From Cryomorphaceae bacterium 1068 (GTDB taxonomy: Bacteria > Bacteroidota > Bacteroidia > Flavobacteriales_D > Cryomorphaceae), in contig JAPVXR010000008.1 in assembly GCA_027214385.1 (NCBI GenBank), positions 1 to 64,000 of the forward strand: a stretch of DNA of 64,000 bases, written 5' to 3'. Under the pieces are notes generated by a model. It saw only the letters and a program-made list of their open reading frames with translations. It had not been told where the DNA came from and ran no database searches. Shown here piece by piece: positions 1 through 64,000 of this stretch. The position numbers and the translations under genes are program-made. The first letter of the stretch is position 1, and each line of letters begins with the position of its first letter.

Positions 1-87
1 GGAATAGATGGATCCGAACATGGAAGTTAATCCGCCTTAGGCGGAGCAGATGGTACTGGTTTTTCCGGGAGAGTATGTCGTCGCCAA
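1..87 (+). rRNA. rrf: 5S ribosomal RNA, 3' part (cut by window edge)
   Basis: The sequence holds the conserved 5S core CCGAACATGGAAGTTAA, a CCGCC/GCGGAG helix, GATGGTACTG, and the closing segment GGGAGAGTATGTCGTCGCCA. The 5' part lies outside the window, so this is the last gene of an rRNA operon entering from the left. The 3' boundary is approximate to within a few bases. A strong terminator follows directly. Confidence 0.93.
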
Positions 88-100
88 TTTTTATTAAAAA

Positions 101-129
101 CCCCGTAGTTTCGACTACGGGGTTTTTTT
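101..129 (+). terminator. Intrinsic terminator of the rRNA operon
   Basis: A perfect 9-bp stem (CCCCGTAGT / ACTACGGGG) closes a TTCG tetraloop and is followed by seven T. It starts about 14 bases after the 5S end, so it terminates the rRNA operon. It is preceded by an A-run, so it may also work weakly on the other strand. Confidence 0.92.
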
Positions 130-152
130 GTGCTTGAAATTTAGGATCCGGA

Positions 153-187
153 GGAATGGATGGAGCCGAACATGGAAGTTATTCCGC
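153..187 (+). pseudogene. 5S rRNA remnant downstream of the rRNA terminator
   Basis: These 35 bases match window positions 1-35 of the 5S gene with 32 identities (differences at 158, 165 and 182). Similarity stops abruptly after CCGC. There is no GATGGTACTG or 3' helix, so this is not a functional 5S gene. It probably remains from duplication or recombination at the end of the rRNA operon. The following stretch up to 444 holds nothing else that I recognise. Confidence 0.75.
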
Positions 188-444
188 AAGGCAGACCCTC
201 ACTTTACTCAGGAGACTGCTGCTTTAGGATATTTACCTATTTTGAGCTTAAGTACTGCAAACCTGCATAGGGAATACAAATTTTTCATGATGGCAATATT
301 GGCTATTAGATTTGATAGCTGAGGCTGAATAGATGCCAAGATGGATCTGCAAGATTTCATGCATTAACATTCCGAGTTTATCCGAATTCATAGCAGAGGG
401 ATCAGCAATATTGAAGGATCCTTCCATATCTTCATCTCAAGCCA

Positions 445-1350
445 ATGAATGATGAAATTAAGATCTACATCTTCTCTGTTCTATTTCTGTTGTCGCTCAA
501 TTTATTTAGCCAAGATCTGTGGCCGCACGAAAATGCAGAGTGGTGGTATCAAATTACCTATTACTTGTTTACTCCTGCTTGGGAACATTCGTACATTGAT
601 GGAGATACTCTTATAGAGGATAAGCTTTGCACAAGGCATACGACTGATAGAATTTACGCCTTTCCAAATTCCCCTGATGATATTCAAGTGCAGTCATCTC
701 GAACGGAGTATATCTATTTTAATGGCGATACACTGTTTTGGAGATATGACAATTCTTTTCTACCTCTAATTTGTTTTAACGCGGAGGTGGGAGACTCGTG
801 GTACCCGCTTCCTGAATCAGATATTGATCCGAGCTGTGAAGTATAACCGATCATGGTTATAGAGGCCGATTCAGTTGAGTACAATGATGAATGGTTCAGA
901 AGAGTGAAAGTGGGGACAACCCGAGAAGAAACAGCACCATTTTTCTGGAGTGGTTACTTCGATGAGCGCACCTTTGGAAGAAGTTTCTTCTACCCGGAGT
1001 TTAATTATTGTGAAGGAATCATAGAATGGATTCAGATGAGCTTTATGTGCTACAATGATAGTGCATTATCCGTTCCGGATACTGATGAACCCTGTGGCTT
1101 CTTTTTGTCTGTTGATAACGAAATCGCAGCCGATGTTAAAGTTTATCCCAACCCAATAGTTCCCGGAGGAACAATAACTGCCGAAGGGGCTAAAGCTATT
1201 TCTCTAATTTCGCTATCGGGTGAAAGACTGCATATCGAAAGTGGAATAAATCAATTCATCATCCCGGATGGGATGGCTCATGGTATTTACCTTATCGAAC
1301 TATCACTGCTCAACGGAGGAGTCTCCTACACGAAACTCTTAGTGAGGTAA
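445..1350 (+). pseudogene. T9SS type A cargo protein interrupted by an in-frame stop
   Basis: One reading frame of 302 codons is broken only by a TAA at 844-846 (codon 134); reading resumes in the same frame. The N-terminus is a signal peptide ending near LFSQ. The middle is a Cys-containing secreted domain (YIDGDTL, FNGDTLFW) that I cannot assign. The C-terminus from about codon 230 (VKVYPNP...) to GVSYTKLLVR is a type A T9SS sorting domain. The first half alone would be secreted without a sorting signal. The second half could start at ATG 853 but would lack a signal peptide. The gene is therefore probably inactivated by a nonsense change, unless the stop is a sequencing error. Function unknown. 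Confidence 0.7.
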
Positions 1351-1383
1351 CTCCCTTGTTGAAATCGAGAGGCAATTATTCTA

Positions 1384-2268
1384 TCATTTATGGGCTTTTT
1401 TTCCAAAGCCATGGAATAATTGACCTCCAAAGGTTTTCGGGAATTCTTCAACCCCGGGGAAACCCAATTTAATCTTTCCATCCTCCGGGTTGGGAATGGA
1501 TGCCGTTCCGAAGATGTAATCCCATAGACTCAAGGAGATTCCATAGTTGATTCCGTTCGGGTGCCCCTCTGGTAAGTGATATACGTGGTGCCAAAGGTGC
1601 ATCACGGGATTATTGAAGATGTACTTCAAAGGTCCATAGGTCAACTTAATGTTTGCATGATTTAAGTGACCGATGGTAATCGCCGCAAAGTGCACAATAT
1701 ATGCCTGCTCAGGTTCAAATCCGCCAAGCAGCATTACCCCCATTGTTTTCAGAGGTTTGTAAAAGATGTTCTCCATCCAGTGATATCTCAAATGAGCGGC
1801 AAATCCCATTTCGGCTACCGAGTGGTGGACTTTGTGGAACTCCCATAGAAATGGGTATCGGTGAAGCAGGATGTGAGTAAACCACTGAACAAAGTCGAGA
1901 ATAACGAAGAAGATGAGGAGTTGCCATACCATGGCTAGTCCGCTCAGATCAATCACGGTTAGCGACTCCATGGTTATGCCAAAATCCGAAAAGACTTTTT
2001 CCAGCATAGAATACACTCCGCTGATGACAATGGCAAAGACAAAAAAGTTGAAGAACATGTAGAAAAAGTCCAGCCAGAAGTCTTTCCGAAATATGCCTTG
2101 AGACTTACGCCATGGGAAGGCTATTTCCAAACCCCATACGACCAGTGAAATCACAATCAGACCCCAGAAGTAATTGGTATACCATGGAACTTGAAAGATA
2201 ATTGAGTTCCACGTCCATTGGGCTGTACCCCAAAATGATTGTATGAAAATGTCTATGTATTCGCTCAT
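1384..2268 (-). CDS. Sterol desaturase / fatty acid hydroxylase superfamily membrane protein
   Basis: This 294-residue integral membrane protein carries the di-iron histidine clusters of the superfamily: HxxxH at 132-136 (HILLH), HxxHH at 145-149 (HKVHH) and HxxHH at 224-228 (HLWHH), with an extra HLNH at 201-204. Hydrophobic segments lie near residues 33-50, 66-90 and 112-130. Family members hydroxylate or desaturate lipids using O2; the substrate cannot be read from sequence. Its ATG overlaps the end of the rhodanese gene by four bases (ATGA), so it is the last gene of the sulfite-oxidase cluster and is probably co-translated with it. A lipid-modifying enzyme in that position is unexpected. 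Confidence 0.88.
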   Translation of the reverse strand: MSEYIDIFIQSFWGTAQWTWNSIIFQVPWYTNYFWGLIVISLVVWGLEIAFPWRKSQGIFRKDFWLDFFYMFFNFFVFAIVISGVYSMLEKVFSDFGITMESLTVIDLSGLAMVWQLLIFFVILDFVQWFTHILLHRYPFLWEFHKVHHSVAEMGFAAHLRYHWMENIFYKPLKTMGVMLLGGFEPEQAYIVHFAAITIGHLNHANIKLTYGPLKYIFNNPVMHLWHHVYHLPEGHPNGINYGISLSLWDYIFGTASIPNPEDGKIKLGFPGVEEFPKTFGGQLFHGFGKKAHK

Positions 2269-3197
2269 AATATTATCCCGTTAGTGCTCTCGCTCACGCT
2301 GTCAGCTGTTGTTTGATTTCTGTATGACCACTCGATCCAAGATCCATCGTAATTGTAAACGTGTTTATAGTTTAATATTTCTCGAAGTACCATCAGCGAA
2401 TGGGCCGATCTAACTCCCGATTGGCAGTAAACCAATATTGTATCATCGGGTTGGGCAAAGTCGGAGTAGACTTTTAAGAGCTCCGCAGGTGGCTTTACTT
2501 TTAAATTTCCTCCCGATGCTGTTTCAACCGTATTGCTGTAACAAATGTTTACGGCTCCGTCGATATGGCCTGCCAAATAGGCTCCATCCTTAATGTATTC
2601 TCCGTTGTACTCAGCGGCCGATCTGCAATCCAATACCTTCACGGCGGGATTTGATCTCATCCTTTCGAACTCATCGTAATTGACAAGCCAATCTTTGGGA
2701 GCCTTTCCTGTGAATTTAAATTCTCGGCTTTCTCTTGGAGTATTTCCAACTTCAAGGTCCTTATCAAATAGATAGAGATCGCCATTAATGATTTTCACTT
2801 TCTCATGGCCATAAACCCTCAAGAGCCACCATAAACGAGATGCCTCGACACCACCTTTTTCATCGTAAAGAATAATCCAATCATCGGTAGAGATGCCTTT
2901 GCTTCCAAGCAACAGAGCTAAACTATCTGCATCCATTGCCATTCCTGAAAATGCTGCATCTTTCTTACGAATGTCACTTCTCGTCAGATTGATCGCTCCG
3001 GGAAGATGTCCTTGATCGTATAATTCACGAGATCTGAGATCTATGTAAACGAATGGCTCCAGCTCCTCGTGACCAGTTGTCCAGGTCTTGGTATCGATCA
3101 AAACAGGATGATCGACATAAGGCCCTGAACTCTCTGAACTGCACGCAGCCAGACCAACCAACAATAAGGCGACTATGGAGAATCTATTCCAAAACAT
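2265..3197 (-). CDS. Two-domain rhodanese (sulfurtransferase) lipoprotein
   Basis: The 310-residue protein begins with a lipoprotein signal (LVGLAAC, Cys19). Two rhodanese domains follow, at about 28-150 and 170-292. The second has the active-site loop CQSGVR with Cys258. The first has YDEKGG in the equivalent place and no cysteine, so it is the structural, inactive half typical of tandem thiosulfate or mercaptopyruvate sulfurtransferases. CRSAAEY at 191-197 is the conserved pre-motif of the second domain. The lipid anchor places the enzyme outside the cytoplasm. It overlaps the cytochrome gene by 14 bases and the hydroxylase gene by 4, in one operon with sulfite oxidase. Sulfite is a product of thiosulfate sulfurtransfer, so the enzyme may feed the oxidase; that link is inference. 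Confidence 0.88.
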   Translation of the reverse strand: MFWNRFSIVALLLVGLAACSSESSGPYVDHPVLIDTKTWTTGHEELEPFVYIDLRSRELYDQGHLPGAINLTRSDIRKKDAAFSGMAMDADSLALLLGSKGISTDDWIILYDEKGGVEASRLWWLLRVYGHEKVKIINGDLYLFDKDLEVGNTPRESREFKFTGKAPKDWLVNYDEFERMRSNPAVKVLDCRSAAEYNGEYIKDGAYLAGHIDGAVNICYSNTVETASGGNLKVKPPAELLKVYSDFAQPDDTILVYCQSGVRSAHSLMVLREILNYKHVYNYDGSWIEWSYRNQTTADSVSESTNGIIL

Positions 3198-3630
3198 ACC
3201 ACTCGTCTTTTTTAAGGTTCAGATTTCTTCTTCTACCCTCATTTTTAGGAGCGTAGTTTTTCGCCAGGTACTCTATTATTTTGGATTCATCTTTCCCGAG
3301 ATCCCAAAGGTTTTGTTTTTCCTGCATCCATTCTATGATGCTCTTCCATCCCGCTGCGGTCTGGCGATTCTGAGTGATCAATTTAGGTGCATGACAGCTG
3401 GTACAGTTGTTCACCACGAGTTCAAAGTTTTGATCGGCGATCAGCCCTGTGGGTGTGTGAATACCATCTACCACCTCACTCATCAACGGTGATGCTTTCA
3501 CCTCTTTAGCTTTAGAAGCTACTTGAGGCAAAGGCTGATCCTCGTCCGCTGTCACAGCAATAATCAATGCTATGACCGTCATCGCGAACATTAGAAAAAT
3601 GAAGTTTTTTGAATGTCTGTCTGCTGTCAT
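3184..3630 (-). CDS. Monohaem cytochrome c, probable electron acceptor of sulfite oxidase (SorB-like)
   Basis: The product has 148 residues if started at ATG 3630, two bases after the oxidase stop. A TTG at 3651 would add seven residues but overlaps the oxidase gene. An N-terminal membrane segment (about 9-27) acts as signal or anchor. One haem-binding motif, CTSCH, lies at 76-80. The C-terminal half is helical and Trp-rich (GWKSIIEWMQ), as in small class I cytochromes. Gene order oxidase-cytochrome matches SorAB-type sulfite dehydrogenases. The likely job is to take electrons from the molybdenum subunit in the periplasm and pass them to the respiratory chain. Its Met haem ligand is not certain from sequence. 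Confidence 0.85.
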   Translation of the reverse strand: MTADRHSKNFIFLMFAMTVIALIIAVTADEDQPLPQVASKAKEVKASPLMSEVVDGIHTPTGLIADQNFELVVNNCTSCHAPKLITQNRQTAAGWKSIIEWMQEKQNLWDLGKDESKIIEYLAKNYAPKNEGRRRNLNLKKDEWYVLE

Positions 3631-3631
3631 G

Positions 3632-4822
3632 TTATTCAACCTTGATGGCAATACGATGTGTCGCGTTGTTCAAGTATCCGCGGGGATTCCACCCCGGAAC
3701 TACCATGGGTTGTGACTTACCGTTTTCGTCAGTCGCTCTCACCCAAATCTCGTAGTAGCCGGGCTCTTTCAACACCACCGATGTATTGAAATCCTGCCAC
3801 GACAATCGATTTATAGGTTCCTTTAAATTCGCGTCTTCCCAAGTTTGACCATAGTCAGTAGAGATTTCTACTTTGGCAACTTTCAGATCTCCTGCCCAGG
3901 CATGTCCACGAACTTTTATTTCCTGTCCGCTTTTAACCATAGCGCCCGTTTTGGGGTAGGTGATTACCGACTTGACAGGCATTGACTCGATGATCATCAT
4001 GTCCTCTTTCGCAACTTCCGTCCCCGGAGCTACAGGATTCTTCGGTACGCTATAAGATGGTGCTTCCATCTTAGGTCCGTCGTGTATCTTATTCCGAACC
4101 ACTAATTTATTCAGCCATTTTCCGCTGACCGAAGCGGGCCAGCCACCCACAACCAATCGGAGAGGATAACCATGTACAATCGGAATCTCTTCACCGTTTA
4201 GCTCAAAGGCGATCAAAGTCTCGTCTTCCATTGCTTTCTCCATCGGCACACCTCTGGAAATCACAACTTTTTTCGGGTCGCCACTCAAGTGCTTGTCCGT
4301 GCCGTAGTAACCGACGTAAACCGCATCATCGCTGATGCCAACATCTTCCAACACGTCCCGCAGCCTTACACCTGTCCACTTTCCGCAATTCACCGCACCG
4401 TAGCTCCATTGATTTCCCGTAGCAGGTGGATTCATTTCGCTTCGGCCATTTCCACCGCATTCCAATACCAATGCATAGGTGTAATGCTTGAACTTGCTTT
4501 TCAATTCGGCCAAAGTGTAGGTTTTCGGATTTGGAACAGATTCACCCTCTATGGTAAGCGTCCATTCCTCAGCATTCAAATCAGTTGGGACAAGTCCGTT
4601 GTTTCGAACGAACATTTTATCTGTCGGGGTGAATGGGTCGTCTAACAGGTGAACAGGCGTTTCGATGTTCCAAGGCCTGTCGTTGTGAACGATCATTTCT
4701 TTGTTCTTCCACTCAGTGGGCGCTTCGTTTACATCGTATTGACTAAACAGCGACTGAGATATCGATATCAACGCCACCATCATCGTGAGGTGAAGAAGAG
4801 ACATACGATTTATGCATTTCAT
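3632..4822 (-). CDS. Sulfite oxidase / molybdopterin-dependent oxidoreductase (SorA-like)
   Basis: The protein has 396 residues from ATG 4822, which gives a good signal peptide (MKCINR start, cleaved after LFSQ); a further 14 in-frame codons lie upstream. The molybdopterin domain includes the molybdenum-ligand cysteine in LECGGNGR (Cys122 in this numbering), the conserved PTDLNAEEW strand region and HGYPLRL. The C-terminal part (KSVITYPKTG to ATDENGKSQP and GWNPRGY) is the Mo-co dimerisation domain. The family oxidises sulfite to sulfate. There is no fused haem domain, so electrons must go to a separate partner, and the cytochrome gene starts two bases after the stop. First gene of the four-gene cluster running down to 1384. 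Confidence 0.9.
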   Translation of the reverse strand: MKCINRMSLLHLTMMVALISISQSLFSQYDVNEAPTEWKNKEMIVHNDRPWNIETPVHLLDDPFTPTDKMFVRNNGLVPTDLNAEEWTLTIEGESVPNPKTYTLAELKSKFKHYTYALVLECGGNGRSEMNPPATGNQWSYGAVNCGKWTGVRLRDVLEDVGISDDAVYVGYYGTDKHLSGDPKKVVISRGVPMEKAMEDETLIAFELNGEEIPIVHGYPLRLVVGGWPASVSGKWLNKLVVRNKIHDGPKMEAPSYSVPKNPVAPGTEVAKEDMMIIESMPVKSVITYPKTGAMVKSGQEIKVRGHAWAGDLKVAKVEISTDYGQTWEDANLKEPINRLSWQDFNTSVVLKEPGYYEIWVRATDENGKSQPMVVPGWNPRGYLNNATHRIAIKVE

Positions 4823-5020
4823 CATGAGCATAAAGTAAAAGGTTAGTTTCCAGAGTGTCTGCAAAACTAGATTTTTCCCTTTGCTCAGAGCGTGACTCCG
4901 GTTACCTAGAACCCAAAATCCCGCGACAATCCGGAGTTTGGAATTTCAATTTTAGAAGAAGTGTTTTTAGCGAAGAAGAGAATTTCGCTTAATTTTGAAG
5001 GTAGACAACGATTTTTTGCG

Positions 5021-5692
5021 ATGAGAGAAATTTTTAAAGATTTGTTTACTCGGATCATTCTTTCCTTTCTTTTGCTGCTTCTCACTTCGCTCCAAGCTAA
5101 GGCGCAAACATACTTTGACGTTCCGGTTCAGTTGGATTATTACCGTACTACCAGTGATGATCTTGATTTTAGCCGAAGAGGAGTGATTATCAATCCTTCT
5201 GTTGGTATTGTAGTGGCAGGCAATGACTCCTCAAGATTTGAAGCCCATGTTGGTATTGGAATATTCTTTAGCAAATTCAATCAAGACGTTGGTGGGAGCA
5301 AATTTGAGTTCAATGCCCTCGGTCCGATTCAAACTTCATTTACAGGGTACTATAATTTCAACAATAGACTTCAGGCAGGACTCGGACTGTGCTTTGGTTG
5401 GTTTGGAGTATATGAGAAGGGTTTAAATATCAATACGGATCCTGAATACCCTGACAGACTAGGAGATGGTTACAAGTCAATAAACTTAGGTAATAGCGTG
5501 GACATTCGATACAATGTCGATAGTAGGCTCTCTCTCGGAGCAAAATATACTTATTGGTATTTACCTCAGTTAGAGTATACCAAGATTGGTGACTATGGAG
5601 AATTTGAGAAACCTCAAAAAGATCTTTATATCACTCGACTTGAGTTTTCCATTAGAGTTTTTGTGACTGATAGAAACTATAACAGAAAATGA
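5021..5692 (+). CDS. Outer-membrane beta-barrel protein
   Basis: I chose ATG 5021 (223 residues) because it gives a clean signal peptide: MREIFKDLF, a Leu-rich core, and cleavage at QAKAQ. An open frame reaches back to 4961. The mature part alternates short aromatic strands with loops (LDYYRTT, VGIGIFF, TGYYNF, LGAKYTYWY) and ends in LEFSIRVFV, as expected for an 8- to 10-stranded outer-membrane barrel. No enzyme motif is visible. It overlaps the following lipoprotein gene by four bases (ATGA), so the two are co-translated and may work together at the outer membrane. Specific function unknown. The 198 bases upstream separate it from the divergent oxidase gene and hold no other gene. Confidence 0.72.
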   Translation: MREIFKDLFTRIILSFLLLLLTSLQAKAQTYFDVPVQLDYYRTTSDDLDFSRRGVIINPSVGIVVAGNDSSRFEAHVGIGIFFSKFNQDVGGSKFEFNALGPIQTSFTGYYNFNNRLQAGLGLCFGWFGVYEKGLNINTDPEYPDRLGDGYKSINLGNSVDIRYNVDSRLSLGAKYTYWYLPQLEYTKIGDYGEFEKPQKDLYITRLEFSIRVFVTDRNYNRK

Positions 5693-6315
5693 ATAGAACA
5701 ATCTTGTTGATATTACTTATTCCGGTATTAAATTCGTGTATCGTCGATGATGAGAGCTCCTTTATAAAAGATCCTTTTGACCCGCGCGTGCCCCAATATT
5801 CTGAAGAGGGAGCAAACACGGCAGGTGCTTATATCGATGATCAAGCATGGTCTGCACGTAAGAGAATAATCAGCAGCATATTTTCTTCTTCTCCCGTTAC
5901 GGTAGGGTCAGTGTCCTTTTATAATTCCGCTGATCCGGACGGAACTTTTATCGCATTTGAAGGAGGTGACCTTTTAATAAATGAATCGAACGTGTCTTGC
6001 AGTGTAGGATTCTTCTTAGCCGAATTTGATTTGAACCAGTTAAATGATTTGCGCCTCTTGGAAAATAAGCGGGTAGAATTAGATGGTGTCGCAAATTATG
6101 GTCAAATGGTTCTTCGAAACGACTTTTCTGCAATAGCTCCAGAAAATGCAGGTGTCGGAACATTCCATATTCGAAGAGTCGCTAAAATACAGAACGGTGA
6201 ATGGGAAATTTCAGGGACCTTCGGCTTTTCGATCAACAGTGAGAATCAAGATGCCAAAGTTTTTTCGGGGAGATTTGACTACGAGGTATCTGATGAGCAG
6301 TTCGGAGAATTCTAA
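5689..6315 (+). CDS. Lipoprotein of unknown function
   Basis: The 208-residue product starts with a short lipoprotein signal (lipobox LNSC, Cys17) followed by acidic residues (IVDDE). Acidic residues just after the lipidated Cys act as a surface-export signal in some Bacteroidota, so exposure on the cell surface is possible. The rest looks like a beta-rich domain (AGAYIDDQAWSA, VELDGVANYGQMVLR, WEISGTFGFSI). That pattern is seen in Bacteroidota lipoproteins of the DUF6252 type, but I am not certain of the assignment. Translation is coupled to the upstream barrel gene. It converges on the gene ending at 6347. Confidence 0.65.
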   Translation: MNRTILLILLIPVLNSCIVDDESSFIKDPFDPRVPQYSEEGANTAGAYIDDQAWSARKRIISSIFSSSPVTVGSVSFYNSADPDGTFIAFEGGDLLINESNVSCSVGFFLAEFDLNQLNDLRLLENKRVELDGVANYGQMVLRNDFSAIAPENAGVGTFHIRRVAKIQNGEWEISGTFGFSINSENQDAKVFSGRFDYEVSDEQFGEF

Positions 6316-6346
6316 ATATAGATCAGATTCTCGGTCTCGCTGGGTA

Positions 6347-7624
6347 TTAAGTCTTCTGATGCTTCTTCTTCGCTGCCGGAAACAAAATATTGTTCAAGAT
6401 CAATCGATAACCCGGGCTATTGGGGTGTAAATTCAAATCAGTCGGTGGATCGCCGACGCGGTGCTGGTAGTCTTCGGGGTCGTGTCCTCCATAAAACGTC
6501 CACTGTCCCTTTCCCATCGTGCCGTGGATGTACTTGACCGTTCCCTGAGCTTTGCTCTCACCCATGATCAAGATGTCGCTTTTCACGTATTGCTTTTTGA
6601 AAGCGGTGGTCTGACCCATAAAGCCTTTTACCACCTTGCGATGGTTTTGAGTCAACATTGTTGGCACTACATCCCATTTGGCGGAAAAGTCGAAGAGTGT
6701 GAAGAAGTCTTGCGTTTGGGGAACCTTGCCATGAACATCTGTGGCATCAATACTCGAAAATTCGTACACCAACGGATCCTTTTCCAATTGAAAATCGTGG
6801 AAAGCGAAGGTTTGTGTAAAGTCCAGTTTTGATTGAGCTGCCGGGTCTGCCGCATCGCCATCGTACATGCTCTCGCAGATATCAGTATTTTGAGCTGCCA
6901 GAGCGATGTCGTATGAATCCGTTCCCGAGCACATGGTGAAAAGGTATCCGCCACCTGCGATGTACTCCTTGATTTTTTGCGCCACGGCCAACTTTAGTTG
7001 TGAGACTTTTTCAAATCCCATTTCGGCTGCATCAGCCTCAGCGTCGCGAACCTGCTCTTGGTACCATGCGGCATTTTTGTAACTACGATAAAACTTACCG
7101 TACTGTCCTGTAAAGTCTTCGTGATGCAAGTGAAGCCAATCGTATTTCGGAAGAGATAAATTTAGAATCTCTTTATCGTAAATGACGTCATAGGGAATTT
7201 CGGCGTAGGCCATTACCAGTGTTACTGCATCATCCCACGGTTGTTTTGTCTTTGGTGAGTAGACTGCGATCTTCGGAGCTTTTTCTAATTTGACCACCTC
7301 CATGTTCGCTTCAGGATCAGCAATCTCTCTGAGAATACTGTTGGCTTGAACGTCTGCAATGACTTGAAACGATACGCCCCGAATCACACATTCTTCTTCA
7401 ATGGCCTTGTACTGATCAATCATAAAGCTTCCACCTCTGTAATTGAGCAACCACTGGACTTCAATGTCATTTTGTAAAATCCAATAGGCAATTCCATAGG
7501 CCTTCATATGATTCTTTTGCGAGTCATCCATGTGGATGAGAATTTTAGCTGCAGAACCACTCAAGGCAAAACTTAGAAATGCTATGAAAAGTATTCCTCT
7601 CTTAAAACGGTGAATCTTCGTCAT
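6347..7624 (-). CDS. Conserved secreted Bacteroidota protein, often labelled asparagine synthetase B
   Basis: Started at ATG 7624 the product has 425 residues, with signal peptide MTKIHRFKRG...SGSAAK. It matches my memory of a highly conserved flavobacterial family that databases name asparagine synthetase B: KNHMKAYGIAYW, WLLNYRGGSF, KIAVYSPKTKQPWDDAVTL, DWLHLHHEDFTGQYG, MCSGTDSYDIALA, GFMGQTTAFKK and WTFYGGHDPEDYQH. I see neither an N-terminal catalytic Cys nor the synthetase PP-motif of real AsnB, and the protein appears exported, so that name is very doubtful. The GGGYLFTMCSGTD segment resembles the nucleophile elbow of GATase/ThuA-like folds. The start overlaps the end of dnaB by 23 bases. 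True function unknown. Confidence 0.72.
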   Translation of the reverse strand: MTKIHRFKRGILFIAFLSFALSGSAAKILIHMDDSQKNHMKAYGIAYWILQNDIEVQWLLNYRGGSFMIDQYKAIEEECVIRGVSFQVIADVQANSILREIADPEANMEVVKLEKAPKIAVYSPKTKQPWDDAVTLVMAYAEIPYDVIYDKEILNLSLPKYDWLHLHHEDFTGQYGKFYRSYKNAAWYQEQVRDAEADAAEMGFEKVSQLKLAVAQKIKEYIAGGGYLFTMCSGTDSYDIALAAQNTDICESMYDGDAADPAAQSKLDFTQTFAFHDFQLEKDPLVYEFSSIDATDVHGKVPQTQDFFTLFDFSAKWDVVPTMLTQNHRKVVKGFMGQTTAFKKQYVKSDILIMGESKAQGTVKYIHGTMGKGQWTFYGGHDPEDYQHRVGDPPTDLNLHPNSPGYRLILNNILFPAAKKKHQKT

Positions 7625-9143
7625 TGTCTTTTTTGAAAAAATCATCTTCGCTATTCTCATTCATGCGCGATTGCATGGTAATCGTTTGGAAACGATCAAA
7701 ATCCGAGCCACCTGGCAGAGCGCCGTTGTCGTCGTATGAGGTTTCCAAGTTTTCAAATTTAGCGAAGTCTTTCACGAACTTCAACGAAACCGTGTCCAAC
7801 GCTCCGTTTCTGTGCTTAGCGATAATCACCTGACCGATACCTAGCAACGAATTTCCCTCTTCGTCTTGGTCCAGATCGTAGTATTCCGGGCGGTAGATGA
7901 ATGACACAATGTCCGCATCTTGTTCAATTGCTCCTGATTCACGCAAGTCAGAAAGCATCGGCTTTTTGTCTCCACCTCTGGTTTCCACCGCACGACTGAG
8001 CTGAGAAAGAGCGATAATCGGTATGTTCAATTCTTTGGCAATCGTTTTAATAGAACGTGAGATAGTCGAGATTTCTTGCTCTCGGTTTCCTTTATCGCTT
8101 CCCGCCGTCATCAACTGAAGGTAGTCGACAATGATGAGCTGGATGTCATGTTTCGATTTCAGTCGACGCGCCTTTGCACGCAACTCGAAAACTGAAAGTG
8201 AAGGCGTATCGTCAACGTAGATAGGGGCAGTACTTAATTTCTTTATTCGTGTATGTAGCTGAGTAAACTCGTGATCCTCCAAATTACCTTTTCGAATTTT
8301 CTCACCTTTTATTCCCGTTTCAGAAGAAATCAAACGGTTAACCAGCTGAATGGAACTCATCTCCAGACTAAATATCGCCACAGGCAAATTGAAATCCACT
8401 GCAATATTTCGAGCCATAGAAACAACGAAGGCTGTTTTTCCCATACCCGGTCTTGCAGCTACAATAATCATGTCAGATTTTTGCCATCCCGATGTGACTC
8501 TGTCTAGCGCATGGAAGCCCGAAGGCACTCCACTCACACCATCAACATTTTTCTTGGCAGCTTCAATGTTTTCGATGGCTTGTTTTATAACGTCGCTCAT
8601 CGTGTCGTACTCCTTTCGGATGTTTCCTTGAGCCACCGTAAAGAGATCTCTCTCTGCCTTGTCCAAAAGGTCGAATACATCGGTGCTTTCCTCGTAGGCT
8701 TCTTTGATCGTTTCGGAAGAAATCCGAATTAATTCCCGCAGGATGTGTTTCTGAGAAATGATACGAGAATGAAACTGAATATTCGCAGAACTCGCTACGC
8801 GATTCGTGAGGAAGCTGATGTAGTAAGCTCCACCTACCATTTCAAGATCTCCTGACTTTCGCAATTCTGAGGTAACCGTCAAAATATCAATCGGCTCTGA
8901 GCGCTGAAAAAGATCGTGAATCGCTGAAAAAATCTTCTGGTGACTTTCTTTGTAAAACGACTCGGGCTTGAGAATATCAATAACTTCGTTCACAGCTTCG
9001 CGCTCTAACATCAAGGCACCCAATACAGCTTCCTCAAGATCAGTAGCCTGGGGAGGGATTTTGCCTAAGTCATTGTTTTGTATTGGGGATCTGCTTGCGG
9101 TTTTCCGCCAATTGTCAGATTTTTTTTGCGAAATTTCTTCCAT
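7602..9143 (-). CDS. dnaB: Replicative DNA helicase DnaB
   Basis: The 513-residue protein has the DnaB N-terminal domain (PQATDLEEAVLGALM, about 30-135) and a RecA-like helicase core. The Walker A motif RPGMGKTA lies at 231-238, a Walker B-like LIIVDYLQLM near 340, and the conserved ALSQLSRAVE and SDLRESGAIEQDAD motifs follow. The acidic tail (SEDDFFKKDNDEDSPF) is usual in Bacteroidota. No intein is present. It unwinds DNA ahead of the replication fork. A TATCTTTG box sits only four bases before the ATG, suggesting a nearly leaderless mRNA. It reads divergently from the lipoprotein gene at 9198. Confidence 0.97.
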   Translation of the reverse strand: MEEISQKKSDNWRKTASRSPIQNNDLGKIPPQATDLEEAVLGALMLEREAVNEVIDILKPESFYKESHQKIFSAIHDLFQRSEPIDILTVTSELRKSGDLEMVGGAYYISFLTNRVASSANIQFHSRIISQKHILRELIRISSETIKEAYEESTDVFDLLDKAERDLFTVAQGNIRKEYDTMSDVIKQAIENIEAAKKNVDGVSGVPSGFHALDRVTSGWQKSDMIIVAARPGMGKTAFVVSMARNIAVDFNLPVAIFSLEMSSIQLVNRLISSETGIKGEKIRKGNLEDHEFTQLHTRIKKLSTAPIYVDDTPSLSVFELRAKARRLKSKHDIQLIIVDYLQLMTAGSDKGNREQEISTISRSIKTIAKELNIPIIALSQLSRAVETRGGDKKPMLSDLRESGAIEQDADIVSFIYRPEYYDLDQDEEGNSLLGIGQVIIAKHRNGALDTVSLKFVKDFAKFENLETSYDDNGALPGGSDFDRFQTITMQSRMNENSEDDFFKKDNDEDSPF

Positions 9144-9147
9144 TGTT

Positions 9148-9155
9148 CAAAGATA
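9148..9155 (-). promoter_or_regulatory. -7 promoter box of dnaB
   Basis: TATCTTTG on the minus strand matches the Bacteroidota TAnnTTTG consensus exactly. The dnaB ATG follows after four bases (AACA). No clear TTTG -33 element is seen at the expected distance. Confidence 0.5.
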
Positions 9156-9197
9156 CAATCTCTATTGCGCCTTCACTATTTATTGGCATTTCAGGAT

Positions 9198-10514
9198 ATG
9201 AAAAGTTTTAAGAAGTACTTCTCAACATTTGTTCATACCGGACTTGCAATTTCTGTACTCTTCTCGCTCTCATCGTGTAAGGACGATGAAGATGAAAATC
9301 CGCCTCGCATTACCATCGAATCCCCATTCGAGAATCAGACGTTTTCTTCCACAGATACGATTGAGGCAAGTGCTGTCATAACGGACAATGAGCAAATAAC
9401 TTCTGTAGAACTCGAAATTCTCGACTTGGAGTTCAATCAAGTGGGCACCAAACGGAGCTATCCAGCGTCAGGATCTACGTTTAGTTTTGGACAACTATTT
9501 CCAGTCGGCGCTCCCGAATTGTCCACGGGTGATTACTATTTGGCTTTTCGAGCCAACGACGGCAGAAACGTAGGATCTGCTTTTGTGAAAATTCGAATAA
9601 ACGCTATTCCCAGAGAATTAGAAGGAGTTCTGGTTTTGACTAGTCAAGACAATCAATCATACCTCTACTACCGCGAGGAGGGTGAAAACGAGTTTGAGAT
9701 AGAGCATAATTTTTTCTCTGATGCCGTTGGTGGCGGATTAAACTATCGACAGAATATTTTTGCGACCGCAGGAGGAGAGGCGGGGAATGCAGATTTTTTT
9801 GAAACAGACGAATTCTCCATTGTCAATTCCCTTCCTGGATTCGGCAATATTGGACTTCCTTTTTATTTGTCTATAACCTTTGATGATGATTTGGAGCAAT
9901 TCATCGTTACTCAACGAGACGGGCGCATAAGAGTGTTAGACAAGTCTGCCTTTGCTTTGATCGGCTTTGATGGGTTAGTGAATCATCTTCCCTTGAAAGT
10001 CTTTGGCAATCAAGACGGATATTTTCTTTGTGAAAAAGAAATTGACGGACCCATCTATTCCCTCACTTTCTACTCCTTTCAAGGGCTGCTTTTAGACAAT
10101 TACCCGGTTGCAGGAGAGGTGAAGGGAGTGTTTGATCTAAGTCTCAATGAGAAATTTGTTTGGGTTGATGATCCTGAAGGTCTGGAGTTAAGAGTACTCA
10201 ATGTGTCCACCGAGTTTCTCTCTCTTCCTTACGAAAGAATCGGCTCCAGGCTTTCCGACGTTATTCGTACAGGAAACAATGCTTTTATCATAAGCACGTC
10301 TGAAGGATTGCTTCGGTACAATTACTCAAATGGTGGAACGGTAATTTTCAATAGTTCTGCCCCCGAAGGAGAGCTATTCTTTGATGATCTGAATCAGTTG
10401 ATATATCTCGTTAGCGGCCAAGAAGCCACTATTTACGGCATGAATGGATCCGAATTGGGAGGGTTTTCCTTCCCTCGTGAAATCGTTTATGTGGGTTTTG
10501 ATTACAACCGTTAA
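9198..10514 (+). CDS. Surface lipoprotein with Ig-like and propeller-like domains
   Basis: ATG 9198 gives 438 residues with a lipoprotein signal (SLSSC, Cys27). The following KDDEDE strongly resembles the acidic export signal that sends lipoproteins to the surface in Bacteroidota. Residues about 33-135 look like an Ig/cadherin-like domain ([28 protein letters not shown]). The remainder, about 140-438, has repeated beta strands with phrases such as [14 protein letters not shown] and [17 protein letters not shown], consistent with a beta-propeller. No catalytic motif is visible. An upstream in-frame extension overlaps dnaB and lacks a signal sequence. The stop codon overlaps that of accA by four bases (shared TTAA). 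Confidence 0.75.
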
Positions 10515-11464
10515 GAGGTTACGCCCATCTTCGAAAACTTATTGATTCGAGCGTTCACCAATTTGTCGGAAGGCAAGTTCTCCAGTTTTTCCAAGTTTGC
10601 CAAGATGGCTTCTTTCACGTTTTTGAAAGTCGTTTCCCGATCAATATGTGCGCCTCCTAGGGGTTCTTTGATGATTCCGTCAATGAGCTTATTTTTGAGC
10701 ATATTGTCAGGAGTTAGCTTAAGTGCCTCGGCGGCCTCGATCTTATGATCCCAATTGCGCCAAAGAATGGTGGAGCAGTTTTCGGGCGAAATAACCGAAT
10801 ACCAAGAGTTCTCAAGCATAAGCACTTTATCTCCGACACCTATTCCCAAAGCCCCACCAGATGCACCTTCTCCGATGATAATGCATACGATGGGCACTTT
10901 AAGCTTGGCCATTTCGTAGAGGTTTCTGGCAATGGCTTCTCCCTGTCCGCGTTCCTCGGCTTCCAAGCCTGGGAATGCACCCGGAGTATCGATCAAAGTC
11001 ACAACGGGAATGTCGAACTTCTCGGCTAATTTCATTAGCCTGAGTGCCTTTCTATAACCTTCAGGGTTTGGCATACCAAAGTTTCTGAACTGGCGCATTT
11101 TAGTATTGATACCTTTTTGCTGACCGATGAACATAACCGGCTTACCATTTACCTTTCCCAATCCACCTACCATGGCTTTATCGTCTTTTACATTGCGATC
11201 ACCATGCAACTCGATAAATGTACCATCGGTTAGATACTCGATATAGTGAAGTGTGTATGGTCTTTCAGGATGTCTCGAAACCTGAACCCTTTGCCAAGGA
11301 GTCAGGTTTTGGTAGATCTCTTTTCTCTTTTTTTGAATTTTCTTTTCCAAATCACGTATGGATTTGGACATGTCCACTTCACCCTTGTCGGAGATCTCTT
11401 TCGTTTTCTCCAGTTGTTCCATCAATTCGCCAATAGGCTCTTCGAAATCGAGTAATACTGCCAT
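10511..11464 (-). CDS. accA: Acetyl-CoA carboxylase carboxyltransferase subunit alpha
   Basis: The 317-residue length and domain content are standard for AccA: an N-terminal helical part (residues 1-60), then the carboxyltransferase fold with [49 protein letters not shown] and [15 protein letters not shown]. With AccD it transfers the carboxyl group from biotin to acetyl-CoA, making malonyl-CoA for fatty acid synthesis. AccD and AccBC are not in the window. An exact TAACTTTG box lies 44 bases upstream of the ATG. It is divergent from ispE. Confidence 0.97.
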
Positions 11465-11508
11465 AATCTCTTTCTTGTTAATTCGAAAGTACTATTTAAA
11501 TCAAAAAG

Positions 11509-11516
11509 CAAAGTTA
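11509..11516 (-). promoter_or_regulatory. -7 promoter box of accA
   Basis: TAACTTTG on the minus strand is an exact TAnnTTTG match, 44 bases before the accA ATG. A GGTTTC about 20 bases further upstream is only a weak -33 candidate. Confidence 0.5.
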
Positions 11517-11541
11517 AGAAGGTTTTTCAGCGTGAAACCGA

Positions 11542-11549
11542 CATATTTG
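11542..11549 (+). promoter_or_regulatory. -7-like box of ispE
   Basis: CATATTTG differs from TAnnTTTG at one base and is followed after four bases (CGTC) by the ispE ATG. This is the same short spacing seen at dnaB, rlmH and the gene at 42110. Confidence 0.4.
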
Positions 11550-11553
11550 CGTC

Positions 11554-12369
11554 ATGGTTCTTTTTCCCAATGCAAAAATCAATTTTGGACTTGAAATTCT
11601 GCGCAAGCGCGAAGATGGATTTCATGACATAGACTCGGTTTTTTACCCCATACCACTTTCCGATGCGCTCGAAGTAGTTCCTGATTCACAATCAGGTAAA
11701 GATCAGTGGCACTATTCTGGTTTGAGTATTCCGGGTAGCAGCAGTGACAATCTTTGTACGCGAGCTCTGAGTCTTCTTCGGGAACGAATTGAAATACCAA
11801 ATCTGTCAACATTTTTGCACAAAGCCATTCCGATGGGAGCGGGGCTAGGAGGTGGGTCTGCTGATGGTTCCTTCTTTATTAGAGGTTTGAATGAACTATT
11901 CGAACTAGCACTTAGTGATGAAGAAATGGAAGGAATGGCGCTTTCCTTAGGAAGTGACTGTCCGTTTTTTATCAAAAATCTCCCTGCAAGAGCACAAGGG
12001 AGAGGTGAGATTCTTAATCTGGTTGAACTCCACTTACAAGGGAAGCATTTGGTTCTTATCTGTCCCGATATTCACGTCTCAACCAAGGAGGCTTACTCAG
12101 TGATTAAGCCCGATGACTCGCATGAATCTCCTGCGGATATAGTCAGCAAACCAATCGAACAATGGCGAGGAAATCTTAGGAATCGATTTGAGGAATATGC
12201 TTTTGAAAAGTATCCTCGGTTGGCTGAAATCAACGAGAAACTCTACAATGCCGGTGCTCTTTACGCCTCGATGACAGGCAGTGGATCAGCGATCTATGGT
12301 ATTTTTGAAGAGGCTGTAGAAAGAAGCCTCTTGTCGGAATTCGATTCAGTTTTTATCTCCGAGCTTTAA
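11554..12369 (+). CDS. ispE: 4-diphosphocytidyl-2-C-methyl-D-erythritol kinase
   Basis: This GHMP kinase of 271 residues begins with the typical FPNAKINFGLEILRKREDGFH. It has the glycine-rich ATP loop PMGAGLGGGSADGS (about 90-103), the LGSDCPFF motif and the C-terminal MTGSGSAIYGIF. It phosphorylates CDP-methylerythritol in the MEP route to isoprenoid precursors. It stands alone here; other MEP genes are not in the window. Its stop is separated by two bases from that of the convergent LptF/G gene. Confidence 0.96.
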   Translation: MVLFPNAKINFGLEILRKREDGFHDIDSVFYPIPLSDALEVVPDSQSGKDQWHYSGLSIPGSSSDNLCTRALSLLRERIEIPNLSTFLHKAIPMGAGLGGGSADGSFFIRGLNELFELALSDEEMEGMALSLGSDCPFFIKNLPARAQGRGEILNLVELHLQGKHLVLICPDIHVSTKEAYSVIKPDDSHESPADIVSKPIEQWRGNLRNRFEEYAFEKYPRLAEINEKLYNAGALYASMTGSGSAIYGIFEEAVERSLLSEFDSVFISEL

Positions 12370-12371
12370 GC

Positions 12372-13451
12372 CTATTTCTGTGCTCTTCTTAGCACAAGCA
12401 CGGCAATTCCCGCAAAGAATATATTGGGTAGCCAAACCGCTAGCATTGGATTGAGACCGGCGTTGGTAGCCGCTACGGTAGTTACCTTCATGGCAAATAT
12501 GTAAACCACGGCTATTAGAACGCCTGTGGCCATATGAACTCCTATTCCTCCTCTTGTTTTGCGTCCCGCTAGTGACACTGCTATCACTGTAAGAATATAG
12601 GTAGCAAATGGGTAAGAGGTTCTTTGGTGCTTTTCAATCTCAAAAAACACCGTTTGATCTGAACCTTTCTGACGCTCTGCTTCGATGAAATTTGTCAATT
12701 CTTGATACCCCATTGTTGAGGCTATATTGAGTTTGACGCCAAAGTCGGTTGGCCTCATATTAAGAAGTGTATCCAGTTTGGTGCCTTTCGAGATTTTCTC
12801 ACCTTCATCGGTAAATTCTCGCACACGATACCCTTGAATTTCCCACTTGCCTGATGCGGTATCAAATTTGGCACGATCGGCCATAAGCTTATACTCCAGC
12901 TTGCCTTCATCATTCCATTTTTCTAAAGAGAACTTGTATCCGATATTATTGATCGTACTGAACGTTTCAAAATAAGCCAAGGTATTCTCCTCAATTTCCC
13001 TGTGGAGATTGTCATCCTTTATTTTGAATTTTTTGTTCATGTATTGCTCCTCGAACTGAATACGAACGCGATTAGCAATGGGCAGTTGGTAGTGGGTAAA
13101 GTAAAGTGAAATACCCACTAAGATTGTGGCTGCAATGAAGTAAGGCCTTAGCAGTCTCCTGAAGGAAATGCCTCCGGCGAATATGGCTATGATTTCAGAC
13201 CGCTGAGCGAGCTGGCTGGTAAAGAGTAGTACGCTCAAAAAGATGAGCAGAGAACTGAAAAGATTCCCAAAGTAGAAGACAAAGTTGAGGTAATACTTGA
13301 AGATGATCTGATCAAGAGGGGCATCGTACTTTATAAAACGCTCGAGTTGCTCAGACACATCAAATACGATGGCAATGGACATAATCAGCGCCAGCATAAA
13401 AAAGAAGGTTCCCAAGAACCGCTTTATGATGTATAGGTCGAGTATTTTCAT
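12372..13451 (-). CDS. LptF/LptG-family permease of the LPS exporter
   Basis: The 359-residue protein shows the YjgP/YjgQ architecture: an N-terminal pair of membrane helices (LDLYIIKRFLGTFFFMLALI), a conserved SEIIAIFAGGISFRRLLRP cytoplasmic segment, a central periplasmic beta-jellyroll (about 130-260), and C-terminal helices ending LVLRRAQK. In the LptBFGC complex it moves lipopolysaccharide from the inner membrane toward the Lpt bridge. Whether it is the F or G paralogue cannot be decided from sequence alone. It starts three bases after tgt ends, so the two form an operon, a linkage I recall from many Bacteroidota. Confidence 0.92.
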   Translation of the reverse strand: MKILDLYIIKRFLGTFFFMLALIMSIAIVFDVSEQLERFIKYDAPLDQIIFKYYLNFVFYFGNLFSSLLIFLSVLLFTSQLAQRSEIIAIFAGGISFRRLLRPYFIAATILVGISLYFTHYQLPIANRVRIQFEEQYMNKKFKIKDDNLHREIEENTLAYFETFSTINNIGYKFSLEKWNDEGKLEYKLMADRAKFDTASGKWEIQGYRVREFTDEGEKISKGTKLDTLLNMRPTDFGVKLNIASTMGYQELTNFIEAERQKGSDQTVFFEIEKHQRTSYPFATYILTVIAVSLAGRKTRGGIGVHMATGVLIAVVYIFAMKVTTVAATNAGLNPMLAVWLPNIFFAGIAVLVLRRAQK

Positions 13452-13454
13452 GCC

Positions 13455-14585
13455 TTAAAGGCGGCTTTCGAGCTTTTTTACCATTTGGTTTTTCCAACCG
13501 GCAAAGGTACCCTCCTGAATTTTCTTTCGGGCTTCGCCAACCAACCACAAATAAAAGGCCAAGTTGTGAATACTCGCAATTTGTGCTCCGAGCATTTCTT
13601 TACTAATGATCAGATGCCTCAGGAATGCCTTTGAATATGCTTGATCAACGTAGGAAGTTCCATTCGGATCGATAGGCGAAAAATCATCCATCCACTTCGC
13701 ATTTCGAATGTTAATGATTCCTTCGGAGGTAAATAGCATTCCATTTCTGGCATTTCTTGTCGGCATCACGCAGTCAAACATATCAATGCCAAGTGCAATA
13801 TTTTCCAAAAGGTTGGCTGGTGTGCCGACTCCCATCAAGTATCTGGGTTTATCCTTGGGTAGAATTTGACAGACCACATCGGTCATTGCGTACATTTCTT
13901 CGGCTGGTTCTCCCACCGATAGACCGCCTATGGCATTCCCTTCGCGACCTTGAGCGGCTATAAATTCTGCAGATTGCTTTCGCAAATCAGGATAGACGCT
14001 TCCTTGAACAATGGGGAAGAAGGTTTGACGGTACCCGTATTTGTCGGGTGTATTGTCAAATCGATCGCAACAGCGCTTCAGCCAGCGGTGTGTCATATGC
14101 ATGCTGTTCTCAGCATAGTCGTATTCGCAAGGATAAGGAGTGCACTCATCAAATGCCATAATGATGTCTGCACCGATCGTGCGCTGCACATCTACCGCTC
14201 GTTCAGGTGTGAAAAAATGCTTCGCTCCGTCGATGTGCGACTTAAAGCTGACACCGCTTTCAGTAATTTTTCGATTATTCGAAAGGGAATAAACTTGGTA
14301 TCCTCCGCTATCGGTGAGTTGAGGTTTGTTCCATCCGTTGAAGGCATGCAGGCCACCTGCCTTGCTAATGGTTTCAATTCCCGGTCGAAGGTAGAGGTGG
14401 TATGTATTACCCAGAATGATCTGGGCCTTAATGTCCTCGTCCAATTCTCGGGGGTGAACACCTTTTACTGCTGCCGCCGTGCCGACAGGCATAAAAATGG
14501 GTGTTTCGATCGTACCGTGATCGGTTTCCAGCTCGCCTGCTCTCGCATTCGACTTAGGGTCTTCGGCTATAAGTTTAAATTCCAA
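13455..14585 (-). CDS. tgt: Queuine/tRNA-guanine transglycosylase
   Basis: Tgt exchanges guanine for a queuosine precursor at the wobble base of GUN anticodons. Visible motifs are ETPIFMPVGT, LGNTYHLYLRPG, LTDSGGYQVYSL, the catalytic MAFDECTPYP, GLSVGEP, RYLMGVGTP and FDCVMPTRNARNG. I place the start at TTG 14585, giving 376 residues, the family's usual length. An AAGGAG lies just before it and a TATCTTTG promoter box 38 bases upstream. The open frame continues to 14888, but that extension runs across the promoter and the next gene and resembles nothing in the family. The usual zinc-site cysteines near the C-terminus are not evident (the DCVMP Cys is separate). It forms an operon with the LptF/G gene. 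Confidence 0.95.
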   Translation of the reverse strand: MEFKLIAEDPKSNARAGELETDHGTIETPIFMPVGTAAAVKGVHPRELDEDIKAQIILGNTYHLYLRPGIETISKAGGLHAFNGWNKPQLTDSGGYQVYSLSNNRKITESGVSFKSHIDGAKHFFTPERAVDVQRTIGADIIMAFDECTPYPCEYDYAENSMHMTHRWLKRCCDRFDNTPDKYGYRQTFFPIVQGSVYPDLRKQSAEFIAAQGREGNAIGGLSVGEPAEEMYAMTDVVCQILPKDKPRYLMGVGTPANLLENIALGIDMFDCVMPTRNARNGMLFTSEGIINIRNAKWMDDFSPIDPNGTSYVDQAYSKAFLRHLIISKEMLGAQIASIHNLAFYLWLVGEARKKIQEGTFAGWKNQMVKKLESRL

Positions 14586-14623
14586 TGCTCCTTGTAAAAC
14601 TTTGTTGATAAATCGAGGGCCGG

Positions 14624-14631
14624 CAAAGATA
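14624..14631 (-). promoter_or_regulatory. -7 promoter box of tgt
   Basis: TATCTTTG on the minus strand is an exact consensus match, 38 bases upstream of the proposed TTG start of tgt. It lies inside the longer open frame, which argues against the longer start. Confidence 0.5.
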
Positions 14632-14676
14632 AGAGGAATAGAAATAGGGAATCGAAAAAGTAATTTTAGCGACTCT

Positions 14677-15810
14677 ATGGAAATCAATGTTTCATCAGAA
14701 TCGGCGATCATTTTTTGGAAAGCACTACTCGTGTTAAGTACACTTGTCCAATTCGGATTTCTGTTTTTAATCAATGGCCGCTTGGCCTTTTTCAAAAACC
14801 CAAAGAAGTCGAATGCCAAGCCACCTGTCAGTATTATTATAGCAGCTCGGAATGAAGAGGAGAACCTCTTGACCAATATGCCGATCATTTTGGAGCAAGA
14901 CTACCCTAAATTTGAAGTGATCGTAATCAACGACAGTTCGGTAGACGATTCCATAACAGTGCTAAAGGCCTATGAAGAAAAGTATCCGAACCTCAGGGTG
15001 ATCAATATTCATGAAAATGATCGCTACGAAGGCGGAAAGAAGTACGCCATTACGCTGGGCGTAAAGGGCGCAAAGTACGAGAGGCTGATTTTTACCGATG
15101 CCGATTGCTTACCCGTTTCACGAAAGTGGATCGAGAAAATGGTAGAGTCGGCTCCGATGGATGGCGCCATAGTTTTGGGCTACAGCCCTTATAGTGCGCA
15201 ACCGGGATTTTTAAATAAAGTCATTCGCTACGATTCCTTTAGCACAGGGTTAAACTATTTAAGCTTTGCCCTTTGCGGAATACCTTATATGGGAGTGGGC
15301 AGAAATCTATCCTATTCGAAATCTTCGTTTTTCTCTGTCGGAGGTTTTAAGTCTCATTACCGTCTCTTATCAGGAGATGATGATTTACTCATCAATCAGA
15401 TCGCTCGAAAAGACAATACATTCATTTGCGTGGGTAAAGAGGCTGAGGTCCAAAGTACGCCTGAACAAGACTGGAAGAGCTATTGGATGCAAAAGCGAAG
15501 ACACCTAACCACAGGTTCAAGCTACCGATTTCTTCACCGTTTTTTACTCCTTCTGCAGCCGATCAGTCTGCTTCTTTTTTGGCTGTCAAGCATTGTCTTA
15601 TTAGTTTCTCACAATTGGTTGGAGATTACTTTGATACTTGTGTTGACCCGTGTTCTGGCTCAAATCCTTATTTTTAGGCGTTCATCGCGTTGGTTAGGTC
15701 AATCAGACCTCACTATATTAGCACCGATATTTGAAATTCTCATTCTAGTTTTCACCACTTGCGCACATGCGGCAAATGCCGTTTCAAAAAGAGTTACATG
15801 GAAGACGTAG
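14677..15810 (+). CDS. Membrane-bound family 2 glycosyltransferase
   Basis: ATG 14677 gives 377 residues. A membrane helix lies at about 12-36. A GT-A catalytic domain follows: VSIIIAARNEEENL, VIVINDSSVDD, FTDADCLP (the DxD-type metal site), SGDDDLLIN (acid/base region) and QKRRHLTTG (the Q/RxxRW-like motif). Two or three C-terminal membrane helices complete it. This is the layout of processive or polyprenyl-linked GT2 enzymes; the sugar cannot be read. The -7-like TAATTTTA at 14661 lies eight bases before the ATG. Its end overlaps the sigma factor gene by 13 bases. Confidence 0.88.
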   Translation: MEINVSSESAIIFWKALLVLSTLVQFGFLFLINGRLAFFKNPKKSNAKPPVSIIIAARNEEENLLTNMPIILEQDYPKFEVIVINDSSVDDSITVLKAYEEKYPNLRVINIHENDRYEGGKKYAITLGVKGAKYERLIFTDADCLPVSRKWIEKMVESAPMDGAIVLGYSPYSAQPGFLNKVIRYDSFSTGLNYLSFALCGIPYMGVGRNLSYSKSSFFSVGGFKSHYRLLSGDDDLLINQIARKDNTFICVGKEAEVQSTPEQDWKSYWMQKRRHLTTGSSYRFLHRFLLLLQPISLLLFWLSSIVLLVSHNWLEITLILVLTRVLAQILIFRRSSRWLGQSDLTILAPIFEILILVFTTCAHAANAVSKRVTWKT

Positions 15811-16412
15811 TATCAAAACTCTCACCAAAGGCCCAGCACGACTACAAACTCGTGAGAAGGGCAGTAGATGATCAAGACCAGGCAGCCTATGCCGAATTGA
15901 TGGAGCGCTACCGCGAGAGCATTTACTACATGCTCTTGAAAATGGTGAATAACCCCGATGATGCGGATGATTTGACCATCGAGGCTTTTGGTAAAGCATT
16001 CAGCAGATTGAAGCAGTACCAGCCTAATTATGCATTCAGTACCTGGATGTTTAAGATCGCTTCAAACAATTGTATTGACTTCATCAGAAAAGAGCGCAAA
16101 AAGCGCACGATGTCGATTGATACAGGTCTGCGAAATGAAGATGGCGACAATGTGACGTACGACATCCAATCGGATGTGAGAGACCCCGAAGAAGAAATGG
16201 TGCGCGACCAAAGAATGGCGGCTATGCGCCAAGTGGTTGATAAGCTGAAGCCACGTTACAAGCAGTTGGTAATCTTGCGTTACTTTAAGGAATATTCCTA
16301 CGACGAAATTGCGCAAGAACTCGACTTGCCGCTTGGTACAGTAAAAGCACAGCTCTTTCGTGCCAGAGATTTTCTCTCTACCATGATGAAGAATACCAAA
16401 GACACCATTTAG
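15798..16412 (+). CDS. RNA polymerase sigma factor, ECF (sigma-24) type
   Basis: The 204-residue protein (ATG 15798, MEDVVSK) has sigma region 2 at about 30-100 (ELMERYRESIYYMLLKM, DDADDLTIEAFGKAF, YAFSTWMFKIASN) and region 4 at about 145-195 (KPRYKQLVILRYFKEYSYDEIAQEL, GTVKAQLFRARDFL). No region 1 or 3 is present. It directs RNA polymerase to alternative promoters. No anti-sigma gene is adjacent, so it resembles the housekeeping-like RpoE-type sigma factors common in Bacteroidota rather than a FecI-type regulator of a neighbouring transporter. It overlaps the upstream GT2 gene by 13 bases and is probably co-transcribed with it. Confidence 0.93.
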   Translation: MEDVVSKLSPKAQHDYKLVRRAVDDQDQAAYAELMERYRESIYYMLLKMVNNPDDADDLTIEAFGKAFSRLKQYQPNYAFSTWMFKIASNNCIDFIRKERKKRTMSIDTGLRNEDGDNVTYDIQSDVRDPEEEMVRDQRMAAMRQVVDKLKPRYKQLVILRYFKEYSYDEIAQELDLPLGTVKAQLFRARDFLSTMMKNTKDTI

Positions 16413-16580
16413 TGTCTGTCCAAAAAGTCCAACTTCTGCGTTACGCTTGTCCTGAAAACAGTCGATTGCGAAAGGCAAACTCCTTATTTTCAGATCTGCG
16501 CAAGCCACTTCGGTAAGCTCAGCACAACGCTTGAATTTGAACTGTTTGAATCATAAACTAGAAAAAACCGTGATTGTTAA
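16413..16580. other. Gap with a possible dispersed intergenic repeat
   Basis: No gene is present. The stretch reads like a non-coding repeat element (CTTCTGCGTTACGCTTGTCC, later CACTTCGGTAAGCTCAGCAC). Its 21-base core at 16474-16494 matches 20956-20976 at 17 of 21 positions. No transposase or clear terminal repeats are visible. Confidence 0.4.
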
Positions 16581-17192
16581 ATGATTGAGCTTTTGACTCA
16601 ATACTTTCCCCAAATTTCTGAAGAGAAGCTGGAGAAATTTGCCGCACTGCAACCTCTTTACGAGGAGTGGAATGCCAAGATAAATGTGATCAGTCGCAAG
16701 GACATGGATCAATTTGAGGAGCGGCATCTTCTTCACTCACTTTGTCTTACCTTTTTTTGGCAACCCCGGTCTGGACAGAAGATTCTGGATATTGGAACGG
16801 GAGGAGGTTTTCCGGGAATTCCCCTGGCCATTCTCTATCCTGATGTGGAGTTTCTTTTGATCGATTCCACTGCCAAGAAGATTAAGGTGGTCAATGAGGT
16901 GGCTGAAGCGCTCGAGCTCAAAAACGTCAAAGCCATTCAAGAACGGGCAGAATATGTAAAAGGGACGTTCGACTCGGTAGTGAGCAGAGCGGTGGCTCGG
17001 CTGGCAGTACTGACGGAATACTGCGTGCATTCTAAAATGAAAACAAAGGAATTGATCTGCTTAAAAGGCGGCGATTTGCGCGAAGAGCAAGAAGAAGTTG
17101 ACCGTTATCCTTCGATTATTTACAAGTTGGACTCTAAGATTAACCGACCGTTTTTTGAGACGAAGAAGGTCGTGAAAGTTACTTACCGTTAA
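16581..17192 (+). CDS. rsmG: 16S rRNA m7G527 methyltransferase RsmG (GidB)
   Basis: This is a compact class I SAM methyltransferase of 203 residues, normal for the family. The SAM-binding loop is ILDIGTGGGFPGIPLAI (about 68-84), followed by the acidic strand end FLLIDST, the VVNEVAEAL helix and the catalytic-side VVSRAVA. The N-terminal NAKINVISRKD motif is also typical. It methylates G527 of 16S rRNA. The gene is single and convergent with the ABC exporter, sharing a TTAA stop overlap. Confidence 0.96.
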   Translation: MIELLTQYFPQISEEKLEKFAALQPLYEEWNAKINVISRKDMDQFEERHLLHSLCLTFFWQPRSGQKILDIGTGGGFPGIPLAILYPDVEFLLIDSTAKKIKVVNEVAEALELKNVKAIQERAEYVKGTFDSVVSRAVARLAVLTEYCVHSKMKTKELICLKGGDLREEQEEVDRYPSIIYKLDSKINRPFFETKKVVKVTYR

Positions 17193-18982
17193 TCAATCAA
17201 ATTGACTTGTTGCATCTGCTGCAACTTGGTGTATAGCCCATCATTATTCGCCATTAAGTCAGCATGGCTGCCCGACTCAACGATTTCCCCATCTTCGACC
17301 ACGATTATTTTACTCGCATTTCTGATGGTGCTCAAGCGATGTGCAATCACGATGGCGGTGCGGCCTTTCATCAATTCCTCCAGCGCGTCTTGAACCAATT
17401 TTTCTGACTTGCTGTCCAGCGATGAGGTAGCCTCATCCAAAATCAAAACGCATGGATCTCTCAATACGGCTCGAGCAATGGCGATGCGTTGGCGCTGACC
17501 ACCACTTAACTGCACGCCCCTCTCTCCAACCAGCGTTTCCATGCCTTCGGGGAAATTGGAAATGAACTCCATGGCATTTGCCTTTTCGGCGGCCGTGATT
17601 ATTTCTTCCTCCGATGCCTCGGGATTTCCGTAGCCAATGTTTTCTTTAATCGTTCCGTTAAATAGAATCACTTCTTGAGGTACGATCCCGAATAAGGAGC
17701 GATAGGTAGATAGGTCGTAGTCTGAAGCGGCCTTTCCATCTAGTAATATTCCTCCACTCGTCGGTTCGTAGAATCGGAGTAGCAAGGAAGTGATGGTTGA
17801 CTTTCCCGCTCCCGAAGGGCCCACGATTCCCAAGAGCTCGCCTGTTTTGACTTCGAAGTTGATCCCTTTAAGCACTGGGAGGTTTTCGCGAGAAGCGTAA
17901 CTGAAGTTCACGTCTTTAAACTCAATATCGCCTTTCGTCTTAGATCTTAGATCGGTCTTTTTGTGTTGGATGTTTTCCGAATCACCATCGATGATGTCCA
18001 TCAGGTTTTCGGTAGCTCCCACGGCTTTTTGAATACCCGCATAGAGATCGGGCAAGCTCCCGATGGACGCTCCGAGGAAAATCGTATACATTATAAAGGA
18101 GATGAACGACGACTGCAACATGTTTCCTTCCTGCGTGAGCAATACCCCTTGCCAAATCACAAAAACAATGGAGCCAAATAGGCAAAGAATAATGAATGAA
18201 ACGAAGAGTCCGCGCCAAATGGCTCCTTTCATGGCCAAGGCCCTGATCTCGTCTACCCGTACACCGTAGCGTCTCATCTCAAAAGCTTCGTTGGTAAAGG
18301 CTTTTACGTTTTGGATGCCTTGCAGTGCCTCTTCCAAAATGCTGTTGGACTGAGCGCTGGCATCTTGTGTTTGTTTGGATAGCTTGCGAATAAACCGACC
18401 GAAGAACACCGCAATGAGCGCTACGGCGGGAATAACGCTGAGCATGATTAATGACAGCTTTGGCGAAAGCCAAACCAATGCTGCGATTCCCACCACAATA
18501 GTGATCACTTGCCTCACGAACTCGGCGATGGTGGTAGTAAAAGTTGTTTGCAATTTACTGATGTCCGTAGCGATTCGGCTGGTCAATTCTCCGATCTTAT
18601 TGCGGTTGAAGAATTCCAGAGGCGACATGATCAATTTTGAGAAAGCGTCTCGTCTTATGTCTGCCAAGGTGTATTCGGTAACTCTGGTAAAAAGCAGGAT
18701 TCTGAAAAAGGAAAAGATGGCTTGAGAAGTAAAGACCACGGCAAGGGCCAGAATGATGTCTTCGAGTCCGTCGAAATTCAGCATTTGGCCTACTGCGCCC
18801 TCGGTGCCATCGTTGCCAATAAGTTGGCCGATAAAGTAGGGAAAGAGCATTGCCGTAAGGCTGCTCAAGATCAGGAACACAAAACCCAAGCTGAAAATGC
18901 CCGAGTACGGTTTGAGGTAGCGAAATACGCGACTGGCTTCCTTAAAGGAAACCTTTGGTTTTTTTTCTTTCTCTTCGGCCAT
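17189..18982 (-). CDS. ABC exporter, fused permease and ATPase (MsbA-like)
   Basis: The product has 597 residues from ATG 18982 (MAEEKEKK); a TTG four codons earlier falls inside a promoter box and is unlikely. Six membrane helices span about 25-330. The ATPase domain has Walker A GPSGAGKST near 389-397, Q-loop VPQEVILF, signature LSGGQRQR near 492-499, Walker B VLILDEA near 512-518 and switch His near 548. As a homodimer it would flip lipid A-core or another lipid across the inner membrane, though drug export is equally compatible with the sequence. A TACCTTTG box nine bases before the ATG gives it its own promoter, despite secreted-protein genes just upstream on the same strand. Confidence 0.9.
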   Translation of the reverse strand: MAEEKEKKPKVSFKEASRVFRYLKPYSGIFSLGFVFLILSSLTAMLFPYFIGQLIGNDGTEGAVGQMLNFDGLEDIILALAVVFTSQAIFSFFRILLFTRVTEYTLADIRRDAFSKLIMSPLEFFNRNKIGELTSRIATDISKLQTTFTTTIAEFVRQVITIVVGIAALVWLSPKLSLIMLSVIPAVALIAVFFGRFIRKLSKQTQDASAQSNSILEEALQGIQNVKAFTNEAFEMRRYGVRVDEIRALAMKGAIWRGLFVSFIILCLFGSIVFVIWQGVLLTQEGNMLQSSFISFIMYTIFLGASIGSLPDLYAGIQKAVGATENLMDIIDGDSENIQHKKTDLRSKTKGDIEFKDVNFSYASRENLPVLKGINFEVKTGELLGIVGPSGAGKSTITSLLLRFYEPTSGGILLDGKAASDYDLSTYRSLFGIVPQEVILFNGTIKENIGYGNPEASEEEIITAAEKANAMEFISNFPEGMETLVGERGVQLSGGQRQRIAIARAVLRDPCVLILDEATSSLDSKSEKLVQDALEELMKGRTAIVIAHRLSTIRNASKIIVVEDGEIVESGSHADLMANNDGLYTKLQQMQQVNLID

Positions 18983-18991
18983 AAGCGGGGG

Positions 18992-18999
18992 CAAAGGTA
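18992..18999 (-). promoter_or_regulatory. -7 promoter box of the MsbA-like gene
   Basis: TACCTTTG on the minus strand matches TAnnTTTG exactly, nine bases before ATG 18982. It overlaps the alternative TTG start at 18994, which favours the ATG. Confidence 0.45.
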
Positions 19000-19005
19000 A
19001 TATCC

Positions 19006-19965
19006 TTAACCCAATGCCTTGGTCATTGTTTTGTCAGAATTAAATTGTCGATTGCAAAGCCTTGATGAATCCTCTCGCAAGTCTCTGATGCGGGTTATAC
19101 CTCCTACATCGAGCCATGTAAATGCCGTAGGATCATCATCTTCGTTTTCTAAAAAACCTATAACAGTTGGTCTTCTTGTTGAACTGTCCCTATTCATGAT
19201 ATGCAATACTCCATTCTCAGTAACTTGAAAATCGCCATGTTGCCCCAATACGGGATCAGCATTCACTCCCCATGCAATTCTAAATTGGGCTGAATCTGTT
19301 GCTTCATGCACTACCAGTCTTCTTGCGGGTTGAAGGGCATTGGAAAATGAGTTTCCCATTCCTACGTTACCCCATGGGGTTATTCTTAAAACCTCATTTC
19401 CTTCGGGTTCGTTTCCGATTTGCCCCGCTTGAAAACTGGTTGGACTAATAAATAAAATACGAAAGTTGTCAGGATTTGCAGTTTCGTATTGACACCCCCA
19501 AGCGATTACTGCATCTGTTTGTGTAGTATCAGAGCTTGGGCTCGGCCTTTCTAAAAGACCCGTATACATAATGTCAAGGTTTGTTTCGTAGGTGGTGCCT
19601 ACATTCATCCAGGCGCGAGATATTGGACTAGGGATATATTGATCTCCTAAAAGGTGAAGCATTGATCTGGCGGGATCATCTTGACCAAACAACCCCATTG
19701 TGGTTCGTTGAACACTATCTCTTGTCAGGCCGTTCAATCCATTCCAGACCGGAAGCTCCGTTATGGCGAACTTTATGCGTCCGTTGGAAGAGATATCGAT
19801 TTCATCAAAACCTTTGTTTTGGATGGGGAGGGCTATGCCCGAGTTGTTATTGAAGCCAACGAAACGACCAAATACAGGAACGTTGTCATCTACAGTTACC
19901 TGTCCGAATGTAATTTGACAGATCATTGCCATCATAAAAATGATGGACAGCTTATTAATTTTCAT
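19006..19965 (-). CDS. Secreted fibre-like protein of unknown function
   Basis: The 319-residue product has a signal peptide (MKINKLS to ITFGQ). The body resembles Bacteroidota secreted proteins that share phrases with tail-fibre proteins: repeated statements of the type NVGMGNSFSNALQPARRLVVHE, DFQVTENGVLHIMNRDSS and FTWLDVGGITRIRDL. Such proteins often continue into an intramolecular chaperone or a long C-terminal part. This one stops 25 residues after the GGITRIRDL phrase with a low-complexity, charged tail, so it may be truncated. No T9SS sorting domain is visible. It follows the secreted protein at 19971-20918 by five bases, in one transcription unit. Confidence 0.55.
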   Translation of the reverse strand: MKINKLSIIFMMAMICQITFGQVTVDDNVPVFGRFVGFNNNSGIALPIQNKGFDEIDISSNGRIKFAITELPVWNGLNGLTRDSVQRTTMGLFGQDDPARSMLHLLGDQYIPSPISRAWMNVGTTYETNLDIMYTGLLERPSPSSDTTQTDAVIAWGCQYETANPDNFRILFISPTSFQAGQIGNEPEGNEVLRITPWGNVGMGNSFSNALQPARRLVVHEATDSAQFRIAWGVNADPVLGQHGDFQVTENGVLHIMNRDSSTRRPTVIGFLENEDDDPTAFTWLDVGGITRIRDLREDSSRLCNRQFNSDKTMTKALG

Positions 19966-19970
19966 GGTAT

Positions 19971-20918
19971 TTAATTTTCTACCACGAAACGCTTTGTTAT
20001 TCTGTGATGCATTGAGTAAATAGTTGAGAAGTACAGTCCGGAAGGTAAGTCTATTGATAACTTAACTCTTTTCCTCCCATTTAACATTTGGCTTTCCAAC
20101 AATACACCGCTCGGTGAATGTATTTCTAACTTTATCATCGGTGTTTCTTGCTCTATATAGATCACATCGATACATGGATTTGGGTAGACTGAAACCTCAA
20201 ATCTATATTGATTACGAACTGAATTCGTAAAGTCACATCCATCAGGAGACGTTGTCAAGCAGAAATCATCAAAATAATAGTATGGAGTTATTTCCCCGGT
20301 TTGTTCACCACCTATTCTGAGCGTATCCGTGAGGCTATCCTCGTAGAAATTACCGAAAGTTACAAATTGATAAGCTTCGTCTGCAATAAATTGATAGGAC
20401 ATTTCCACCCAATTGACCGTATCTTCCACTATCTCGATTTCATTGAAGTTTGCGAAATTAGGAGTTGGGCCTTGTTCTTCCGGGTTCAAATTATTGTCAA
20501 CTAAGAATAGTGCTCCTATATTATTTGATGCGGCATTGAAAGTATTGGATTGATGAGCTCGAGACACATAAAAGGTTAAAAAATACTCTTGGCCAATAAC
20601 TAAAGGTTTCATCAATTCAACTCCAAAATATTCCCGAACATTAGGTAAATTCTTACTAAATGTAGCAAGCCCCAAATACCCTTCACCCGTTCTCGGTTCT
20701 TGATATCCCAAGTCGTTATCCCACCCAAGCCCGGAGCTACAGCTATTGAAGTAGTCGGGAGATCCACGAAAAGATTGCCAAGTTGGCAACCAAGTTTCAA
20801 TATCCCCAAAATTTGAAGGGCACTCAAGGTAGTTTTCGGCACTACCATCGGGTATCAAGTTCTGCCCAAAAAGGGCAATCGATAAAAGGATAAAAGAAAG
20901 CGTAAAAAAGCGTTTCAT
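19971..20918 (-). CDS. Secreted T9SS type A protein with jelly-roll-like domain
   Basis: The 315 residues comprise a signal peptide ending IALFGQ, an N-terminal domain that starts NLIPDGSAENYLECPSNFGD, and a type A T9SS sorting domain from about residue 240 (VSVYPNPCIDVIYIEQ to ITKRFVVEN). The opening phrase is typical of Bacteroidota extracellular proteins annotated as carbohydrate-binding or gliding-associated. The middle contains the recurrent YYYFDDFCLT motif. It would be exported by the T9SS and either attached to the surface or released. The partner gene at 19006 follows after five bases. Function unknown. Confidence 0.75.
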   Translation of the reverse strand: MKRFFTLSFILLSIALFGQNLIPDGSAENYLECPSNFGDIETWLPTWQSFRGSPDYFNSCSSGLGWDNDLGYQEPRTGEGYLGLATFSKNLPNVREYFGVELMKPLVIGQEYFLTFYVSRAHQSNTFNAASNNIGALFLVDNNLNPEEQGPTPNFANFNEIEIVEDTVNWVEMSYQFIADEAYQFVTFGNFYEDSLTDTLRIGGEQTGEITPYYYFDDFCLTTSPDGCDFTNSVRNQYRFEVSVYPNPCIDVIYIEQETPMIKLEIHSPSGVLLESQMLNGRKRVKLSIDLPSGLYFSTIYSMHHRITKRFVVEN

Positions 20919-21400
20919 GGTTGATTAAAAATTGATTAAGGCCCGACTTCGCGCAGGCAAACGCATTTATTTCAGACCACGCTGTAATGAGACATGGTGC
21001 GAGAAGCTCCTTGAACTTGTCGGTCTGATAGTTGTACCTTTACTACTTCATATATGCCTCCATTTGTTTAATCGCTAATGGGTGTATTTGATTGGCCCGG
21101 GGTCTCCACACCTCGGGCCTTTTATTTCTATGTGGGGTCGGGTATCATCGTATTTTGGTTAGTGCTTTTCTGAGTACTTCGTTTAAAGTTTGCGAAAAGA
21201 ATCGAGTAAAAAAAGACAACCCATTGAATTATTCTTTCAAGGGAGGGGTAAATAGCTGCTTATTAGCCCGCTGAAATTCACAGTGATTTGTTAAGTCAAA
21301 TCGCAGCATGAATTTAGTGGAAAGAGCCTGCTATTTTCGCTAAATTAGAACTCATCTGGGAGCTCGATACTCTGTTCGCAATACTATTTTCAACTTTCGT
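20919..21400. other. Long non-coding gap, possible small RNA locus
   Basis: No convincing gene is present; the only open frame (21092-21274) starts inside the hairpin described next and has no family features. CAGACC at 20973 and GGTCTG at about 21023 could pair to enclose a 45-base loop. The core at 20956-20976 matches 16474-16494. The region ends in an orphan terminator-like hairpin at 21094-21119, then continues AT-rich to the rpmH promoter. Confidence 0.4.
21094..21124 (+). terminator. Orphan intrinsic terminator
   Basis: GGCCCGGGG pairs with CCTCGGGCC across an 8-base loop, giving nine pairs with one G-T, followed by TTTTATTT. No plus-strand gene ends upstream: the previous plus-strand CDS stops at 17192. 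It could terminate an unannotated small RNA. Confidence 0.6.
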
Positions 21401-21430
21401 TTTGCAGTAAGCACAAAAAGACTATTTTTG
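21401..21430 (+). promoter_or_regulatory. Promoter of rpmH
   Basis: TTTG at 21401-21404 and TATTTTTG at 21423-21430 are 18 bases apart, an excellent match to the Bacteroidota TTTG/TAnnTTTG promoter. Transcription would begin about 40 bases before the rpmH ATG. Confidence 0.65.
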
Positions 21431-21474
21431 CAGTCCGTTTTAAAAACGGGATAGAATTTTGAACTTCGATTGCC

Positions 21475-21633
21475 ATGAAAAGAACATTCCAACCTTCGAA
21501 CAGAAAGCGCCGCAACAAGCACGGTTTTCGCACACGTATGGCTTCTGCAAACGGCCGTAAGGTATTAGCTGCGCGCCGCAGAAAAGGACGTAAGCGTCTT
21601 ACTGTTTCTGACGAGAAGCTTCACAAGCGTTAA
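21475..21633 (+). CDS. rpmH: 50S ribosomal protein L34
   Basis: This is a 52-residue, very basic protein beginning [19 protein letters not shown] and continuing [20 protein letters not shown], the signature of L34. It is a structural part of the large ribosomal subunit. A strong promoter precedes it and an intrinsic terminator follows, so it is transcribed alone. The usual bacterial neighbours rnpA and dnaA are not adjacent. Confidence 0.97.
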
Positions 21634-21662
21634 TAACCTTTCGCTCCAAACATATTTTTTTT

Positions 21663-21696
21663 CCGCCATTGCATTTATTGCAGTGGCGGTTTTTTT
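21663..21696 (+). terminator. Intrinsic terminator of rpmH
   Basis: CCGCCA-TTGCA pairs with TGCAG-TGGCGG around a short AT-rich loop (21663-21689), followed by seven T. It lies 29 bases after the rpmH stop and overlaps the last codons of the convergent hydrolase gene. Confidence 0.88.
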
Positions 21697-22553
21697 GTTT
21701 CCATGCCTTTCGGCAATTGCATCAACCCTTCTTTCTGAATTAGAGCGGCATTGGCGCCCGTCATAATAATATGTCCAGAGCGCAATGAGTGGATCTTTAT
21801 CTCAGGATTTGCCTTTCTGAATTTCCGCGCATTCTTCTCTGGAATGATTTTGTCGTAAAGACCGAAGAAGAGATCTGCAGTGATGCCATGCTCTCGCATG
21901 CCCGTTCCGAGTTTCTCAAAGTCGGGCTCAATTTTTCTCAAGAATGTCCAAACAGAATAGACCTGTACTTGGCTTTCGCGGGTTTTGATTTGCGATTTAA
22001 CGAAGTCGCGTAGCTTGGTGCTGATAAGTTTTGTTTTGTGCAGAACTTTCAGAATCCAATAGAAGGGTGCATTGAATTTGATAAATTGCCGAAAGGCCAC
22101 ACGGCCAATGGCGTAATGACTCAAGAGAGCGTACCAGCGATTGACGATCAATCCGTCGGGAGCAAAGAGGTAGAGAGCGTCAATGCGTTGTGGCAATACC
22201 TCGGCAATGCACATGCAGATTCGACCGCCCAAGCTGTAACCCATCAGCGAAGCGCTAGGCAGGTTTTCGCGAAGCAGAAAAGCTTCGATTAATCCTTTCA
22301 GCTCCTCTTTTGAAAGCGGTTTTCCATCAGGCGATCGGGAGCCGATATCACTTTTTCCATGAAAGAAAATATCGAATGAATAGACTGTGAACTCCTCGTG
22401 AAACGGACGAGTAAAGCGAATGAAGTCGGTATAGGTTCGCCCGAAACCGTGGAAGGCGAGAAGCGGTTGGTTGCCCTCTCCCCAAATAGCATAGTTGAGG
22501 CGTAATTCACCATGTGTAAATAACTTCTCTTGAACTGTTGGTTTGTATTCCAC
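21675..22553 (-). CDS. Alpha/beta-fold hydrolase
   Basis: The 292-residue protein has an HGFGRT oxyanion-hole motif near 35-40, the nucleophile elbow GYSLGG with Ser107, a likely acid Asp in FFGLYDKII and the catalytic His in SGHII near 260. There is no signal peptide, so it is cytoplasmic. The cap region (about 130-200) is long and basic. The fold covers esterases, lipases, epoxide hydrolases and carbon-carbon hydrolases; the substrate cannot be named. Its 3' end contains the rpmH terminator. It is divergent from carB. Confidence 0.85.
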   Translation of the reverse strand: MEYKPTVQEKLFTHGELRLNYAIWGEGNQPLLAFHGFGRTYTDFIRFTRPFHEEFTVYSFDIFFHGKSDIGSRSPDGKPLSKEELKGLIEAFLLRENLPSASLMGYSLGGRICMCIAEVLPQRIDALYLFAPDGLIVNRWYALLSHYAIGRVAFRQFIKFNAPFYWILKVLHKTKLISTKLRDFVKSQIKTRESQVQVYSVWTFLRKIEPDFEKLGTGMREHGITADLFFGLYDKIIPEKNARKFRKANPEIKIHSLRSGHIIMTGANAALIQKEGLMQLPKGMETKKPPLQ

Positions 22554-22684
22554 TTCGGAAGGAAAAAATCAATTACTTTCGCGTCCTAAATGAAGCAAAA
22601 TTTAGGCACATCGACGTATTCTGTTCGCCCAATTGAAGCTTTTTTCCCATACTTTTCCTCTTCACCTTCCTCAAAAACACTGTT

Positions 22685-25501
22685 ATGCCTAGAGATAGAA
22701 GCATTCGATCCGTATTAATAATCGGTAGCGGCCCCATAGTAATTGGCCAAGCCTGTGAGTTTGATTACTCAGGTTCTCAAGCATCGCGCTCCTTGCGCGA
22801 AGAAGGTATTGAAGTGACTCTGATCAACTCCAATCCTGCCACCATCATGACCGATTCGGTTGTGGCTGATAATATTTACTTAAAGCCGCTGGAACCCGAA
22901 TCGATTGAAGAGATTCTCCAAAAGCACAATATCGATGCTGTACTCCCTACCATGGGTGGGCAAACAGCTCTTAATCTTGCCATAAAATGCGATGAGCTAG
23001 GCCTTTGGGAGCGCTTTGGGGTGAAGATGATCGGAGTTGATATCAACGCCATCGACGTGACGGAGAACCGAGAGGCGTTTAGAAAATTGATGGAATCCAT
23101 TGATATTCCAATGGCTCCTCAGGCCACTGCCAATTCATTTTTGGAAGGAAAGGAGATTGCACAAAAATTCGGTTTTCCGCTTTGTATTCGCTCGAGTTAC
23201 ACTTTGGGTGGGGCCGGAGCGGGAATCGTTCATGAGCAGAAAGACTTTGATAACCTCTTAACGAGGGGGCTTCATGTTTCTCCAATTCATGAGGTGATGA
23301 TTGACAAGGCTCTGCTCGGTTGGAAGGAGTTTGAGCTGGAGCTTTTGCGCGATGACAATGACAATGTTGTTATTATTTGCTCGGTAGAAAACATGGATCC
23401 CATGGGAATCCACACGGGAGACAGCATCACCGTGGCACCTGCAATGACGCTCAGCGATAGAACCTATCAGCGCATGCGTGATATGGCTTTTAAAATGATG
23501 CGCTCAATAGGGAATTTTGCCGGAGGCTGTAATGTACAGTTTGCCGTAAGCCCGGATGAAAAAGAAGACATCATCGCTATTGAAATCAACCCGCGTGTAT
23601 CGAGGTCTTCGGCATTGGCATCAAAGGCTACGGGATACCCGATTGCTAAGATTGCCGCCAAGTTGGCCATCGGTTACCACTTGGATGAATTGAAAAATCA
23701 GATTACCAAAACCACTTCGGCTTTCTTTGAGCCTACACTCGATTATGTGATCGTAAAGATTCCTCGTTGGAATTTCGACAAGTTCAAAGGCTCTGATCGC
23801 GAGTTGGGCCTCCAGATGAAGGCAGTAGGAGAGGTGATGGGGATTGGAAGAAGTTTCCAAGAAGCCCTTCAAAAGGCTTGCCAATCGCTGGAGATCAAAC
23901 GAAACGGCTTGGGCGCAGATGGTCGTGAATTGAAAGACCAAGATAAGATTCTGCACAGTTTGGAGCACCCGAGTTGGAACAGACTATTCCATATCTACGA
24001 TGCCATTAAGCTGGGTATACCGTTTAAGACCATCCATGAAAAGACTAGAATTGACTACTGGTTCTTGAAGCAAATTGAGGATTTGATCCTGCTGGAGGAC
24101 AAGATTGAAGACCATACGCTGGATTCGCTTCCGCGGGAATTGCTTTTCGAAGCCAAGCAAAAAGGTTATGCCGACCGTCAGGTGGCTCACCTCTTGCGCT
24201 GCTTGGAAAGTGAAGTTTTTTCGAAGCGACACGATATGGGCATCAATCGGGTGTACAAAATTGTAGATACCTGCGCCGCAGAGTTTGAAGCGAAGACACC
24301 GTATTTCTACAGCACCTTTGAAGACGAAAACGAATCGGAAGTAAGCGACCGTAAAAAAATTGTAGTGCTTGGTTCGGGCCCAAACCGCATCGGTCAGGGA
24401 ATAGAATTTGACTACTGCTGTGTGCATGGAGTCTTGGCTGCAAAAGAATGCGGTTACGAGACCATCATGATTAATTGTAACCCCGAGACGGTTTCTACTG
24501 ATTTTGATACGGCCGATAAGCTCTACTTCGAGCCTGTATTCTGGGAGCACATCTACGACATCATTCTTCACGAAAAGCCGGAAGGAGTAATCGTACAATT
24601 GGGGGGACAGACCGCACTGAAATTGGCTGAAAAGCTGAGTCGCTACGGCATTAAGGTCATCGGAACCAGCTACGAGGCTTTAGATCTGGCCGAAGATCGC
24701 GGAAGCTTCTCAACCCTTTTGAAAGAGCACAATGTTCCTTATCCTGAGTTTGGCGTGGTTGACAATGCCGAGCAATCTTTGGAATTGGCAGATGACCTTG
24801 GATTTCCTTTGCTGGTAAGGCCTTCTTATGTCCTTGGAGGACAGCAAATGAAAATCGTCATCAACAAAGAAGAGCTGGAGACGCATGTGGTGAATATCCT
24901 TCGCGACATGCCCGACAATAAAATTCTACTTGACCACTTTTTAAGTGGGGCAATCGAAGCTGAGGCCGATGCGATTTGTGATGGTGAGAATGTGTATATC
25001 ATCGGAGTAATGCAGCATATTGAGCCTGCAGGGATTCACTCGGGAGATTCATACGCCGTATTGCCGCCTTACAATTTGGGTGATTTGATCATCGAGCAAA
25101 TCGAAACCATCACGAAGAAAATAGCTATTGCTTTGCGCACCGTTGGATTGATCAATATCCAATTTGCCATCAAAGACGATGTGGTATATGTGATTGAGGC
25201 CAACCCTCGTGCTTCACGAACGGTACCATTCATCGCGAAAGCTTATGGTGAGCCTTACGTGAAATATGCCACCATGGTGATGCTGGGCGAAAAGAAGGTG
25301 ACTGATTTTGACTTCAAGCCAAACAAGAGCGGTTATGCGATTAAGATTCCGGTATTCTCTTTCGAGAAATTCCCGAATGTGAATAAGGAGCTCGGCCCTG
25401 AGATGAAATCCACCGGCGAGGCGATTCAATTTATTGACACGCTGATGGATCCATTTTTTAGAAAAATCTACAGTGAGCGAAACCTCTACCTCAGCCGCTA
25501 A
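22685..25501 (+). CDS. carB: Carbamoyl-phosphate synthase large subunit, lacking the C-terminal regulatory domain
   Basis: Two homologous ATP-grasp halves are present. The first starts with GSGPIVIGQACEFDYSGSQA and the second, near 557, with GSGPNRIGQGIEFDYCC. Each has its own TMGGQTALN or QLGGQTALK motif and ENPR-type metal site (IEINPRVSRSSA, IEANPRASRTVP). The enzyme makes carbamoyl phosphate for pyrimidines and arginine. At 938 residues it ends exactly where the roughly 140-residue MGS-like allosteric domain begins in the well-known 1073-residue E. coli enzyme. Short forms without that domain are, to my knowledge, usual in flavobacteria, so this is a lineage trait rather than a truncation. 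carA is not in the window. Envelope genes follow with very short gaps. Confidence 0.95.
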   Translation: MPRDRSIRSVLIIGSGPIVIGQACEFDYSGSQASRSLREEGIEVTLINSNPATIMTDSVVADNIYLKPLEPESIEEILQKHNIDAVLPTMGGQTALNLAIKCDELGLWERFGVKMIGVDINAIDVTENREAFRKLMESIDIPMAPQATANSFLEGKEIAQKFGFPLCIRSSYTLGGAGAGIVHEQKDFDNLLTRGLHVSPIHEVMIDKALLGWKEFELELLRDDNDNVVIICSVENMDPMGIHTGDSITVAPAMTLSDRTYQRMRDMAFKMMRSIGNFAGGCNVQFAVSPDEKEDIIAIEINPRVSRSSALASKATGYPIAKIAAKLAIGYHLDELKNQITKTTSAFFEPTLDYVIVKIPRWNFDKFKGSDRELGLQMKAVGEVMGIGRSFQEALQKACQSLEIKRNGLGADGRELKDQDKILHSLEHPSWNRLFHIYDAIKLGIPFKTIHEKTRIDYWFLKQIEDLILLEDKIEDHTLDSLPRELLFEAKQKGYADRQVAHLLRCLESEVFSKRHDMGINRVYKIVDTCAAEFEAKTPYFYSTFEDENESEVSDRKKIVVLGSGPNRIGQGIEFDYCCVHGVLAAKECGYETIMINCNPETVSTDFDTADKLYFEPVFWEHIYDIILHEKPEGVIVQLGGQTALKLAEKLSRYGIKVIGTSYEALDLAEDRGSFSTLLKEHNVPYPEFGVVDNAEQSLELADDLGFPLLVRPSYVLGGQQMKIVINKEELETHVVNILRDMPDNKILLDHFLSGAIEAEADAICDGENVYIIGVMQHIEPAGIHSGDSYAVLPPYNLGDLIIEQIETITKKIAIALRTVGLINIQFAIKDDVVYVIEANPRASRTVPFIAKAYGEPYVKYATMVMLGEKKVTDFDFKPNKSGYAIKIPVFSFEKFPNVNKELGPEMKSTGEAIQFIDTLMDPFFRKIYSERNLYLSR

Positions 25502-25527
25502 AGGAATCTCTATATCTTTGAATCGAC

Positions 25528-25761
25528 ATGAGATTGCTCCTGATCATTTTGGCTATTTACATTGCTGTCCGACTTTTAGGAAGACTGCTCATGCCTTTTA
25601 TGAATAAAAATACTTCCTCGAGAGGTTCAGGATCTGCGCAAAGCAGACAGGATAACCGAAGAGAAGGAGACGTAACCATAGAGTATACCGACAAGAACAA
25701 AAAGAACAGAAAAGGAGATTCCGGAGAGGGAGATTACGTCGATTTTGAAGAACTGGATTAA
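25528..25761 (+). CDS. Small membrane protein, DUF4834-like
   Basis: This 77-residue protein has one N-terminal membrane helix (about 2-22, MRLLLIILAIYIAVRLLGRL). A charged, disordered tail with Arg/Gln/Ser-rich and then acidic stretches ends DYVDFEELD. The helix, basic linker and YVDFEE-like end fit the DUF4834 family of Bacteroidota. It lies 26 bases after carB and two bases before the YfhO-type gene, in the same operon. No function is known. Confidence 0.7.
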   Translation: MRLLLIILAIYIAVRLLGRLLMPFMNKNTSSRGSGSAQSRQDNRREGDVTIEYTDKNKKNRKGDSGEGDYVDFEELD

Positions 25762-25763
25762 TT

Positions 25764-28466
25764 ATGAAACACCCATTAGTAAAGCGATTTCTGCCCCACC
25801 TTATAGCTGTACTTTCTTTTCTAGCCATAAGCGCAGTATACTTTTATCCTGCTTTTGACGGGAATAAGCTGAACCAGAGTGATCAGACCACTTTTCGTGG
25901 GATGGCTCAAGAAATCGTTGAGTACCGAAGAATGTACGGAGAGGACCCTCTTTGGACCAATTCGATGTTTGGCGGAATGCCAGCCTATCAGATTTCGGTG
26001 GATCATTCAAACGACATCATATCCATCATTGATGATGTGGTGACACTTGGCCTTCCCAGGCCTGCAAACTACCTTTTTCTCTACTTGTTGGGTTTTTATA
26101 TCCTCATGATTTCTCTGCGGGTCAAACCTGCTATGGCTGCCGTTGGAGCGGTAGCCTTCGCCTTTTCAAGCTATTACTTCATCATTTTAGAAGCAGGTCA
26201 CAATACAAAGGCGCATGCCATCGGCTATATGGCTCCTATCCTTGCGGGAATTATTTGGGCCTATCGAGGAAAGTTCCTGTTCGGTGGAGCAGTAGCTGCG
26301 CTTTTCTTGGCTTTGGAGATTGACGCCAATCACGTACAAATCACCTATTATCTTGGTTTTCTAGTCCTCTTTATGGTGCTTGTTTTTGCCTTTCGGGCTT
26401 TCCGACAACAAAAGATCAATGAATTTATCAAAGCCTCAGTTGTACTTCTGATTGCGGCAGTGCTGGGCGTCGCGGCCAATCTCAACAATCTGTGGCCTAC
26501 ATACGAGTACGGCGAATATTCGATTAGGGGAGCCACTGATCTTACCATCACTCCCGATGGAAGTTCAAACGAAGCCAATACCACCGAAGGTTTGGACCGC
26601 GATTACGTGACTCAATGGAGCTATGGTATAAAAGAAAGCTTGACCATTTTGGTTCCCAACTTAATGGGTGGAGAATCAGGAGCGTTGATCGATCAAAATA
26701 CGCAGAAGGAGAATCCTCAACTGTATCGAGAAATAGCTCAAGGCTATCAAGCGACTCAGGTATTTCCAAACTCTTATTGGGGCGATCAACCTTTCACCAG
26801 CGGCCCGGTTTACTTTGGAGCTACAGTGTTTTTACTCTTTATCTTAGGCTTGGCTTTTGTCAAGAATAGATTGAAATGGGCTCTATTGGTTACCGTGATG
26901 CTCACTATTGCATTGGCCTGGGGAAAGAACTTCATGGGACTCACCGACTTTTTTCTCGATTTCGTACCCGGTTACAATAAGTTCCGAGCAGTCACCATAA
27001 TTCTGTCGATTGCAGGATTGGCATTTCCCATTTTGGGTTTCATTTTTCTACGCCAACTTTGGATGAAGCCTCAAATGATTGCTGATAAGCCAAAACTCTT
27101 TTTTGGAGTGGCAGGTGGATTAGCCCTTGTTTTACTTGCTTTTGTGGTAGCACCTCAGGCATTCTTTAATTTCTTAAGCACTCAGGAAAATGAGATTTTC
27201 AGTGGTCTATCACAAGGTGACGGTGCTGCAGCAGTTTTGCAATACGTTTCAGCATTGCAAGAAGCTCGGGCAGATCTTCTTGTTGCTGATGCCATGCGAT
27301 CTTTAATATTCGTGCTCCTCACAGGTGGAGTGGTTTGGCTATTTGCCAAAGGAAGAGTGAATGAAAAGATTTTGATCGTCTCATTAGCTGTTCTGATCAT
27401 TGGTGATTTATGGCCTGTATCGAAGAGGTATGTGAACAATGAAAAAGAGAAAGGGCGTTATGTGCAATGGCAACCTGCTGAAGCTACTGCTGCTGCTGCA
27501 TATCCCGTTGCCGCCGCTGATTCTTACATTTTGCAACGTGAGGTGGAAATGAACCCGCGAGTAGGTGATGCTGTCAATAGCGCTGTGACGGAATACCGAG
27601 ATGAGGCCAAAAAGGATGTTTCACGAAGGGCCAGTCAGGAAGAGATCGACAATGTAAAATTTGCGGCCCTTCGATTCAGTACAGATTACCGCGTGTTGAA
27701 CCTAAACGGCCCTTTTCTTGAATCCAGGACTTCCTACTTCCACAGTTCTATTGGTGGATACCATGGGGCAAAATTGAAAAGAGTACAGGAGCTTTATGAT
27801 TTCCATATCGCCAGAGAGATTGCTTCTTTGGGTGCCGTGCTGCAGGGTGCCCCTGACATGAACTCTGTGGATAGAGCCATAGAATTAATGGATGTCACCA
27901 ATATGCTCAACACGAAGTACATCGTCTATAATCCCGAAGCTCCACCTTTTGAAAATGAATATGCTTTTGGCCCGGCTTGGTTTGTAGAGTACATACAAGT
28001 AGCTGAAAGTGCAGACGAAGAAATTCTTGCACTGGATGAGCTCGAACTGCGATCTGAGGGAGTCGTTCACAGCGATTTCAATGAAATGGTGAAAGACTTC
28101 AACTTCCAAGAATCGGCTGATGCCATCATAGCTGTTGAAGCGCATTTGCCGAATTACATCAGCTACATTTACGATTCGCCTGTTCCGCAAGCTGTAGTCT
28201 TTTCGGAGATTTATTACCCTGAAGGCTGGAATGCCTATTTGGATGGCGAAAAGGTAGATTACTTCCGCGCCAATTATGCCCTACGTGGGATGCTCGTGCC
28301 TGATGGAAGTCACAAGATCGAATTCAAATTTGAACCTAAAAGCTATGCGCAGGCATCAACGATTAGTACCGGCGCAGGATTGATTGTTTTCTTCTTCTTT
28401 TTGTTTGCCCTTTATCGCCACTTTAAGGCGCCTGAAAAAGATGTTTACGAAGACCTAATGAGCTAA
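25764..28466 (+). CDS. YfhO-family multi-spanning membrane protein
   Basis: This 900-residue protein has about a dozen membrane helices between 10 and 535, a large soluble domain (about 560-860) and a last helix near 870-890. Features of the YfhO family include the N-terminal LNQSDQTTFRGMAQE and DPLWTNSMFGGMPAYQ and the C-terminal YPEGWNAYLDGEKVDYFRAN followed by RGMLVPDGSHKIEFKF. YfhO-like proteins have the GT-C glycosyltransferase fold and are thought to add sugars from lipid carriers to cell-surface polymers; the acceptor here is unknown. It is flanked by a methyltransferase and two glycosyltransferases, which supports a role in envelope glycan assembly. Confidence 0.88.
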   Translation: MKHPLVKRFLPHLIAVLSFLAISAVYFYPAFDGNKLNQSDQTTFRGMAQEIVEYRRMYGEDPLWTNSMFGGMPAYQISVDHSNDIISIIDDVVTLGLPRPANYLFLYLLGFYILMISLRVKPAMAAVGAVAFAFSSYYFIILEAGHNTKAHAIGYMAPILAGIIWAYRGKFLFGGAVAALFLALEIDANHVQITYYLGFLVLFMVLVFAFRAFRQQKINEFIKASVVLLIAAVLGVAANLNNLWPTYEYGEYSIRGATDLTITPDGSSNEANTTEGLDRDYVTQWSYGIKESLTILVPNLMGGESGALIDQNTQKENPQLYREIAQGYQATQVFPNSYWGDQPFTSGPVYFGATVFLLFILGLAFVKNRLKWALLVTVMLTIALAWGKNFMGLTDFFLDFVPGYNKFRAVTIILSIAGLAFPILGFIFLRQLWMKPQMIADKPKLFFGVAGGLALVLLAFVVAPQAFFNFLSTQENEIFSGLSQGDGAAAVLQYVSALQEARADLLVADAMRSLIFVLLTGGVVWLFAKGRVNEKILIVSLAVLIIGDLWPVSKRYVNNEKEKGRYVQWQPAEATAAAAYPVAAADSYILQREVEMNPRVGDAVNSAVTEYRDEAKKDVSRRASQEEIDNVKFAALRFSTDYRVLNLNGPFLESRTSYFHSSIGGYHGAKLKRVQELYDFHIAREIASLGAVLQGAPDMNSVDRAIELMDVTNMLNTKYIVYNPEAPPFENEYAFGPAWFVEYIQVAESADEEILALDELELRSEGVVHSDFNEMVKDFNFQESADAIIAVEAHLPNYISYIYDSPVPQAVVFSEIYYPEGWNAYLDGEKVDYFRANYALRGMLVPDGSHKIEFKFEPKSYAQASTISTGAGLIVFFFFLFALYRHFKAPEKDVYEDLMS

Positions 28467-28468
28467 TT

Positions 28469-28999
28469 ATGCAAAAACGGATAGATAGTACCATCAAGTT
28501 CCTTAATGATACAATTGGACCCAATAAGCGAATCCTTGATTTGGGAGTGCCTAATTCTCTTGGTGAAGCCATGAAGAAGGCGGGTTATGAAGTAATCAAT
28601 ACGGGAGGCGAAGATTTGGACGTTGATTTCGAGAAATACCTCAAAATGGATGTGGATTGCGTAACAGCTTTTGAGATTTTTGAGCACATGCTGGCCCCCT
28701 TTAATATTCTTCGTTTGCTGGAGGTGCCTAATCTTGTGGCCTCAATTCCGCTTAAGCTCTGGTTTGCTTCGGCTTATTGGAGCGAAACTGATCCTTGGGA
28801 CAGACACTACCACGAGTTTGAGCCGAAGCAATTTGATATGCTGATGGAACGGTCGGGATGGGAAATTAAGGATTCGGCCAAATGGAAGAATCCCGAAAAA
28901 AAGAAGTTGGGAATCAGACCCATCCTGAGGAATATCACCGACAGGTATTACATTGTTCACTGTCAGCGTCAGAGCGGTTATACTGTCCCCTCAAAGTAG
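28469..28999 (+). CDS. SAM-dependent methyltransferase-like protein
   Basis: This 176-residue class I methyltransferase-like domain shows ILDLGVPNSLGEAMKKAGYEV at the SAM-binding loop (about 22-42), which is less glycine-rich than normal. The acidic GGEDLDVDFEKY, FEIFEHMLAPFNIL (about 69-82) and HYHEFEPKQFDMLMERSGWEI follow, as in methyltransferases that act on sugars or lipids. The protein is slightly shorter than typical. It is two bases after the YfhO gene and directly abuts the next glycosyltransferase, so it probably modifies a glycan. Substrate unknown. Confidence 0.75.
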   Translation: MQKRIDSTIKFLNDTIGPNKRILDLGVPNSLGEAMKKAGYEVINTGGEDLDVDFEKYLKMDVDCVTAFEIFEHMLAPFNILRLLEVPNLVASIPLKLWFASAYWSETDPWDRHYHEFEPKQFDMLMERSGWEIKDSAKWKNPEKKKLGIRPILRNITDRYYIVHCQRQSGYTVPSK

Positions 29000-30259
29000 G
29001 TGAAAAACTTACTGATAATAACTTATTATTGGCCACCTGCAGGTGGTGCGGGCGTTCAGCGTTGGTTGAAGTTCAGTAAGTACCTGCCTGAGTTTGGGTG
29101 GCACCCCATTATTCTTACCGTCGATCCCGATCAAGCTTCATACCCTCAACGGGATGAGTCCTTGCTGAAGGAAGTAGGGGATGAGGTAGAAGTTTTCAGA
29201 ACCAAGTCTTTTGAGCCTTTGCAGCTTTACGCAAAAGCGGCAGGAAAGGAAAGAGTGCCATACGGAGGATTCAGCAATGAGAAATCAAATTCTTCATTTT
29301 CTCGATTTTTAAGGGGTAATTTTTTCATTCCCGATGCGCGCCGTGGCTGGAATCGCTTTGCTATTGCTAAGGCCAAAGAGATTATTTCAAGTCGGGAGAT
29401 TGATTGTGTCATCACAACAGGCCCACCTCAATCTACTCATTTGATTGGCCTCAGCTTGAAGCGCCAACTGGGCATAAAATGGGGTGTGGATCTCCGCGAT
29501 CCATGGACGGACATCTATTACAACGAGAAAATGCTTCGAACCCAATGGGCTGAAAATCGCGATGCCAAGCTCGAGAAGCAAACTTTGCAAGAGGCCGATT
29601 TTTGCATCACCGTGAGCAATGGATTTGTGGAGTTGTTTAAGCAAAAAGTGGATAGAGCCTATCATGTGGTTACGAATGGATTTGACGAGCAAGACCTCGT
29701 GAATGTTGTTCCACGAAAGTCGGCAGAGTCGAAGAAGCTGATTATTTCCTACACCGGAACGATGTCAGACATATACGAGCCTGATGTTTTTTTTGAAGCA
29801 TTGGCGAGATATGGAGGATCTTTTGAACTCAGAATTGCCGGTAGTATTTCAGAAGGAGTTCAAAAGAAAATTGATGATTGCGGTATTTCGGAAAGCGTAA
29901 ACTACCTGGGATACCTTTCTCACGCCGATGCACTAAAAGAAATGAGCAATGCAGATTTGCTGCTGCTTATCTCGCCCATGGTAAAGAATTCAAAAGGTAT
30001 TATTCCGGGGAAGCTGTTTGAGTATTTGGCCTTTCATAAACCCATCGTAGCAATTGCTGATAATGAAGGTGGCGACATTGAGCGTATTCTAAAGCAAACA
30101 GGGGCCGGAGAAGTATTTAGCAGAACCAATAACGGTGGAATACTCAAATGGATCAATACATTGGGTTCCACGTCGATTGCAAATAACTCTGAAATGATCC
30201 AAAAGTATCATCGACGAAATCTGACCAAACAACTCGTCGAACAACTGAACAAAATTTAA
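29000..30259 (+). CDS. Family 4-type glycosyltransferase
   Basis: The start is GTG 29000, directly after the preceding TAG, giving 419 residues. The N-terminal GT-B domain opens LLIITYYWPPAGGAGVQRWLKFSKYLPEFGW, the classic GT4 donor-acceptor loop. CVITTGPPQSTHLIGL and WGVDLRDPWTD follow. The C-terminal half has the donor-sugar site ISYTGTMSDIYEPD and NADLLLLISP...GIIPGKLFEYLAFHKPIVAIADNEG with the conserved Glu. It is a retaining nucleotide-sugar transferase acting on the cytoplasmic side. Acceptor and sugar are not predictable. It sits in the carB-yfhO operon. Confidence 0.87.
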   Translation: MKNLLIITYYWPPAGGAGVQRWLKFSKYLPEFGWHPIILTVDPDQASYPQRDESLLKEVGDEVEVFRTKSFEPLQLYAKAAGKERVPYGGFSNEKSNSSFSRFLRGNFFIPDARRGWNRFAIAKAKEIISSREIDCVITTGPPQSTHLIGLSLKRQLGIKWGVDLRDPWTDIYYNEKMLRTQWAENRDAKLEKQTLQEADFCITVSNGFVELFKQKVDRAYHVVTNGFDEQDLVNVVPRKSAESKKLIISYTGTMSDIYEPDVFFEALARYGGSFELRIAGSISEGVQKKIDDCGISESVNYLGYLSHADALKEMSNADLLLLISPMVKNSKGIIPGKLFEYLAFHKPIVAIADNEGGDIERILKQTGAGEVFSRTNNGGILKWINTLGSTSIANNSEMIQKYHRRNLTKQLVEQLNKI

Positions 30260-30271
30260 ACCTGATTCCGA

Positions 30272-31492
30272 ATGCTAGAAGGTTCCCGAATACTGATGTT
30301 GCTTGATGCTCCTTATCCTAAGGACATTCGATTAGAAAAAGAAATATCTGCGCTGATAGATGCGGGTGCAAACGTAACACTTGTTTGCTACCGCAAAGAA
30401 GGTGAGCCGCGTCGTGAAAAAGTAGATGGCTGCAATGTTGTGAGAACAGCCGAGGTAATTACAAATTCAAAGAAAGGCTGGGTGGATATTTGGAATTCCA
30501 TCAGTTTTATCAACCGACCTATTAAAAAGGTTTTGGATTCTCTTGAAGTTGAATTCGACGTTGTACATGGTCACGACTTACCAATAGTTAATACGGCATT
30601 GCAGTTTGCTCGAGAAAGAGGTATTAAGTGCGTGTTTGACGTGCATGAGAACTACCCTGAAGCATTAAAGGTTTGGTTCGGCTGGCGCCGCAACCACTTA
30701 ATCAGGCTCAAGAATCAAATGTTTTTCAATTATTCTCGCTGGATTGAGCGCGAGCGTGAAATGGTTCAAGCTTGCGATGCGGTTATTGCCGTAGTAGATG
30801 AAATGAAAACTCGTTTATGCGAGATACACGATATTTCAACTGATAAGGTGACCGTGGTATCGAACACTGAGCCGAAGGACCGGTTTGATACAATTGGTAA
30901 AACGGATAATTCAGATTTGAATAGGGTGGTTTATGTGGGTGGTATCGGCCCTCATCGAGGACTCGATACGGCCATCAAGGCCATGCCTGAAATGCTCAAG
31001 TACAGCGATGATTTTCGATTGCAGATTGTGGGAGCTGGAAATAGTGATACGATTGGTTTTCTGAAGCAATTGGTTGCAGAAAGGAAGTTAGAAAATTACG
31101 TCGAGTTCACGGGTCACGTCCCACTGGAGAAGGCTCTGGGATATATGCGCGGAGCATATCTTAATATTATTCCCCACCATGCTAATGAGCATACGAACAA
31201 CACTATCCCCCACAAGCTTTTTCAAATAATGAACTCTGGATTCCCTTTGATGGTTTCATCTTGTTTGCCGCTAAAGAGAATTGTTGAGGATCATAAGGCA
31301 GGCTTAGTCTTCGAGGCAGGAGATAGCACGAGTTTTGCTGAGCAAATGGCTTGGTCTTTAAAAAATCAAGAACAAATAGCCCGGTTTACCATCAATGCCC
31401 GCGACGCCGTTCAAAACAAAGGGCTCAATTGGGAAAATGACGCGGGAAGACTTGTTGCACTTTATTCAAGATTAATTGGGAGGTCCAGCTAA
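30272..31492 (+). CDS. Family 4 glycosyltransferase
   Basis: The 406-residue GT-B enzyme starts with ILMLLDAPYPKDIRLEKEISALIDAGANVTL, followed by DVVHGHDLPIVNTAL and CVFDVHENYPEAL, a pattern of GT4 enzymes for surface polysaccharides. The C-terminal domain contains RVVYVGGIGPHRGLDTAIKAM, EFTGHVPLEKALGYM and NTIPHKLFQIMNSGFPLMVSS. It lies 12 bases after the previous glycosyltransferase. Its stop shares CTAA with the convergent flippase gene, so this is the end of the plus-strand operon that begins at carB. Confidence 0.88.
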   Translation: MLEGSRILMLLDAPYPKDIRLEKEISALIDAGANVTLVCYRKEGEPRREKVDGCNVVRTAEVITNSKKGWVDIWNSISFINRPIKKVLDSLEVEFDVVHGHDLPIVNTALQFARERGIKCVFDVHENYPEALKVWFGWRRNHLIRLKNQMFFNYSRWIEREREMVQACDAVIAVVDEMKTRLCEIHDISTDKVTVVSNTEPKDRFDTIGKTDNSDLNRVVYVGGIGPHRGLDTAIKAMPEMLKYSDDFRLQIVGAGNSDTIGFLKQLVAERKLENYVEFTGHVPLEKALGYMRGAYLNIIPHHANEHTNNTIPHKLFQIMNSGFPLMVSSCLPLKRIVEDHKAGLVFEAGDSTSFAEQMAWSLKNQEQIARFTINARDAVQNKGLNWENDAGRLVALYSRLIGRSS

Positions 31493-32979
31493 AGTTCTTG
31501 AACGATTTTCTTTATTCCTCCTTTGCTGAAGAGCAGTTTCCATAGTTTTGTTAATCGATTTCTTTCGCTGGTGGAAGTTCCGAAACGGTATAGTAAGAGA
31601 AGGTAGGCCGCTATGATCAGGCTTTTCAAGAAAATACGAATGAGAAGATCCAAGTCATTAAGCGGTATAGAAAGCGCAATGAACGCAGCGCAACTCAGAA
31701 TAATCAAGGCAATTCTCATTAGTTCATAATTGATGGGCATCAACCGTTTGGCCCAACGGTATGAAGCTATAGTCATTATGCAATAGCTCAACCCCGTAGC
31801 AGCAACTGCTCCGTACATTCCGTAGTCAGCAACTAGCAGGAAGTTTAAGCCAATATTTGCGAAAACCCCGAGCAAAGTGACCTGAGCGTGGTATCTCGTT
31901 TTTTTGGTTAGCAAAAAAATATAAGCGAGATAATTATTTAAGGCCTTGAAAATAAACAGAAATGCAATGAAAGGGACTAAGATGGCTGCAAGCCAATAGG
32001 CCTTTTCTCCACTGCTAAATACCTTTGTGAGCTCGAAACCAAAAACAGAAACGACCAAAGTGAGGATAACAATAAGTGCCACATAGATGCTCAAGGTTTT
32101 GCTAAAGAAAGGCTTGAAATCGGGATGGCTTAGCTTTTTAAATGCAATAGGAAGGAAGGCGATAGAAAAGCTGGCGATGATTAAGAGATTTGATAAGCTA
32201 CCGATCTTATAAGCTAAGGTGTAAATACCGACCTCATCAAATTCACCGTAAAACTTTATAATCAACCGATCTGAAATAGTCAGTAAAACGGCGGAAATAC
32301 TAGTGAAAATGAGCGGCCCGCCATAGCGATACATTTCAATTCCATATTTCTTACTAAAGGAGAGACTTAAATTCCTTATTTGTAAGGGAAGAGTGGAAAT
32401 CCAAAAAACCAGATTGGAAAAAAGGATTGCCTTTACCGCTCCGTAAACCTTCTCATCCTGATAGACTACGAAGTACCATACAAAGCCAATTAGAGTTGCG
32501 AACTTCAGTAAGACATAGAAAAAATACGCGACAGACTTTTCCTTTAGCCTCAGTAATTGGAGCGGAAGCAAGCCCAATACTTCGAAAGCAATCGAGAAAA
32601 TGAGGAGCTTGAAATGAAGTTGATAATATGAGTTATCAAATATTAGCGTACTCAGTTGTTCCTTAAAAGGAAGAGCTACTCCTACGAATAGGAGGCTAAA
32701 CAACATCAGCGAGCTTAGCGCTGTAAAGTAAAGTCTACGAAGCTCTTTATCAGATAGGTCATTGCTCCCGAAACGAAGAAATGCCGAAGGAATTTGCAAT
32801 GAAATGACACCAACGAAAAATTGGGCGAAAACTTCTAGAATGGCCAATTCTCCGAATTCAGTTGTGCTGAGTGATCTGGTATAAAGCGGTAAAAGAATAA
32901 CTCCCGCAGCTTTGATGGACAGATTACTAAGTCCATAGATTACTGTTTGCTTGAGAGTATTGCGAAAATCTTTTATCAT
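31489..32979 (-). CDS. Oligosaccharide flippase (Wzx/MATE-like polysaccharide exporter)
   Basis: The 496-residue protein is almost entirely hydrophobic, with about 14 predicted helices. The N-terminus TVIYGLSNLSIKAAGVILLPLYTRSL and the central PLIFTSISAVLLTISDRLIIKFYG, EVGIYTLAYKIG and GVFANIGLNFLLV are typical of the polysaccharide biosynthesis flippase family. It would turn lipid-linked glycans across the inner membrane. No polymerase (Wzy) or ligase (WaaL) gene is adjacent, although the neighbouring YfhO, methyltransferase and GT4 genes make a plausible partner set. It overlaps the last plus-strand glycosyltransferase by four bases. The 258 bases up to 33237 hold no other gene. Confidence 0.88.
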   Translation of the reverse strand: MIKDFRNTLKQTVIYGLSNLSIKAAGVILLPLYTRSLSTTEFGELAILEVFAQFFVGVISLQIPSAFLRFGSNDLSDKELRRLYFTALSSLMLFSLLFVGVALPFKEQLSTLIFDNSYYQLHFKLLIFSIAFEVLGLLPLQLLRLKEKSVAYFFYVLLKFATLIGFVWYFVVYQDEKVYGAVKAILFSNLVFWISTLPLQIRNLSLSFSKKYGIEMYRYGGPLIFTSISAVLLTISDRLIIKFYGEFDEVGIYTLAYKIGSLSNLLIIASFSIAFLPIAFKKLSHPDFKPFFSKTLSIYVALIVILTLVVSVFGFELTKVFSSGEKAYWLAAILVPFIAFLFIFKALNNYLAYIFLLTKKTRYHAQVTLLGVFANIGLNFLLVADYGMYGAVAATGLSYCIMTIASYRWAKRLMPINYELMRIALIILSCAAFIALSIPLNDLDLLIRIFLKSLIIAAYLLLLYRFGTSTSERNRLTKLWKLLFSKGGIKKIVQEL

Positions 32980-33237
32980 GTTTAGTTTTAACGGCCTCTT
33001 CGGTGATTTTTCACCCTTGGTAGAGTCGTCAATTTTAAGGCTCTTTCAAGAATTTCATTGAATTTGTCAGCACTAAATTTACGAAGGCAAAGAAAATGAC
33101 CACATACATTGGTTTACTCTTGGGTTGCCAGCGAACAATCGGGTTAGGCATTTTGGTGCATGGATAGTAGGGGTAATCATGATTTGAATAAGGACTTTTT
33201 CTTCACTGTAAATAAAGTCGTATTTTGTGAACTTTCG

Positions 33238-36195
33238 ATGGTGATGGGCGATCCTAAAAAAATACTCTTTCTTTTAATTACCTCTTTGTTTTTCATTGAG
33301 TCTTTTTCTCAATGTGATGAATCTTCTCAGATTGTAACGTATACTTCTGATGGAAATAACACTTTAAGTTCTTCCATTCGTGAAGATGACGGTTTTTCAG
33401 TTTGTGGTAGCATCAGTGAAAGTGGTGAAACCGACTATGTGCTCTATCAATTCCAAGATGAACTTAGCCCGATTAATGCAATTAGAATCAGCAGTGATTT
33501 TAATGATACAGGCGGACCGATAGTTCACACAAAACTGACCAATGGCAACTACGTTCTGGCAGGATATAGTCTCATAGGTAGTCAAAGGCATCTCAAAATA
33601 GTCTGTTTTGATCAGAACAACGTTTTGTGGCAAAAAAGACTGGCCGGCAGTCCTGAATCTCCTCGGGCGATTCACGCCCTGGACAATGGTGGAGCATTGT
33701 TGGTGGGTACTTCCCACACACAATCCAACGGATCTTCTGATGCGTTCGCGATAGAATTTGATCAAAACGGAAATGTCATTTGGAAGAAAGGATTCGGTAG
33801 TACTGATAATGAGCACTTTTACGGTGCACTAACTTCTTTTGATGATTTGCATCTGGTGGTGGGGAATAACGCGACTTTTTCAGGAACCCATCGACCTATT
33901 GTAGCTACCATTGATAACACAGGTAGTCTCGTTGATTACAATTTATATACAGGGGCAGGTTTGTCACTTTTCAGTACGGTCGTGCGCTACGATGGACACT
34001 ATTATACGGGAGGATATGTTCAATCCGGTAATAGAGCCGGAATTATTGTCAAGCTTGATCAAAGTTTTGAAGTTATTTGGTCTCGAAGAGTAGAAATTGG
34101 AGGCTTTAACAATAACTATGTTTCAGGCATTGGTGTTGATGAGAACGGTTCCCTTTTTGTTTCAGCGCTCAATGAAGGAGCAAATTCAAAACTTCATTAC
34201 CTAAGAGTCGATCCGAGTACGGGAGACTTAATTTCTGCTGTGACCGGCACTAATGATATTCCTTCAAATGAAGTCAGTGTTATTGGGGGGTATCAAATCT
34301 CAAATCCTGATGAAGGCATGTTGTCTGTTTCAAATGTTTCCAGCTCGGGAGATTTCATTATTGCGAGAACTAATGAATGCCTGACGAACAGCGATTGTCT
34401 TGAGAATGCAGAGGTGTCTTTATTGAATTATAACCTGACGAGAATAGATTATTCACCTGGCGAACGAATATTACAGGAGGTATTTGATATTGTTGAGTTT
34501 GAAGTTTCTACTGCTGACTTGCCCATCGCTTCGGCGTGCGATTTCGTTTGTGCGGGTGATTTATCTGTTCCCGACGTTTCCGGCTGTGTGAATGAACCGA
34601 TTGAAATGACATTCAACTTGGAAAATGATGAATCAGAAATTCAATCCTACTTCTGGGAGTTTGACGATGGATCTTCATCCAATGCTGGGGATCTTACTTT
34701 GACCTACCCGAATGAAATCACCCAAGACTACACATTGACTATCACTACCGCAAATGGTTGTGTATACTCAGCAAGTGCGGTTTTTACGGTAAGTGCTGCC
34801 CCTGAACTTCCCGATATTGAAACGCAAGTCACTCTTTGTGAAGGCGAACAATTCATTCTTGATGCATCGGATTATCCTGAATGGATGATAACAGACTCCG
34901 ATGGCGATGAGGTTGACGTCTTTACGGGTGAAGAAACGGGAACTTATATCTTCAACTTTTCTTCAGCATGTTCTACTGAACAGATTGATATTTCTATTGA
35001 TCAAGTTGTAATTTCTGACTTCATCGATTTTGAAGATCAGAGCATTTGCACAGGCAGCGGTATTGTTATAGATATTCCAAATTGGGGGTCGGTTTCAGCA
35101 GAATCAGATATACAGATCACTTTAGAAGCTAACGCGCCTGTGACATATGAGGGAGATCCACTAGAATTCAACTTTACGGAAGTAGGAACTTACGTACTGC
35201 AGATAGTCGGCTCGATACTAAATTGCCCTATCGATGAAATTGTGGAAATTGAAGTCGTCTCGCCACCCGAATCATTCGTTCAGAATAACTTCAATATTTG
35301 TGAAGGCGATGTAATCGACCTCGACTTTTCTGATCTTCCCTTTACCGTCTTAGATTCAGATGGCGATGTGATTACGTCTTTTCAAGTATCTTCCGGTGGC
35401 ACCTATATATTTACCGGTCAAAACGCGTGTTCCGGTTTTGAAGAGATTGTGATAGTAAACGAAACGGTTATTGATCCGCCTTCTTTTGGAAATTTTGAAG
35501 TTCTCTGTCAAGGACAAGACACGATAGCCATCGGCTTTACTTCTAGTGATTATGATTACTTGTGGGAATCCGGCTCCCAAGAGCCAAGTATTCTTGTGAT
35601 TGAACCGGGACAATATGAAGTTTTGATTACTGACACCACGGGTATATGCAGTGCATCTTTTGTTTTTCAGGTCAATGGTTTTCCATTTTCACCTTCTGAG
35701 ATATTCGAATTTCCCGCTGTGGATATCTGTCTGGAAGGGCAAACAACCGTCAACTTCCCGCCTCAATTCGGTCCTTACACTTTCTCTGACACCCTTGTAG
35801 GTTTGACATACACGGCTACCGAGACAGAGACTCTATCATTCACTTATTCTGATGGATGCTTTATCTATCAGGATAGTCTATTCATTTCAGTTGCTTCCTG
35901 CTTGTGTCCTGCATGGGTGCCTAATGTTTTCACTCCCGATGAAGATGGATTGAACGACTTTTTTAAGCCTGTTGTAGATTGTGAGGTATACGATTACCGA
36001 ATGCTCATTTTTAATCGCTGGGGAAGTGAGATCTTTCAATCTAACAACATAGATGTGCCATGGAGAGGGGAGTCACCAAATTCTGATTTCTATGCCAACA
36101 CAGGTGTCTATGTTTACATGATCGTATTTAATCAAAAACTTGATGGACTGCAGGTACCTCAAGAATTGACGGGCACCATTACCTTATTGAGATAA
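33238..36195 (+). CDS. Large secreted T9SS type B protein with PKD domain
   Basis: ATG 33238 gives 985 residues and a signal peptide ending ESFSQ; earlier in-frame codons add no signal. Residues about 40-380 carry propeller-like repeats (TNGNYVLAGYSL, DNGGALLVGTSHTQ, YDGHYYTGGYVQSG). A PKD domain lies near 440-520 (SYFWEFDDGSS, DYTLTITTANGC). Several Cys-containing repeats of the type LCEGEQFILDASD, ICEGDVIDLDFSD and LCQGQDTIAIGF follow. The end from about 890 is the gliding-type C-terminal domain (WVPNVFTPDEDGLNDFF, MLIFNRWG, GVYVYMIVF). This is a surface adhesin-like T9SS cargo of the CHU_C group. Its binding target is unknown. Its stop is two bases from the convergent FG-GAP protein's. Confidence 0.87.
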   Translation: MVMGDPKKILFLLITSLFFIESFSQCDESSQIVTYTSDGNNTLSSSIREDDGFSVCGSISESGETDYVLYQFQDELSPINAIRISSDFNDTGGPIVHTKLTNGNYVLAGYSLIGSQRHLKIVCFDQNNVLWQKRLAGSPESPRAIHALDNGGALLVGTSHTQSNGSSDAFAIEFDQNGNVIWKKGFGSTDNEHFYGALTSFDDLHLVVGNNATFSGTHRPIVATIDNTGSLVDYNLYTGAGLSLFSTVVRYDGHYYTGGYVQSGNRAGIIVKLDQSFEVIWSRRVEIGGFNNNYVSGIGVDENGSLFVSALNEGANSKLHYLRVDPSTGDLISAVTGTNDIPSNEVSVIGGYQISNPDEGMLSVSNVSSSGDFIIARTNECLTNSDCLENAEVSLLNYNLTRIDYSPGERILQEVFDIVEFEVSTADLPIASACDFVCAGDLSVPDVSGCVNEPIEMTFNLENDESEIQSYFWEFDDGSSSNAGDLTLTYPNEITQDYTLTITTANGCVYSASAVFTVSAAPELPDIETQVTLCEGEQFILDASDYPEWMITDSDGDEVDVFTGEETGTYIFNFSSACSTEQIDISIDQVVISDFIDFEDQSICTGSGIVIDIPNWGSVSAESDIQITLEANAPVTYEGDPLEFNFTEVGTYVLQIVGSILNCPIDEIVEIEVVSPPESFVQNNFNICEGDVIDLDFSDLPFTVLDSDGDVITSFQVSSGGTYIFTGQNACSGFEEIVIVNETVIDPPSFGNFEVLCQGQDTIAIGFTSSDYDYLWESGSQEPSILVIEPGQYEVLITDTTGICSASFVFQVNGFPFSPSEIFEFPAVDICLEGQTTVNFPPQFGPYTFSDTLVGLTYTATETETLSFTYSDGCFIYQDSLFISVASCLCPAWVPNVFTPDEDGLNDFFKPVVDCEVYDYRMLIFNRWGSEIFQSNNIDVPWRGESPNSDFYANTGVYVYMIVFNQKLDGLQVPQELTGTITLLR

Positions 36196-36197
36196 GT

Positions 36198-37874
36198 CTA
36201 TCTGGCCACTTGAAATTTCTTCACGACTTTTTGTCCTTTCTGGTTTATCTCCAGAAGGTAGAGGCCTTCGTTGAAAGCGGAAACATCAAGCCAATTCTGA
36301 TTCTCATAAATCCCTGCTTTGACGATTTTCCCCGTAATGTCTGTCACTCGATACTCGGTTCCAATGGGTATCCCGGTTAAATTCAGCTGAGATGCAGCGG
36401 GATTTGGGTAGAGCTTTATCTTTTCTCTCTCAAAATCAATCGAGCTTAAAAGACTTGTCACCTGTACGTTCTCACAAAAATTATCACCTCCACACTCATT
36501 GTTAATAGCCAGGCATACCATAAAGGTTCCCGTGTTTTGATAGGTATGTACAGGATTTTGCGCTTCGCTGAAACCCCCGTCGTCAAAGTTCCAGATGTAG
36601 CTGTAGCCTTCTCCTCCTTCCGCAAAAAATGACACTTGTGCTCCATTTACTTCGAAATCGAAATCACCACTTGGGGCCGGACATCTTTCGATGAAAATAG
36701 TGTAGAAAGCACCGCGATTGGTTCCGCCGTCGTCATCGCCCTCGGCGCTTACAACTATGTCAATTGTTCCGTCTCCATTCAGATCTCCTACGGTAGCTAT
36801 TCGAGCTGCCAAACGATCTTCAGTAGCCAGATCAAAAGTGAAGTTTCCTTCAAATCGATTGATTTTTCTTTCGTTGATCACCCATCCATCCGGGTGCATA
36901 AAAAGAATCCAAACCGAGCCGATGTTTGTTCCTCCGTCATCGTCGCCGGGAGCACCTACCGCCAAGTCAATCGTTCCGTTTTCATCCAAATCACCAATGG
37001 CTCTCACGCTTGAGCCGAATTCATCGTCCACATTGAGGAATCCACCGAAATCACCTTCAAGACGAGAAATCTTCTGAACTTCTGCTACCGTCTCATTTGC
37101 ACTTCCGTAAAGAAGATATACCGCACCAAAATTTGTGTCTTGGTCATCGTCTCCCGGAGCTCCGCATATGATATCCATATTTCCGTCTTGGTTCACGTCA
37201 GTAATGCTCAATCCACTTCCGAATTGATCTCCTGCCTCGAGGCGTTCGCTCAATAACGGGTGGTCAATATTTATGGTCTCTAGTAGTGCCAATCCTTCTG
37301 AAATGTCCACTCCAAATCGATAAATATTTCCCGCAATGTGTTCAGATGTGGCAAAGAGAATACCATCTTCAAAAGCAAGGTATTCGCCCAATCGTACCGA
37401 TAGGGCTTCTATTTCCGTTGGAAGGAAAAGCTCCTCCAATTGATACGTCCCTGCCTGACTCACAAGTGCGAATAGCTTTCCGCCGTCAATGCCAGGCGCA
37501 CCTACAATGAGCTCGTTTAAATTGTCTGAATTAATGTCTCCGATATCCACCACGGCAGCGCCAAATTCAGCATCATTGAGCCCATCGAAATAGCTAAAAT
37601 CTTCAGCGCTAACGAGTAGTTCAGACGACACTGATCCGTCATCGTTCAATTCGATAGTTAAGAATTCACCGTTTTGATTAAAAGGGGCTGCCGCAAATAT
37701 TCGGTTCTCATCCTGAGATTCCATCACAAAACCGAACCCTCCGTCATTAGATAGGGTGGATTGAAGATTTCCCGCCTCAGCGGAAACCTTTTGGAAATCG
37801 GCAACTGTACCTGTTTGTCCGAATAAAATTTGGGCAGAAAAAAAAGCCCCTGTGAAAAGTAGAGCGTGTTTCAT
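36198..37874 (-). CDS. Secreted FG-GAP repeat protein with PKD and T9SS type A domains
   Basis: The 558-residue product opens with a signal peptide (cleaved near ILFGQ). FG-GAP repeats follow, each with a calcium-loop pattern: GDINSDNLNELIVGAPG, TDVNQDGNMDIICGAPGDDD, GDLDENGTIDLAVGAPGDDDGG and GDLNGDGTIDIVVSAEGDDDGG, spanning about 105-385. They fold like an integrin alpha propeller. Next comes a PKD domain (YIWNFDDGGFSEAQNPVHTYQNTG, about 425-475), then a type A sorting domain from about 490 (IKLYPNPAASQLNL to VVKKFQVAR). It is a surface or released binding protein; ligand unknown. The repeats make the DNA between 36700 and 37230 internally repetitive. Confidence 0.88.
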   Translation of the reverse strand: MKHALLFTGAFFSAQILFGQTGTVADFQKVSAEAGNLQSTLSNDGGFGFVMESQDENRIFAAAPFNQNGEFLTIELNDDGSVSSELLVSAEDFSYFDGLNDAEFGAAVVDIGDINSDNLNELIVGAPGIDGGKLFALVSQAGTYQLEELFLPTEIEALSVRLGEYLAFEDGILFATSEHIAGNIYRFGVDISEGLALLETINIDHPLLSERLEAGDQFGSGLSITDVNQDGNMDIICGAPGDDDQDTNFGAVYLLYGSANETVAEVQKISRLEGDFGGFLNVDDEFGSSVRAIGDLDENGTIDLAVGAPGDDDGGTNIGSVWILFMHPDGWVINERKINRFEGNFTFDLATEDRLAARIATVGDLNGDGTIDIVVSAEGDDDGGTNRGAFYTIFIERCPAPSGDFDFEVNGAQVSFFAEGGEGYSYIWNFDDGGFSEAQNPVHTYQNTGTFMVCLAINNECGGDNFCENVQVTSLLSSIDFEREKIKLYPNPAASQLNLTGIPIGTEYRVTDITGKIVKAGIYENQNWLDVSAFNEGLYLLEINQKGQKVVKKFQVAR

Positions 37875-37943
37875 GTGCTTGCAGGTTTATAAAACGCGTT
37901 CAAGGGGGCTGGGTGCTTTTACGCTGTGGCTAGTAGAAAGTTT

Positions 37944-38417
37944 CTACGAATTGTGATAAGGTTCGTTATTCAGAATGGTAAAAGCCCGGTAGATTTGCTC
38001 AGCCGTGAATAATCGGATCATTTGGTGCGAAAAGGTCATTTTTGAGAAGGCTAATTGCGAAGGAAATTGATCGTAGACCGATTGGTCAAAACCAAATGCA
38101 CCACCTATGACGAAAACCAACCTCTTCGGGCCTGCATTCATTTTTTTCTGCAGGTATTCTGCAAATCCTTCACTTGTATATTGTTTTCCCTTCTCATCGA
38201 GAAGAATCACCATATCAGAGCTGTCCAGTTTCCATAGAAGTGCCTTGGCTTCCTGCCTTTTCCTTTCTTCGGCACCTAGCTTTTTCCATTTCTTTTCTTC
38301 GGGGATAAGTACTTCTTCAAAGGGCACATAGCGCTTGATTCTGGCAGTGAAGGTCTTGAAGCCTGTCTCCAAATAACCTTTATCTGTTTGGCCAATGATG
38401 GCAAGGGCAATTTTCAT
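37944..38417 (-). CDS. rlmH: 23S rRNA pseudouridine1915 N3-methyltransferase
   Basis: This is a SPOUT methyltransferase of 157 residues, standard for RlmH. Visible motifs are MKIALAIIGQTDKGYLETG at the start, MVILLDEKGKQYTSEGFAEYL, the SAM-binding knot RLVFVIGGAFGFDQSVY and the end SHQMIRLFTAEQIYRAFTILNNEPYHNS. It methylates m3-pseudouridine 1915 in helix 69 of 23S rRNA. A TACTTTTG box is four bases before the ATG. It is divergent from the DUF4783 gene. Confidence 0.97.
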   Translation of the reverse strand: MKIALAIIGQTDKGYLETGFKTFTARIKRYVPFEEVLIPEEKKWKKLGAEERKRQEAKALLWKLDSSDMVILLDEKGKQYTSEGFAEYLQKKMNAGPKRLVFVIGGAFGFDQSVYDQFPSQLAFSKMTFSHQMIRLFTAEQIYRAFTILNNEPYHNS

Positions 38418-38421
38418 GGAA

Positions 38422-38429
38422 CAAAAGTA
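38422..38429 (-). promoter_or_regulatory. -7 promoter box of rlmH
   Basis: TACTTTTG on the minus strand is an exact TAnnTTTG match, four bases (TTCC) before the rlmH ATG, implying a nearly leaderless transcript. Confidence 0.5.
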
Positions 38430-38456
38430 AGGTGAATGAATGATAGGTTGAATTCT

Positions 38457-38464
38457 TATATTTG
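38457..38464 (+). promoter_or_regulatory. -7 promoter box of the DUF4783 gene
   Basis: TATATTTG matches TAnnTTTG exactly and lies 47 bases before ATG 38512. No good -33 element is seen upstream. Confidence 0.45.
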
Positions 38465-38511
38465 ACTCAAGCGGCCCGCTTTTTGCACAGTGCGTGTCGA
38501 TTTATTCTACC

Positions 38512-38901
38512 ATGAAAAAGCTGTTTTTATTTCTTTTGATCGTAATGTCTTTGGCCACTGCCGTAGGACAAGAAGTCGAAAAAGATGCCATATCAGAAGC
38601 CATCAAGGCAGGTGATCCACAAAAAATTGCCTTGTATTTTATGCCTTCTGTAGATCTTACGGTTGAATCGGCTGAAGGGGTATACAGTAAAGATCAGGCG
38701 GAAATGATCATTCGGAGGTTTTTTGAAGATCATATACCCAAGGGTTTCGCTCTGAAGCATCAAGGCAAGTCAAAGCTTGATGATTACTACTATATAGGAA
38801 CCTTGACGACAGAGAAAGGGGAATATAGACTTACCTTCTTTTTAAAGAAGAGTGAAGAAAAATTTCGCATTAAGCAGATGCGAATTGAGAATACACCTTA
38901 A
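38512..38901 (+). CDS. Secreted DUF4783 protein
   Basis: From ATG 38512 the product has 129 residues with signal peptide MKKLFLFLLIVMSLATAVGQ. The mature 109 residues form a small NTF2/SnoaL-like fold: ISEAIKAGDPQKIALYFMPSVDL, YSKDQAEMIIRRFFEDH, LKHQGKSKLDDYYYIGTL and YRLTFFLKKSEEKFRIKQMRIE. This fits DUF4783, common in Bacteroidota and without a known function. Six earlier codons are in frame but precede the signal peptide. It shares TTAA with the convergent glycosyltransferase. Confidence 0.8.
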   Translation: MKKLFLFLLIVMSLATAVGQEVEKDAISEAIKAGDPQKIALYFMPSVDLTVESAEGVYSKDQAEMIIRRFFEDHIPKGFALKHQGKSKLDDYYYIGTLTTEKGEYRLTFFLKKSEEKFRIKQMRIENTP

Positions 38902-40049
38902 TGCTTTTTTTGCAAGAGGCGATCGTAAGTTTTCAATTGATCGTCAATGAAGTGCTGTCGACTAAACCTGTTCCTTCCTTCAAAGGCATTTTTTGCTAAG
39001 ACACTCAATTCTTCTCGATCTACCAATAGCCTTTCCATTGCTGAGCTCAGGTGTTCGACATCGTGATTGGATAATACCAATCCATCCACATTGTTTCTCA
39101 CAACTTCTTTGCAGCCACGGCTATTGATTGTGATTACGGGGACTCCCATTGAAAGTGACTCCATAAGGTTCACAGGCAATCCTTCACGCTCACTCGGAAA
39201 AACATTTAGATCAGCAATTGCCAGGTAATCTTGAACATTTTCTTTCCAGCCAACCCTTACAATGTCCTTGTCTTCCTTAAGTGCTTTTTCAAAGCGCTGT
39301 TGCTTTGAGGTAGGGTGTATTCGGTCTTTCTCACCAATAAGTAGGAGTTTGATGTTCTGATGCTTCTTTTTCAATTGAAGAAACGACAAAACCACTTTGT
39401 CAAAACCTTTGAAGTGAGTTTGTCTCCCGATGAAGATGAACACAAAATCTTCTTTGCTTACTCCGTTTTCAACGCGAAGCTCCTGCTTGGTCTCTTTGCT
39501 GATTTTTTTGGGATCAAAACGATCTAGGTCGCATCCCATCCCGAAAGAGTTCAAAACACTTACTGTAGCTTTTGGAGCTTTTTCTTTGAGGTATTCTTTG
39601 TCGTCTTGCGTCAGAACAAACACTTCATCTACCCTTTCTGAACTCCACCTCTCGGCTTGAGAAATGGCATATTTTCGCCAACCTTTGATCAAAGGCGATC
39701 CGAGTCCGTGAATAGTACCCGTCGATGCAGGCCAATTGTCCTTTTTTCCCAGCATGGTAGTAAACAAGGCCGCCGAAAAGTGAATATTGATTAAGTCAGG
39801 TTTGATTTCCTGTACCAAGTCATTAACCTGCCTCCCTGCTGAAATGTGTTTGAGTGGGGCCAAAGCTCTCGGGAAATCTATATGGTGTACCTCGCATTCA
39901 ATACCTCTTCGGTAAGCATCGATACGCGCAATATGCTTCCGCGAAGTAGCCAAATGAACTTCATGACCACGAATAATAAGTTCATGGGTCAAATCTTCCA
40001 GAAATGTGAAGTAATTGGTAATGGAAGGGATGACAAAGAGGAGTTTCAT
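38898..40049 (-). CDS. Family 4 glycosyltransferase
   Basis: This 383-residue GT-B protein starts KLLFVIPSITNYFTFLEDLTHELIIRGHEVHLATS. DLINIHFSAALFTTML and GTIHGLGSPLI form the N-domain. The C-domain has DFVFIFIGRQTHFKGFDKVVLSFLQLK, VGWKENVQDYLAIADLNVFPSEREGLPVNLMESLSMGVPVI and KEVVRNNVDGLVL. The ExxxxxxxE donor-binding motif (EREGLPVNLME) is intact. It resembles capsular or O-antigen transferases but stands outside the glycan operon at 25764-32979. A TATATTTG box lies 22 bases upstream of the ATG. Confidence 0.88.
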   Translation of the reverse strand: MKLLFVIPSITNYFTFLEDLTHELIIRGHEVHLATSRKHIARIDAYRRGIECEVHHIDFPRALAPLKHISAGRQVNDLVQEIKPDLINIHFSAALFTTMLGKKDNWPASTGTIHGLGSPLIKGWRKYAISQAERWSSERVDEVFVLTQDDKEYLKEKAPKATVSVLNSFGMGCDLDRFDPKKISKETKQELRVENGVSKEDFVFIFIGRQTHFKGFDKVVLSFLQLKKKHQNIKLLLIGEKDRIHPTSKQQRFEKALKEDKDIVRVGWKENVQDYLAIADLNVFPSEREGLPVNLMESLSMGVPVITINSRGCKEVVRNNVDGLVLSNHDVEHLSSAMERLLVDREELSVLAKNAFEGRNRFSRQHFIDDQLKTYDRLLQKKH

Positions 40050-40071
40050 TTGCGCGAGGTCATAGCAGGTA

Positions 40072-40079
40072 CAAATATA
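40072..40079 (-). promoter_or_regulatory. -7 promoter box of the GT4 gene at 40049
   Basis: TATATTTG on the minus strand is an exact match to TAnnTTTG, 22 bases before the ATG. Confidence 0.45.
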
Positions 40080-40122
40080 GAAATCCGTTAATGTCTATAT
40101 CTGATTCGGCTTTGAATGAAAG

Positions 40123-41055
40123 TTAATTCAGTTTTAACTGATCTCCCGGCTTAATTTGGTAGTTTGGAGGCAGTTCAGAGTGCTTCAAAATCTTTTTGAT
40201 TTTAACCCCATACTTCTGTGATATACCGCGCAGCGTTTCCCCCTCCTTTACGGTGTGGGTGTCATAATCTCGATTTTTACCTCTTTTAGGTTGTAGATAA
40301 ATGAGCTGACCCTCTTTGATGGTTTCATTATCCATCAAATCATTGTATTTCTTTATTTGCCATGGGCCCATGTCCATGCGGTTGGCAAATGCCTCGGGAG
40401 AGTAATTTGCATCCGCAACCACATATTTTATCCGATTTGAACTCTGCTGAATTTGTAGGCCGTGTTGAATTTCTATGACGATCTCTTCGCTTGCCCCTTT
40501 CGTGGTATTCGAGGGTTTGGTTTTAGTATTGCGTTTAGCTTCGAGGTTGTCGTACTGTGCTAGGTTATTTTCTTCAATTAATCTGATCAATAAATCGGGA
40601 TACTTTGGGTTGGTGGCATATCCCGCTTTTTTTAAACCCTTCGCCCATGACTTGTAATCAGTCACTTTGTAGTCGAACAAAAAGCTGTAGCGGCTTCTTT
40701 GAAGAAATACGCTGTGATCGTCGAAGCTCTCTTGAGCGCTCCGGTATTTTCGGAAGCACTCGTTTCGCTTATCATCATCGTGGTAAACTTTTTTTCCCTG
40801 CCAGTCGTGGCACTTTATTCCGAAGTGATTATTGGCATCTCGAGCTAATTCGCTATTTCCATCTCCGCTCTCCAATATGGCTTGCGCCAAAGTTATACTC
40901 GCGGGAATACCATACTTCTCCATCTGTTCGATTGCCACATCCTTCCATTCCGCGATATATTCAGCACGAGTATTGCGTTTATTGGGATCTCCCTCGGCCA
41001 TTGCCAAAGTAGAAATCAAGAAGGCCAGTAGAAGAGTAACTTGCTTTCTTAACAT
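40123..41055 (-). CDS. Secreted glucosaminidase with LysM repeats
   Basis: The 310 residues begin with a signal peptide (to TLAMAEG). The glucosaminidase/GH73 domain lies at about 30-170, with catalytic Glu in ITLAQAILESGDGNSELA and the typical NNHFGIKCH, YDDHSVFL-like (SFDDHSVFL) and GLKKAGYATNPKYPDLL motifs. A divergent LysM lies at about 205-255 and a clear one at 265-309 (HTVKEGETLRGISQKYGVKI, LKPGDQL-like end). It would cut between GlcNAc and MurNAc in peptidoglycan, acting in the periplasm during growth or separation. A TAACTTTG box is 41 bases upstream. Confidence 0.92.
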   Translation of the reverse strand: MLRKQVTLLLAFLISTLAMAEGDPNKRNTRAEYIAEWKDVAIEQMEKYGIPASITLAQAILESGDGNSELARDANNHFGIKCHDWQGKKVYHDDDKRNECFRKYRSAQESFDDHSVFLQRSRYSFLFDYKVTDYKSWAKGLKKAGYATNPKYPDLLIRLIEENNLAQYDNLEAKRNTKTKPSNTTKGASEEIVIEIQHGLQIQQSSNRIKYVVADANYSPEAFANRMDMGPWQIKKYNDLMDNETIKEGQLIYLQPKRGKNRDYDTHTVKEGETLRGISQKYGVKIKKILKHSELPPNYQIKPGDQLKLN

Positions 41056-41096
41056 GTTATCAACAAGGTTTTTGACGAGTATTTAAACAAGTTTTC

Positions 41097-41104
41097 CAAA
41101 GTTA
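41097..41104 (-). promoter_or_regulatory. -7 promoter box of the glucosaminidase gene
   Basis: TAACTTTG on the minus strand matches TAnnTTTG exactly and lies 41 bases before the ATG at 41055. Confidence 0.42.
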
Positions 41105-41174
41105 TCGGTACTTACAGGGTACAATGGACTCTCTTACTTGCACTTATTCACAGAGAGCTGTTGAATTAACAATT

Positions 41175-42110
41175 CTAGTAAATTTTTATTGCTTCCCGCT
41201 CTTCCATAGCAGGGATTCCCTGCATGCCTCCGCTGTGAATAAGTAACCAATTTTCAGTTTTTAAAAGATCGATTTTTTTTGCAAAATCGAACATTGCGAA
41301 ACCTGTCTTTGCGGTGTAAACCGGATCAAGTTTAACGCCTGTTTCTTCTGCGAAATTGCGCATGAAGTGGATCAATTCGGGCTTAATCTTGGCGTAGCCT
41401 CCGAAATGAGAGTCGGTAATCAAGTGAATTTTAGCGAGGATGTCTTCTTCGGTTTCAAGGTCATTAAAAGTTTTTTTCACGTAATATTTGACCGTTTCAA
41501 TGAGGAAATCACCTCCTTTCAATGCTGAAACGCCGTAAATCTCAGCTCTGGCTTTATTTGCTAAAGCCATGCCGCTTAAGGTAGTTGCAGTGCCGCAAGC
41601 CACAAAAATTCTGTCGTAATCCTTTGTCAATTCCGACATGATTTCGCTGCACCCTTGAACACCGTAATGATTCTGACCTCCTTGAGGAATAAGGTAAAAC
41701 GGACCAAAATGATGCCGAAGGGATTCGATATAATCACGATCTTCAATTTCCCGAAATTCTGATCGACTCACTCTGTGAATCTCCATTCCGTTCTCTCGTG
41801 CTTTCCTTAAGGTGGGATTATTTAAGTCGACTTCTTCACCTCTGATAATTCCAATAGAACGGAGTCCGTGCAATTGAGCGGCGGCGGCAGTAGCTGCAAT
41901 GTGATTGGAATGTGCTCCGCCAAAAGTTAAGATCGTTTTCCTGTCGCTTTGCAAGGCATTATCAATATTCCATTTCAGTTTGCGCCATTTATTTCCTGAT
42001 ACTTCATCGTGTATCAAGTCGTCCCTCTTGATAGTAAGGCGAATGCCCTTTTCATTCAGAAATGCAGAGGGTACATCTTGTTCGGCTGATGGAAGCTGAA
42101 AAGTTTTCAT
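41175..42110 (-). CDS. PLP-dependent ACC deaminase / D-cysteine desulfhydrase family protein
   Basis: This is a fold-type II PLP enzyme of 311 residues. The PLP lysine lies in SGNKWRKLKW, followed by FGGAHSNHIAATAAAAQLHG and the phosphate loop in the VACGTATTLSGMAL region. The C-terminal VYTAKTGFAMFDFA and LLIHSGGMQG complete the family pattern. Members either open 1-aminocyclopropane-1-carboxylate or remove H2S from D-cysteine. The distinction rests on few active-site residues, which I cannot settle here; D-cysteine desulfhydrase is the commoner activity in bacteria. It is divergent from rnhB, with a TACCTTTG box five bases before the ATG. Confidence 0.87.
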   Translation of the reverse strand: MKTFQLPSAEQDVPSAFLNEKGIRLTIKRDDLIHDEVSGNKWRKLKWNIDNALQSDRKTILTFGGAHSNHIAATAAAAQLHGLRSIGIIRGEEVDLNNPTLRKARENGMEIHRVSRSEFREIEDRDYIESLRHHFGPFYLIPQGGQNHYGVQGCSEIMSELTKDYDRIFVACGTATTLSGMALANKARAEIYGVSALKGGDFLIETVKYYVKKTFNDLETEEDILAKIHLITDSHFGGYAKIKPELIHFMRNFAEETGVKLDPVYTAKTGFAMFDFAKKIDLLKTENWLLIHSGGMQGIPAMEEREAIKIY

Positions 42111-42115
42111 TGCGA

Positions 42116-42123
42116 CAAAGGTA
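42116..42123 (-). promoter_or_regulatory. -7 promoter box of the PLP enzyme gene
   Basis: TACCTTTG on the minus strand matches the consensus exactly, five bases (TCGCA) before the ATG at 42110. Confidence 0.5.
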
Positions 42124-42135
42124 GTTTCAATGCTT

Positions 42136-42143
42136 TATCTTCG
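42136..42143 (+). promoter_or_regulatory. -7-like box of rnhB
   Basis: TATCTTCG is a TAnnTTCG variant followed after four bases by GTG 42148. It lies inside the longer open frame from ATG 42130, and the spacing equals that at dnaB and rlmH, which favours the GTG start. Confidence 0.4.
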
Positions 42144-42147
42144 CTTC

Positions 42148-42753
42148 GTGGCAAGGTTAAAATCTTTCTTTCAAAAAGGTCAAATTGAGGCCGGGTGCGA
42201 CGAAGCCGGGCGAGGGTGTTTAGCCGGGCCGGTGGTAGCTGCAGCCGTGATTCTTCCCAAAAGATGGAATCATTCGCTTCTGAATGACTCCAAAAAGTTG
42301 ACGGAGAGCCAAAGAATGAAGGTGAGAGAAGCCATCTTAAAAGAGGTTGAATACCAATCTGTAGGGGTGTGTAGCCACGAGGAAATTGACGAAATCAATA
42401 TCTTAAATGCATCTTTTTTGGCGATGCATAGAGCCTTAGATGGTTTGCCAAAACTGCCTGATTGCATATTAGTGGATGGAAACCGCTTTAATCCTTATCA
42501 ATCGATCAATCATTTTTGCATTATCAAAGGTGACGGCATCTACAAGAGTATTGCAGCCGCATCGGTTTTGGCCAAAACACATCGAGATGCCTTGATGATA
42601 GACTTGCATCGTGAGCATCCTGAGTACGGATGGGATCGCAATAAGGGCTACCCAACAAAAAGCCATCGATTGGCTATTGCAGAGATTGGGGCCTCACAAT
42701 ACCATCGCATGTCTTTTGCACTGCTACCAAGGGAGGTAAGAAAAGCTACATAA
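42148..42753 (+). CDS. rnhB: Ribonuclease HII
   Basis: The 201-residue protein (GTG 42148; an ATG six codons earlier at 42130 is possible) carries CDEAGRGCLAGPVVAAAVIL, with the first Asp-Glu pair of the active site, NDSKKLTESQR, CILVDGNRF with a further Asp, and KGDGIYKSIAAASVLAKTHRD. The end YGWDRNKGYPTKSH is characteristic. It removes ribonucleotides embedded in DNA and RNA-DNA hybrids. The start choice follows the promoter-box position and the family's usual length. Confidence 0.95.
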   Translation: MARLKSFFQKGQIEAGCDEAGRGCLAGPVVAAAVILPKRWNHSLLNDSKKLTESQRMKVREAILKEVEYQSVGVCSHEEIDEINILNASFLAMHRALDGLPKLPDCILVDGNRFNPYQSINHFCIIKGDGIYKSIAAASVLAKTHRDALMIDLHREHPEYGWDRNKGYPTKSHRLAIAEIGASQYHRMSFALLPREVRKAT

Positions 42754-42843
42754 CTACTGTTCACATTTACCTGTTTAAAGGGGGAGTGATAATATCGAAT
42801 CATTGCATAAAGCCTACTTAACTTTACACCAAATGCTGTATTT

Positions 42844-45579
42844 GTGCTGAGAAAAATCTTAAACGTTTTAATATTGGGCGGACTTGTCGCTATTGCCTTC
42901 TACTGGTTTTATCGAGATTTTGAGAAGCCTCTAGCAGATGATTTTGATACCTTATCAGCTATACCACAAACTGCTGCTGTAATTTTTGAATCTCAGGATT
43001 TAACTGAGGTATGGCGTGATCTCTCTTCCAAGAGTTTGGTCTGGAGTGAATTACAAGCAACTGACTACTTTTTCCGTTTGAATGATTTGGGGCAGATTTT
43101 GGATAGCTTGATCAGAAGTGATTCCAAATTACGCGGACTCTTGGCCTCAAAACCGATAGCTGTTTCTGCTCATATGACGGGAGGTCAGGAGTACGGTTTT
43201 CTATTTGCCATGCAGCTGGATTTGGACATTGCTCAAAATGAAGTTCACAAGGCATTGGAGAGCACTTTTCGGACCACGGAATTCGAGTCAAGGGTGTATG
43301 ACGGAGAGAACGTCAACTCCTTCTTATCGCCATTTTTTGATGGAAGGATGTTTTATTTTATCAAGAATGAACTTCTGGTATTTAGCCTCTCTGAAGTGCT
43401 GGCAGAGGAGTCCGTGAGAACCTTGGTTCAGAATGCTTCTGTTCTTGGTCAAAAACAATTTAATGCTGTGAGAGAGACCATTGATGATGGCGCAAGAGCT
43501 CATTTGTACCTGAACTACGAACAGTTCAAACCCATCATAAGTCAGTACGCTTCCTCACAAAGTCAACAAGTCGACTTTTTTAATCAGCCTTTTGCGGATT
43601 GGTCGGCACTCGATTTTTCAATTGAGAACGATGCGATTTACCTGAATGGATTCGTAGTTGCCAGCGATAGCTCTCGAGCTTGGCTGGATGCATTTTCTTC
43701 ACAAGAGCCACCTAGGATTGAGCTTTTCAAGTTTCTCCCGTCAAATACGGCATACTTTGCCTTTTTGGGGTATGGAGATTACAGCGCATACCGAATAGAG
43801 AAACGGAAAAAACTTGAAAAAAACGGGAGCTTATTCAAGCATGACAGCTCAATTCAAAAGTTTAATACGGCTTGTAATTGCGATGCCGAAAATCTTGGAG
43901 CTTCTTGGATTGAAGGGCAAGCCATTGCTTTTATTACAGAACCTTCTTCCAAAGAATACGATCAAAATATGTTTGCCATTTTCGAGCCGAACGATTCCGA
44001 AAGTGCCGAAGAGATGTTGAAGGAGTTTGCCACCGCAATGGATGACTTGGAGGAATCAGAGTTTGAAAAGAAGAAATACTTTAGACTTCCTGTTGGCGAT
44101 TTTTACGGAACTGCGGTAGGAAGCGCCTTCGGCGGCCTGGTAGATCCATATGTGGTGAGACTTGAAGATGCCATAGTTATGGCCAACTCTGAGAATGCCA
44201 TCAGAAATTACCTTTCCACCATTCAGTCAGGTCGCTCCTTTCTTGAGACGGAAGAATACGACGATTTACGTGAGCATCTTTTTACGGATGCCCATTTCAT
44301 TTTGTACAGCTCGCTGGCTAAAAGTCCTTCGATATTTGGGAATATCCTGGATGAGAAATTTGCCGGAAATATTGAAAGCCAAACCGAGGTATTGCGAAAC
44401 TTCAAATCATTCGCTTATCAGATCAGTCATTCTACAGGCGACCTGTTTTACAACAACATTTACCTCAAGCAGGGTTCTGATTACAAAAAGGAGACAGGGA
44501 CACTGTGGGAAGTGAAACTGAAGGCGGAAGTCAAAGGGAAAACACACTTGGTCAAGAACCACTATACAGGCGTTTTGGAAACCGTGGTTCAAGATATGAA
44601 CAATAGGATCTACCTGATCTCCAGTAATGGGAAGGTCGTTTGGGAAACAACTTTGGATGGTCCGATTCAGGGAAGTATAAAGCAAGTGGACGTTTACAAG
44701 AACAAGAAACTCCAAATGCTTTTCAACACCCCCAATAGAGTGTATTTGCTCGATCGGAATGGAAACGCAGTCGAGTCATTTCCTGTGGAGTTAAAATCTC
44801 CTGCCACAGCAGAAGTAAGTGTTGCGGATTACGACAATAGTCGTGATTACAGAATTTTTATTCCGACAGAGACCGAAAGGATTCTGTGCTTTGATTCTTA
44901 TGGCAAAACTGTTGAAGGATGGAATTATACCGGGGGCTCGGGCGAGGCCATTCTTCCCGTTGAACACTTGAGAATTAAGAGGAAAGACTACCTATTTACC
45001 TTGACTCAAGGTGGAGATATTTTGCTTCTGAATAGAAAAGGAGAGCCCCGACATAAGGTTTCTCAAAAAGCTGAGGGCTTTGTCATGGGCGGCTATAAGC
45101 TCGATATTGGTTCGAAAATCACCAATTCCTCACTGTACTTTGCCGATTCGTTAGGGACGGCATTCAGGCTCGGGTTTGGCGATAGTCTGGAGAAACTGCA
45201 GCCGCGACCCCAAAACTCTTCTTCCTATTTCTTTGCTAAAGTTGATGTAGACGAGTTTATGGATTTCGGTTTTCTCTACAATCAGTCCTTTGCTGCGTTT
45301 AGCTTTCAGGGTGACATCTTATTTGATACCGATCTGCCTCAAAGCAACTTTGATCAAATGGCTATTCATCGATCAGGAAGAAGCAATTTCTTTAGCGTTC
45401 TCAATTCTCTTCAAAATCAAGTTTACTTGTTTGATGAAAATGGTCAGGCTATTCCCGGATTTCCCGTGTTCGGATCAACAATCCCTTCTGTGGGAGATAT
45501 CAACTTGGACGGGTTTGCCAATATGGTAACAACAGGAAAGGACGGCTATGTATACGCCTATTCTATAGAGCAGGATTAA
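42844..45579 (+). CDS. Large membrane-anchored protein, DUF3352-like with C-terminal propeller
   Basis: A GTG start gives 911 residues. One N-terminal membrane helix (about 5-24) anchors the protein. Residues about 35-560 look like the DUF3352 type of exported protein: an opening LSAIPQTAAVIFESQDL, then repeated segments on feature-size comparison such as YFAFLGYGDYSAY and VRLEDAIVMANSENAIRNYLSTIQSG. From about 560 a beta-propeller with PQQ-like blades follows (NRIYLISSNGKVVWETTLDGPI, NRVYLLDRNGNAVESFPV, ILLLNRKGEPRHKVS, NQVYLFDENGQAIPGFPV). It ends VGDINLDGFANMVTTGKDGYVYAYSIEQD. No enzyme motif is visible. It could be an envelope scaffold or sensor. It shares TTAA with the convergent efp. 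Confidence 0.65.
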   Translation: MLRKILNVLILGGLVAIAFYWFYRDFEKPLADDFDTLSAIPQTAAVIFESQDLTEVWRDLSSKSLVWSELQATDYFFRLNDLGQILDSLIRSDSKLRGLLASKPIAVSAHMTGGQEYGFLFAMQLDLDIAQNEVHKALESTFRTTEFESRVYDGENVNSFLSPFFDGRMFYFIKNELLVFSLSEVLAEESVRTLVQNASVLGQKQFNAVRETIDDGARAHLYLNYEQFKPIISQYASSQSQQVDFFNQPFADWSALDFSIENDAIYLNGFVVASDSSRAWLDAFSSQEPPRIELFKFLPSNTAYFAFLGYGDYSAYRIEKRKKLEKNGSLFKHDSSIQKFNTACNCDAENLGASWIEGQAIAFITEPSSKEYDQNMFAIFEPNDSESAEEMLKEFATAMDDLEESEFEKKKYFRLPVGDFYGTAVGSAFGGLVDPYVVRLEDAIVMANSENAIRNYLSTIQSGRSFLETEEYDDLREHLFTDAHFILYSSLAKSPSIFGNILDEKFAGNIESQTEVLRNFKSFAYQISHSTGDLFYNNIYLKQGSDYKKETGTLWEVKLKAEVKGKTHLVKNHYTGVLETVVQDMNNRIYLISSNGKVVWETTLDGPIQGSIKQVDVYKNKKLQMLFNTPNRVYLLDRNGNAVESFPVELKSPATAEVSVADYDNSRDYRIFIPTETERILCFDSYGKTVEGWNYTGGSGEAILPVEHLRIKRKDYLFTLTQGGDILLLNRKGEPRHKVSQKAEGFVMGGYKLDIGSKITNSSLYFADSLGTAFRLGFGDSLEKLQPRPQNSSSYFFAKVDVDEFMDFGFLYNQSFAAFSFQGDILFDTDLPQSNFDQMAIHRSGRSNFFSVLNSLQNQVYLFDENGQAIPGFPVFGSTIPSVGDINLDGFANMVTTGKDGYVYAYSIEQD

Positions 45580-46142
45580 TCCTTAACTCGCTCGTTGTAC
45601 TCTCCTTTCCTGGTATCAACTTTGATTTTATCTCCGATGTCGATGAAAAGTGGTACGCGAATTTCAGCGCCTGTATCAATTGTAGCGGGCTTCATGGTAT
45701 TCGTTGCCGTATCTCCTTTTACTCCCGGCTCAGTGTAGGTAACTGTGGCTTCAATAAAAGATGGAAGCTCAACTGATAAAGGAGTCTCGTCATCGGCATT
45801 GAAGATAACCGTCACAACCATTTCCTCCTGCAGATACTCAGGCTGCTCCAACATGTGCTTATTTAAGAAGATTTGCTCGAACGTATCGGTATGCATGAAA
45901 TGATATCCATTCTCCTCTTCGTACAGGTACTGGTAAGGTCTGTGCTCAATTCTAACCGGATCAATACTATGCCCTGCAGAAAAGGTGTGATCTACTACTT
46001 TTCCGTTTTCGAGATTTTTAAGCTTCGTCCGAACGAAAGCAGGACCTTTTCCAGGTTTTACGTGTTGAAATTCTACGATGAAGAACAATTTGCCATTGTG
46101 TCGGATGCAAAGTCCGTTTCTTATATCAGAGGTATTCGCCAT
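45576..46142 (-). CDS. efp: Translation elongation factor P
   Basis: The 188-residue EF-P has three beta-barrel domains. The tip loop HVKPGKGPAFVRTKLKNL carries Lys32 at the position that is modified in many bacteria; Pro30 and Gly31/Gly33 surround it. The C-terminal domain ends VDTRKGEYNERVKD with the family's GDKIKVDTRKGEY. It rescues ribosomes stalled on polyproline. No EpmA or EpmB gene is nearby, so the state of Lys32 is unknown. It is last in the lipid A cluster and has a TATTTTTG box 17 bases before its ATG, so it can be expressed independently. Confidence 0.97.
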   Translation of the reverse strand: MANTSDIRNGLCIRHNGKLFFIVEFQHVKPGKGPAFVRTKLKNLENGKVVDHTFSAGHSIDPVRIEHRPYQYLYEEENGYHFMHTDTFEQIFLNKHMLEQPEYLQEEMVVTVIFNADDETPLSVELPSFIEATVTYTEPGVKGDTATNTMKPATIDTGAEIRVPLFIDIGDKIKVDTRKGEYNERVKD

Positions 46143-46159
46143 TTGTCTTGTATTTGAGC

Positions 46160-46167
46160 CAAAAATA
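46160..46167 (-). promoter_or_regulatory. -7 promoter box of efp
   Basis: TATTTTTG on the minus strand, identical to the rpmH -7 box, lies 17 bases before the efp ATG and just after the ABC ATPase gene. It would let efp be transcribed apart from the lpx genes. Confidence 0.5.
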
Positions 46168-46172
46168 GAAAA

Positions 46173-46802
46173 TTAGATAGGCTTGAATTTCTCAATTTCA
46201 ATTTTTTCATCACAAAAGAAGTATTCGTCCTCTTGTTGATTCGAAGCTACGAGTATTATTCTGTCCATTCGGAATTCTTCAATAGTGCTTCGGTACCAAT
46301 CAATTGCTTTTCGGTCCAGATTGCTCGTAGGCTCATCAAAGTAGATGGCTTTTACATCGCTCATCATTGCTAAACCGATTCTAACGCGCTGCTTCATACC
46401 GGATGAAAAGTATTTGACGGGCTTATCAGCAGCACTTTTGAGATCTATTAGTTCCGAGAAATCAGCTATTGAAATTTTCGGAAGAGCTGGCTTTAGTGAA
46501 AAATGAAACTTGGCTAATTCTTCGAGTGTGAGCTCTTCATAGAGCTCCAAGTATGGCGCGCATATGCTGAAATACTTGTATGCTTCTGATTGTTTTATGT
46601 TTTTGCCGTCAAATTGATAGGCGATTTCTCCCGAGCTGAGAGGGGCGTAGCCAAAAACAGATCTGAGCGCCGTGCTTTTTCCCGATCCGTTTCCACCTAA
46701 AATAACCGTTGCACTTCCCGATCGAAATGTCGCGCTGAGATTCTTAAAAATCCACTCGCTGTTGTAGCGCTTTCCGGCTTTCTTGAGATCAATCTCAAAC
46801 AT
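46173..46802 (-). CDS. Stand-alone ABC-type ATPase in the lipid A cluster
   Basis: The 209 residues form a single nucleotide-binding domain. Walker A is GGNGSGKST at 36-44, the signature FSSGMKQR near 135, Walker B AIYFDEPTSNLD near 155. The Q-loop region (ICAPYLELYEEL) has Ala-Pro where Gln is usual, and the switch His is replaced in VASNQQEDE. No permease gene is adjacent. It is closest in style to CcmA-like or gliding-type ATPases. It overlaps lpxA by eight bases, so it is translationally coupled to lipid A synthesis. Partner and cargo unknown; the missing switch histidine may mean altered hydrolysis. Confidence 0.8.
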   Translation of the reverse strand: MFEIDLKKAGKRYNSEWIFKNLSATFRSGSATVILGGNGSGKSTALRSVFGYAPLSSGEIAYQFDGKNIKQSEAYKYFSICAPYLELYEELTLEELAKFHFSLKPALPKISIADFSELIDLKSAADKPVKYFSSGMKQRVRIGLAMMSDVKAIYFDEPTSNLDRKAIDWYRSTIEEFRMDRIILVASNQQEDEYFFCDEKIEIEKFKPI

Positions 46803-47577
46803 CTTGAAGTCCCTTCATAATTCCCTTGTCGGAAGAGCGTATGAAGGAGATAATTTGTTTTACCTCGTCAATTTCAGGTACTTGTTCTTCTACCATTTCA
46901 ATACCGCGACTCAAATTGCGGTTTTGAATGTAGATTAAGCGGTAAGTGTCTTGGATTGCACTGATGACCTTTTCGTCAAAGCCTCGTCGCTGTAGTCCTA
47001 TAGAATTAACTCCTGCGTAAGACAGTGGCTCCCGAGCTGCTTTAACAAATGGAGGCACATTTTTTCGAACCAGCGATCCGCCTGCAATAAAGCTGTGCGC
47101 GCCAATGGTGATAAATTGTTGTACGGCTACGACGCCTTCCAAGATGGCATAGTCTTCAATAGTGACATGGCCTGCAATGTTGGCCGAATTCGCTAAAATG
47201 CAATTGTTTCCAACGATGACATCGTGGCCGAGATGTGTGTAAGCCATGAGAAGGGAGTTGTTTCCAACTACCGTTTTACCTCTGTCTACCGTTCCTCGAT
47301 TGATAGTGCAACACTCTCGGATGGTCGTGTTGTCGCCAATTTCCGTAGTGGTGATCTCGCCCTTGTATTTTAAGTCCTGTGGGCGAGCAGAAATAACAGC
47401 TCCCGGAAAGATTTCACAATTCTTTCCAATTCTGGCGCCATCCATTATGGTAACATTGGAATGAATGATTGTTCCGTCACCTATTTCAACATCTCCATGA
47501 ATCGCAGTAAACGGATTGATCTGCACGTTCTCGCCAATGCGAGCGTCAGGGTGAATACTTGTCAATTCGTGAATCAT
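46795..47577 (-). CDS. lpxA: UDP-N-acetylglucosamine acyltransferase
   Basis: This 260-residue left-handed beta-helix enzyme is of normal length. Hexapeptide repeats run from HPDARIGENVQINPF to about residue 185, with the catalytic His in LLMAYTHLGHDVIVGNN and the characteristic IRECCTINRGT. The C-terminal helical part (GLQRRGFDEKVISAIQDTYRLIY) is typical. It catalyses the first step of lipid A synthesis. It overlaps the LpxC/FabZ gene by four bases and the ABC ATPase gene by eight. Confidence 0.97.
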   Translation of the reverse strand: MIHELTSIHPDARIGENVQINPFTAIHGDVEIGDGTIIHSNVTIMDGARIGKNCEIFPGAVISARPQDLKYKGEITTTEIGDNTTIRECCTINRGTVDRGKTVVGNNSLLMAYTHLGHDVIVGNNCILANSANIAGHVTIEDYAILEGVVAVQQFITIGAHSFIAGGSLVRKNVPPFVKAAREPLSYAGVNSIGLQRRGFDEKVISAIQDTYRLIYIQNRNLSRGIEMVEEQVPEIDEVKQIISFIRSSDKGIMKGLQDV

Positions 47578-48974
47578 TTGTCTTTGATAATCTGAGCCAT
47601 AAGTTCTCCTTCACTCACCACTTGGCCGTTGACGTAAGCTGTTCCCTTCATTTGAACAATTCCTCTTCGTATGGGAGAGGTGAGCTTTAGGTGAAATACT
47701 ACAGTGTCTCCCGGGCCTACTTTGCGTTTGAACTTTACAGCATCGATTTTCATAAAATAAGTGCTCCACCTTTCGGGCTCATCGACATTGTGCAATGCCA
47801 AAACACCACCCGCTTGAGCCATGGCTTCTATTTGAAGTACGCCAGGCATCACGGGGTTTCCAGGGAAATGCCCTTGAAAGAAGGGTTCATTGATCGTCAC
47901 ATTCTTAACTCCAACTACTGCGTTCTCATCGAGATCCGTGATCTTATCGATCAGTAAGAAAGGATAACGGTGAGGTAGAATTCCCATGATTTGATTTACA
48001 TCATACACGGGAGTTTTGGTGATGTCAAATTCAGGTCCTTTTTTCTTTTCCTCTTTGATGAGGTTTTTAATGATTTTGCCGAAAGAAACATTTCCCGCAT
48101 GACCTGGTCTGGCAGCGAGAATATGACCTTGAATGGGTTTGCCGACCAAGGCTAAATCACCAACTATATCCAGCAGTTTGTGCCGTGCAGGCTCATTTTC
48201 AAATTGAAGTTTGATCGTATTCAAGACACCGATTCCTTCAACTTTTACATCCAGGTCTTCTTTGCCAAGCATTCGAGCTATTTCCTGATACTCTTCTTGG
48301 GTGCGTTCTTGCTCTACCAGCACGATTGCATTATCAAGATCGCCTCCTTTGATGAGGTTGTTTTTTGCCAAAAACTCCAATTCTCTCAAAAACACGAATG
48401 TGCGGCAGGATGCTATTTCTTTTTGGAATTCACCGATCTCGTACATCGAAGCGTGTTGCGTACCGAGTACAGGTGAATTATAGTCCACCATTACAGTGAT
48501 TCGAAATTCACTGCCCGGAGTCGGAACGGCTAGCATTTCTACATAACCCTTTTCATCCTCGTAGTAGAGATTTTCCTTTAAGGTGAAATAGTCTTTTTCG
48601 GCCTCCTGATCTACAATTCCTACGCGCTGTATGCCTTCTACGAAAGCTTTGGCACTCCCATCCATGATGGGAACTTCAGCTCCGTTTAGTTCAATCAAAG
48701 CATTGTCAATTTCACTTCCGTAGAGCGCCGCTAAGACATGTTCCGTGGTGTTTACGAGTACATCATCTTTCCCGATGGTAGTACCTCGATTAGTTGAAAC
48801 AACATGGTCGAGATCTGCTTTGATTGTTGGCTGCCCTTCTACGTCTACCCGTTTAAAAGCATAGCCGTGATTATCGGGTGCAGGATGGATGGTCATCTCA
48901 ACCTTTTCTCCTGTATGTAGTCCTATTCCTTTGAACTCGAGTTTGCCAGCAAGGGTCTTTTGCTTAGTGCTCAT
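47574..48974 (-). CDS. lpxC/fabZ: Fused UDP-3-O-acyl-GlcNAc deacetylase and 3-hydroxyacyl-ACP dehydratase
   Basis: Two enzymes share one 466-residue chain, as known in Bacteroidota. Residues 1 to about 305 are LpxC, with zinc ligands visible in NTTEHVLAALYG and RHKLLDIVGDLALVG, plus CRTFVFLRELEFL. Residues about 320-466 are FabZ, with ILPHRYPFLLIDKI and the hot-dog active site FFQGHFPGNPVMPGVLQIEAMAQ. The first commits UDP-GlcNAc to lipid A; the second dehydrates 3-hydroxyacyl-ACP for fatty acid synthesis. Fusion links two pathways that compete for the same 3-hydroxyacyl-ACP. It overlaps lpxD and lpxA by four bases each. Confidence 0.97.
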   Translation of the reverse strand: MSTKQKTLAGKLEFKGIGLHTGEKVEMTIHPAPDNHGYAFKRVDVEGQPTIKADLDHVVSTNRGTTIGKDDVLVNTTEHVLAALYGSEIDNALIELNGAEVPIMDGSAKAFVEGIQRVGIVDQEAEKDYFTLKENLYYEDEKGYVEMLAVPTPGSEFRITVMVDYNSPVLGTQHASMYEIGEFQKEIASCRTFVFLRELEFLAKNNLIKGGDLDNAIVLVEQERTQEEYQEIARMLGKEDLDVKVEGIGVLNTIKLQFENEPARHKLLDIVGDLALVGKPIQGHILAARPGHAGNVSFGKIIKNLIKEEKKKGPEFDITKTPVYDVNQIMGILPHRYPFLLIDKITDLDENAVVGVKNVTINEPFFQGHFPGNPVMPGVLQIEAMAQAGGVLALHNVDEPERWSTYFMKIDAVKFKRKVGPGDTVVFHLKLTSPIRRGIVQMKGTAYVNGQVVSEGELMAQIIKDK

Positions 48975-50023
48975 TCGTGGGTTGTTGCTTTGAGGTTTTT
49001 CATTTCTTCTTTTAGTGCCTTGATTTCTTTCATCAAGTCCGGAAGGTTCTTAAATCCGATATAAGATCGTTTAAAGTCACCGATTCCGATAGCAGGTGAG
49101 CCTTGGATAATCTTTCCTTCCTCTTTGATGCTGGTGGCTATTCCGCTTTGAGCGGCAATCTTAACACCATCAGCGATGATCAAATGACCCACAATTCCAA
49201 CTTGGCCGCCGATCATGCAGTTCTTTCCAATTTTGGTAGATCCGGCAATTCCGGTTTGAGCGGCAATTACAGTATTCTCGCCTATCTCCACATTGTGAGC
49301 TATTTGGATGAGGTTATCAATTTTTGCTCCTTTTCGGACAATGGTATGCCCAAGAGTAGCTCTGTCTATCGTTGTGCCGGCACCGATTTCTACATGATCT
49401 TCAATGATCACATTTCCTATCTGCGCTACTTTTTGGTAGTTGTTTTCACTGTTTGGCGCAAAGCCGAATCCATCTCCGCCGATAATCACTCCCGAATGGA
49501 TCACGCAATGTGAACCTAATTCGCAATCAGCTAAAATTCTTGCAGCAGGATGAATCAATGTGCTTTCGCCTAAGCGAGCATTTTGACCTATGTAAGCTTG
49601 AGGAAAAATCTTTGTTCCATCTCCGATTTTTGCACCTGACTCCACCACTACACCATGACCGATGTAAACATCTTTTCCTATTGTGGCAGTGGGATCGATA
49701 AAGGCATTTTCAGAAATACCTTTTCTGTCGTACTTAAATTCGTTGTAAAGTTCGAGAAGCTTCGCAAAACTCCTGTAAGCATCATCGACCTTTACCAAAG
49801 TAAGCCCTTCGGGTAAATTTTTCTCAGGTTCAAAGTCTTTGGAAACGATCACCAGAGAGGCTTTCGTGGTGTAGATAAACTCCTTGTAAGCAGGATTAGC
49901 AAGAAAAGAAAGCGTGTCTTTTTTGCCATCGTCGATTTTACTCAATCCTGATACTTCTGCGTTAATATCTCCAACAACTTCTCCTTCAAGAAGTTGGGCA
50001 ATTTGTGAGGCCGAAAATTTCAT
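48971..50023 (-). CDS. lpxD: UDP-3-O-(3-hydroxyacyl)glucosamine N-acyltransferase
   Basis: The 350 residues include the N-terminal uridine-binding domain (KFSASQIAQLLEGEVVGD to about 95). A hexapeptide beta-helix follows (NAFIDPTATIGKDVYIGHGVVV onward) with catalytic His in DNLIQIAHNVEIGENT. A short C-terminal coiled helix (LPDLMKEIKALKEEMKNL) helps trimerise. It adds the second acyl chain in lipid A synthesis. It lies 17 bases after the HD-domain gene and overlaps lpxC/fabZ by four. Confidence 0.97.
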   Translation of the reverse strand: MKFSASQIAQLLEGEVVGDINAEVSGLSKIDDGKKDTLSFLANPAYKEFIYTTKASLVIVSKDFEPEKNLPEGLTLVKVDDAYRSFAKLLELYNEFKYDRKGISENAFIDPTATIGKDVYIGHGVVVESGAKIGDGTKIFPQAYIGQNARLGESTLIHPAARILADCELGSHCVIHSGVIIGGDGFGFAPNSENNYQKVAQIGNVIIEDHVEIGAGTTIDRATLGHTIVRKGAKIDNLIQIAHNVEIGENTVIAAQTGIAGSTKIGKNCMIGGQVGIVGHLIIADGVKIAAQSGIATSIKEEGKIIQGSPAIGIGDFKRSYIGFKNLPDLMKEIKALKEEMKNLKATTHE

Positions 50024-50040
50024 CGGATCAAATATATAAA

Positions 50041-51309
50041 TTAACCTCTTAGCTTTTTCTCTACAGACTTTAAGCAGAAGAGTACGTTCTTTTTCACTGT
50101 TTTTGTCTGTGCTATCAGCGCTCGATTGTCTGAGGCTTCTGCCAAATCTATGATGTTACCACTCTTTTGAAGAATCAAAATGCGATTGGATTCATTGTCG
50201 TAAGCACTGTTTACCAATTCATCTACCTCCAGATAATAATGAATCTCATCTGCTTCGATCTCGAGATGGTCCAAAGTTGCTCTTTTTAGCGCTTTAATAT
50301 ATTCGGGATCAAAAGGTTCATTGCTTAGTTTTACCCGAAACAGCTTACGATTGATCAATCTTTGGCACAAGTCTGATAGAATTAAGTCTTCACTTTCACT
50401 CCAAACTTTGATCGCTCCCATGATGTCGTAATCATCGAGTTTTACAAAGTTATTAATCACCTCAGGGTTGTTTTTAAAATCATCGACTCCGTAGTCTTTA
50501 TCAAGAAAAAACTTCAGCGCAGGAGAAGCAAAAATCGCTTTGCCTTTTTTGGACGATTCCTTGGCTCTGCTCAAAATATTGATTAGCAGCTTCTCTGCCG
50601 AGACCACTGTTTTGTGCAAATAGACTTGCCAGTACATTAGCCTTCTGGCCACAATAAATTTCTCGATGGAGTAGATTCCTTTCTCTTCTACTACCAAACG
50701 ATCATCTACTACATCGAGCATCTTGATGATTCGCTGATTGCTGACTACCCCTTCCGAAACCCCTGTAAAGAAGCTATCTCTAGATAGGTAATCGAGTCGA
50801 TCCATGTCAAGCTGACTGCTTACCAGCTGATGAAGAAAGTGTTTTGGGTAGAGGTCACGAAAAATCTCAATCCCCGTTGATAAAGCTCCGTCGAAATAGT
50901 CATTGAGCTTTTCCATCAGTAGGCTGGAAATGTGCTCATGCGTCACGTTTTTCACCAAACTGAACTCAAGGCTATGCGAGTACGGACCATGCCCGATGTC
51001 ATGAAGCAAAATAGCCACCATAGCTCCTTGGGCTTCTTTATCGGTAATTTCAACGCCTTTATCACGCAGCGATAAAATGGCTTCACGCATTAAGTGCATA
51101 GCGCCCAAGGCATGATGGAATCTGGTATGATTCGCCCCTGGGTAAACTAAGTGCGACATTCCCACCTGTTTGATTCTTCTGAGTCTCTGAAAATAAGGGT
51201 GCTCTACGATATCGTGTAGGAGAGGATCTGAAACCGTAATGAATCCATAAACAGGATCATTCAGAATTTTTCGTTTGCCGGGATTTGAATCGCGATCTTT
51301 GTCGCTCAT
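50041..51309 (-). CDS. HD-domain phosphohydrolase
   Basis: The 422-residue protein has the HD metal site: His in HTRFHHALGAMHL, then the HD pair in ILLHDIGHGPYSHSLE, and a further Asp in QLDMDRLDYLSRDSFFTG. This matches the SAMHD1/dGTPase-like HD family. The C-terminal half (about 220-422) is helical without other motifs. Members hydrolyse dNTPs or other nucleotides; the substrate here is unproven. First gene of the lipid A operon, with a good promoter upstream, a position I recall as conserved in flavobacteria. Confidence 0.87.
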   Translation of the reverse strand: MSDKDRDSNPGKRKILNDPVYGFITVSDPLLHDIVEHPYFQRLRRIKQVGMSHLVYPGANHTRFHHALGAMHLMREAILSLRDKGVEITDKEAQGAMVAILLHDIGHGPYSHSLEFSLVKNVTHEHISSLLMEKLNDYFDGALSTGIEIFRDLYPKHFLHQLVSSQLDMDRLDYLSRDSFFTGVSEGVVSNQRIIKMLDVVDDRLVVEEKGIYSIEKFIVARRLMYWQVYLHKTVVSAEKLLINILSRAKESSKKGKAIFASPALKFFLDKDYGVDDFKNNPEVINNFVKLDDYDIMGAIKVWSESEDLILSDLCQRLINRKLFRVKLSNEPFDPEYIKALKRATLDHLEIEADEIHYYLEVDELVNSAYDNESNRILILQKSGNIIDLAEASDNRALIAQTKTVKKNVLFCLKSVEKKLRG

Positions 51310-51362
51310 GGATTAATACTGCTTGTGCACACTAAAAGCGGTGCGTTTTTTGTTTATTAGAT

Positions 51363-51391
51363 CAAATGTAAAGCAAATTGGCTGAAGCCAA
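51363..51391 (-). promoter_or_regulatory. Promoter of the HD-lpx operon
   Basis: On the minus strand TTG (51391-51389) and TACATTTG (51370-51363) are 18 bases apart, the same spacing as at rpmH. The -7 box is 53 bases before the ATG at 51309. An inverted repeat covers the -33 element. Confidence 0.55.
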
Positions 51392-51392
51392 T
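51377..51392. repeat. Inverted repeat between porX and the lpx operon
   Basis: ATTGGC-TGAA-GCCAAT is a perfect 6-bp inverted repeat in the 106-base divergent region. It overlaps the -33 element of the HD-lpx promoter and lies 24 bases before the porX ATG. It could be an operator or a small mRNA hairpin. Confidence 0.5.
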
Positions 51393-51415
51393 AAAATCAA
51401 AACCTGCAACACTAT

Positions 51416-52963
51416 ATGTCTTCAAGAATACTCTGGGCCGATGATGAAATCGAATTGCTCAAACCTCACGTTTTATTTCTTCGAGAAAAGGGATACGACG
51501 TAACCACGGTAAATAGCGGTTCTGATGCCGTGGATATGGTTCAAGAACAAAATTTTGATATCATTTTTCTAGATGAAAATATGCCTGGTATGTCGGGGCT
51601 TGAAGCCTTGAGCGAAATAAAAGCCTCTAAACCTTCCATTCCTGTGGTGATGATCACCAAAAGTGAAGAGGAGTCGATAATGGAAGATGCGATCGGATCA
51701 AAAATATCTGACTACCTCATTAAGCCGGTCAACCCAAACCAGATTTTGCTTTCGCTAAAAAAGAATCTGGACAACAAGAAATTGATCAACGAAAAAACCA
51801 CCAGCAACTATCAGATGGCTTTTCGAAATATCGGGATGACTCTGGGAGATCGACTCAGCATCGAAGAGTGGAAAGAGGTATATAAGAAATTGGTTTTTTG
51901 GGAACTAGAGCTAGAGAGTGGGAGTGACGGAGTGATGGAAGAAGTTCTTACCATGCAAAAAACCGAAGCCAATCGTTCTTTTGGAAAGTTTGTGATGGAC
52001 AATTATTTAGACTGGTTGGATGAAAACTCCAATGAAGCTCCTATCATGTCTCACACAGCGTTTAAGGAATACGTCGTTCCCGAAATAGATGAGTCTCCAC
52101 TTTTCTTGATCTTAATTGATAACCTTCGGTACGATCAATGGAAGACAATCGAGCCCGCCATAACAGAGTTCTTTCACGTGGATAAAGAGGATATTTATTT
52201 CAGCATCTTGCCTACGGCTACGCAGTATTCGAGAAATGCATTTTTTGCAGGATTGATGCCTGGTGATATTCAGAAAATCTATCCGAATCTTTGGAAAAAC
52301 GACGAAGATGACGGAGGGAAAAACCTACACGAAGAGGAGCTTCTGGGAAATCAACTAAAGCGCTTGGGTAAAGACGTCAAATACAGTTACAATAAGATAA
52401 CGAAGCATGAATACGGTCGAAAGTTGGCGGATAATATGTCTAACCTGATGAATAATCAGCTGAACGTAATTGTCTACAACTTTGTCGACATGCTCTCACA
52501 TGCCCGAACCGATATGGAGGTGATTCGCGAACTAGTAGAAGATGATTCTGCCTACCGCTCGCTTACCATGAGTTGGTTTGAGCATTCTCCCCTGCGAGAT
52601 ATCATGCGTGCTATCGCCGAAAAGGGCGGGAGAATGGTCATTACAACCGATCATGGTACCATCCAGGTAAACGATGATGTCAAGGTAGTTGGAGATAGAA
52701 ATACCAGCACAAACCTTCGCTACAAGCATGGGCGAAATTTGAATTACAACGACAAGAATGTCTTTGCCGTTGCAAGGCCAGAAGATGCACGTTTGCCAAA
52801 AAGCAATATGAGTTCGAGTTATATCTTTGCCCGCGAAAGACAGTATTTCGTGTATCCCAATAACTACAATCACTTTCAGCGATTTTATCGGGATACGCTC
52901 CAGCACGGAGGAATTTCCCTGGAGGAGATGCTAATTCCTATCGTATCGCTAAGTGCAAAATGA
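51416..52963 (+). CDS. porX: T9SS regulator PorX: response regulator fused to PglZ phosphatase domain
   Basis: The 515 residues consist of a CheY-like receiver (1-120; LWADDEIELL, phospho-site Asp53 in FLDENMPGMSG, VMITKSEEES), a helical linker, and a PglZ alkaline-phosphatase-type domain. Likely metal ligands there are Asp235 in LILIDNLRYDQWK and Asp412-His413 in VITTDHGT. This architecture is diagnostic of PorX, which with sensor PorY controls the type IX secretion system and also has phosphodiesterase activity. PorY is not in the window. It overlaps tsaE by four bases. Several T9SS cargo genes are in this window. Confidence 0.93.
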   Translation: MSSRILWADDEIELLKPHVLFLREKGYDVTTVNSGSDAVDMVQEQNFDIIFLDENMPGMSGLEALSEIKASKPSIPVVMITKSEEESIMEDAIGSKISDYLIKPVNPNQILLSLKKNLDNKKLINEKTTSNYQMAFRNIGMTLGDRLSIEEWKEVYKKLVFWELELESGSDGVMEEVLTMQKTEANRSFGKFVMDNYLDWLDENSNEAPIMSHTAFKEYVVPEIDESPLFLILIDNLRYDQWKTIEPAITEFFHVDKEDIYFSILPTATQYSRNAFFAGLMPGDIQKIYPNLWKNDEDDGGKNLHEEELLGNQLKRLGKDVKYSYNKITKHEYGRKLADNMSNLMNNQLNVIVYNFVDMLSHARTDMEVIRELVEDDSAYRSLTMSWFEHSPLRDIMRAIAEKGGRMVITTDHGTIQVNDDVKVVGDRNTSTNLRYKHGRNLNYNDKNVFAVARPEDARLPKSNMSSSYIFARERQYFVYPNNYNHFQRFYRDTLQHGGISLEEMLIPIVSLSAK

Positions 52964-53382
52964 CAAAATACATCGCTCGTTCACTAAAGGATTTACCGAC
53001 CATTGCGGACCAATTGATTACAGAGGCAGGAGAGCATAGACTCTTTGCCTTCTATGGAAAGATGGGAGCTGGAAAAACCACTTTGATCAACTCGATTTTG
53101 GAAGTTTTGGGCGTGGAAGAAAGTGGAAGTAGTCCTACTTTTTCCCTCGTGAATGAGTATCAAGGAAGAGTAGGCGAGCCCGTTTACCACTTTGATTTCT
53201 ATCGGATAGAAAATATTGACGAGGTCTACGACATCGGATACGAAGATTATTTTTTTAGTACCAACTATTGTTTCATTGAATGGCCCGAAAAGGTGGAGGA
53301 ATTGCTCCCTGAGGATGTGGTTAAAGTTCAAATAAGAGTAGAAGGTGGTCACCGCGAGATACTGCTTGATGTCGACAATTGA
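52960..53382 (+). CDS. tsaE: tRNA threonylcarbamoyladenosine biosynthesis ATPase TsaE
   Basis: The 140-residue P-loop protein has Walker A GKMGAGKTT at 33-41, then SGSSPTFSLVNEYQG and HFDFYRIENIDEVYDIGYEDYF. The late CFIEWPEKVEELLPED motif is typical of TsaE/YjeE. It drives the TsaBDE complex that makes t6A37 in tRNAs reading ANN codons. It overlaps porX by four bases; coupling of porX with tsaE is conserved in many Bacteroidota to my knowledge. Confidence 0.96.
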   Translation: MTKYIARSLKDLPTIADQLITEAGEHRLFAFYGKMGAGKTTLINSILEVLGVEESGSSPTFSLVNEYQGRVGEPVYHFDFYRIENIDEVYDIGYEDYFFSTNYCFIEWPEKVEELLPEDVVKVQIRVEGGHREILLDVDN

Positions 53383-53426
53383 ACCAATTTTCGTACTTTC
53401 AGGATTGCAAGGAAATCAATAGCTGA

Positions 53427-54647
53427 ATGATTAGTTCCAAAGAAGCTCTGAGAGCATTGGCCCAAGAGGTATCTCTGCAGCCACAAGAAGAAATGCTGGA
53501 AGTAGGCAGACGCCAAAAACGTTTGCAGATCGGTTTACCTCGGGAAACATCCTATCAAGAAAATCGAGTCGGGTTAGTTCCTGATTCCGTGGCAGTTTTG
53601 GTGGCCAATGGTCACGAAGTAGTGGTGGAAACCAATGCAGGTAAAAATGCCGACTTTCAAGACAGGGCTTACAGCGAAGCAGGTGCGAAAATAGCCTATG
53701 ACCGAAAAGAGGTTTTTGAATGTGATCTTGTTCTGAAAGTCGCTCCTCCAAGCACGGAAGAGATTGCTATGATGAACCAGAAGAGCACTCTGTTTTCTGC
53801 CTTGCAGCTGAGCGTCCAGCCTAGAGACACCCTGAAAAAATTAATGGCCAAGAGAATTTCTGCAGTAGCATGGGATTACATTCAGGATAAAGATGGAATC
53901 TATCCGATCGTCCGAGCTATGGGCGAAATTGCCGGAAACATGGCCGTAATTATTGCCGCCGAATACTTGAGCAGTGGTAGTAAAGGACAAGGCCTACTTT
54001 TGGGAAATGTTTCGGGTGTGGCCCCTGCCGAAGTGGTGATCATTGGAGCAGGTACCGTAGCCGAACACGCGTGTCGGGCGGCCCTCGGATTTGGAGCCCT
54101 TGTGAAAGTATTCGACTTTTCCACGTATCGATTGCGCCGCTTGCAAAATGACGTAGGCTCGAGAATATTTACCTCAGTAATTCAAACCGAAGAACTGCGT
54201 AGGGCCTTAAGCACTGCGGATGTAGCTATTGGTGCCATTCGTGGAAACGAAGGCCGCACCCCAACCGTCGTTACCGATGAAATGGTGTCGCAAATGAAAT
54301 CGGGATCGGTCATAGTTGATATTTCAATCGATCGTGGAGGGTGCTTTGAGACGTCGAAAGTGACCAATCACACTAATCCGATTTACAGGAAGTACGATGT
54401 GATTCACTACTGCGTGCCCAATATTGCTTCCGATGTTTGCAAAACTGCCTCGATGGCTTTGAGCAATATCTTTACTCCGCTTTTGCTTAATATGGGCGAG
54501 CAAGGCGGTTGCGCCAGCTTAATTAAAAAGGACCGAGGCTTCAGACATGGAGTTTATCTCTACAACGGAACGCTCACGAACGAATCCTTGGGTCAGGCGT
54601 TTAATCTTCCCTACAAAGACATTGACTTACTTTTTGCGGCTTTCTAA
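53427..54647 (+). CDS. ald: Alanine dehydrogenase
   Basis: The 406 residues include an N-terminal extension of about 30 before the family start (RLQIGLPRETSYQENRVGLVP). The substrate domain has VLKVAPPSTEEIA. The NAD-binding domain has VVIIGAGTVAEHACRAALGFG (about 205-225) and DVAIGAIRGNEGRTPTVV. VIVDISIDRGGCFETS completes the pattern of AlaDH/PNT family enzymes. It interconverts alanine and pyruvate plus ammonium with NAD. It lies 44 bases after tsaE and abuts the next gene directly. Confidence 0.9.
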   Translation: MISSKEALRALAQEVSLQPQEEMLEVGRRQKRLQIGLPRETSYQENRVGLVPDSVAVLVANGHEVVVETNAGKNADFQDRAYSEAGAKIAYDRKEVFECDLVLKVAPPSTEEIAMMNQKSTLFSALQLSVQPRDTLKKLMAKRISAVAWDYIQDKDGIYPIVRAMGEIAGNMAVIIAAEYLSSGSKGQGLLLGNVSGVAPAEVVIIGAGTVAEHACRAALGFGALVKVFDFSTYRLRRLQNDVGSRIFTSVIQTEELRRALSTADVAIGAIRGNEGRTPTVVTDEMVSQMKSGSVIVDISIDRGGCFETSKVTNHTNPIYRKYDVIHYCVPNIASDVCKTASMALSNIFTPLLLNMGEQGGCASLIKKDRGFRHGVYLYNGTLTNESLGQAFNLPYKDIDLLFAAF

Positions 54648-55046
54648 ATGAAATTTACCAAACGCCTTCGCCTCTTCCTAACGGGATTTTTATTGGGTAG
54701 TATTCTCGTTGTTTTCTTTTTTCACGATCGACTTTCGGTACTGACCTCCTGGTTGCCAAATAATCGAGTGCTCTTTCGAATCGAGAATACACTTGATGGT
54801 GCGACTGAGCACGCGAAATGTCAAATGGACTGCCTTCAAGTGGATACAGTCATGATCAATTATACCTTCAAAGAGGGGGATGTTCAGTTTGGGATGAGTG
54901 AAACACATGCCGATCCCAAAGTGTATGTGGTTGATACCCGTTATGAAGACCGTTTGGTCAGGTTATCGTTTGAAACAGCAGACAGCTCTGCAATACTAAC
55001 AGAGGTCATACTTCCTTTTGAGACAGTGGAGTGCAATTGCCCTTAA
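54648..55046 (+). CDS. Small membrane-anchored protein, possibly DUF4258-like
   Basis: The 132-residue protein has an N-terminal helix (about 8-26, LRLFLTGFLLGSILVVFFF) and an exported-side remainder with AKCQMDCLQVD, INYTFKEGDVQFGMSETH and KVYVVDTRYEDRLVRLSFE. This order of features resembles the small DUF4258-like proteins that sit beside ald in flavobacteria, but I am only moderately sure. It starts directly after the ald stop (TAA-ATG), so it is co-expressed. It shares TTAA with the convergent proline dehydrogenase gene. Four Cys (two in CQMDC, two in the terminal CNC) could bind metal. Confidence 0.65.
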   Translation: MKFTKRLRLFLTGFLLGSILVVFFFHDRLSVLTSWLPNNRVLFRIENTLDGATEHAKCQMDCLQVDTVMINYTFKEGDVQFGMSETHADPKVYVVDTRYEDRLVRLSFETADSSAILTEVILPFETVECNCP

Positions 55047-56266
55047 CCCTTTTTCCTTCTTTTGATCTCCCTCGAAATGAGATTTAGCTCTCTCCCGGTC
55101 TGACCTTGAACGGAAGTGTTCTCTTCAGCTCGACGAATGAGATAAGGCATCACGTCTTTTACGGGGCCATAAGGAACATACTTGGCGACATTATACCTGG
55201 CCTTACTCAAATTGAAGCTGATGTGATCGCTCATACCATATAATTGAGCAAAGAAGATTCGCTCATCATTGCGGTCTAATTCGAGTCTATCCATTTCTTG
55301 AGCCAGCAAAAGGGAGCTGTCTTCGTTGTGTGTTCCCGCGCAGAAATAAACGTTACTTAAGTGGTTAAGGCAAAATTGCATTGCGGCATCATAGTCGCGA
55401 TCAGTAGCATCCTTGTTTGGTTGAATAGGGGAGGCATAGCCCTTCTCTTCGGCTCTCATGCGCTCTTTTTCCATATAGGCACCACGCACCAATTTTACTC
55501 CGTAGAAAAAATCATTTTCCTCTGCTTGGGCTTGTGCTATCACCAAATGCGCCATTCTATCGTGACGGTACATCTGCAGAGTATTGTAGACAATGGCTTT
55601 CTGCTTATTGTACTTGGCCATCATTTCCATGGCTAGATTGTCAATGGCATCTTGGATCCAAGATTCCTCAGCGTCAATGAAGATTGGAGTATCAGCAGAG
55701 ACCGCACGCTTGCAAAGTGCATCAACCCGACCCTTTAGTTTTTCGTATTCGGCAGATTCTGTTTTAGTAAGATCTTTTTCTGCTGAAACTTTTTCTAGAA
55801 GTGTATTTCTGCAGAGTCCACTTACTTTGAAAACACAAAACGGAATATGTGGATTTTTATCAGCGGTTTCAACCGTTCTCAAAATTTCTTTGTACCCTGC
55901 TTCAAACTCATCTTCTTCGTTTTTACCTTCTACCGAGTAATCGAGAATTGTCCCGATATTATAGGCATCCAGGATTTTTGTCGTGTCCGCGCATTCCTCA
56001 ATATTTTCTCCACCGCAAAACTGATGAAAGATGGTATTCTTGATGATTCCTTTTATTGGGAGGTGGAGCTTCAAAGCCCAAATGGAAGTAAATTTTCCAA
56101 CTACCATAAGACTCTGACTAGCTACGACCCGAAACAGGAAGTATGCTTTTTTTAGGTCATTGTTTGATTTGCTTGCAAAAGCAATTTGCGTGTCATTAAA
56201 TGACAATTTCTCAGCTTGTGGCGGAAACTCAGATTTCGGGACACTAGTTTTGTTTGTCGGTTCCAT
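55043..56266 (-). CDS. Proline dehydrogenase
   Basis: From ATG 56266 the product has 407 residues; a TTG at 56206 would fit the usual family start (FNDTQIAFASKSN) better, so the exact start is open. The FAD-binding TIM barrel shows FIDAEESWIQDAIDNLAMEMM, GVKLVRGAYMEKERMRAEEKGY, FCAGTHNEDSSLLL and KYVPYGPVKDVMPYLIRRAEEN, all conserved in the PutA/PRODH family. It oxidises proline to pyrroline-5-carboxylate, passing electrons to quinone. The second enzyme (P5C dehydrogenase) is not fused or adjacent. It is divergent from aroB. Confidence 0.93.
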   Translation of the reverse strand: MEPTNKTSVPKSEFPPQAEKLSFNDTQIAFASKSNNDLKKAYFLFRVVASQSLMVVGKFTSIWALKLHLPIKGIIKNTIFHQFCGGENIEECADTTKILDAYNIGTILDYSVEGKNEEDEFEAGYKEILRTVETADKNPHIPFCVFKVSGLCRNTLLEKVSAEKDLTKTESAEYEKLKGRVDALCKRAVSADTPIFIDAEESWIQDAIDNLAMEMMAKYNKQKAIVYNTLQMYRHDRMAHLVIAQAQAEENDFFYGVKLVRGAYMEKERMRAEEKGYASPIQPNKDATDRDYDAAMQFCLNHLSNVYFCAGTHNEDSSLLLAQEMDRLELDRNDERIFFAQLYGMSDHISFNLSKARYNVAKYVPYGPVKDVMPYLIRRAEENTSVQGQTGRELNLISREIKRRKKG

Positions 56267-56308
56267 TTTCAAAAAGCAATCCTATATTCGCCTGAAGCTT
56301 TAAAATTC

Positions 56309-57403
56309 ATGTCAAAAGTAGAAATCAAACGTATTAAGACAGACGGCCACGAAGTAGTTTTTGGCCGACATTGCCTCGCTGAGATGGCGGAGCTTCTGTC
56401 TGACGAATCGTACCGTGAAGTGAAAGTATTCATTTTAGCAGACGAAAATACGCTAAGGAATTGCTTGCCCGAAATGATTTCTAAAATTCCTCTTCTCGAA
56501 GGTGCTGAAGTGATTGAAATCGAATCAGGTGAGGAGAGTAAATCATTCGAAGTTGTCGCCCGTATATGGGAAGTACTCACTGAATTGGGAGCAGATCGTA
56601 GCAGCGTGATGATCAATCTTGGCGGCGGAGTGATTACAGACTTAGGCGGATTTATAGCTGGTACTTTCAAGCGGGGTATTCGTTTTATCAATATTCCCAC
56701 ATCACTTTTGGCCATGGTCGATGCCTCAATAGGAGGAAAGACCGGTATCAATCATTCAGGACTCAAGAATGAAGTCGGGCTCTTTAACAATCCGCAAGGA
56801 GTTTATGTTGACCCCACTTTTCTCACCACCTTGCCCAAAGCTCACGTGCTAAGTGGCTTTGCTGAGATGGTAAAACACGCCCTGATCTTTTCACCTGGTT
56901 ATTGGAAAGAATTGCAAGAAGTAAGCTTACTCGACTTGCCTTCTTTGGATGATAGCATCTACCGATCTATCGAAATAAAAAATCAAATTGCAAGTAGCGA
57001 TCCATACGAATCAGGGAGGCGTAAGATTCTGAACTTCGGCCATACGATTGGTCATGCTTTGGAGGCTTACTCGCACGAAAGCGATACCAAAACGCTTCTT
57101 CATGGAGAGGCGATTGCCATCGGAATGGTATGTGAAGCGTACATTTCTCACAAGTTGGAGCGTCTTTCTGAGGAACAATTGAAAGAAATATCATCTTTCG
57201 TGTTCAGCCTTTTTCCGAAAGTGAACTTGGAGGCATTTACATTTCATCGCTTGATAGAAATCATGCGCCACGACAAGAAAAACCGCGACGAACGGATCAA
57301 TTTCACACTCTTGCCCGAAATCGGTGATGCTGTTTTCGATCGAAATGGGCAGGCTGATATGGTTGTGGACTCTCTAAACTATTACCAAAGATGGGTGGGT
57401 TGA
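56309..57403 (+). CDS. aroB: 3-dehydroquinate synthase
   Basis: ATG 56309 gives 364 residues. NAD and zinc sites are visible in the family pattern: MINLGGGVITDLGGFIAGTFKRG, INIPTSLLAMVDASIGGKTGINH, GFAEMVKHALIF, KILNFGHTIGHALEAYS and LHGEAIAIGMVCEAY with its His ligands. It makes 3-dehydroquinate in the shikimate route. A TATATTCG box lies 18 bases upstream. Earlier in-frame codons overlap the divergent proline dehydrogenase and are unlikely. Its TGA shares a base with the aroA start (TGATG). Confidence 0.96.
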   Translation: MSKVEIKRIKTDGHEVVFGRHCLAEMAELLSDESYREVKVFILADENTLRNCLPEMISKIPLLEGAEVIEIESGEESKSFEVVARIWEVLTELGADRSSVMINLGGGVITDLGGFIAGTFKRGIRFINIPTSLLAMVDASIGGKTGINHSGLKNEVGLFNNPQGVYVDPTFLTTLPKAHVLSGFAEMVKHALIFSPGYWKELQEVSLLDLPSLDDSIYRSIEIKNQIASSDPYESGRRKILNFGHTIGHALEAYSHESDTKTLLHGEAIAIGMVCEAYISHKLERLSEEQLKEISSFVFSLFPKVNLEAFTFHRLIEIMRHDKKNRDERINFTLLPEIGDAVFDRNGQADMVVDSLNYYQRWVG

Positions 57404-58638
57404 TGATCAGTTTAGAAAGAGATACCACACCCGATTCCATTGTTGAAATTAATTTACCTGCTTCGAAAAGTATCAGTAATCGAGCGCTCATCATTCAGTA
57501 TTTGGCAGAAGCCGATATAAGAGTTGAGAATCTTTCTGAAGCTGACGATACCGTATATCTCAATGATGCTTTGCGGAACGGTGGCGATGAATTGTGGATG
57601 GGCGATGCCGGTACGGCATCAAGATTTTCCATTGCCTATGCAGCTGTAAAGTCAGGCAGGCGAACAATCAGAGGAAGCGAGCGCTTAAGCCAGCGCCCCA
57701 TGAAGCCGCTCATTGATGCCTTGCGAAGTTTAGGTGCAAATATTGTCTGCCTCGAAAAGGAGGGGTACTTGCCCGTTGAAATCATCGGCCAAGAAATACC
57801 AGGTGGCGAAGTTGAAATAGAAGCAAGTGTCAGCAGTCAGTTTATTTCTGCTTTAATGTTGATCGGGCCTCAATTGACTAAAGGTCTGGTTATTAAATTC
57901 AGAGGAAAACCCACTTCTTTGCCCTACTTGGCCATAACCGAAGAGGTTATGAAAATGTGTGGTGCTGAGGTTAGAATCGGAGAAGATTCGATCGTAGTTG
58001 GGCCAAGAAAGTATGTCAGCGCCATTGTTCACGTTGAGCCTGATTGGTCAGCTGCATCGTATTTTTTTTCGGCGGTCGCACTCAATCCTCAGCTGAAAGT
58101 ATTGCTCAAAGGCCTGAATTCACAGGCCATTCAGGGCGATGCGAATTTGGTTGATCTTTACGAGCCCTTAGGTGTGGAGCCCACTTTTAATCAATCCGGT
58201 CTGCTCCTTGAGCATTCTGACAAAGCGACACCTCCACTCACCACTGATCTGCAAGACAACCCTGATTTGGCGCAAACCATCGCTGCTACCTATGCAGGAC
58301 TCAATAAAGAGGTTTTGCTGACAGGCTTGCATACACTCAAGGTGAAAGAGACCGATCGCTTAAGGGCTATGGTCAACGAATTGAGTAGAATGGGAGTAAG
58401 GTCGGAAGCAACGGATGACTCTCTTATTGTGAAAGCGGGACACGAATTATTGTCCGATAAATTCATTCATACTTATGGAGATCACCGGATGGCCATGGCT
58501 TTTGCACCGTTGGTCTTCATGACCAAGTTGAGCTTAGAGGATCCCCTCGTTGTCGCCAAGTCCTTTCCTGATTTTTTTGCTCAGTTTTCGAAGTTGGGTG
58601 TCAAGACCAAAGTGACTGGATCGAAATTCGATTGGTAA
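57403..58638 (+). CDS. aroA: 3-phosphoshikimate 1-carboxyvinyltransferase (EPSP synthase)
   Basis: ATG 57403, overlapping the aroB stop by one base, gives 411 residues. Motifs include LPASKSISNRALIIQYLA, MGDAGTASRFSIAYA, RLSQRPMKPLIDALRSLGA, SVSSQFISALMLIGPQL, DWSAASYFFSAVAL, KVKETDRLRAMVNEL and YGDHRMAMAFAPL. It adds enolpyruvate to shikimate-3-phosphate. The glycine-rich loop reads GDAGTASR where classic enzymes have GNAGTAMR, a variation usual in Bacteroidota. It is co-translated with aroB; other shikimate genes are elsewhere. Confidence 0.95.
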   Translation: MISLERDTTPDSIVEINLPASKSISNRALIIQYLAEADIRVENLSEADDTVYLNDALRNGGDELWMGDAGTASRFSIAYAAVKSGRRTIRGSERLSQRPMKPLIDALRSLGANIVCLEKEGYLPVEIIGQEIPGGEVEIEASVSSQFISALMLIGPQLTKGLVIKFRGKPTSLPYLAITEEVMKMCGAEVRIGEDSIVVGPRKYVSAIVHVEPDWSAASYFFSAVALNPQLKVLLKGLNSQAIQGDANLVDLYEPLGVEPTFNQSGLLLEHSDKATPPLTTDLQDNPDLAQTIAATYAGLNKEVLLTGLHTLKVKETDRLRAMVNELSRMGVRSEATDDSLIVKAGHELLSDKFIHTYGDHRMAMAFAPLVFMTKLSLEDPLVVAKSFPDFFAQFSKLGVKTKVTGSKFDW

Positions 58639-58685
58639 ATTTCAGGATTAGTGTTTTCTTTACACTAACCAACCAATTTAGCTTT

Positions 58686-61600
58686 ATGAGGAAGTTCTTA
58701 CTCTTTTTCGCAGTTGCTCTACTTATTTCTGTCTCAGGAAATTCTCAAGTTCATACTACATGGCTTTGGCATATGCAGCAGCCTATTTATTGGCCTGACG
58801 CGAGCGCAGCTAATCCTTTTCATTGGCAAGCAGCCAAGGAGTCCAATGACATGAAATTCAGCGGGCAGAACAATTATGCCGACGGGCAGGCGCACCCGCT
58901 CAATGATCTGGAAGAGATATTTAATAAGCCTGATCGAGTGGCAGCATACCAATACAGACCTAAGGATGCTTTGCAAACTTTACTCGCATATTCAGAGGCA
59001 GGGGTTCAAGTAAATTATTCAGGATGCCTTATCGAGAATGTGAACAGTTTGGCGAACTCCAACCAATGGGGTTATTCAGGTAGCTGGGAAAATAATTTCG
59101 AGACAGCGAGAGGCTGGAACACTTCAGATGGATTTCCGCGGATGGACTTAACCGCTTTTTCATATCACCACGCTCTGAGTCCGTTAGTAAGTCGTGAAGT
59201 TTTGCGAAAGCAAATTCAGGCACACCGAATAATGTATCAAACTACCTTCGGTTCCTCGCCTGATTATTCAAAAGGTTACTGGCCTGCAGAGTGTTCGTTT
59301 AGCGAAAGAATAATCGATGTTCTGGTAGAGGAGGGAATAGAGTGGACTGTTATTGCCAACTCACATATTGCGCGAACGCTGGCGGACTACCCATTGAATT
59401 TTGGGACGAGCGGAACCAATTACGATCCGCCAAATGCTGCAGACGTTACAACTTTATCGGGCAGCAATTGGTGGAACGGACAAATTGATGGACGCGGCGG
59501 TACTTTCGCGGCACCTATTTGCTATCAGCCTCACTGGGCGCGTTATGTACACCCTGAAACGGGAGAGGAGAGCAGAATCGTGGCAGTTCCAATGGCAGAC
59601 TTGCTTAGTTACAAGGATGGTTTTGCGCCAATGAGTACCGACGATATTGAAAATTTTATTGAGCCCCATGAAGATCCTTCCAGACCTTCACTGGTCTTGT
59701 TAGCTCATGATGGTGACAATGCTTTTGGCGGCGGATTCAGCTACTATTTGGAGTCTGTTCCCGGATTTGCTTCGCAAGCGGCAAATCAGGGATATGTGCC
59801 CACTACGGTTCAGCAGTACTTAAATGATCACCCTGTTCCCGAAAGTGATGTAGTCCACATTGAAGATGGCTCATGGGTTAATGCGGCAAATGATTGGGGG
59901 CACCCTCAATTTATTAATTGGATGTGGCCTCAGTTTGATTCCGAAACGCATGAGTTTGATCCCAATGGCTGGACAGAAGACGTTCGCAATTGGGCAGTGC
60001 TCACTGCTGCTGAAAACCATGTGCAAATGGCGGAAGACTTATCGGGTGGAGTGGATATGCAAGACATCGTTTTTCCTGGACCTCAGTCTTCCAATGCTGA
60101 GTTGGCTTGGCATTTTCTACTTCCCGGCTACACCAGCGGCTACATGTACTATGGATCTTCCATCGATATGGAAGTGAAGCAAACCATCGCTTGCAATCAA
60201 GCCATTTCGCTCGCGGCACCTGTCATTCAAGGTCAATCAGGTAATGACCAAACACCGCCCTCGGTCTTTGTGCCGCAACGGTATCCTTACAATCCCGGTG
60301 GCACAGGGTTCGGCCCAAACTACGGCTATCAAACTTTCAATAATCCATCTGATTTCACAGTATGGACGATGGCCTACGATGTCACCGGTATCGATAGTGC
60401 CTATGTTTCTTTCCGCATAGATGCAGACGGAGTGAACCCGATGAGTAATGATGAAAATGAGACTTATGCAGGTGGCTCAAGTGTTGGTAATTGGGTGACG
60501 ATCGCAATGAGTGAAAGAGTCATGCCAGTAGGTAACATTACGAACAATCCCGAGATTGATTTCTTCGTGCTGCCGGATGCCATTGCCAGCCAATATTACG
60601 CTAAAATAGAAGGCCTGAGCGAAGTCTTGGTAGACTACTATGTCGTGGTGGTTGATGAGAATGGAAATGAGACCAAAACCGATATTCAGCACGTTTATGT
60701 CGGCGAAAGTACTCCGGTAAATAATGGAGGTGGCGGTGATGATTACACTGTCTCATGGACTCCTCAAAACCCGGAGCTTACAGATGTCATCACCATTACC
60801 GTGACTGATGCAAACCAAGGTGCAAAACTGCATTGGGGAGTTTCTGAGAATGGAGAAACTTTCGTAACACCATTAGCGGGTTATCAACCATCAGGCACTA
60901 CGCCTTGGCCTGGTTCAGGAGCTGTAGAGACACAGTTTTTAGGTCCGGATACTGCTGCAAACCTTACGCTTAATATTGGGCCGTTTGATAATCCTGCTCA
61001 AGTCGCTGATGCCATTGATTTTGTCGTACACTTTGATGACGATACATGGGATAACAACAATGGGAACGACTACAAGATAAACTTCACAACGGAGGGAGTA
61101 CCTGACGGCGTATCATGGACTCCATCTGCCCCAACTTCAAATGAAATGATTACAGTTTACGTAGGAGGAGTGAGTCAAGGAGCTAAACTTCACTGGGGAA
61201 TCCAAACAGCGGGAGGTTCTTGGAATGGTCCGATTTCGGTTTATCAACCGGCAGGGACAACGGATTGGCCATCTTCTGAAGCCGTGGAAACGCAAATGTC
61301 AGGATCTATTGATGGAGTTGTTTCATTGGAAATCGGACCTTTCAATAATCCTGCACAGGAAATACAAGGTGTCAATTTTGTTATTCATTATGACAATGAT
61401 ACTTGGGATAATAACAATGGAAACGACTACTTCATTCCAATCAGTAATGAGGTCATATGTGGTACTCCAGGCAATCTCGTTTCAACGGTGAATAGCCCCT
61501 CTTCAGCTACATTGAGCTGGGCTCCGGTGAGCGGCGTATTGGGCTACCAGCTGCAGGGCAGAAGAGTAGGGGGGTCTCCTGTTTCAATAATTATTCAGAA

Positions 61601-61979
61601 CGGGCAGACTTCAAAAACAGTCAATGGACTAATTCAAGGGTCGACGTACCAATGGCGGGTCAGGGCTATTTGTTCAGAAACTCTCCGTGGTCCATACTCG
61701 GCTGCTGCGAGTTTCAGCACCCCGTCCAATATGTTTATGGATGCCGGTATTTCAATTTGGCCAAATCCGAGTGCGGATGTCGTAAACGTAGTTGTTAGAA
61801 ATTCAGATTTGGAGCAGATTCCTGTAAAGATTTTCGGTTTAGACGGTCGTATGCTTAAATCGGGATACACCGATGCTTCCGGTCAGATTTCTTTTGATGT
61901 TTCCGATTTGGCAAATGGAGTTTACCTTATTCGCTCGGAAGGTGATAAACCAATTTCGAAGAATCTGATTGTTCAATAG
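58686..61979 (+). CDS. Secreted GH57-type glycoside hydrolase with two starch-binding-like modules and T9SS domain
   Basis: ATG 58686 gives 1097 residues and a signal peptide ending GNSQ. The catalytic domain (about 22-520) shows the GH57 hallmarks: HMQQP at 29-33, the nucleophile Glu202 in GYWPAECSFS, and a likely acid/base Asp in LAHDGDNAFGG (Asp342 or Asp344). Two similar modules of about 110 residues follow at 689-801 and 809-918, each starting VSWTP and ending TWDNNNGNDY, which resembles CBM25 starch-binding modules. An Fn3 domain (about 925-1010, SSATLSWAPVSGVLGYQLQG) and a type A sorting domain (SIWPNPSADVVNV to SKNLIVQ) complete it. The likely substrate is an alpha-glucan outside the cell. 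Confidence 0.88.
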   Translation: MRKFLLFFAVALLISVSGNSQVHTTWLWHMQQPIYWPDASAANPFHWQAAKESNDMKFSGQNNYADGQAHPLNDLEEIFNKPDRVAAYQYRPKDALQTLLAYSEAGVQVNYSGCLIENVNSLANSNQWGYSGSWENNFETARGWNTSDGFPRMDLTAFSYHHALSPLVSREVLRKQIQAHRIMYQTTFGSSPDYSKGYWPAECSFSERIIDVLVEEGIEWTVIANSHIARTLADYPLNFGTSGTNYDPPNAADVTTLSGSNWWNGQIDGRGGTFAAPICYQPHWARYVHPETGEESRIVAVPMADLLSYKDGFAPMSTDDIENFIEPHEDPSRPSLVLLAHDGDNAFGGGFSYYLESVPGFASQAANQGYVPTTVQQYLNDHPVPESDVVHIEDGSWVNAANDWGHPQFINWMWPQFDSETHEFDPNGWTEDVRNWAVLTAAENHVQMAEDLSGGVDMQDIVFPGPQSSNAELAWHFLLPGYTSGYMYYGSSIDMEVKQTIACNQAISLAAPVIQGQSGNDQTPPSVFVPQRYPYNPGGTGFGPNYGYQTFNNPSDFTVWTMAYDVTGIDSAYVSFRIDADGVNPMSNDENETYAGGSSVGNWVTIAMSERVMPVGNITNNPEIDFFVLPDAIASQYYAKIEGLSEVLVDYYVVVVDENGNETKTDIQHVYVGESTPVNNGGGGDDYTVSWTPQNPELTDVITITVTDANQGAKLHWGVSENGETFVTPLAGYQPSGTTPWPGSGAVETQFLGPDTAANLTLNIGPFDNPAQVADAIDFVVHFDDDTWDNNNGNDYKINFTTEGVPDGVSWTPSAPTSNEMITVYVGGVSQGAKLHWGIQTAGGSWNGPISVYQPAGTTDWPSSEAVETQMSGSIDGVVSLEIGPFNNPAQEIQGVNFVIHYDNDTWDNNNGNDYFIPISNEVICGTPGNLVSTVNSPSSATLSWAPVSGVLGYQLQGRRVGGSPVSIIIQNGQTSKTVNGLIQGSTYQWRVRAICSETLRGPYSAAASFSTPSNMFMDAGISIWPNPSADVVNVVVRNSDLEQIPVKIFGLDGRMLKSGYTDASGQISFDVSDLANGVYLIRSEGDKPISKNLIVQ
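60750..61437 (+). repeat. Tandem duplication of a starch-binding-like module
   Basis: Two copies of about 340 bases encode residues 689-801 and 809-918. Shared phrases include VSWTP, GAKLHWG, YQP-GTT-WP, AVETQ, IGPF-NPAQ and DDTWDNNNGNDY (or NDTWDNNNGNDY). The copies have diverged at the DNA level, so this is an old domain duplication. Confidence 0.8.
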
Positions 61980-61981
61980 GC

Positions 61982-64000
61982 TCAGAACGTATACCTGAGT
62001 TGGAACTTCACTTCAGAGCGGGTATTACCTTGGATTTCCTCCAATCCCGATCCTACCACTTGACGATCAGTGAAATAGGTTTGCGCCCAGCGTACCCAAA
62101 CATCGAGATTGCGACTCACTTCATATTTCATTAGAATGTAGGCTCTGGTTCCTCTTCCACTGTAGGCGGGAATAGAAAAGAAATACAGCACGTCATTTTC
62201 GTAAGCATAAATACGGGAATCAAAATTATCCGTATCGAATAGAGCGTATCTCGCAGCAATCCGCAGAGGCAATTTACTTACCTCCCAAATGATATCTTGA
62301 TAGGCCATAAAACCTCTGGAAGTTGGTTCGTCTCCACGACCAAATTCAGTCAGTTCAATTCTCGAGCGTAGTCTGATTTGTCGGGTGGCTCTATGGCTGA
62401 AATTAACACGTAGGTTCTTGCGTGGATTATCCACCAAGAAATCGGCTCCATCCACATCACTGCGCGTATTGGTTTGGCGTAAGCGATCTCGGTACCTCAA
62501 GTAGATATTGGTTCTTCCCGAAGCTTGGTATTCCAATTGTCCGAAGAAGTCATATCCGTTAGATGGTGCATCCGTTTGGTAGCGAAGCCATGGGAATTTG
62601 AACTGGTCGATGTAGGCATTGATCTTCCATCGCTTGAACGGCCGAAATTCAACGCCCATGTAAACTCCACTTTCATTCTCAACCAAAGATCCTTCGCCGA
62701 ATCCCACAGAAGCTACTCCTTGAAAATCTTTTTCATAGTAGCGCTGAGTGATGTTCACCAAGAGCCGCGGATTCATTTCTATATTTATACCATTAATTGT
62801 AGCAAATCCTCCGTTCGCGCTTCGCGCTGTTTCTCCGAAGAATCTGAAGTTGGCTACTCTGAAAAAATAGTCAGCTCCCACAGTGGTGTTTTCTTTTCCG
62901 TTGAAACGGAACTGGCTGTAGAAATCCGTGTTACGGTTTATTTCTCCGTCCAATTGCATGTGAGCTGCTGTCACTCCCACTTGAAGATTGGAGGTGCGGT
63001 ATTGCAGGTGCCCACCATAATGCTTTTGAAAAATGGCGTCCTTATCTGCAATTTCATTCGCCGTGCGGTGAAATCCCGTTTCTTGGAAGCTAGTGATGAG
63101 AAGCTCAGGCTCCGAAAAATCCAGAGAGTCATTCGGTTCAAGATCAGCCAGATTTCCGTCGATCCGCTTGCCTGAATAGAAAGCAGTGAAATCAAACTTT
63201 CCTTGATTGAGCGTTACAGCTCCCCCTCTCAAAAAGAGGTTTTCATTGATGGATGTATAAGGTGTAATTCCCCTTCCATCTTGAGCCGTACTAACAGAAA
63301 AAGAGCTTTTTCGATTGAATCCCAGCCCCGACCAGAAAGTCAATCCCTGCCCGAATTGAGCTTGATAGTCTCCAATGGCGAGTTGTTTGACCATCCCGAA
63401 ATCTTTCAAATAGACATGGCCAGAGTAAAAGTCAAATCCATTGGGTTGACTGCCGCGAAAGAATTCTTCCCCGTTGTCTTTTTCGGCGGTCATCCCAAAG
63501 CTGATGCGATCGCCGTAACGGTAGCGATACCTGGCAAAGAGCTTGTCAGGAGACCCTAAGTATCTGGAGTTAGGGCTTTCTGCTAAATCTTCCGGGCTGA
63601 TCGGCGCATATCCGGCTTGGTCTTCGAGTATTCGCTGCCAGCGAACGACGATCTCGCTTTTACCGTAGTCCCGCATTCTCTGAAGGGTGATTTTCTCTCT
63701 CGTCTCGTCTAAGCTAACTTTTACAAAGGGGAGAATGAGTTCAGCCGTAGCTTGATCCCAACCATCTATAAAGGCCAGTTCGTAGAGTGAGAAGAGTTGT
63801 CCGTATTCCTTTCGGTAATCCAAGAACTCCAATATTTGTCCGTTTGTAAGAAGTCCAAGGCCGTACAAGTCATCGATTGAAGCTGTATTCAAATTCAGAG
63901 GGAAATCCAGGTAAACTGCCAATTGCTCAAAAAGAGTGGTGTAATCTAGGTTTTCGTCTTCCGCCGCTTCGGCTATTTGCTCAATTCGCTGCTCGATGAT
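61982..64000 (-). CDS. Helix-hairpin-helix outer-membrane protein, 5' end beyond window
   Basis: The frame stays open to the window edge, so the true start is outside; 672 codons are visible. The N-terminal visible part has helix-hairpin-helix (ComEA-like) motifs: LNLNTASIDDLYGLGLLTNGQILEFLDYRKEYG and FSLYELAFIDGWDQATAELILPFV. From about residue 110 the sequence becomes a beta-barrel with alternating aromatic strands (YRYRYGDRISFGM, GDYQAQFGQGLTFWSG, DYFFRVANFRFF) and a C-terminal strand ending SEVKFQLRYTF. This two-part protein is common in Bacteroidota and of unknown function. DNA binding by the HhH part is not proven and may be structural. Confidence 0.82.
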   Translation of the reverse strand: MIEQRIEQIAEAAEDENLDYTTLFEQLAVYLDFPLNLNTASIDDLYGLGLLTNGQILEFLDYRKEYGQLFSLYELAFIDGWDQATAELILPFVKVSLDETREKITLQRMRDYGKSEIVVRWQRILEDQAGYAPISPEDLAESPNSRYLGSPDKLFARYRYRYGDRISFGMTAEKDNGEEFFRGSQPNGFDFYSGHVYLKDFGMVKQLAIGDYQAQFGQGLTFWSGLGFNRKSSFSVSTAQDGRGITPYTSINENLFLRGGAVTLNQGKFDFTAFYSGKRIDGNLADLEPNDSLDFSEPELLITSFQETGFHRTANEIADKDAIFQKHYGGHLQYRTSNLQVGVTAAHMQLDGEINRNTDFYSQFRFNGKENTTVGADYFFRVANFRFFGETARSANGGFATINGINIEMNPRLLVNITQRYYEKDFQGVASVGFGEGSLVENESGVYMGVEFRPFKRWKINAYIDQFKFPWLRYQTDAPSNGYDFFGQLEYQASGRTNIYLRYRDRLRQTNTRSDVDGADFLVDNPRKNLRVNFSHRATRQIRLRSRIELTEFGRGDEPTSRGFMAYQDIIWEVSKLPLRIAARYALFDTDNFDSRIYAYENDVLYFFSIPAYSGRGTRAYILMKYEVSRNLDVWVRWAQTYFTDRQVVGSGLEEIQGNTRSEVKFQLRYTF

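Follow-up and report, generated by a model that had tools for sequence, protein, structure and literature searches.

A predicted sulfite-disposal operon with a recurrent FA_hydroxylase-family partner in Cryomorphaceae bacterium 1068 and related genomes

The sulfite dehydrogenases SorAB and SorT of Proteobacteria combine molybdopterin catalytic and dimerisation domains with a small c-type cytochrome encoded alongside, and the same pairing is seen in the window discussed here, the whole 64,000-nt stretch of Cryomorphaceae bacterium 1068 DNA that was analysed. Unlike SorAB/SorT, the operon here adds a FA_hydroxylase-family gene and sometimes a rhodanese gene; in the window all four lie in one tight minus-strand block in the order SOR, CYT, RHO, FAH. 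SOR (3632 to 4822, with its start ATG at 4822 or 4804) encodes the predicted periplasmic, molybdopterin-containing catalytic subunit of a sulfite dehydrogenase. CYT (3184 to 3630), whose ATG lies one base past the SOR stop codon (TAA-C-ATG), encodes a c-type cytochrome with one haem and a hydrophobic anchor at its N-terminus. RHO (2265 to 3197), encoding a two-domain rhodanese lipoprotein, overlaps CYT by 14 nt, and FAH (1384 to 2268), encoding a membrane protein of the FA_hydroxylase family with complete histidine boxes, is joined to RHO by an ATGA overlap. These positions and the tight coupling confirm what an earlier, sequence-only reading of the stretch had described. ARAGORN found no tRNA anywhere in the window, and Rfam, at its gathering threshold, no RNA in positions 1 to 6000.

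SOR has the domain make-up of the SorA/SorT/SoxC superfamily, with Oxidored_molyb (PF00174, 170.3 bits) and Mo-co_dimer (PF03404, 76.2 bits) both above the Pfam cut-offs, and at E 3e-49 to 2e-48 it matches SorA and sulfite oxidases in the PDB. Its segment LECGGNGRSEM aligns with LQCAGNRRSEM of the sulfite oxidase PDB 2a9d, and presumably contains the cysteine of the ligand region. The window proteins differ from SorAB/SorT in falling below the curated NCBIfam cut-offs: SOR scores 254.3 bits against 600 for the SorA equivalog NF052245, 216 against 570 for SorT and 194.5 against 420 for SoxC, which led us to drop a SoxCD identity, while CYT scores 26.1 against 93 for the SorB equivalog NF052246. 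A further difference is that the twin-arginine pattern RRx[FLVMY] is absent from the window SOR frame, upstream reading included; judged by the pattern only and read upstream in the same way, it is matched in 65 of 71 relatives tested. CYT carries a CTSCH haem motif, its family matches are weak (Dehyd-heme_bind, 20.5 bits against a Pfam cut-off of 25.2), and its gene follows SOR in all 60 of the sampled loci from the family f17. It is likely to be the electron acceptor of SOR.

RHO is a rhodanese by its PF00581 matches (116.6 bits in two stretches, above the cut-off) and by a cysteine-containing active-site loop, CQSGVRS, in domain 2; domain 1 is without that cysteine. Its lipobox reads LAAC, and its PDB matches are sulfurtransferases (best E 2e-30). 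The sequence-only reading had taken the first three genes as a sulfite route supplied by thiosulfate cleavage. SOR and CYT retain their part in such a route, but RHO occurs in only 18 of the 60 sampled f17 SOR loci, which weakens the idea that conversion of thiosulfate to sulfite by this lipoprotein is the operon's main logic.

The fourth gene turns out to be the more regular member. A close SOR is present in 108 of 355 f17 genomes, and in the 60 loci inspected, a subset of those 108, FAH lies directly downstream in 51, in 18 of them with RHO and in 33 without it. FAH is therefore a core member of the operon and the rhodanese an optional one. The earlier reading had found no obvious place for the hydroxylase in sulfur chemistry and had named its adjacency in this genome alone as grounds for refuting the link; by these counts the hydroxylase is not the odd one out and that refutation fails, and its coupling to the sulfite route of SOR and CYT is borne out. 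Among 60 relatives, 13 genomes bear SOR and nine of these have FAH directly downstream. Sulfite oxidation itself does not need FAH: nine of the 60 sampled f17 loci have SOR and CYT without FAH at the locus, and in the phylum set four genomes that bear SOR (G235, G306, G421 and G247) gave no FAH match at E <= 1e-40.

FAH also keeps sulfur genes as neighbours when approached from its own side. Of at least 571 confirmed candidate FAH loci, the best 80 include 47 with SOR within 10 kb, a further 19 with SQR, a persulfide-dioxygenase-like gene, YeeE/YedE or YgaP-TM within 10 kb, and 14 with none of these nearby; such genes appear at 3 of 37 control loci, those of FAHs 45-57% identical, where about 9.5 kb of flank was fetched against 10 kb for the case loci and where, as among the cases, several flanks end at contig edges. 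One of the 14, L109, ends at a contig edge beside RHO. Two of the loci belong to cultivable marine strains: L159 of Cellulophaga baltica DSM 24729 has the order SOR-CYT-FAH, and in L132 of Maribacter arcticus DSM 23546 FAH adjoins SQR and the fusion gene, with SOR absent from the vicinity. TauE is found in 10 of the 33 loci without SOR among these best 80, and also in the operons of family f19. ORFs were called mechanically; the picker overlooked the FAH of L121, which tblastn recovered.

The loci are not independent, since most belong to one family, and the 80 named and 60 sampled f17 loci share species; Fisher values computed from them carry no correction for descent. It could thus be argued that the neighbourhood is inherited linkage with no functional meaning. 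We give that very little credence: the unit recurs in many genomes while its flanks mostly vary between families, which marks it as more than chance, and in family f18 the gene order is rearranged and the FAH is of a different lineage. A distant FAH, 39% identical, occupies the same slot in G011, and long FAHs adjoin SOR in G121 and G215; in the FAH tree, whose bootstrap values have not settled and in which the f19 FAHs (L172-L174) have no fixed position, these long forms fall within a supported branch apart from the main clade. Inherited linkage is also hard to square with the presence of the exact operator described below before FAH genes that lie away from SOR; of the 33 loci without SOR among the best 80 of at least 571, 15 have an exact site.

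That operator, TGTAACnnnnGTTACA, is of Crp/Fnr type and is found at many of these sulfur-gene promoters. In the window the form GTAAC-n4-GTCAC lies on the minus strand at 4892 to 4905, 83 bases upstream of the ATG at 4822, and GTRACNNNNGTYAC has its single match in the 64 kb, where 0.12 would be expected. The GTAAC-n4-GTCAC form is common to this genome's own SOR and SQR promoters, as expected of a Crp/Fnr sulfur regulon, the latter site standing 66 bases before SQR, and a relaxed form of the operator occurs at 13 places in the genome, these two promoters included. An operator in common is indirect evidence for co-expression, the other point on which the earlier reading's refuting condition turned. 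Exact sites number 149 in 1.50 Mb around the best 80 of at least 571 FAH loci, 2 in 264 kb around those of the 80 without sulfur genes and 3 in 645 kb of control loci, and 22 of the 31 sites that precede SOR stand 58-87 bases from its start. The survey counted promoter stretches that divergent genes have in common. No operator was found before 21 of the 51 FAH-bearing SOR operons sampled in f17, upstream of the unlinked FAH genes of G187, G291, G441 and G088, or upstream of the f18 FAH operons. Even with one mismatch allowed, this genome's own persulfide-dioxygenase-like, TauE and YeeE genes lack a site.

A Crp/Fnr-family protein is the predicted regulator, judging by the sites themselves, and the genome encodes Crp-like genes. 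The same half-sites are known from HcpR2, itself of the Crp/Fnr family, and the hcp genes: in PMC1274295 the HcpR2 consensus is given as GTAACnnnnGTTAC, and the operator is placed before hcp genes in Bacteroides and others, whereas across the genomes compared here it is seen at SOR, SQR, persulfide-dioxygenase-like, YeeE, TauE and FAH promoters.

Elsewhere in its genome Cryomorphaceae bacterium 1068 encodes SQR, a metallo-beta-lactamase (MBL)-rhodanese fusion of persulfide-dioxygenase type, TauE/SafE and YeeE/YedE, with SOR, SQR and the fusion gene on different contigs; the SQR and persulfide-dioxygenase names are taken from domains and context, both proteins scoring below the NCBIfam cut-offs. 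Such a fusion is present at E <= 1e-60 in 200 of 392 genomes and was rejected as a marker of FAH genomes, only its closeness to FAH being informative. From these families we infer that the unit belongs to a sulfide/sulfite pathway, and that its sulfite is likely to come from a cytoplasmic SQR/persulfide-dioxygenase-like branch with TauE/SafE export, not only from thiosulfate cleavage by RHO.

The FAH protein itself belongs to the FA_hydroxylase family (PF04116, 84.8 bits against a cut-off of 31), and an alignment of 48 sequences shows H132, H136, H145, H148, H149, H159, H201, H204, H224, H227 and H228 to be invariant. Its predicted model (pLDDT 88.9) found nothing at E < 0.001 with Foldseek, and its alignment in VIA-align with yeast Scs7p is weak (Z 6.1, below the level that the VIA-align notes treat as a safe match; rmsd 5.4 over 180 residues, 14% identity). 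Lysine and arginine counts place the histidine face on the cytoplasmic side, so that family and topology together suggest an O2-dependent di-iron oxygenase whose putative metal site would face the cytoplasm. The tight coupling of FAH with CYT in the operon might instead point to a membrane di-iron oxidase fed with electrons by the SOR cytochrome, but CYT is predicted to be periplasmic, on the opposite side from the histidine site, and among the best 80 of at least 571 loci FAH also occurs without SOR or CYT beside SQR and persulfide-dioxygenase-like genes; we regard such an oxidase as highly improbable.

The substrate could be a sulfonolipid, as the earlier reading proposed, with FAH hydroxylating its acyl chain in the way that Scs7p acts on ceramide and thereby tying sulfite removal to sulfonolipid tailoring. 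The genome does encode a homolog of cysteate-C-fatty acyltransferase (E 3.6e-178 to PDB 28eh), as does each of the 12 genomes, among the 392 of the phylum set, whose close FAH is intact, and the structural match, weak as it is, is to Scs7p. The acyltransferase gene is, however, found in 144 of the 392, and in 95 of 102 when the genome itself is taken with those of the same order and class, this FAH being absent from most of them, and a scan of 137 FAH loci found it in none. Gene proximity thus gives no support to FAH as a sulfonolipid-specific gene; an unspecific link is possible, and the tailoring proposal as a whole seems to us unlikely.

Just as unlikely is action on sulfur itself, in which FAH would hydroxylate the sulfonate-adjacent carbon of a lipid (a sulfonolipid or a sulfite-damaged one) and free sulfite, or would oxidise membrane-dissolved sulfane sulfur, the product passing to TauE export and SOR. 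Separate FAH lineages do track makers, exporters and oxidisers of sulfite (the persulfide-dioxygenase-like fusion, TauE and SOR), the predicted histidine face looks onto the compartment that would receive sulfite from the fusion enzyme, and genomes of the class commonly carry a gene for sulfonolipid synthesis. The absence of the acyltransferase from the FAH loci tells against this proposal as well, as does the identity of the sole, weak structural match, a fatty-acyl hydroxylase. To our knowledge no FA_hydroxylase with a sulfur substrate has been described, and direct action on sulfur, which we consider improbable, would if true make FAH a lipid desulfonase or a sulfur oxygenase of a new kind.

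The explanation that we prefer, in a judgment about evenly poised between right and wrong, is that the unit serves for sulfite disposal in the final stage of sulfide oxidation, with FAH co-regulated and acting as a membrane-lipid hydroxylase at the cytoplasmic face. SQR would yield sulfane sulfur, which the MBL-rhodanese fusion would convert to sulfite in the cytoplasm; TauE/SafE would export the sulfite, and periplasmic SOR would oxidise it and pass the electrons to the anchored CYT. FAH, as a regular member of the set with predicted regulation in common, would most probably hydroxylate a membrane lipid when the cell turns on sulfide/sulfite oxidation, and so adjust the membrane that houses SQR and the exporter.

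With a close SOR in nearly a third of the sampled f17 genomes and FAH in most of the operons inspected, the feature is widespread in marine heterotrophs of the Flavobacteriaceae type. Its conserved context and common operator suggest that FAH is a co-regulated part of sulfide/sulfite oxidation, and a conserved oxygenase not known from sulfur metabolism, drawn from at least two FAH lineages and under a predicted operator like that of SQR and sulfite dehydrogenase, thus appears to belong there. The question raised is what a lipid-hydroxylase-type enzyme does during sulfide oxidation; it may protect the membrane, desulfonate lipids or act as a new sulfur oxygenase.

FAH shares the FA_hydroxylase domain and histidine boxes with the ornithine-lipid hydroxylase OlsE and with Scs7p, and differs from both in its sulfur gene context, from Scs7p in its low sequence identity and from OlsE in scoring 89.8 bits against the cut-off of 475 for the equivalog NF052566. 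The closest pathway is the sulfide oxidation of heterotrophs by SQR and persulfide dioxygenase, which has the same SQR-like, MBL-rhodanese fusion, TauE/SafE, YeeE/YedE and Crp-type genes, here both co-located and present in the genome. In the open-access literature we found no description of a FA_hydroxylase-family member of a sulfide-oxidation set, and it is the inclusion of such a protein that sets the present set apart from the heterotrophic system.

The association between the FA_hydroxylase-family protein (FAH) and the sulfite dehydrogenase (SOR) is real and stronger than the sequence-only reading of this DNA supposed. In the window the genes for SOR, an anchored c-type cytochrome (CYT), a rhodanese lipoprotein (RHO) and FAH are all intact, on the minus strand and tightly packed: the SOR gene ends at 3632, that of CYT begins one base further on at 3630 and overlaps RHO by 14 nt, and an ATGA is common to RHO and FAH. 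These coordinates and overlaps bear out the single tight unit that had been proposed. The family names proposed with it also agree, but the scores of SOR and CYT do not reach the curated cut-offs for the equivalogs (SorA, SorT, SoxC, SorB) and are thus superfamily members rather than those named types. CYT has a single CTSCH motif and an N-terminal anchor, RHO carries a lipobox and keeps the active-site cysteine in its second domain, and the family's histidine boxes in FAH are invariant across an alignment of 48. The SORs of relatives match the twin-arginine pattern in 65 of 71 cases; it is missing, oddly for a molybdenum enzyme, from the N-terminus of the window SOR (3632-4822) and from five relatives tested (six rows, loci L016 and L084 being one contig), and one of these five, the SOR of locus L155, has KRK where the pattern is expected.

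Elsewhere in the window, two plus-strand ORFs at 445-1350 lie in one frame, split by a single in-frame stop (844-846), and have no match in Pfam or NCBIfam; by eye, the second ends in what resembles a secretion-type sorting domain. The contig opens (1-130) with what looks, again by eye, like the tail of a 5S rRNA gene and, after it, a hairpin and T-run, with no Rfam match at the gathering threshold.

The proposed link would have failed had FAH adjoined SOR in this genome only; FAH in fact lies by SOR in many genomes. Close SORs occur in 13 of 60 relatives' genomes, the window genome (G000) counted among them, and nine (G000, G003, G007, G045, G015, G037, G025, G020 and G011) have the order SOR-CYT-RHO-FAH, the FAH of G011 being just 39% identical. 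FAH is not at its usual place by SOR in G049, G019 and G008, and the G013 SOR locus is broken off by a contig end. Across the phylum SOR is found at E <= 1e-40 in 27 of 392 genomes, 16 of them with at least 59% identity; among these 16, FAH adjoins SOR in nine (G000, G015, G160, G191, G239, G361, G447, G121, G215), is unlinked to it in three (G187, G291, G441) and has no match at E <= 1e-40 in four (G235, G306, G421, G247). In family f17 a close SOR is present in 108 of 355 genomes, and a sample of 60 of the 108, spread along the ranking without seven that had been examined before, gave 33 SOR-CYT-FAH, 18 SOR-CYT-RHO-FAH and 9 SOR-CYT arrangements, so that the hydroxylase accompanies SOR more regularly than does the rhodanese, which is optional. 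Between families the flanking genes mostly vary, while the unit itself is kept.

Conservation was also traced outward from FAH. An intact close FAH (at least 68% identity) is present in 12 of 392 phylum genomes, ten of which also have a close SOR (Fisher 2.4e-14, shared descent ignored), the others being G088 and G175. A thirteenth (G255:C1:306511-307370, locus L075) is broken across two frames, as if decaying, in a genome without a close SOR. A scan with 18 aligned FAHs yielded 80 named loci, mostly of Flavobacteriaceae and with flanks of up to 10 kb, which are the best 80 of at least 571 confirmed candidates and overlap the f17 sample in species. In 47 the flanks include SOR, always on the same strand as FAH, and FAH follows the preceding gene of the unit at 50 nt or less in 39 of 46 measured. 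Another 19 have no SOR but carry genes for an SQR-like protein, an MBL-rhodanese fusion of the persulfide-dioxygenase type (PDO-like), YeeE/YedE or YgaP-TM; 14 have neither, one of them (L109) meeting a contig end just upstream, beside RHO. As controls served the 37 other FAH matches in the 392 phylum genomes, 45-57% identical, three long FAHs and the broken one being set aside; such sulfur genes occur in three of them, all of a single genus and arranged TauE-FAH-small membrane gene-rhodanese with SQR close by. Neighbour families were verified on representatives with Pfam and NCBIfam: the fusion has Lactamase_B and Rhodanese domains but scores 62.9 against the cut-off of 625 for the known bifunctional enzyme, and the SQR-like protein 235.8 against 525 for the type III model, so both are named by their domains and context. 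Being found in 200 of 392 genomes, the fusion is informative only when close to FAH.

A gapped-palindrome count brought out a predicted Crp/Fnr-type operator, GTAAC-n4-GTTAC. In the best 80 loci it stands upstream of 29/47 SOR, 15/33 FAH without SOR, 16/35 PDO-like, 11/15 SQR and 6/13 YeeE genes, against 55/765 other genes, these counts by gene not being independent since divergent neighbours share some promoter stretches. The 1.50 Mb of these loci contain 149 exact sites, and 645 kb of control loci contain 3. In 13 FAH loci that lack sulfur genes (264 kb) there are 2, one of which (L119) stands before FAH itself. Of the sites before SOR, 22/31 lie 58-87 bases from its start. The window has a single GTRACnnnnGTYAC match in 64 kb, GTAACCGGAGTCAC at 4905-4892; the pattern occurs at 13 places in the whole genome, and the reversed pattern at 37. 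One of the 13, GTAACTCAGGTCAC, lies 66 bases upstream of the genome's own SQR. The variant seen in the window also precedes SOR in both f1 relatives, and the TauE-FAH operons of family f19 have a site at -69/-70. In the f17 sample a site is present in 30 of 51 FAH-bearing operons versus none of nine FAH-less ones (Fisher 0.002, shared descent ignored); the FAH-less SOR operons of f21 and G235 likewise have none. Counting against co-regulation, no upstream site within one mismatch was found for the PDO-like, TauE and YeeE genes of the window genome, for FAH where it is unlinked (G187, G291, G441 and G088), for the FAH operons of f18, or for the SOR of G239, G291, G441 and G011. A Crp-like gene, present in the sulfur island of the window genome and in 22 of the best 80 loci, encodes a candidate regulator; this consensus is also reported (PMC1274295) for HcpR2 and the hcp genes. 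A row of three operator-like sites (G000:C5:84247-84317; L207:5748-5818) lies upstream of a gene for an outer-membrane efflux protein (OEP), after which comes one for an HlyD-type membrane-fusion protein. Judged from the operator sites, the conserved FAH is apparently co-regulated with the sulfite-dehydrogenase operon.

More than one FAH lineage appears in such settings. In a tree of 120 FAHs the long forms of G121, G215, G096 and G011 (332 to 400 residues long and carrying an insert between histidine boxes) fall within a supported branch that is separate from the main clade. The gene order is FAH-SOR-CYT in G121 and G215, the long FAH of G011 occupies the usual position, and that of G096 lies between an MBL-rhodanese fusion and an NrfD/4Fe-4S plus molybdoprotein pair; at least two lineages thus serve sulfur neighbourhoods, with the f19 FAHs as a possible third. 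Sister FAHs (51-57% identical; L170, L171, L175, L179, L180 and L194, from genera g40, g41 and g67 of f17) sit amid arsenosugar-biosynthesis genes, with ArsM (NF038099) above cut-off in L170, L179 and L180 and TIGR04282 or TIGR04283 glycosyltransferases above cut-off in L175, L179 and L194; L171 and L170 have TIGR04282 matches under cut-off. Among the papers listed by a literature search pairing the two, none was relevant.

The window genome encodes an SQR-like protein (contig C11), MBL-rhodanese fusions (C10 and C9) and YeeE/YedE, TauE and Crp-like proteins (C10), which together with SOR-CYT would, from the known families, permit a route from sulfide through sulfane sulfur and sulfite to sulfate. 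As to what FAH does within it, the FAH model is largely helical (pLDDT 88.9); Foldseek alone found nothing significant with it, and a second-look structural alignment gave a weak match (Z 6.1 over 180 residues) to Scs7p, a ceramide acyl hydroxylase. Lysine and arginine residues number 4 in the loop 51-63 and 8 in 204-294, with none in 1-32 and 96-112, a distribution that predicts a cytoplasmic position for the histidine boxes. That placement argues against FAH taking electrons from the periplasmic CYT, and it would face FAH toward the side on which the fusion enzyme presumably releases sulfite. We favour hydroxylation of a membrane lipid within the sulfur response, to which we give about an even chance. 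A sulfonolipid is a possible substrate, as the genome encodes a cysteate-C-fatty acyltransferase homolog, but this gene, present in 144 of 392 genomes, occurs in none of 137 FAH loci scanned. In one region of the genome (G000:C9, L166:3723-9301) such a homolog and the second fusion gene are some 3 kb apart. On the boldest reading, a less probable one, FAH may act on sulfur itself, desulfonating lipids or oxidising sulfur in the membrane.

Among the matches listed, the open-licence literature has no description of an FA_hydroxylase or sterol desaturase paired with sulfite oxidase, sulfite dehydrogenase, rhodanese or persulfide dioxygenase. Sulfite-dehydrogenase operons are themselves known; the one described here carries in addition a conserved, apparently co-regulated oxygenase of the FA_hydroxylase family.
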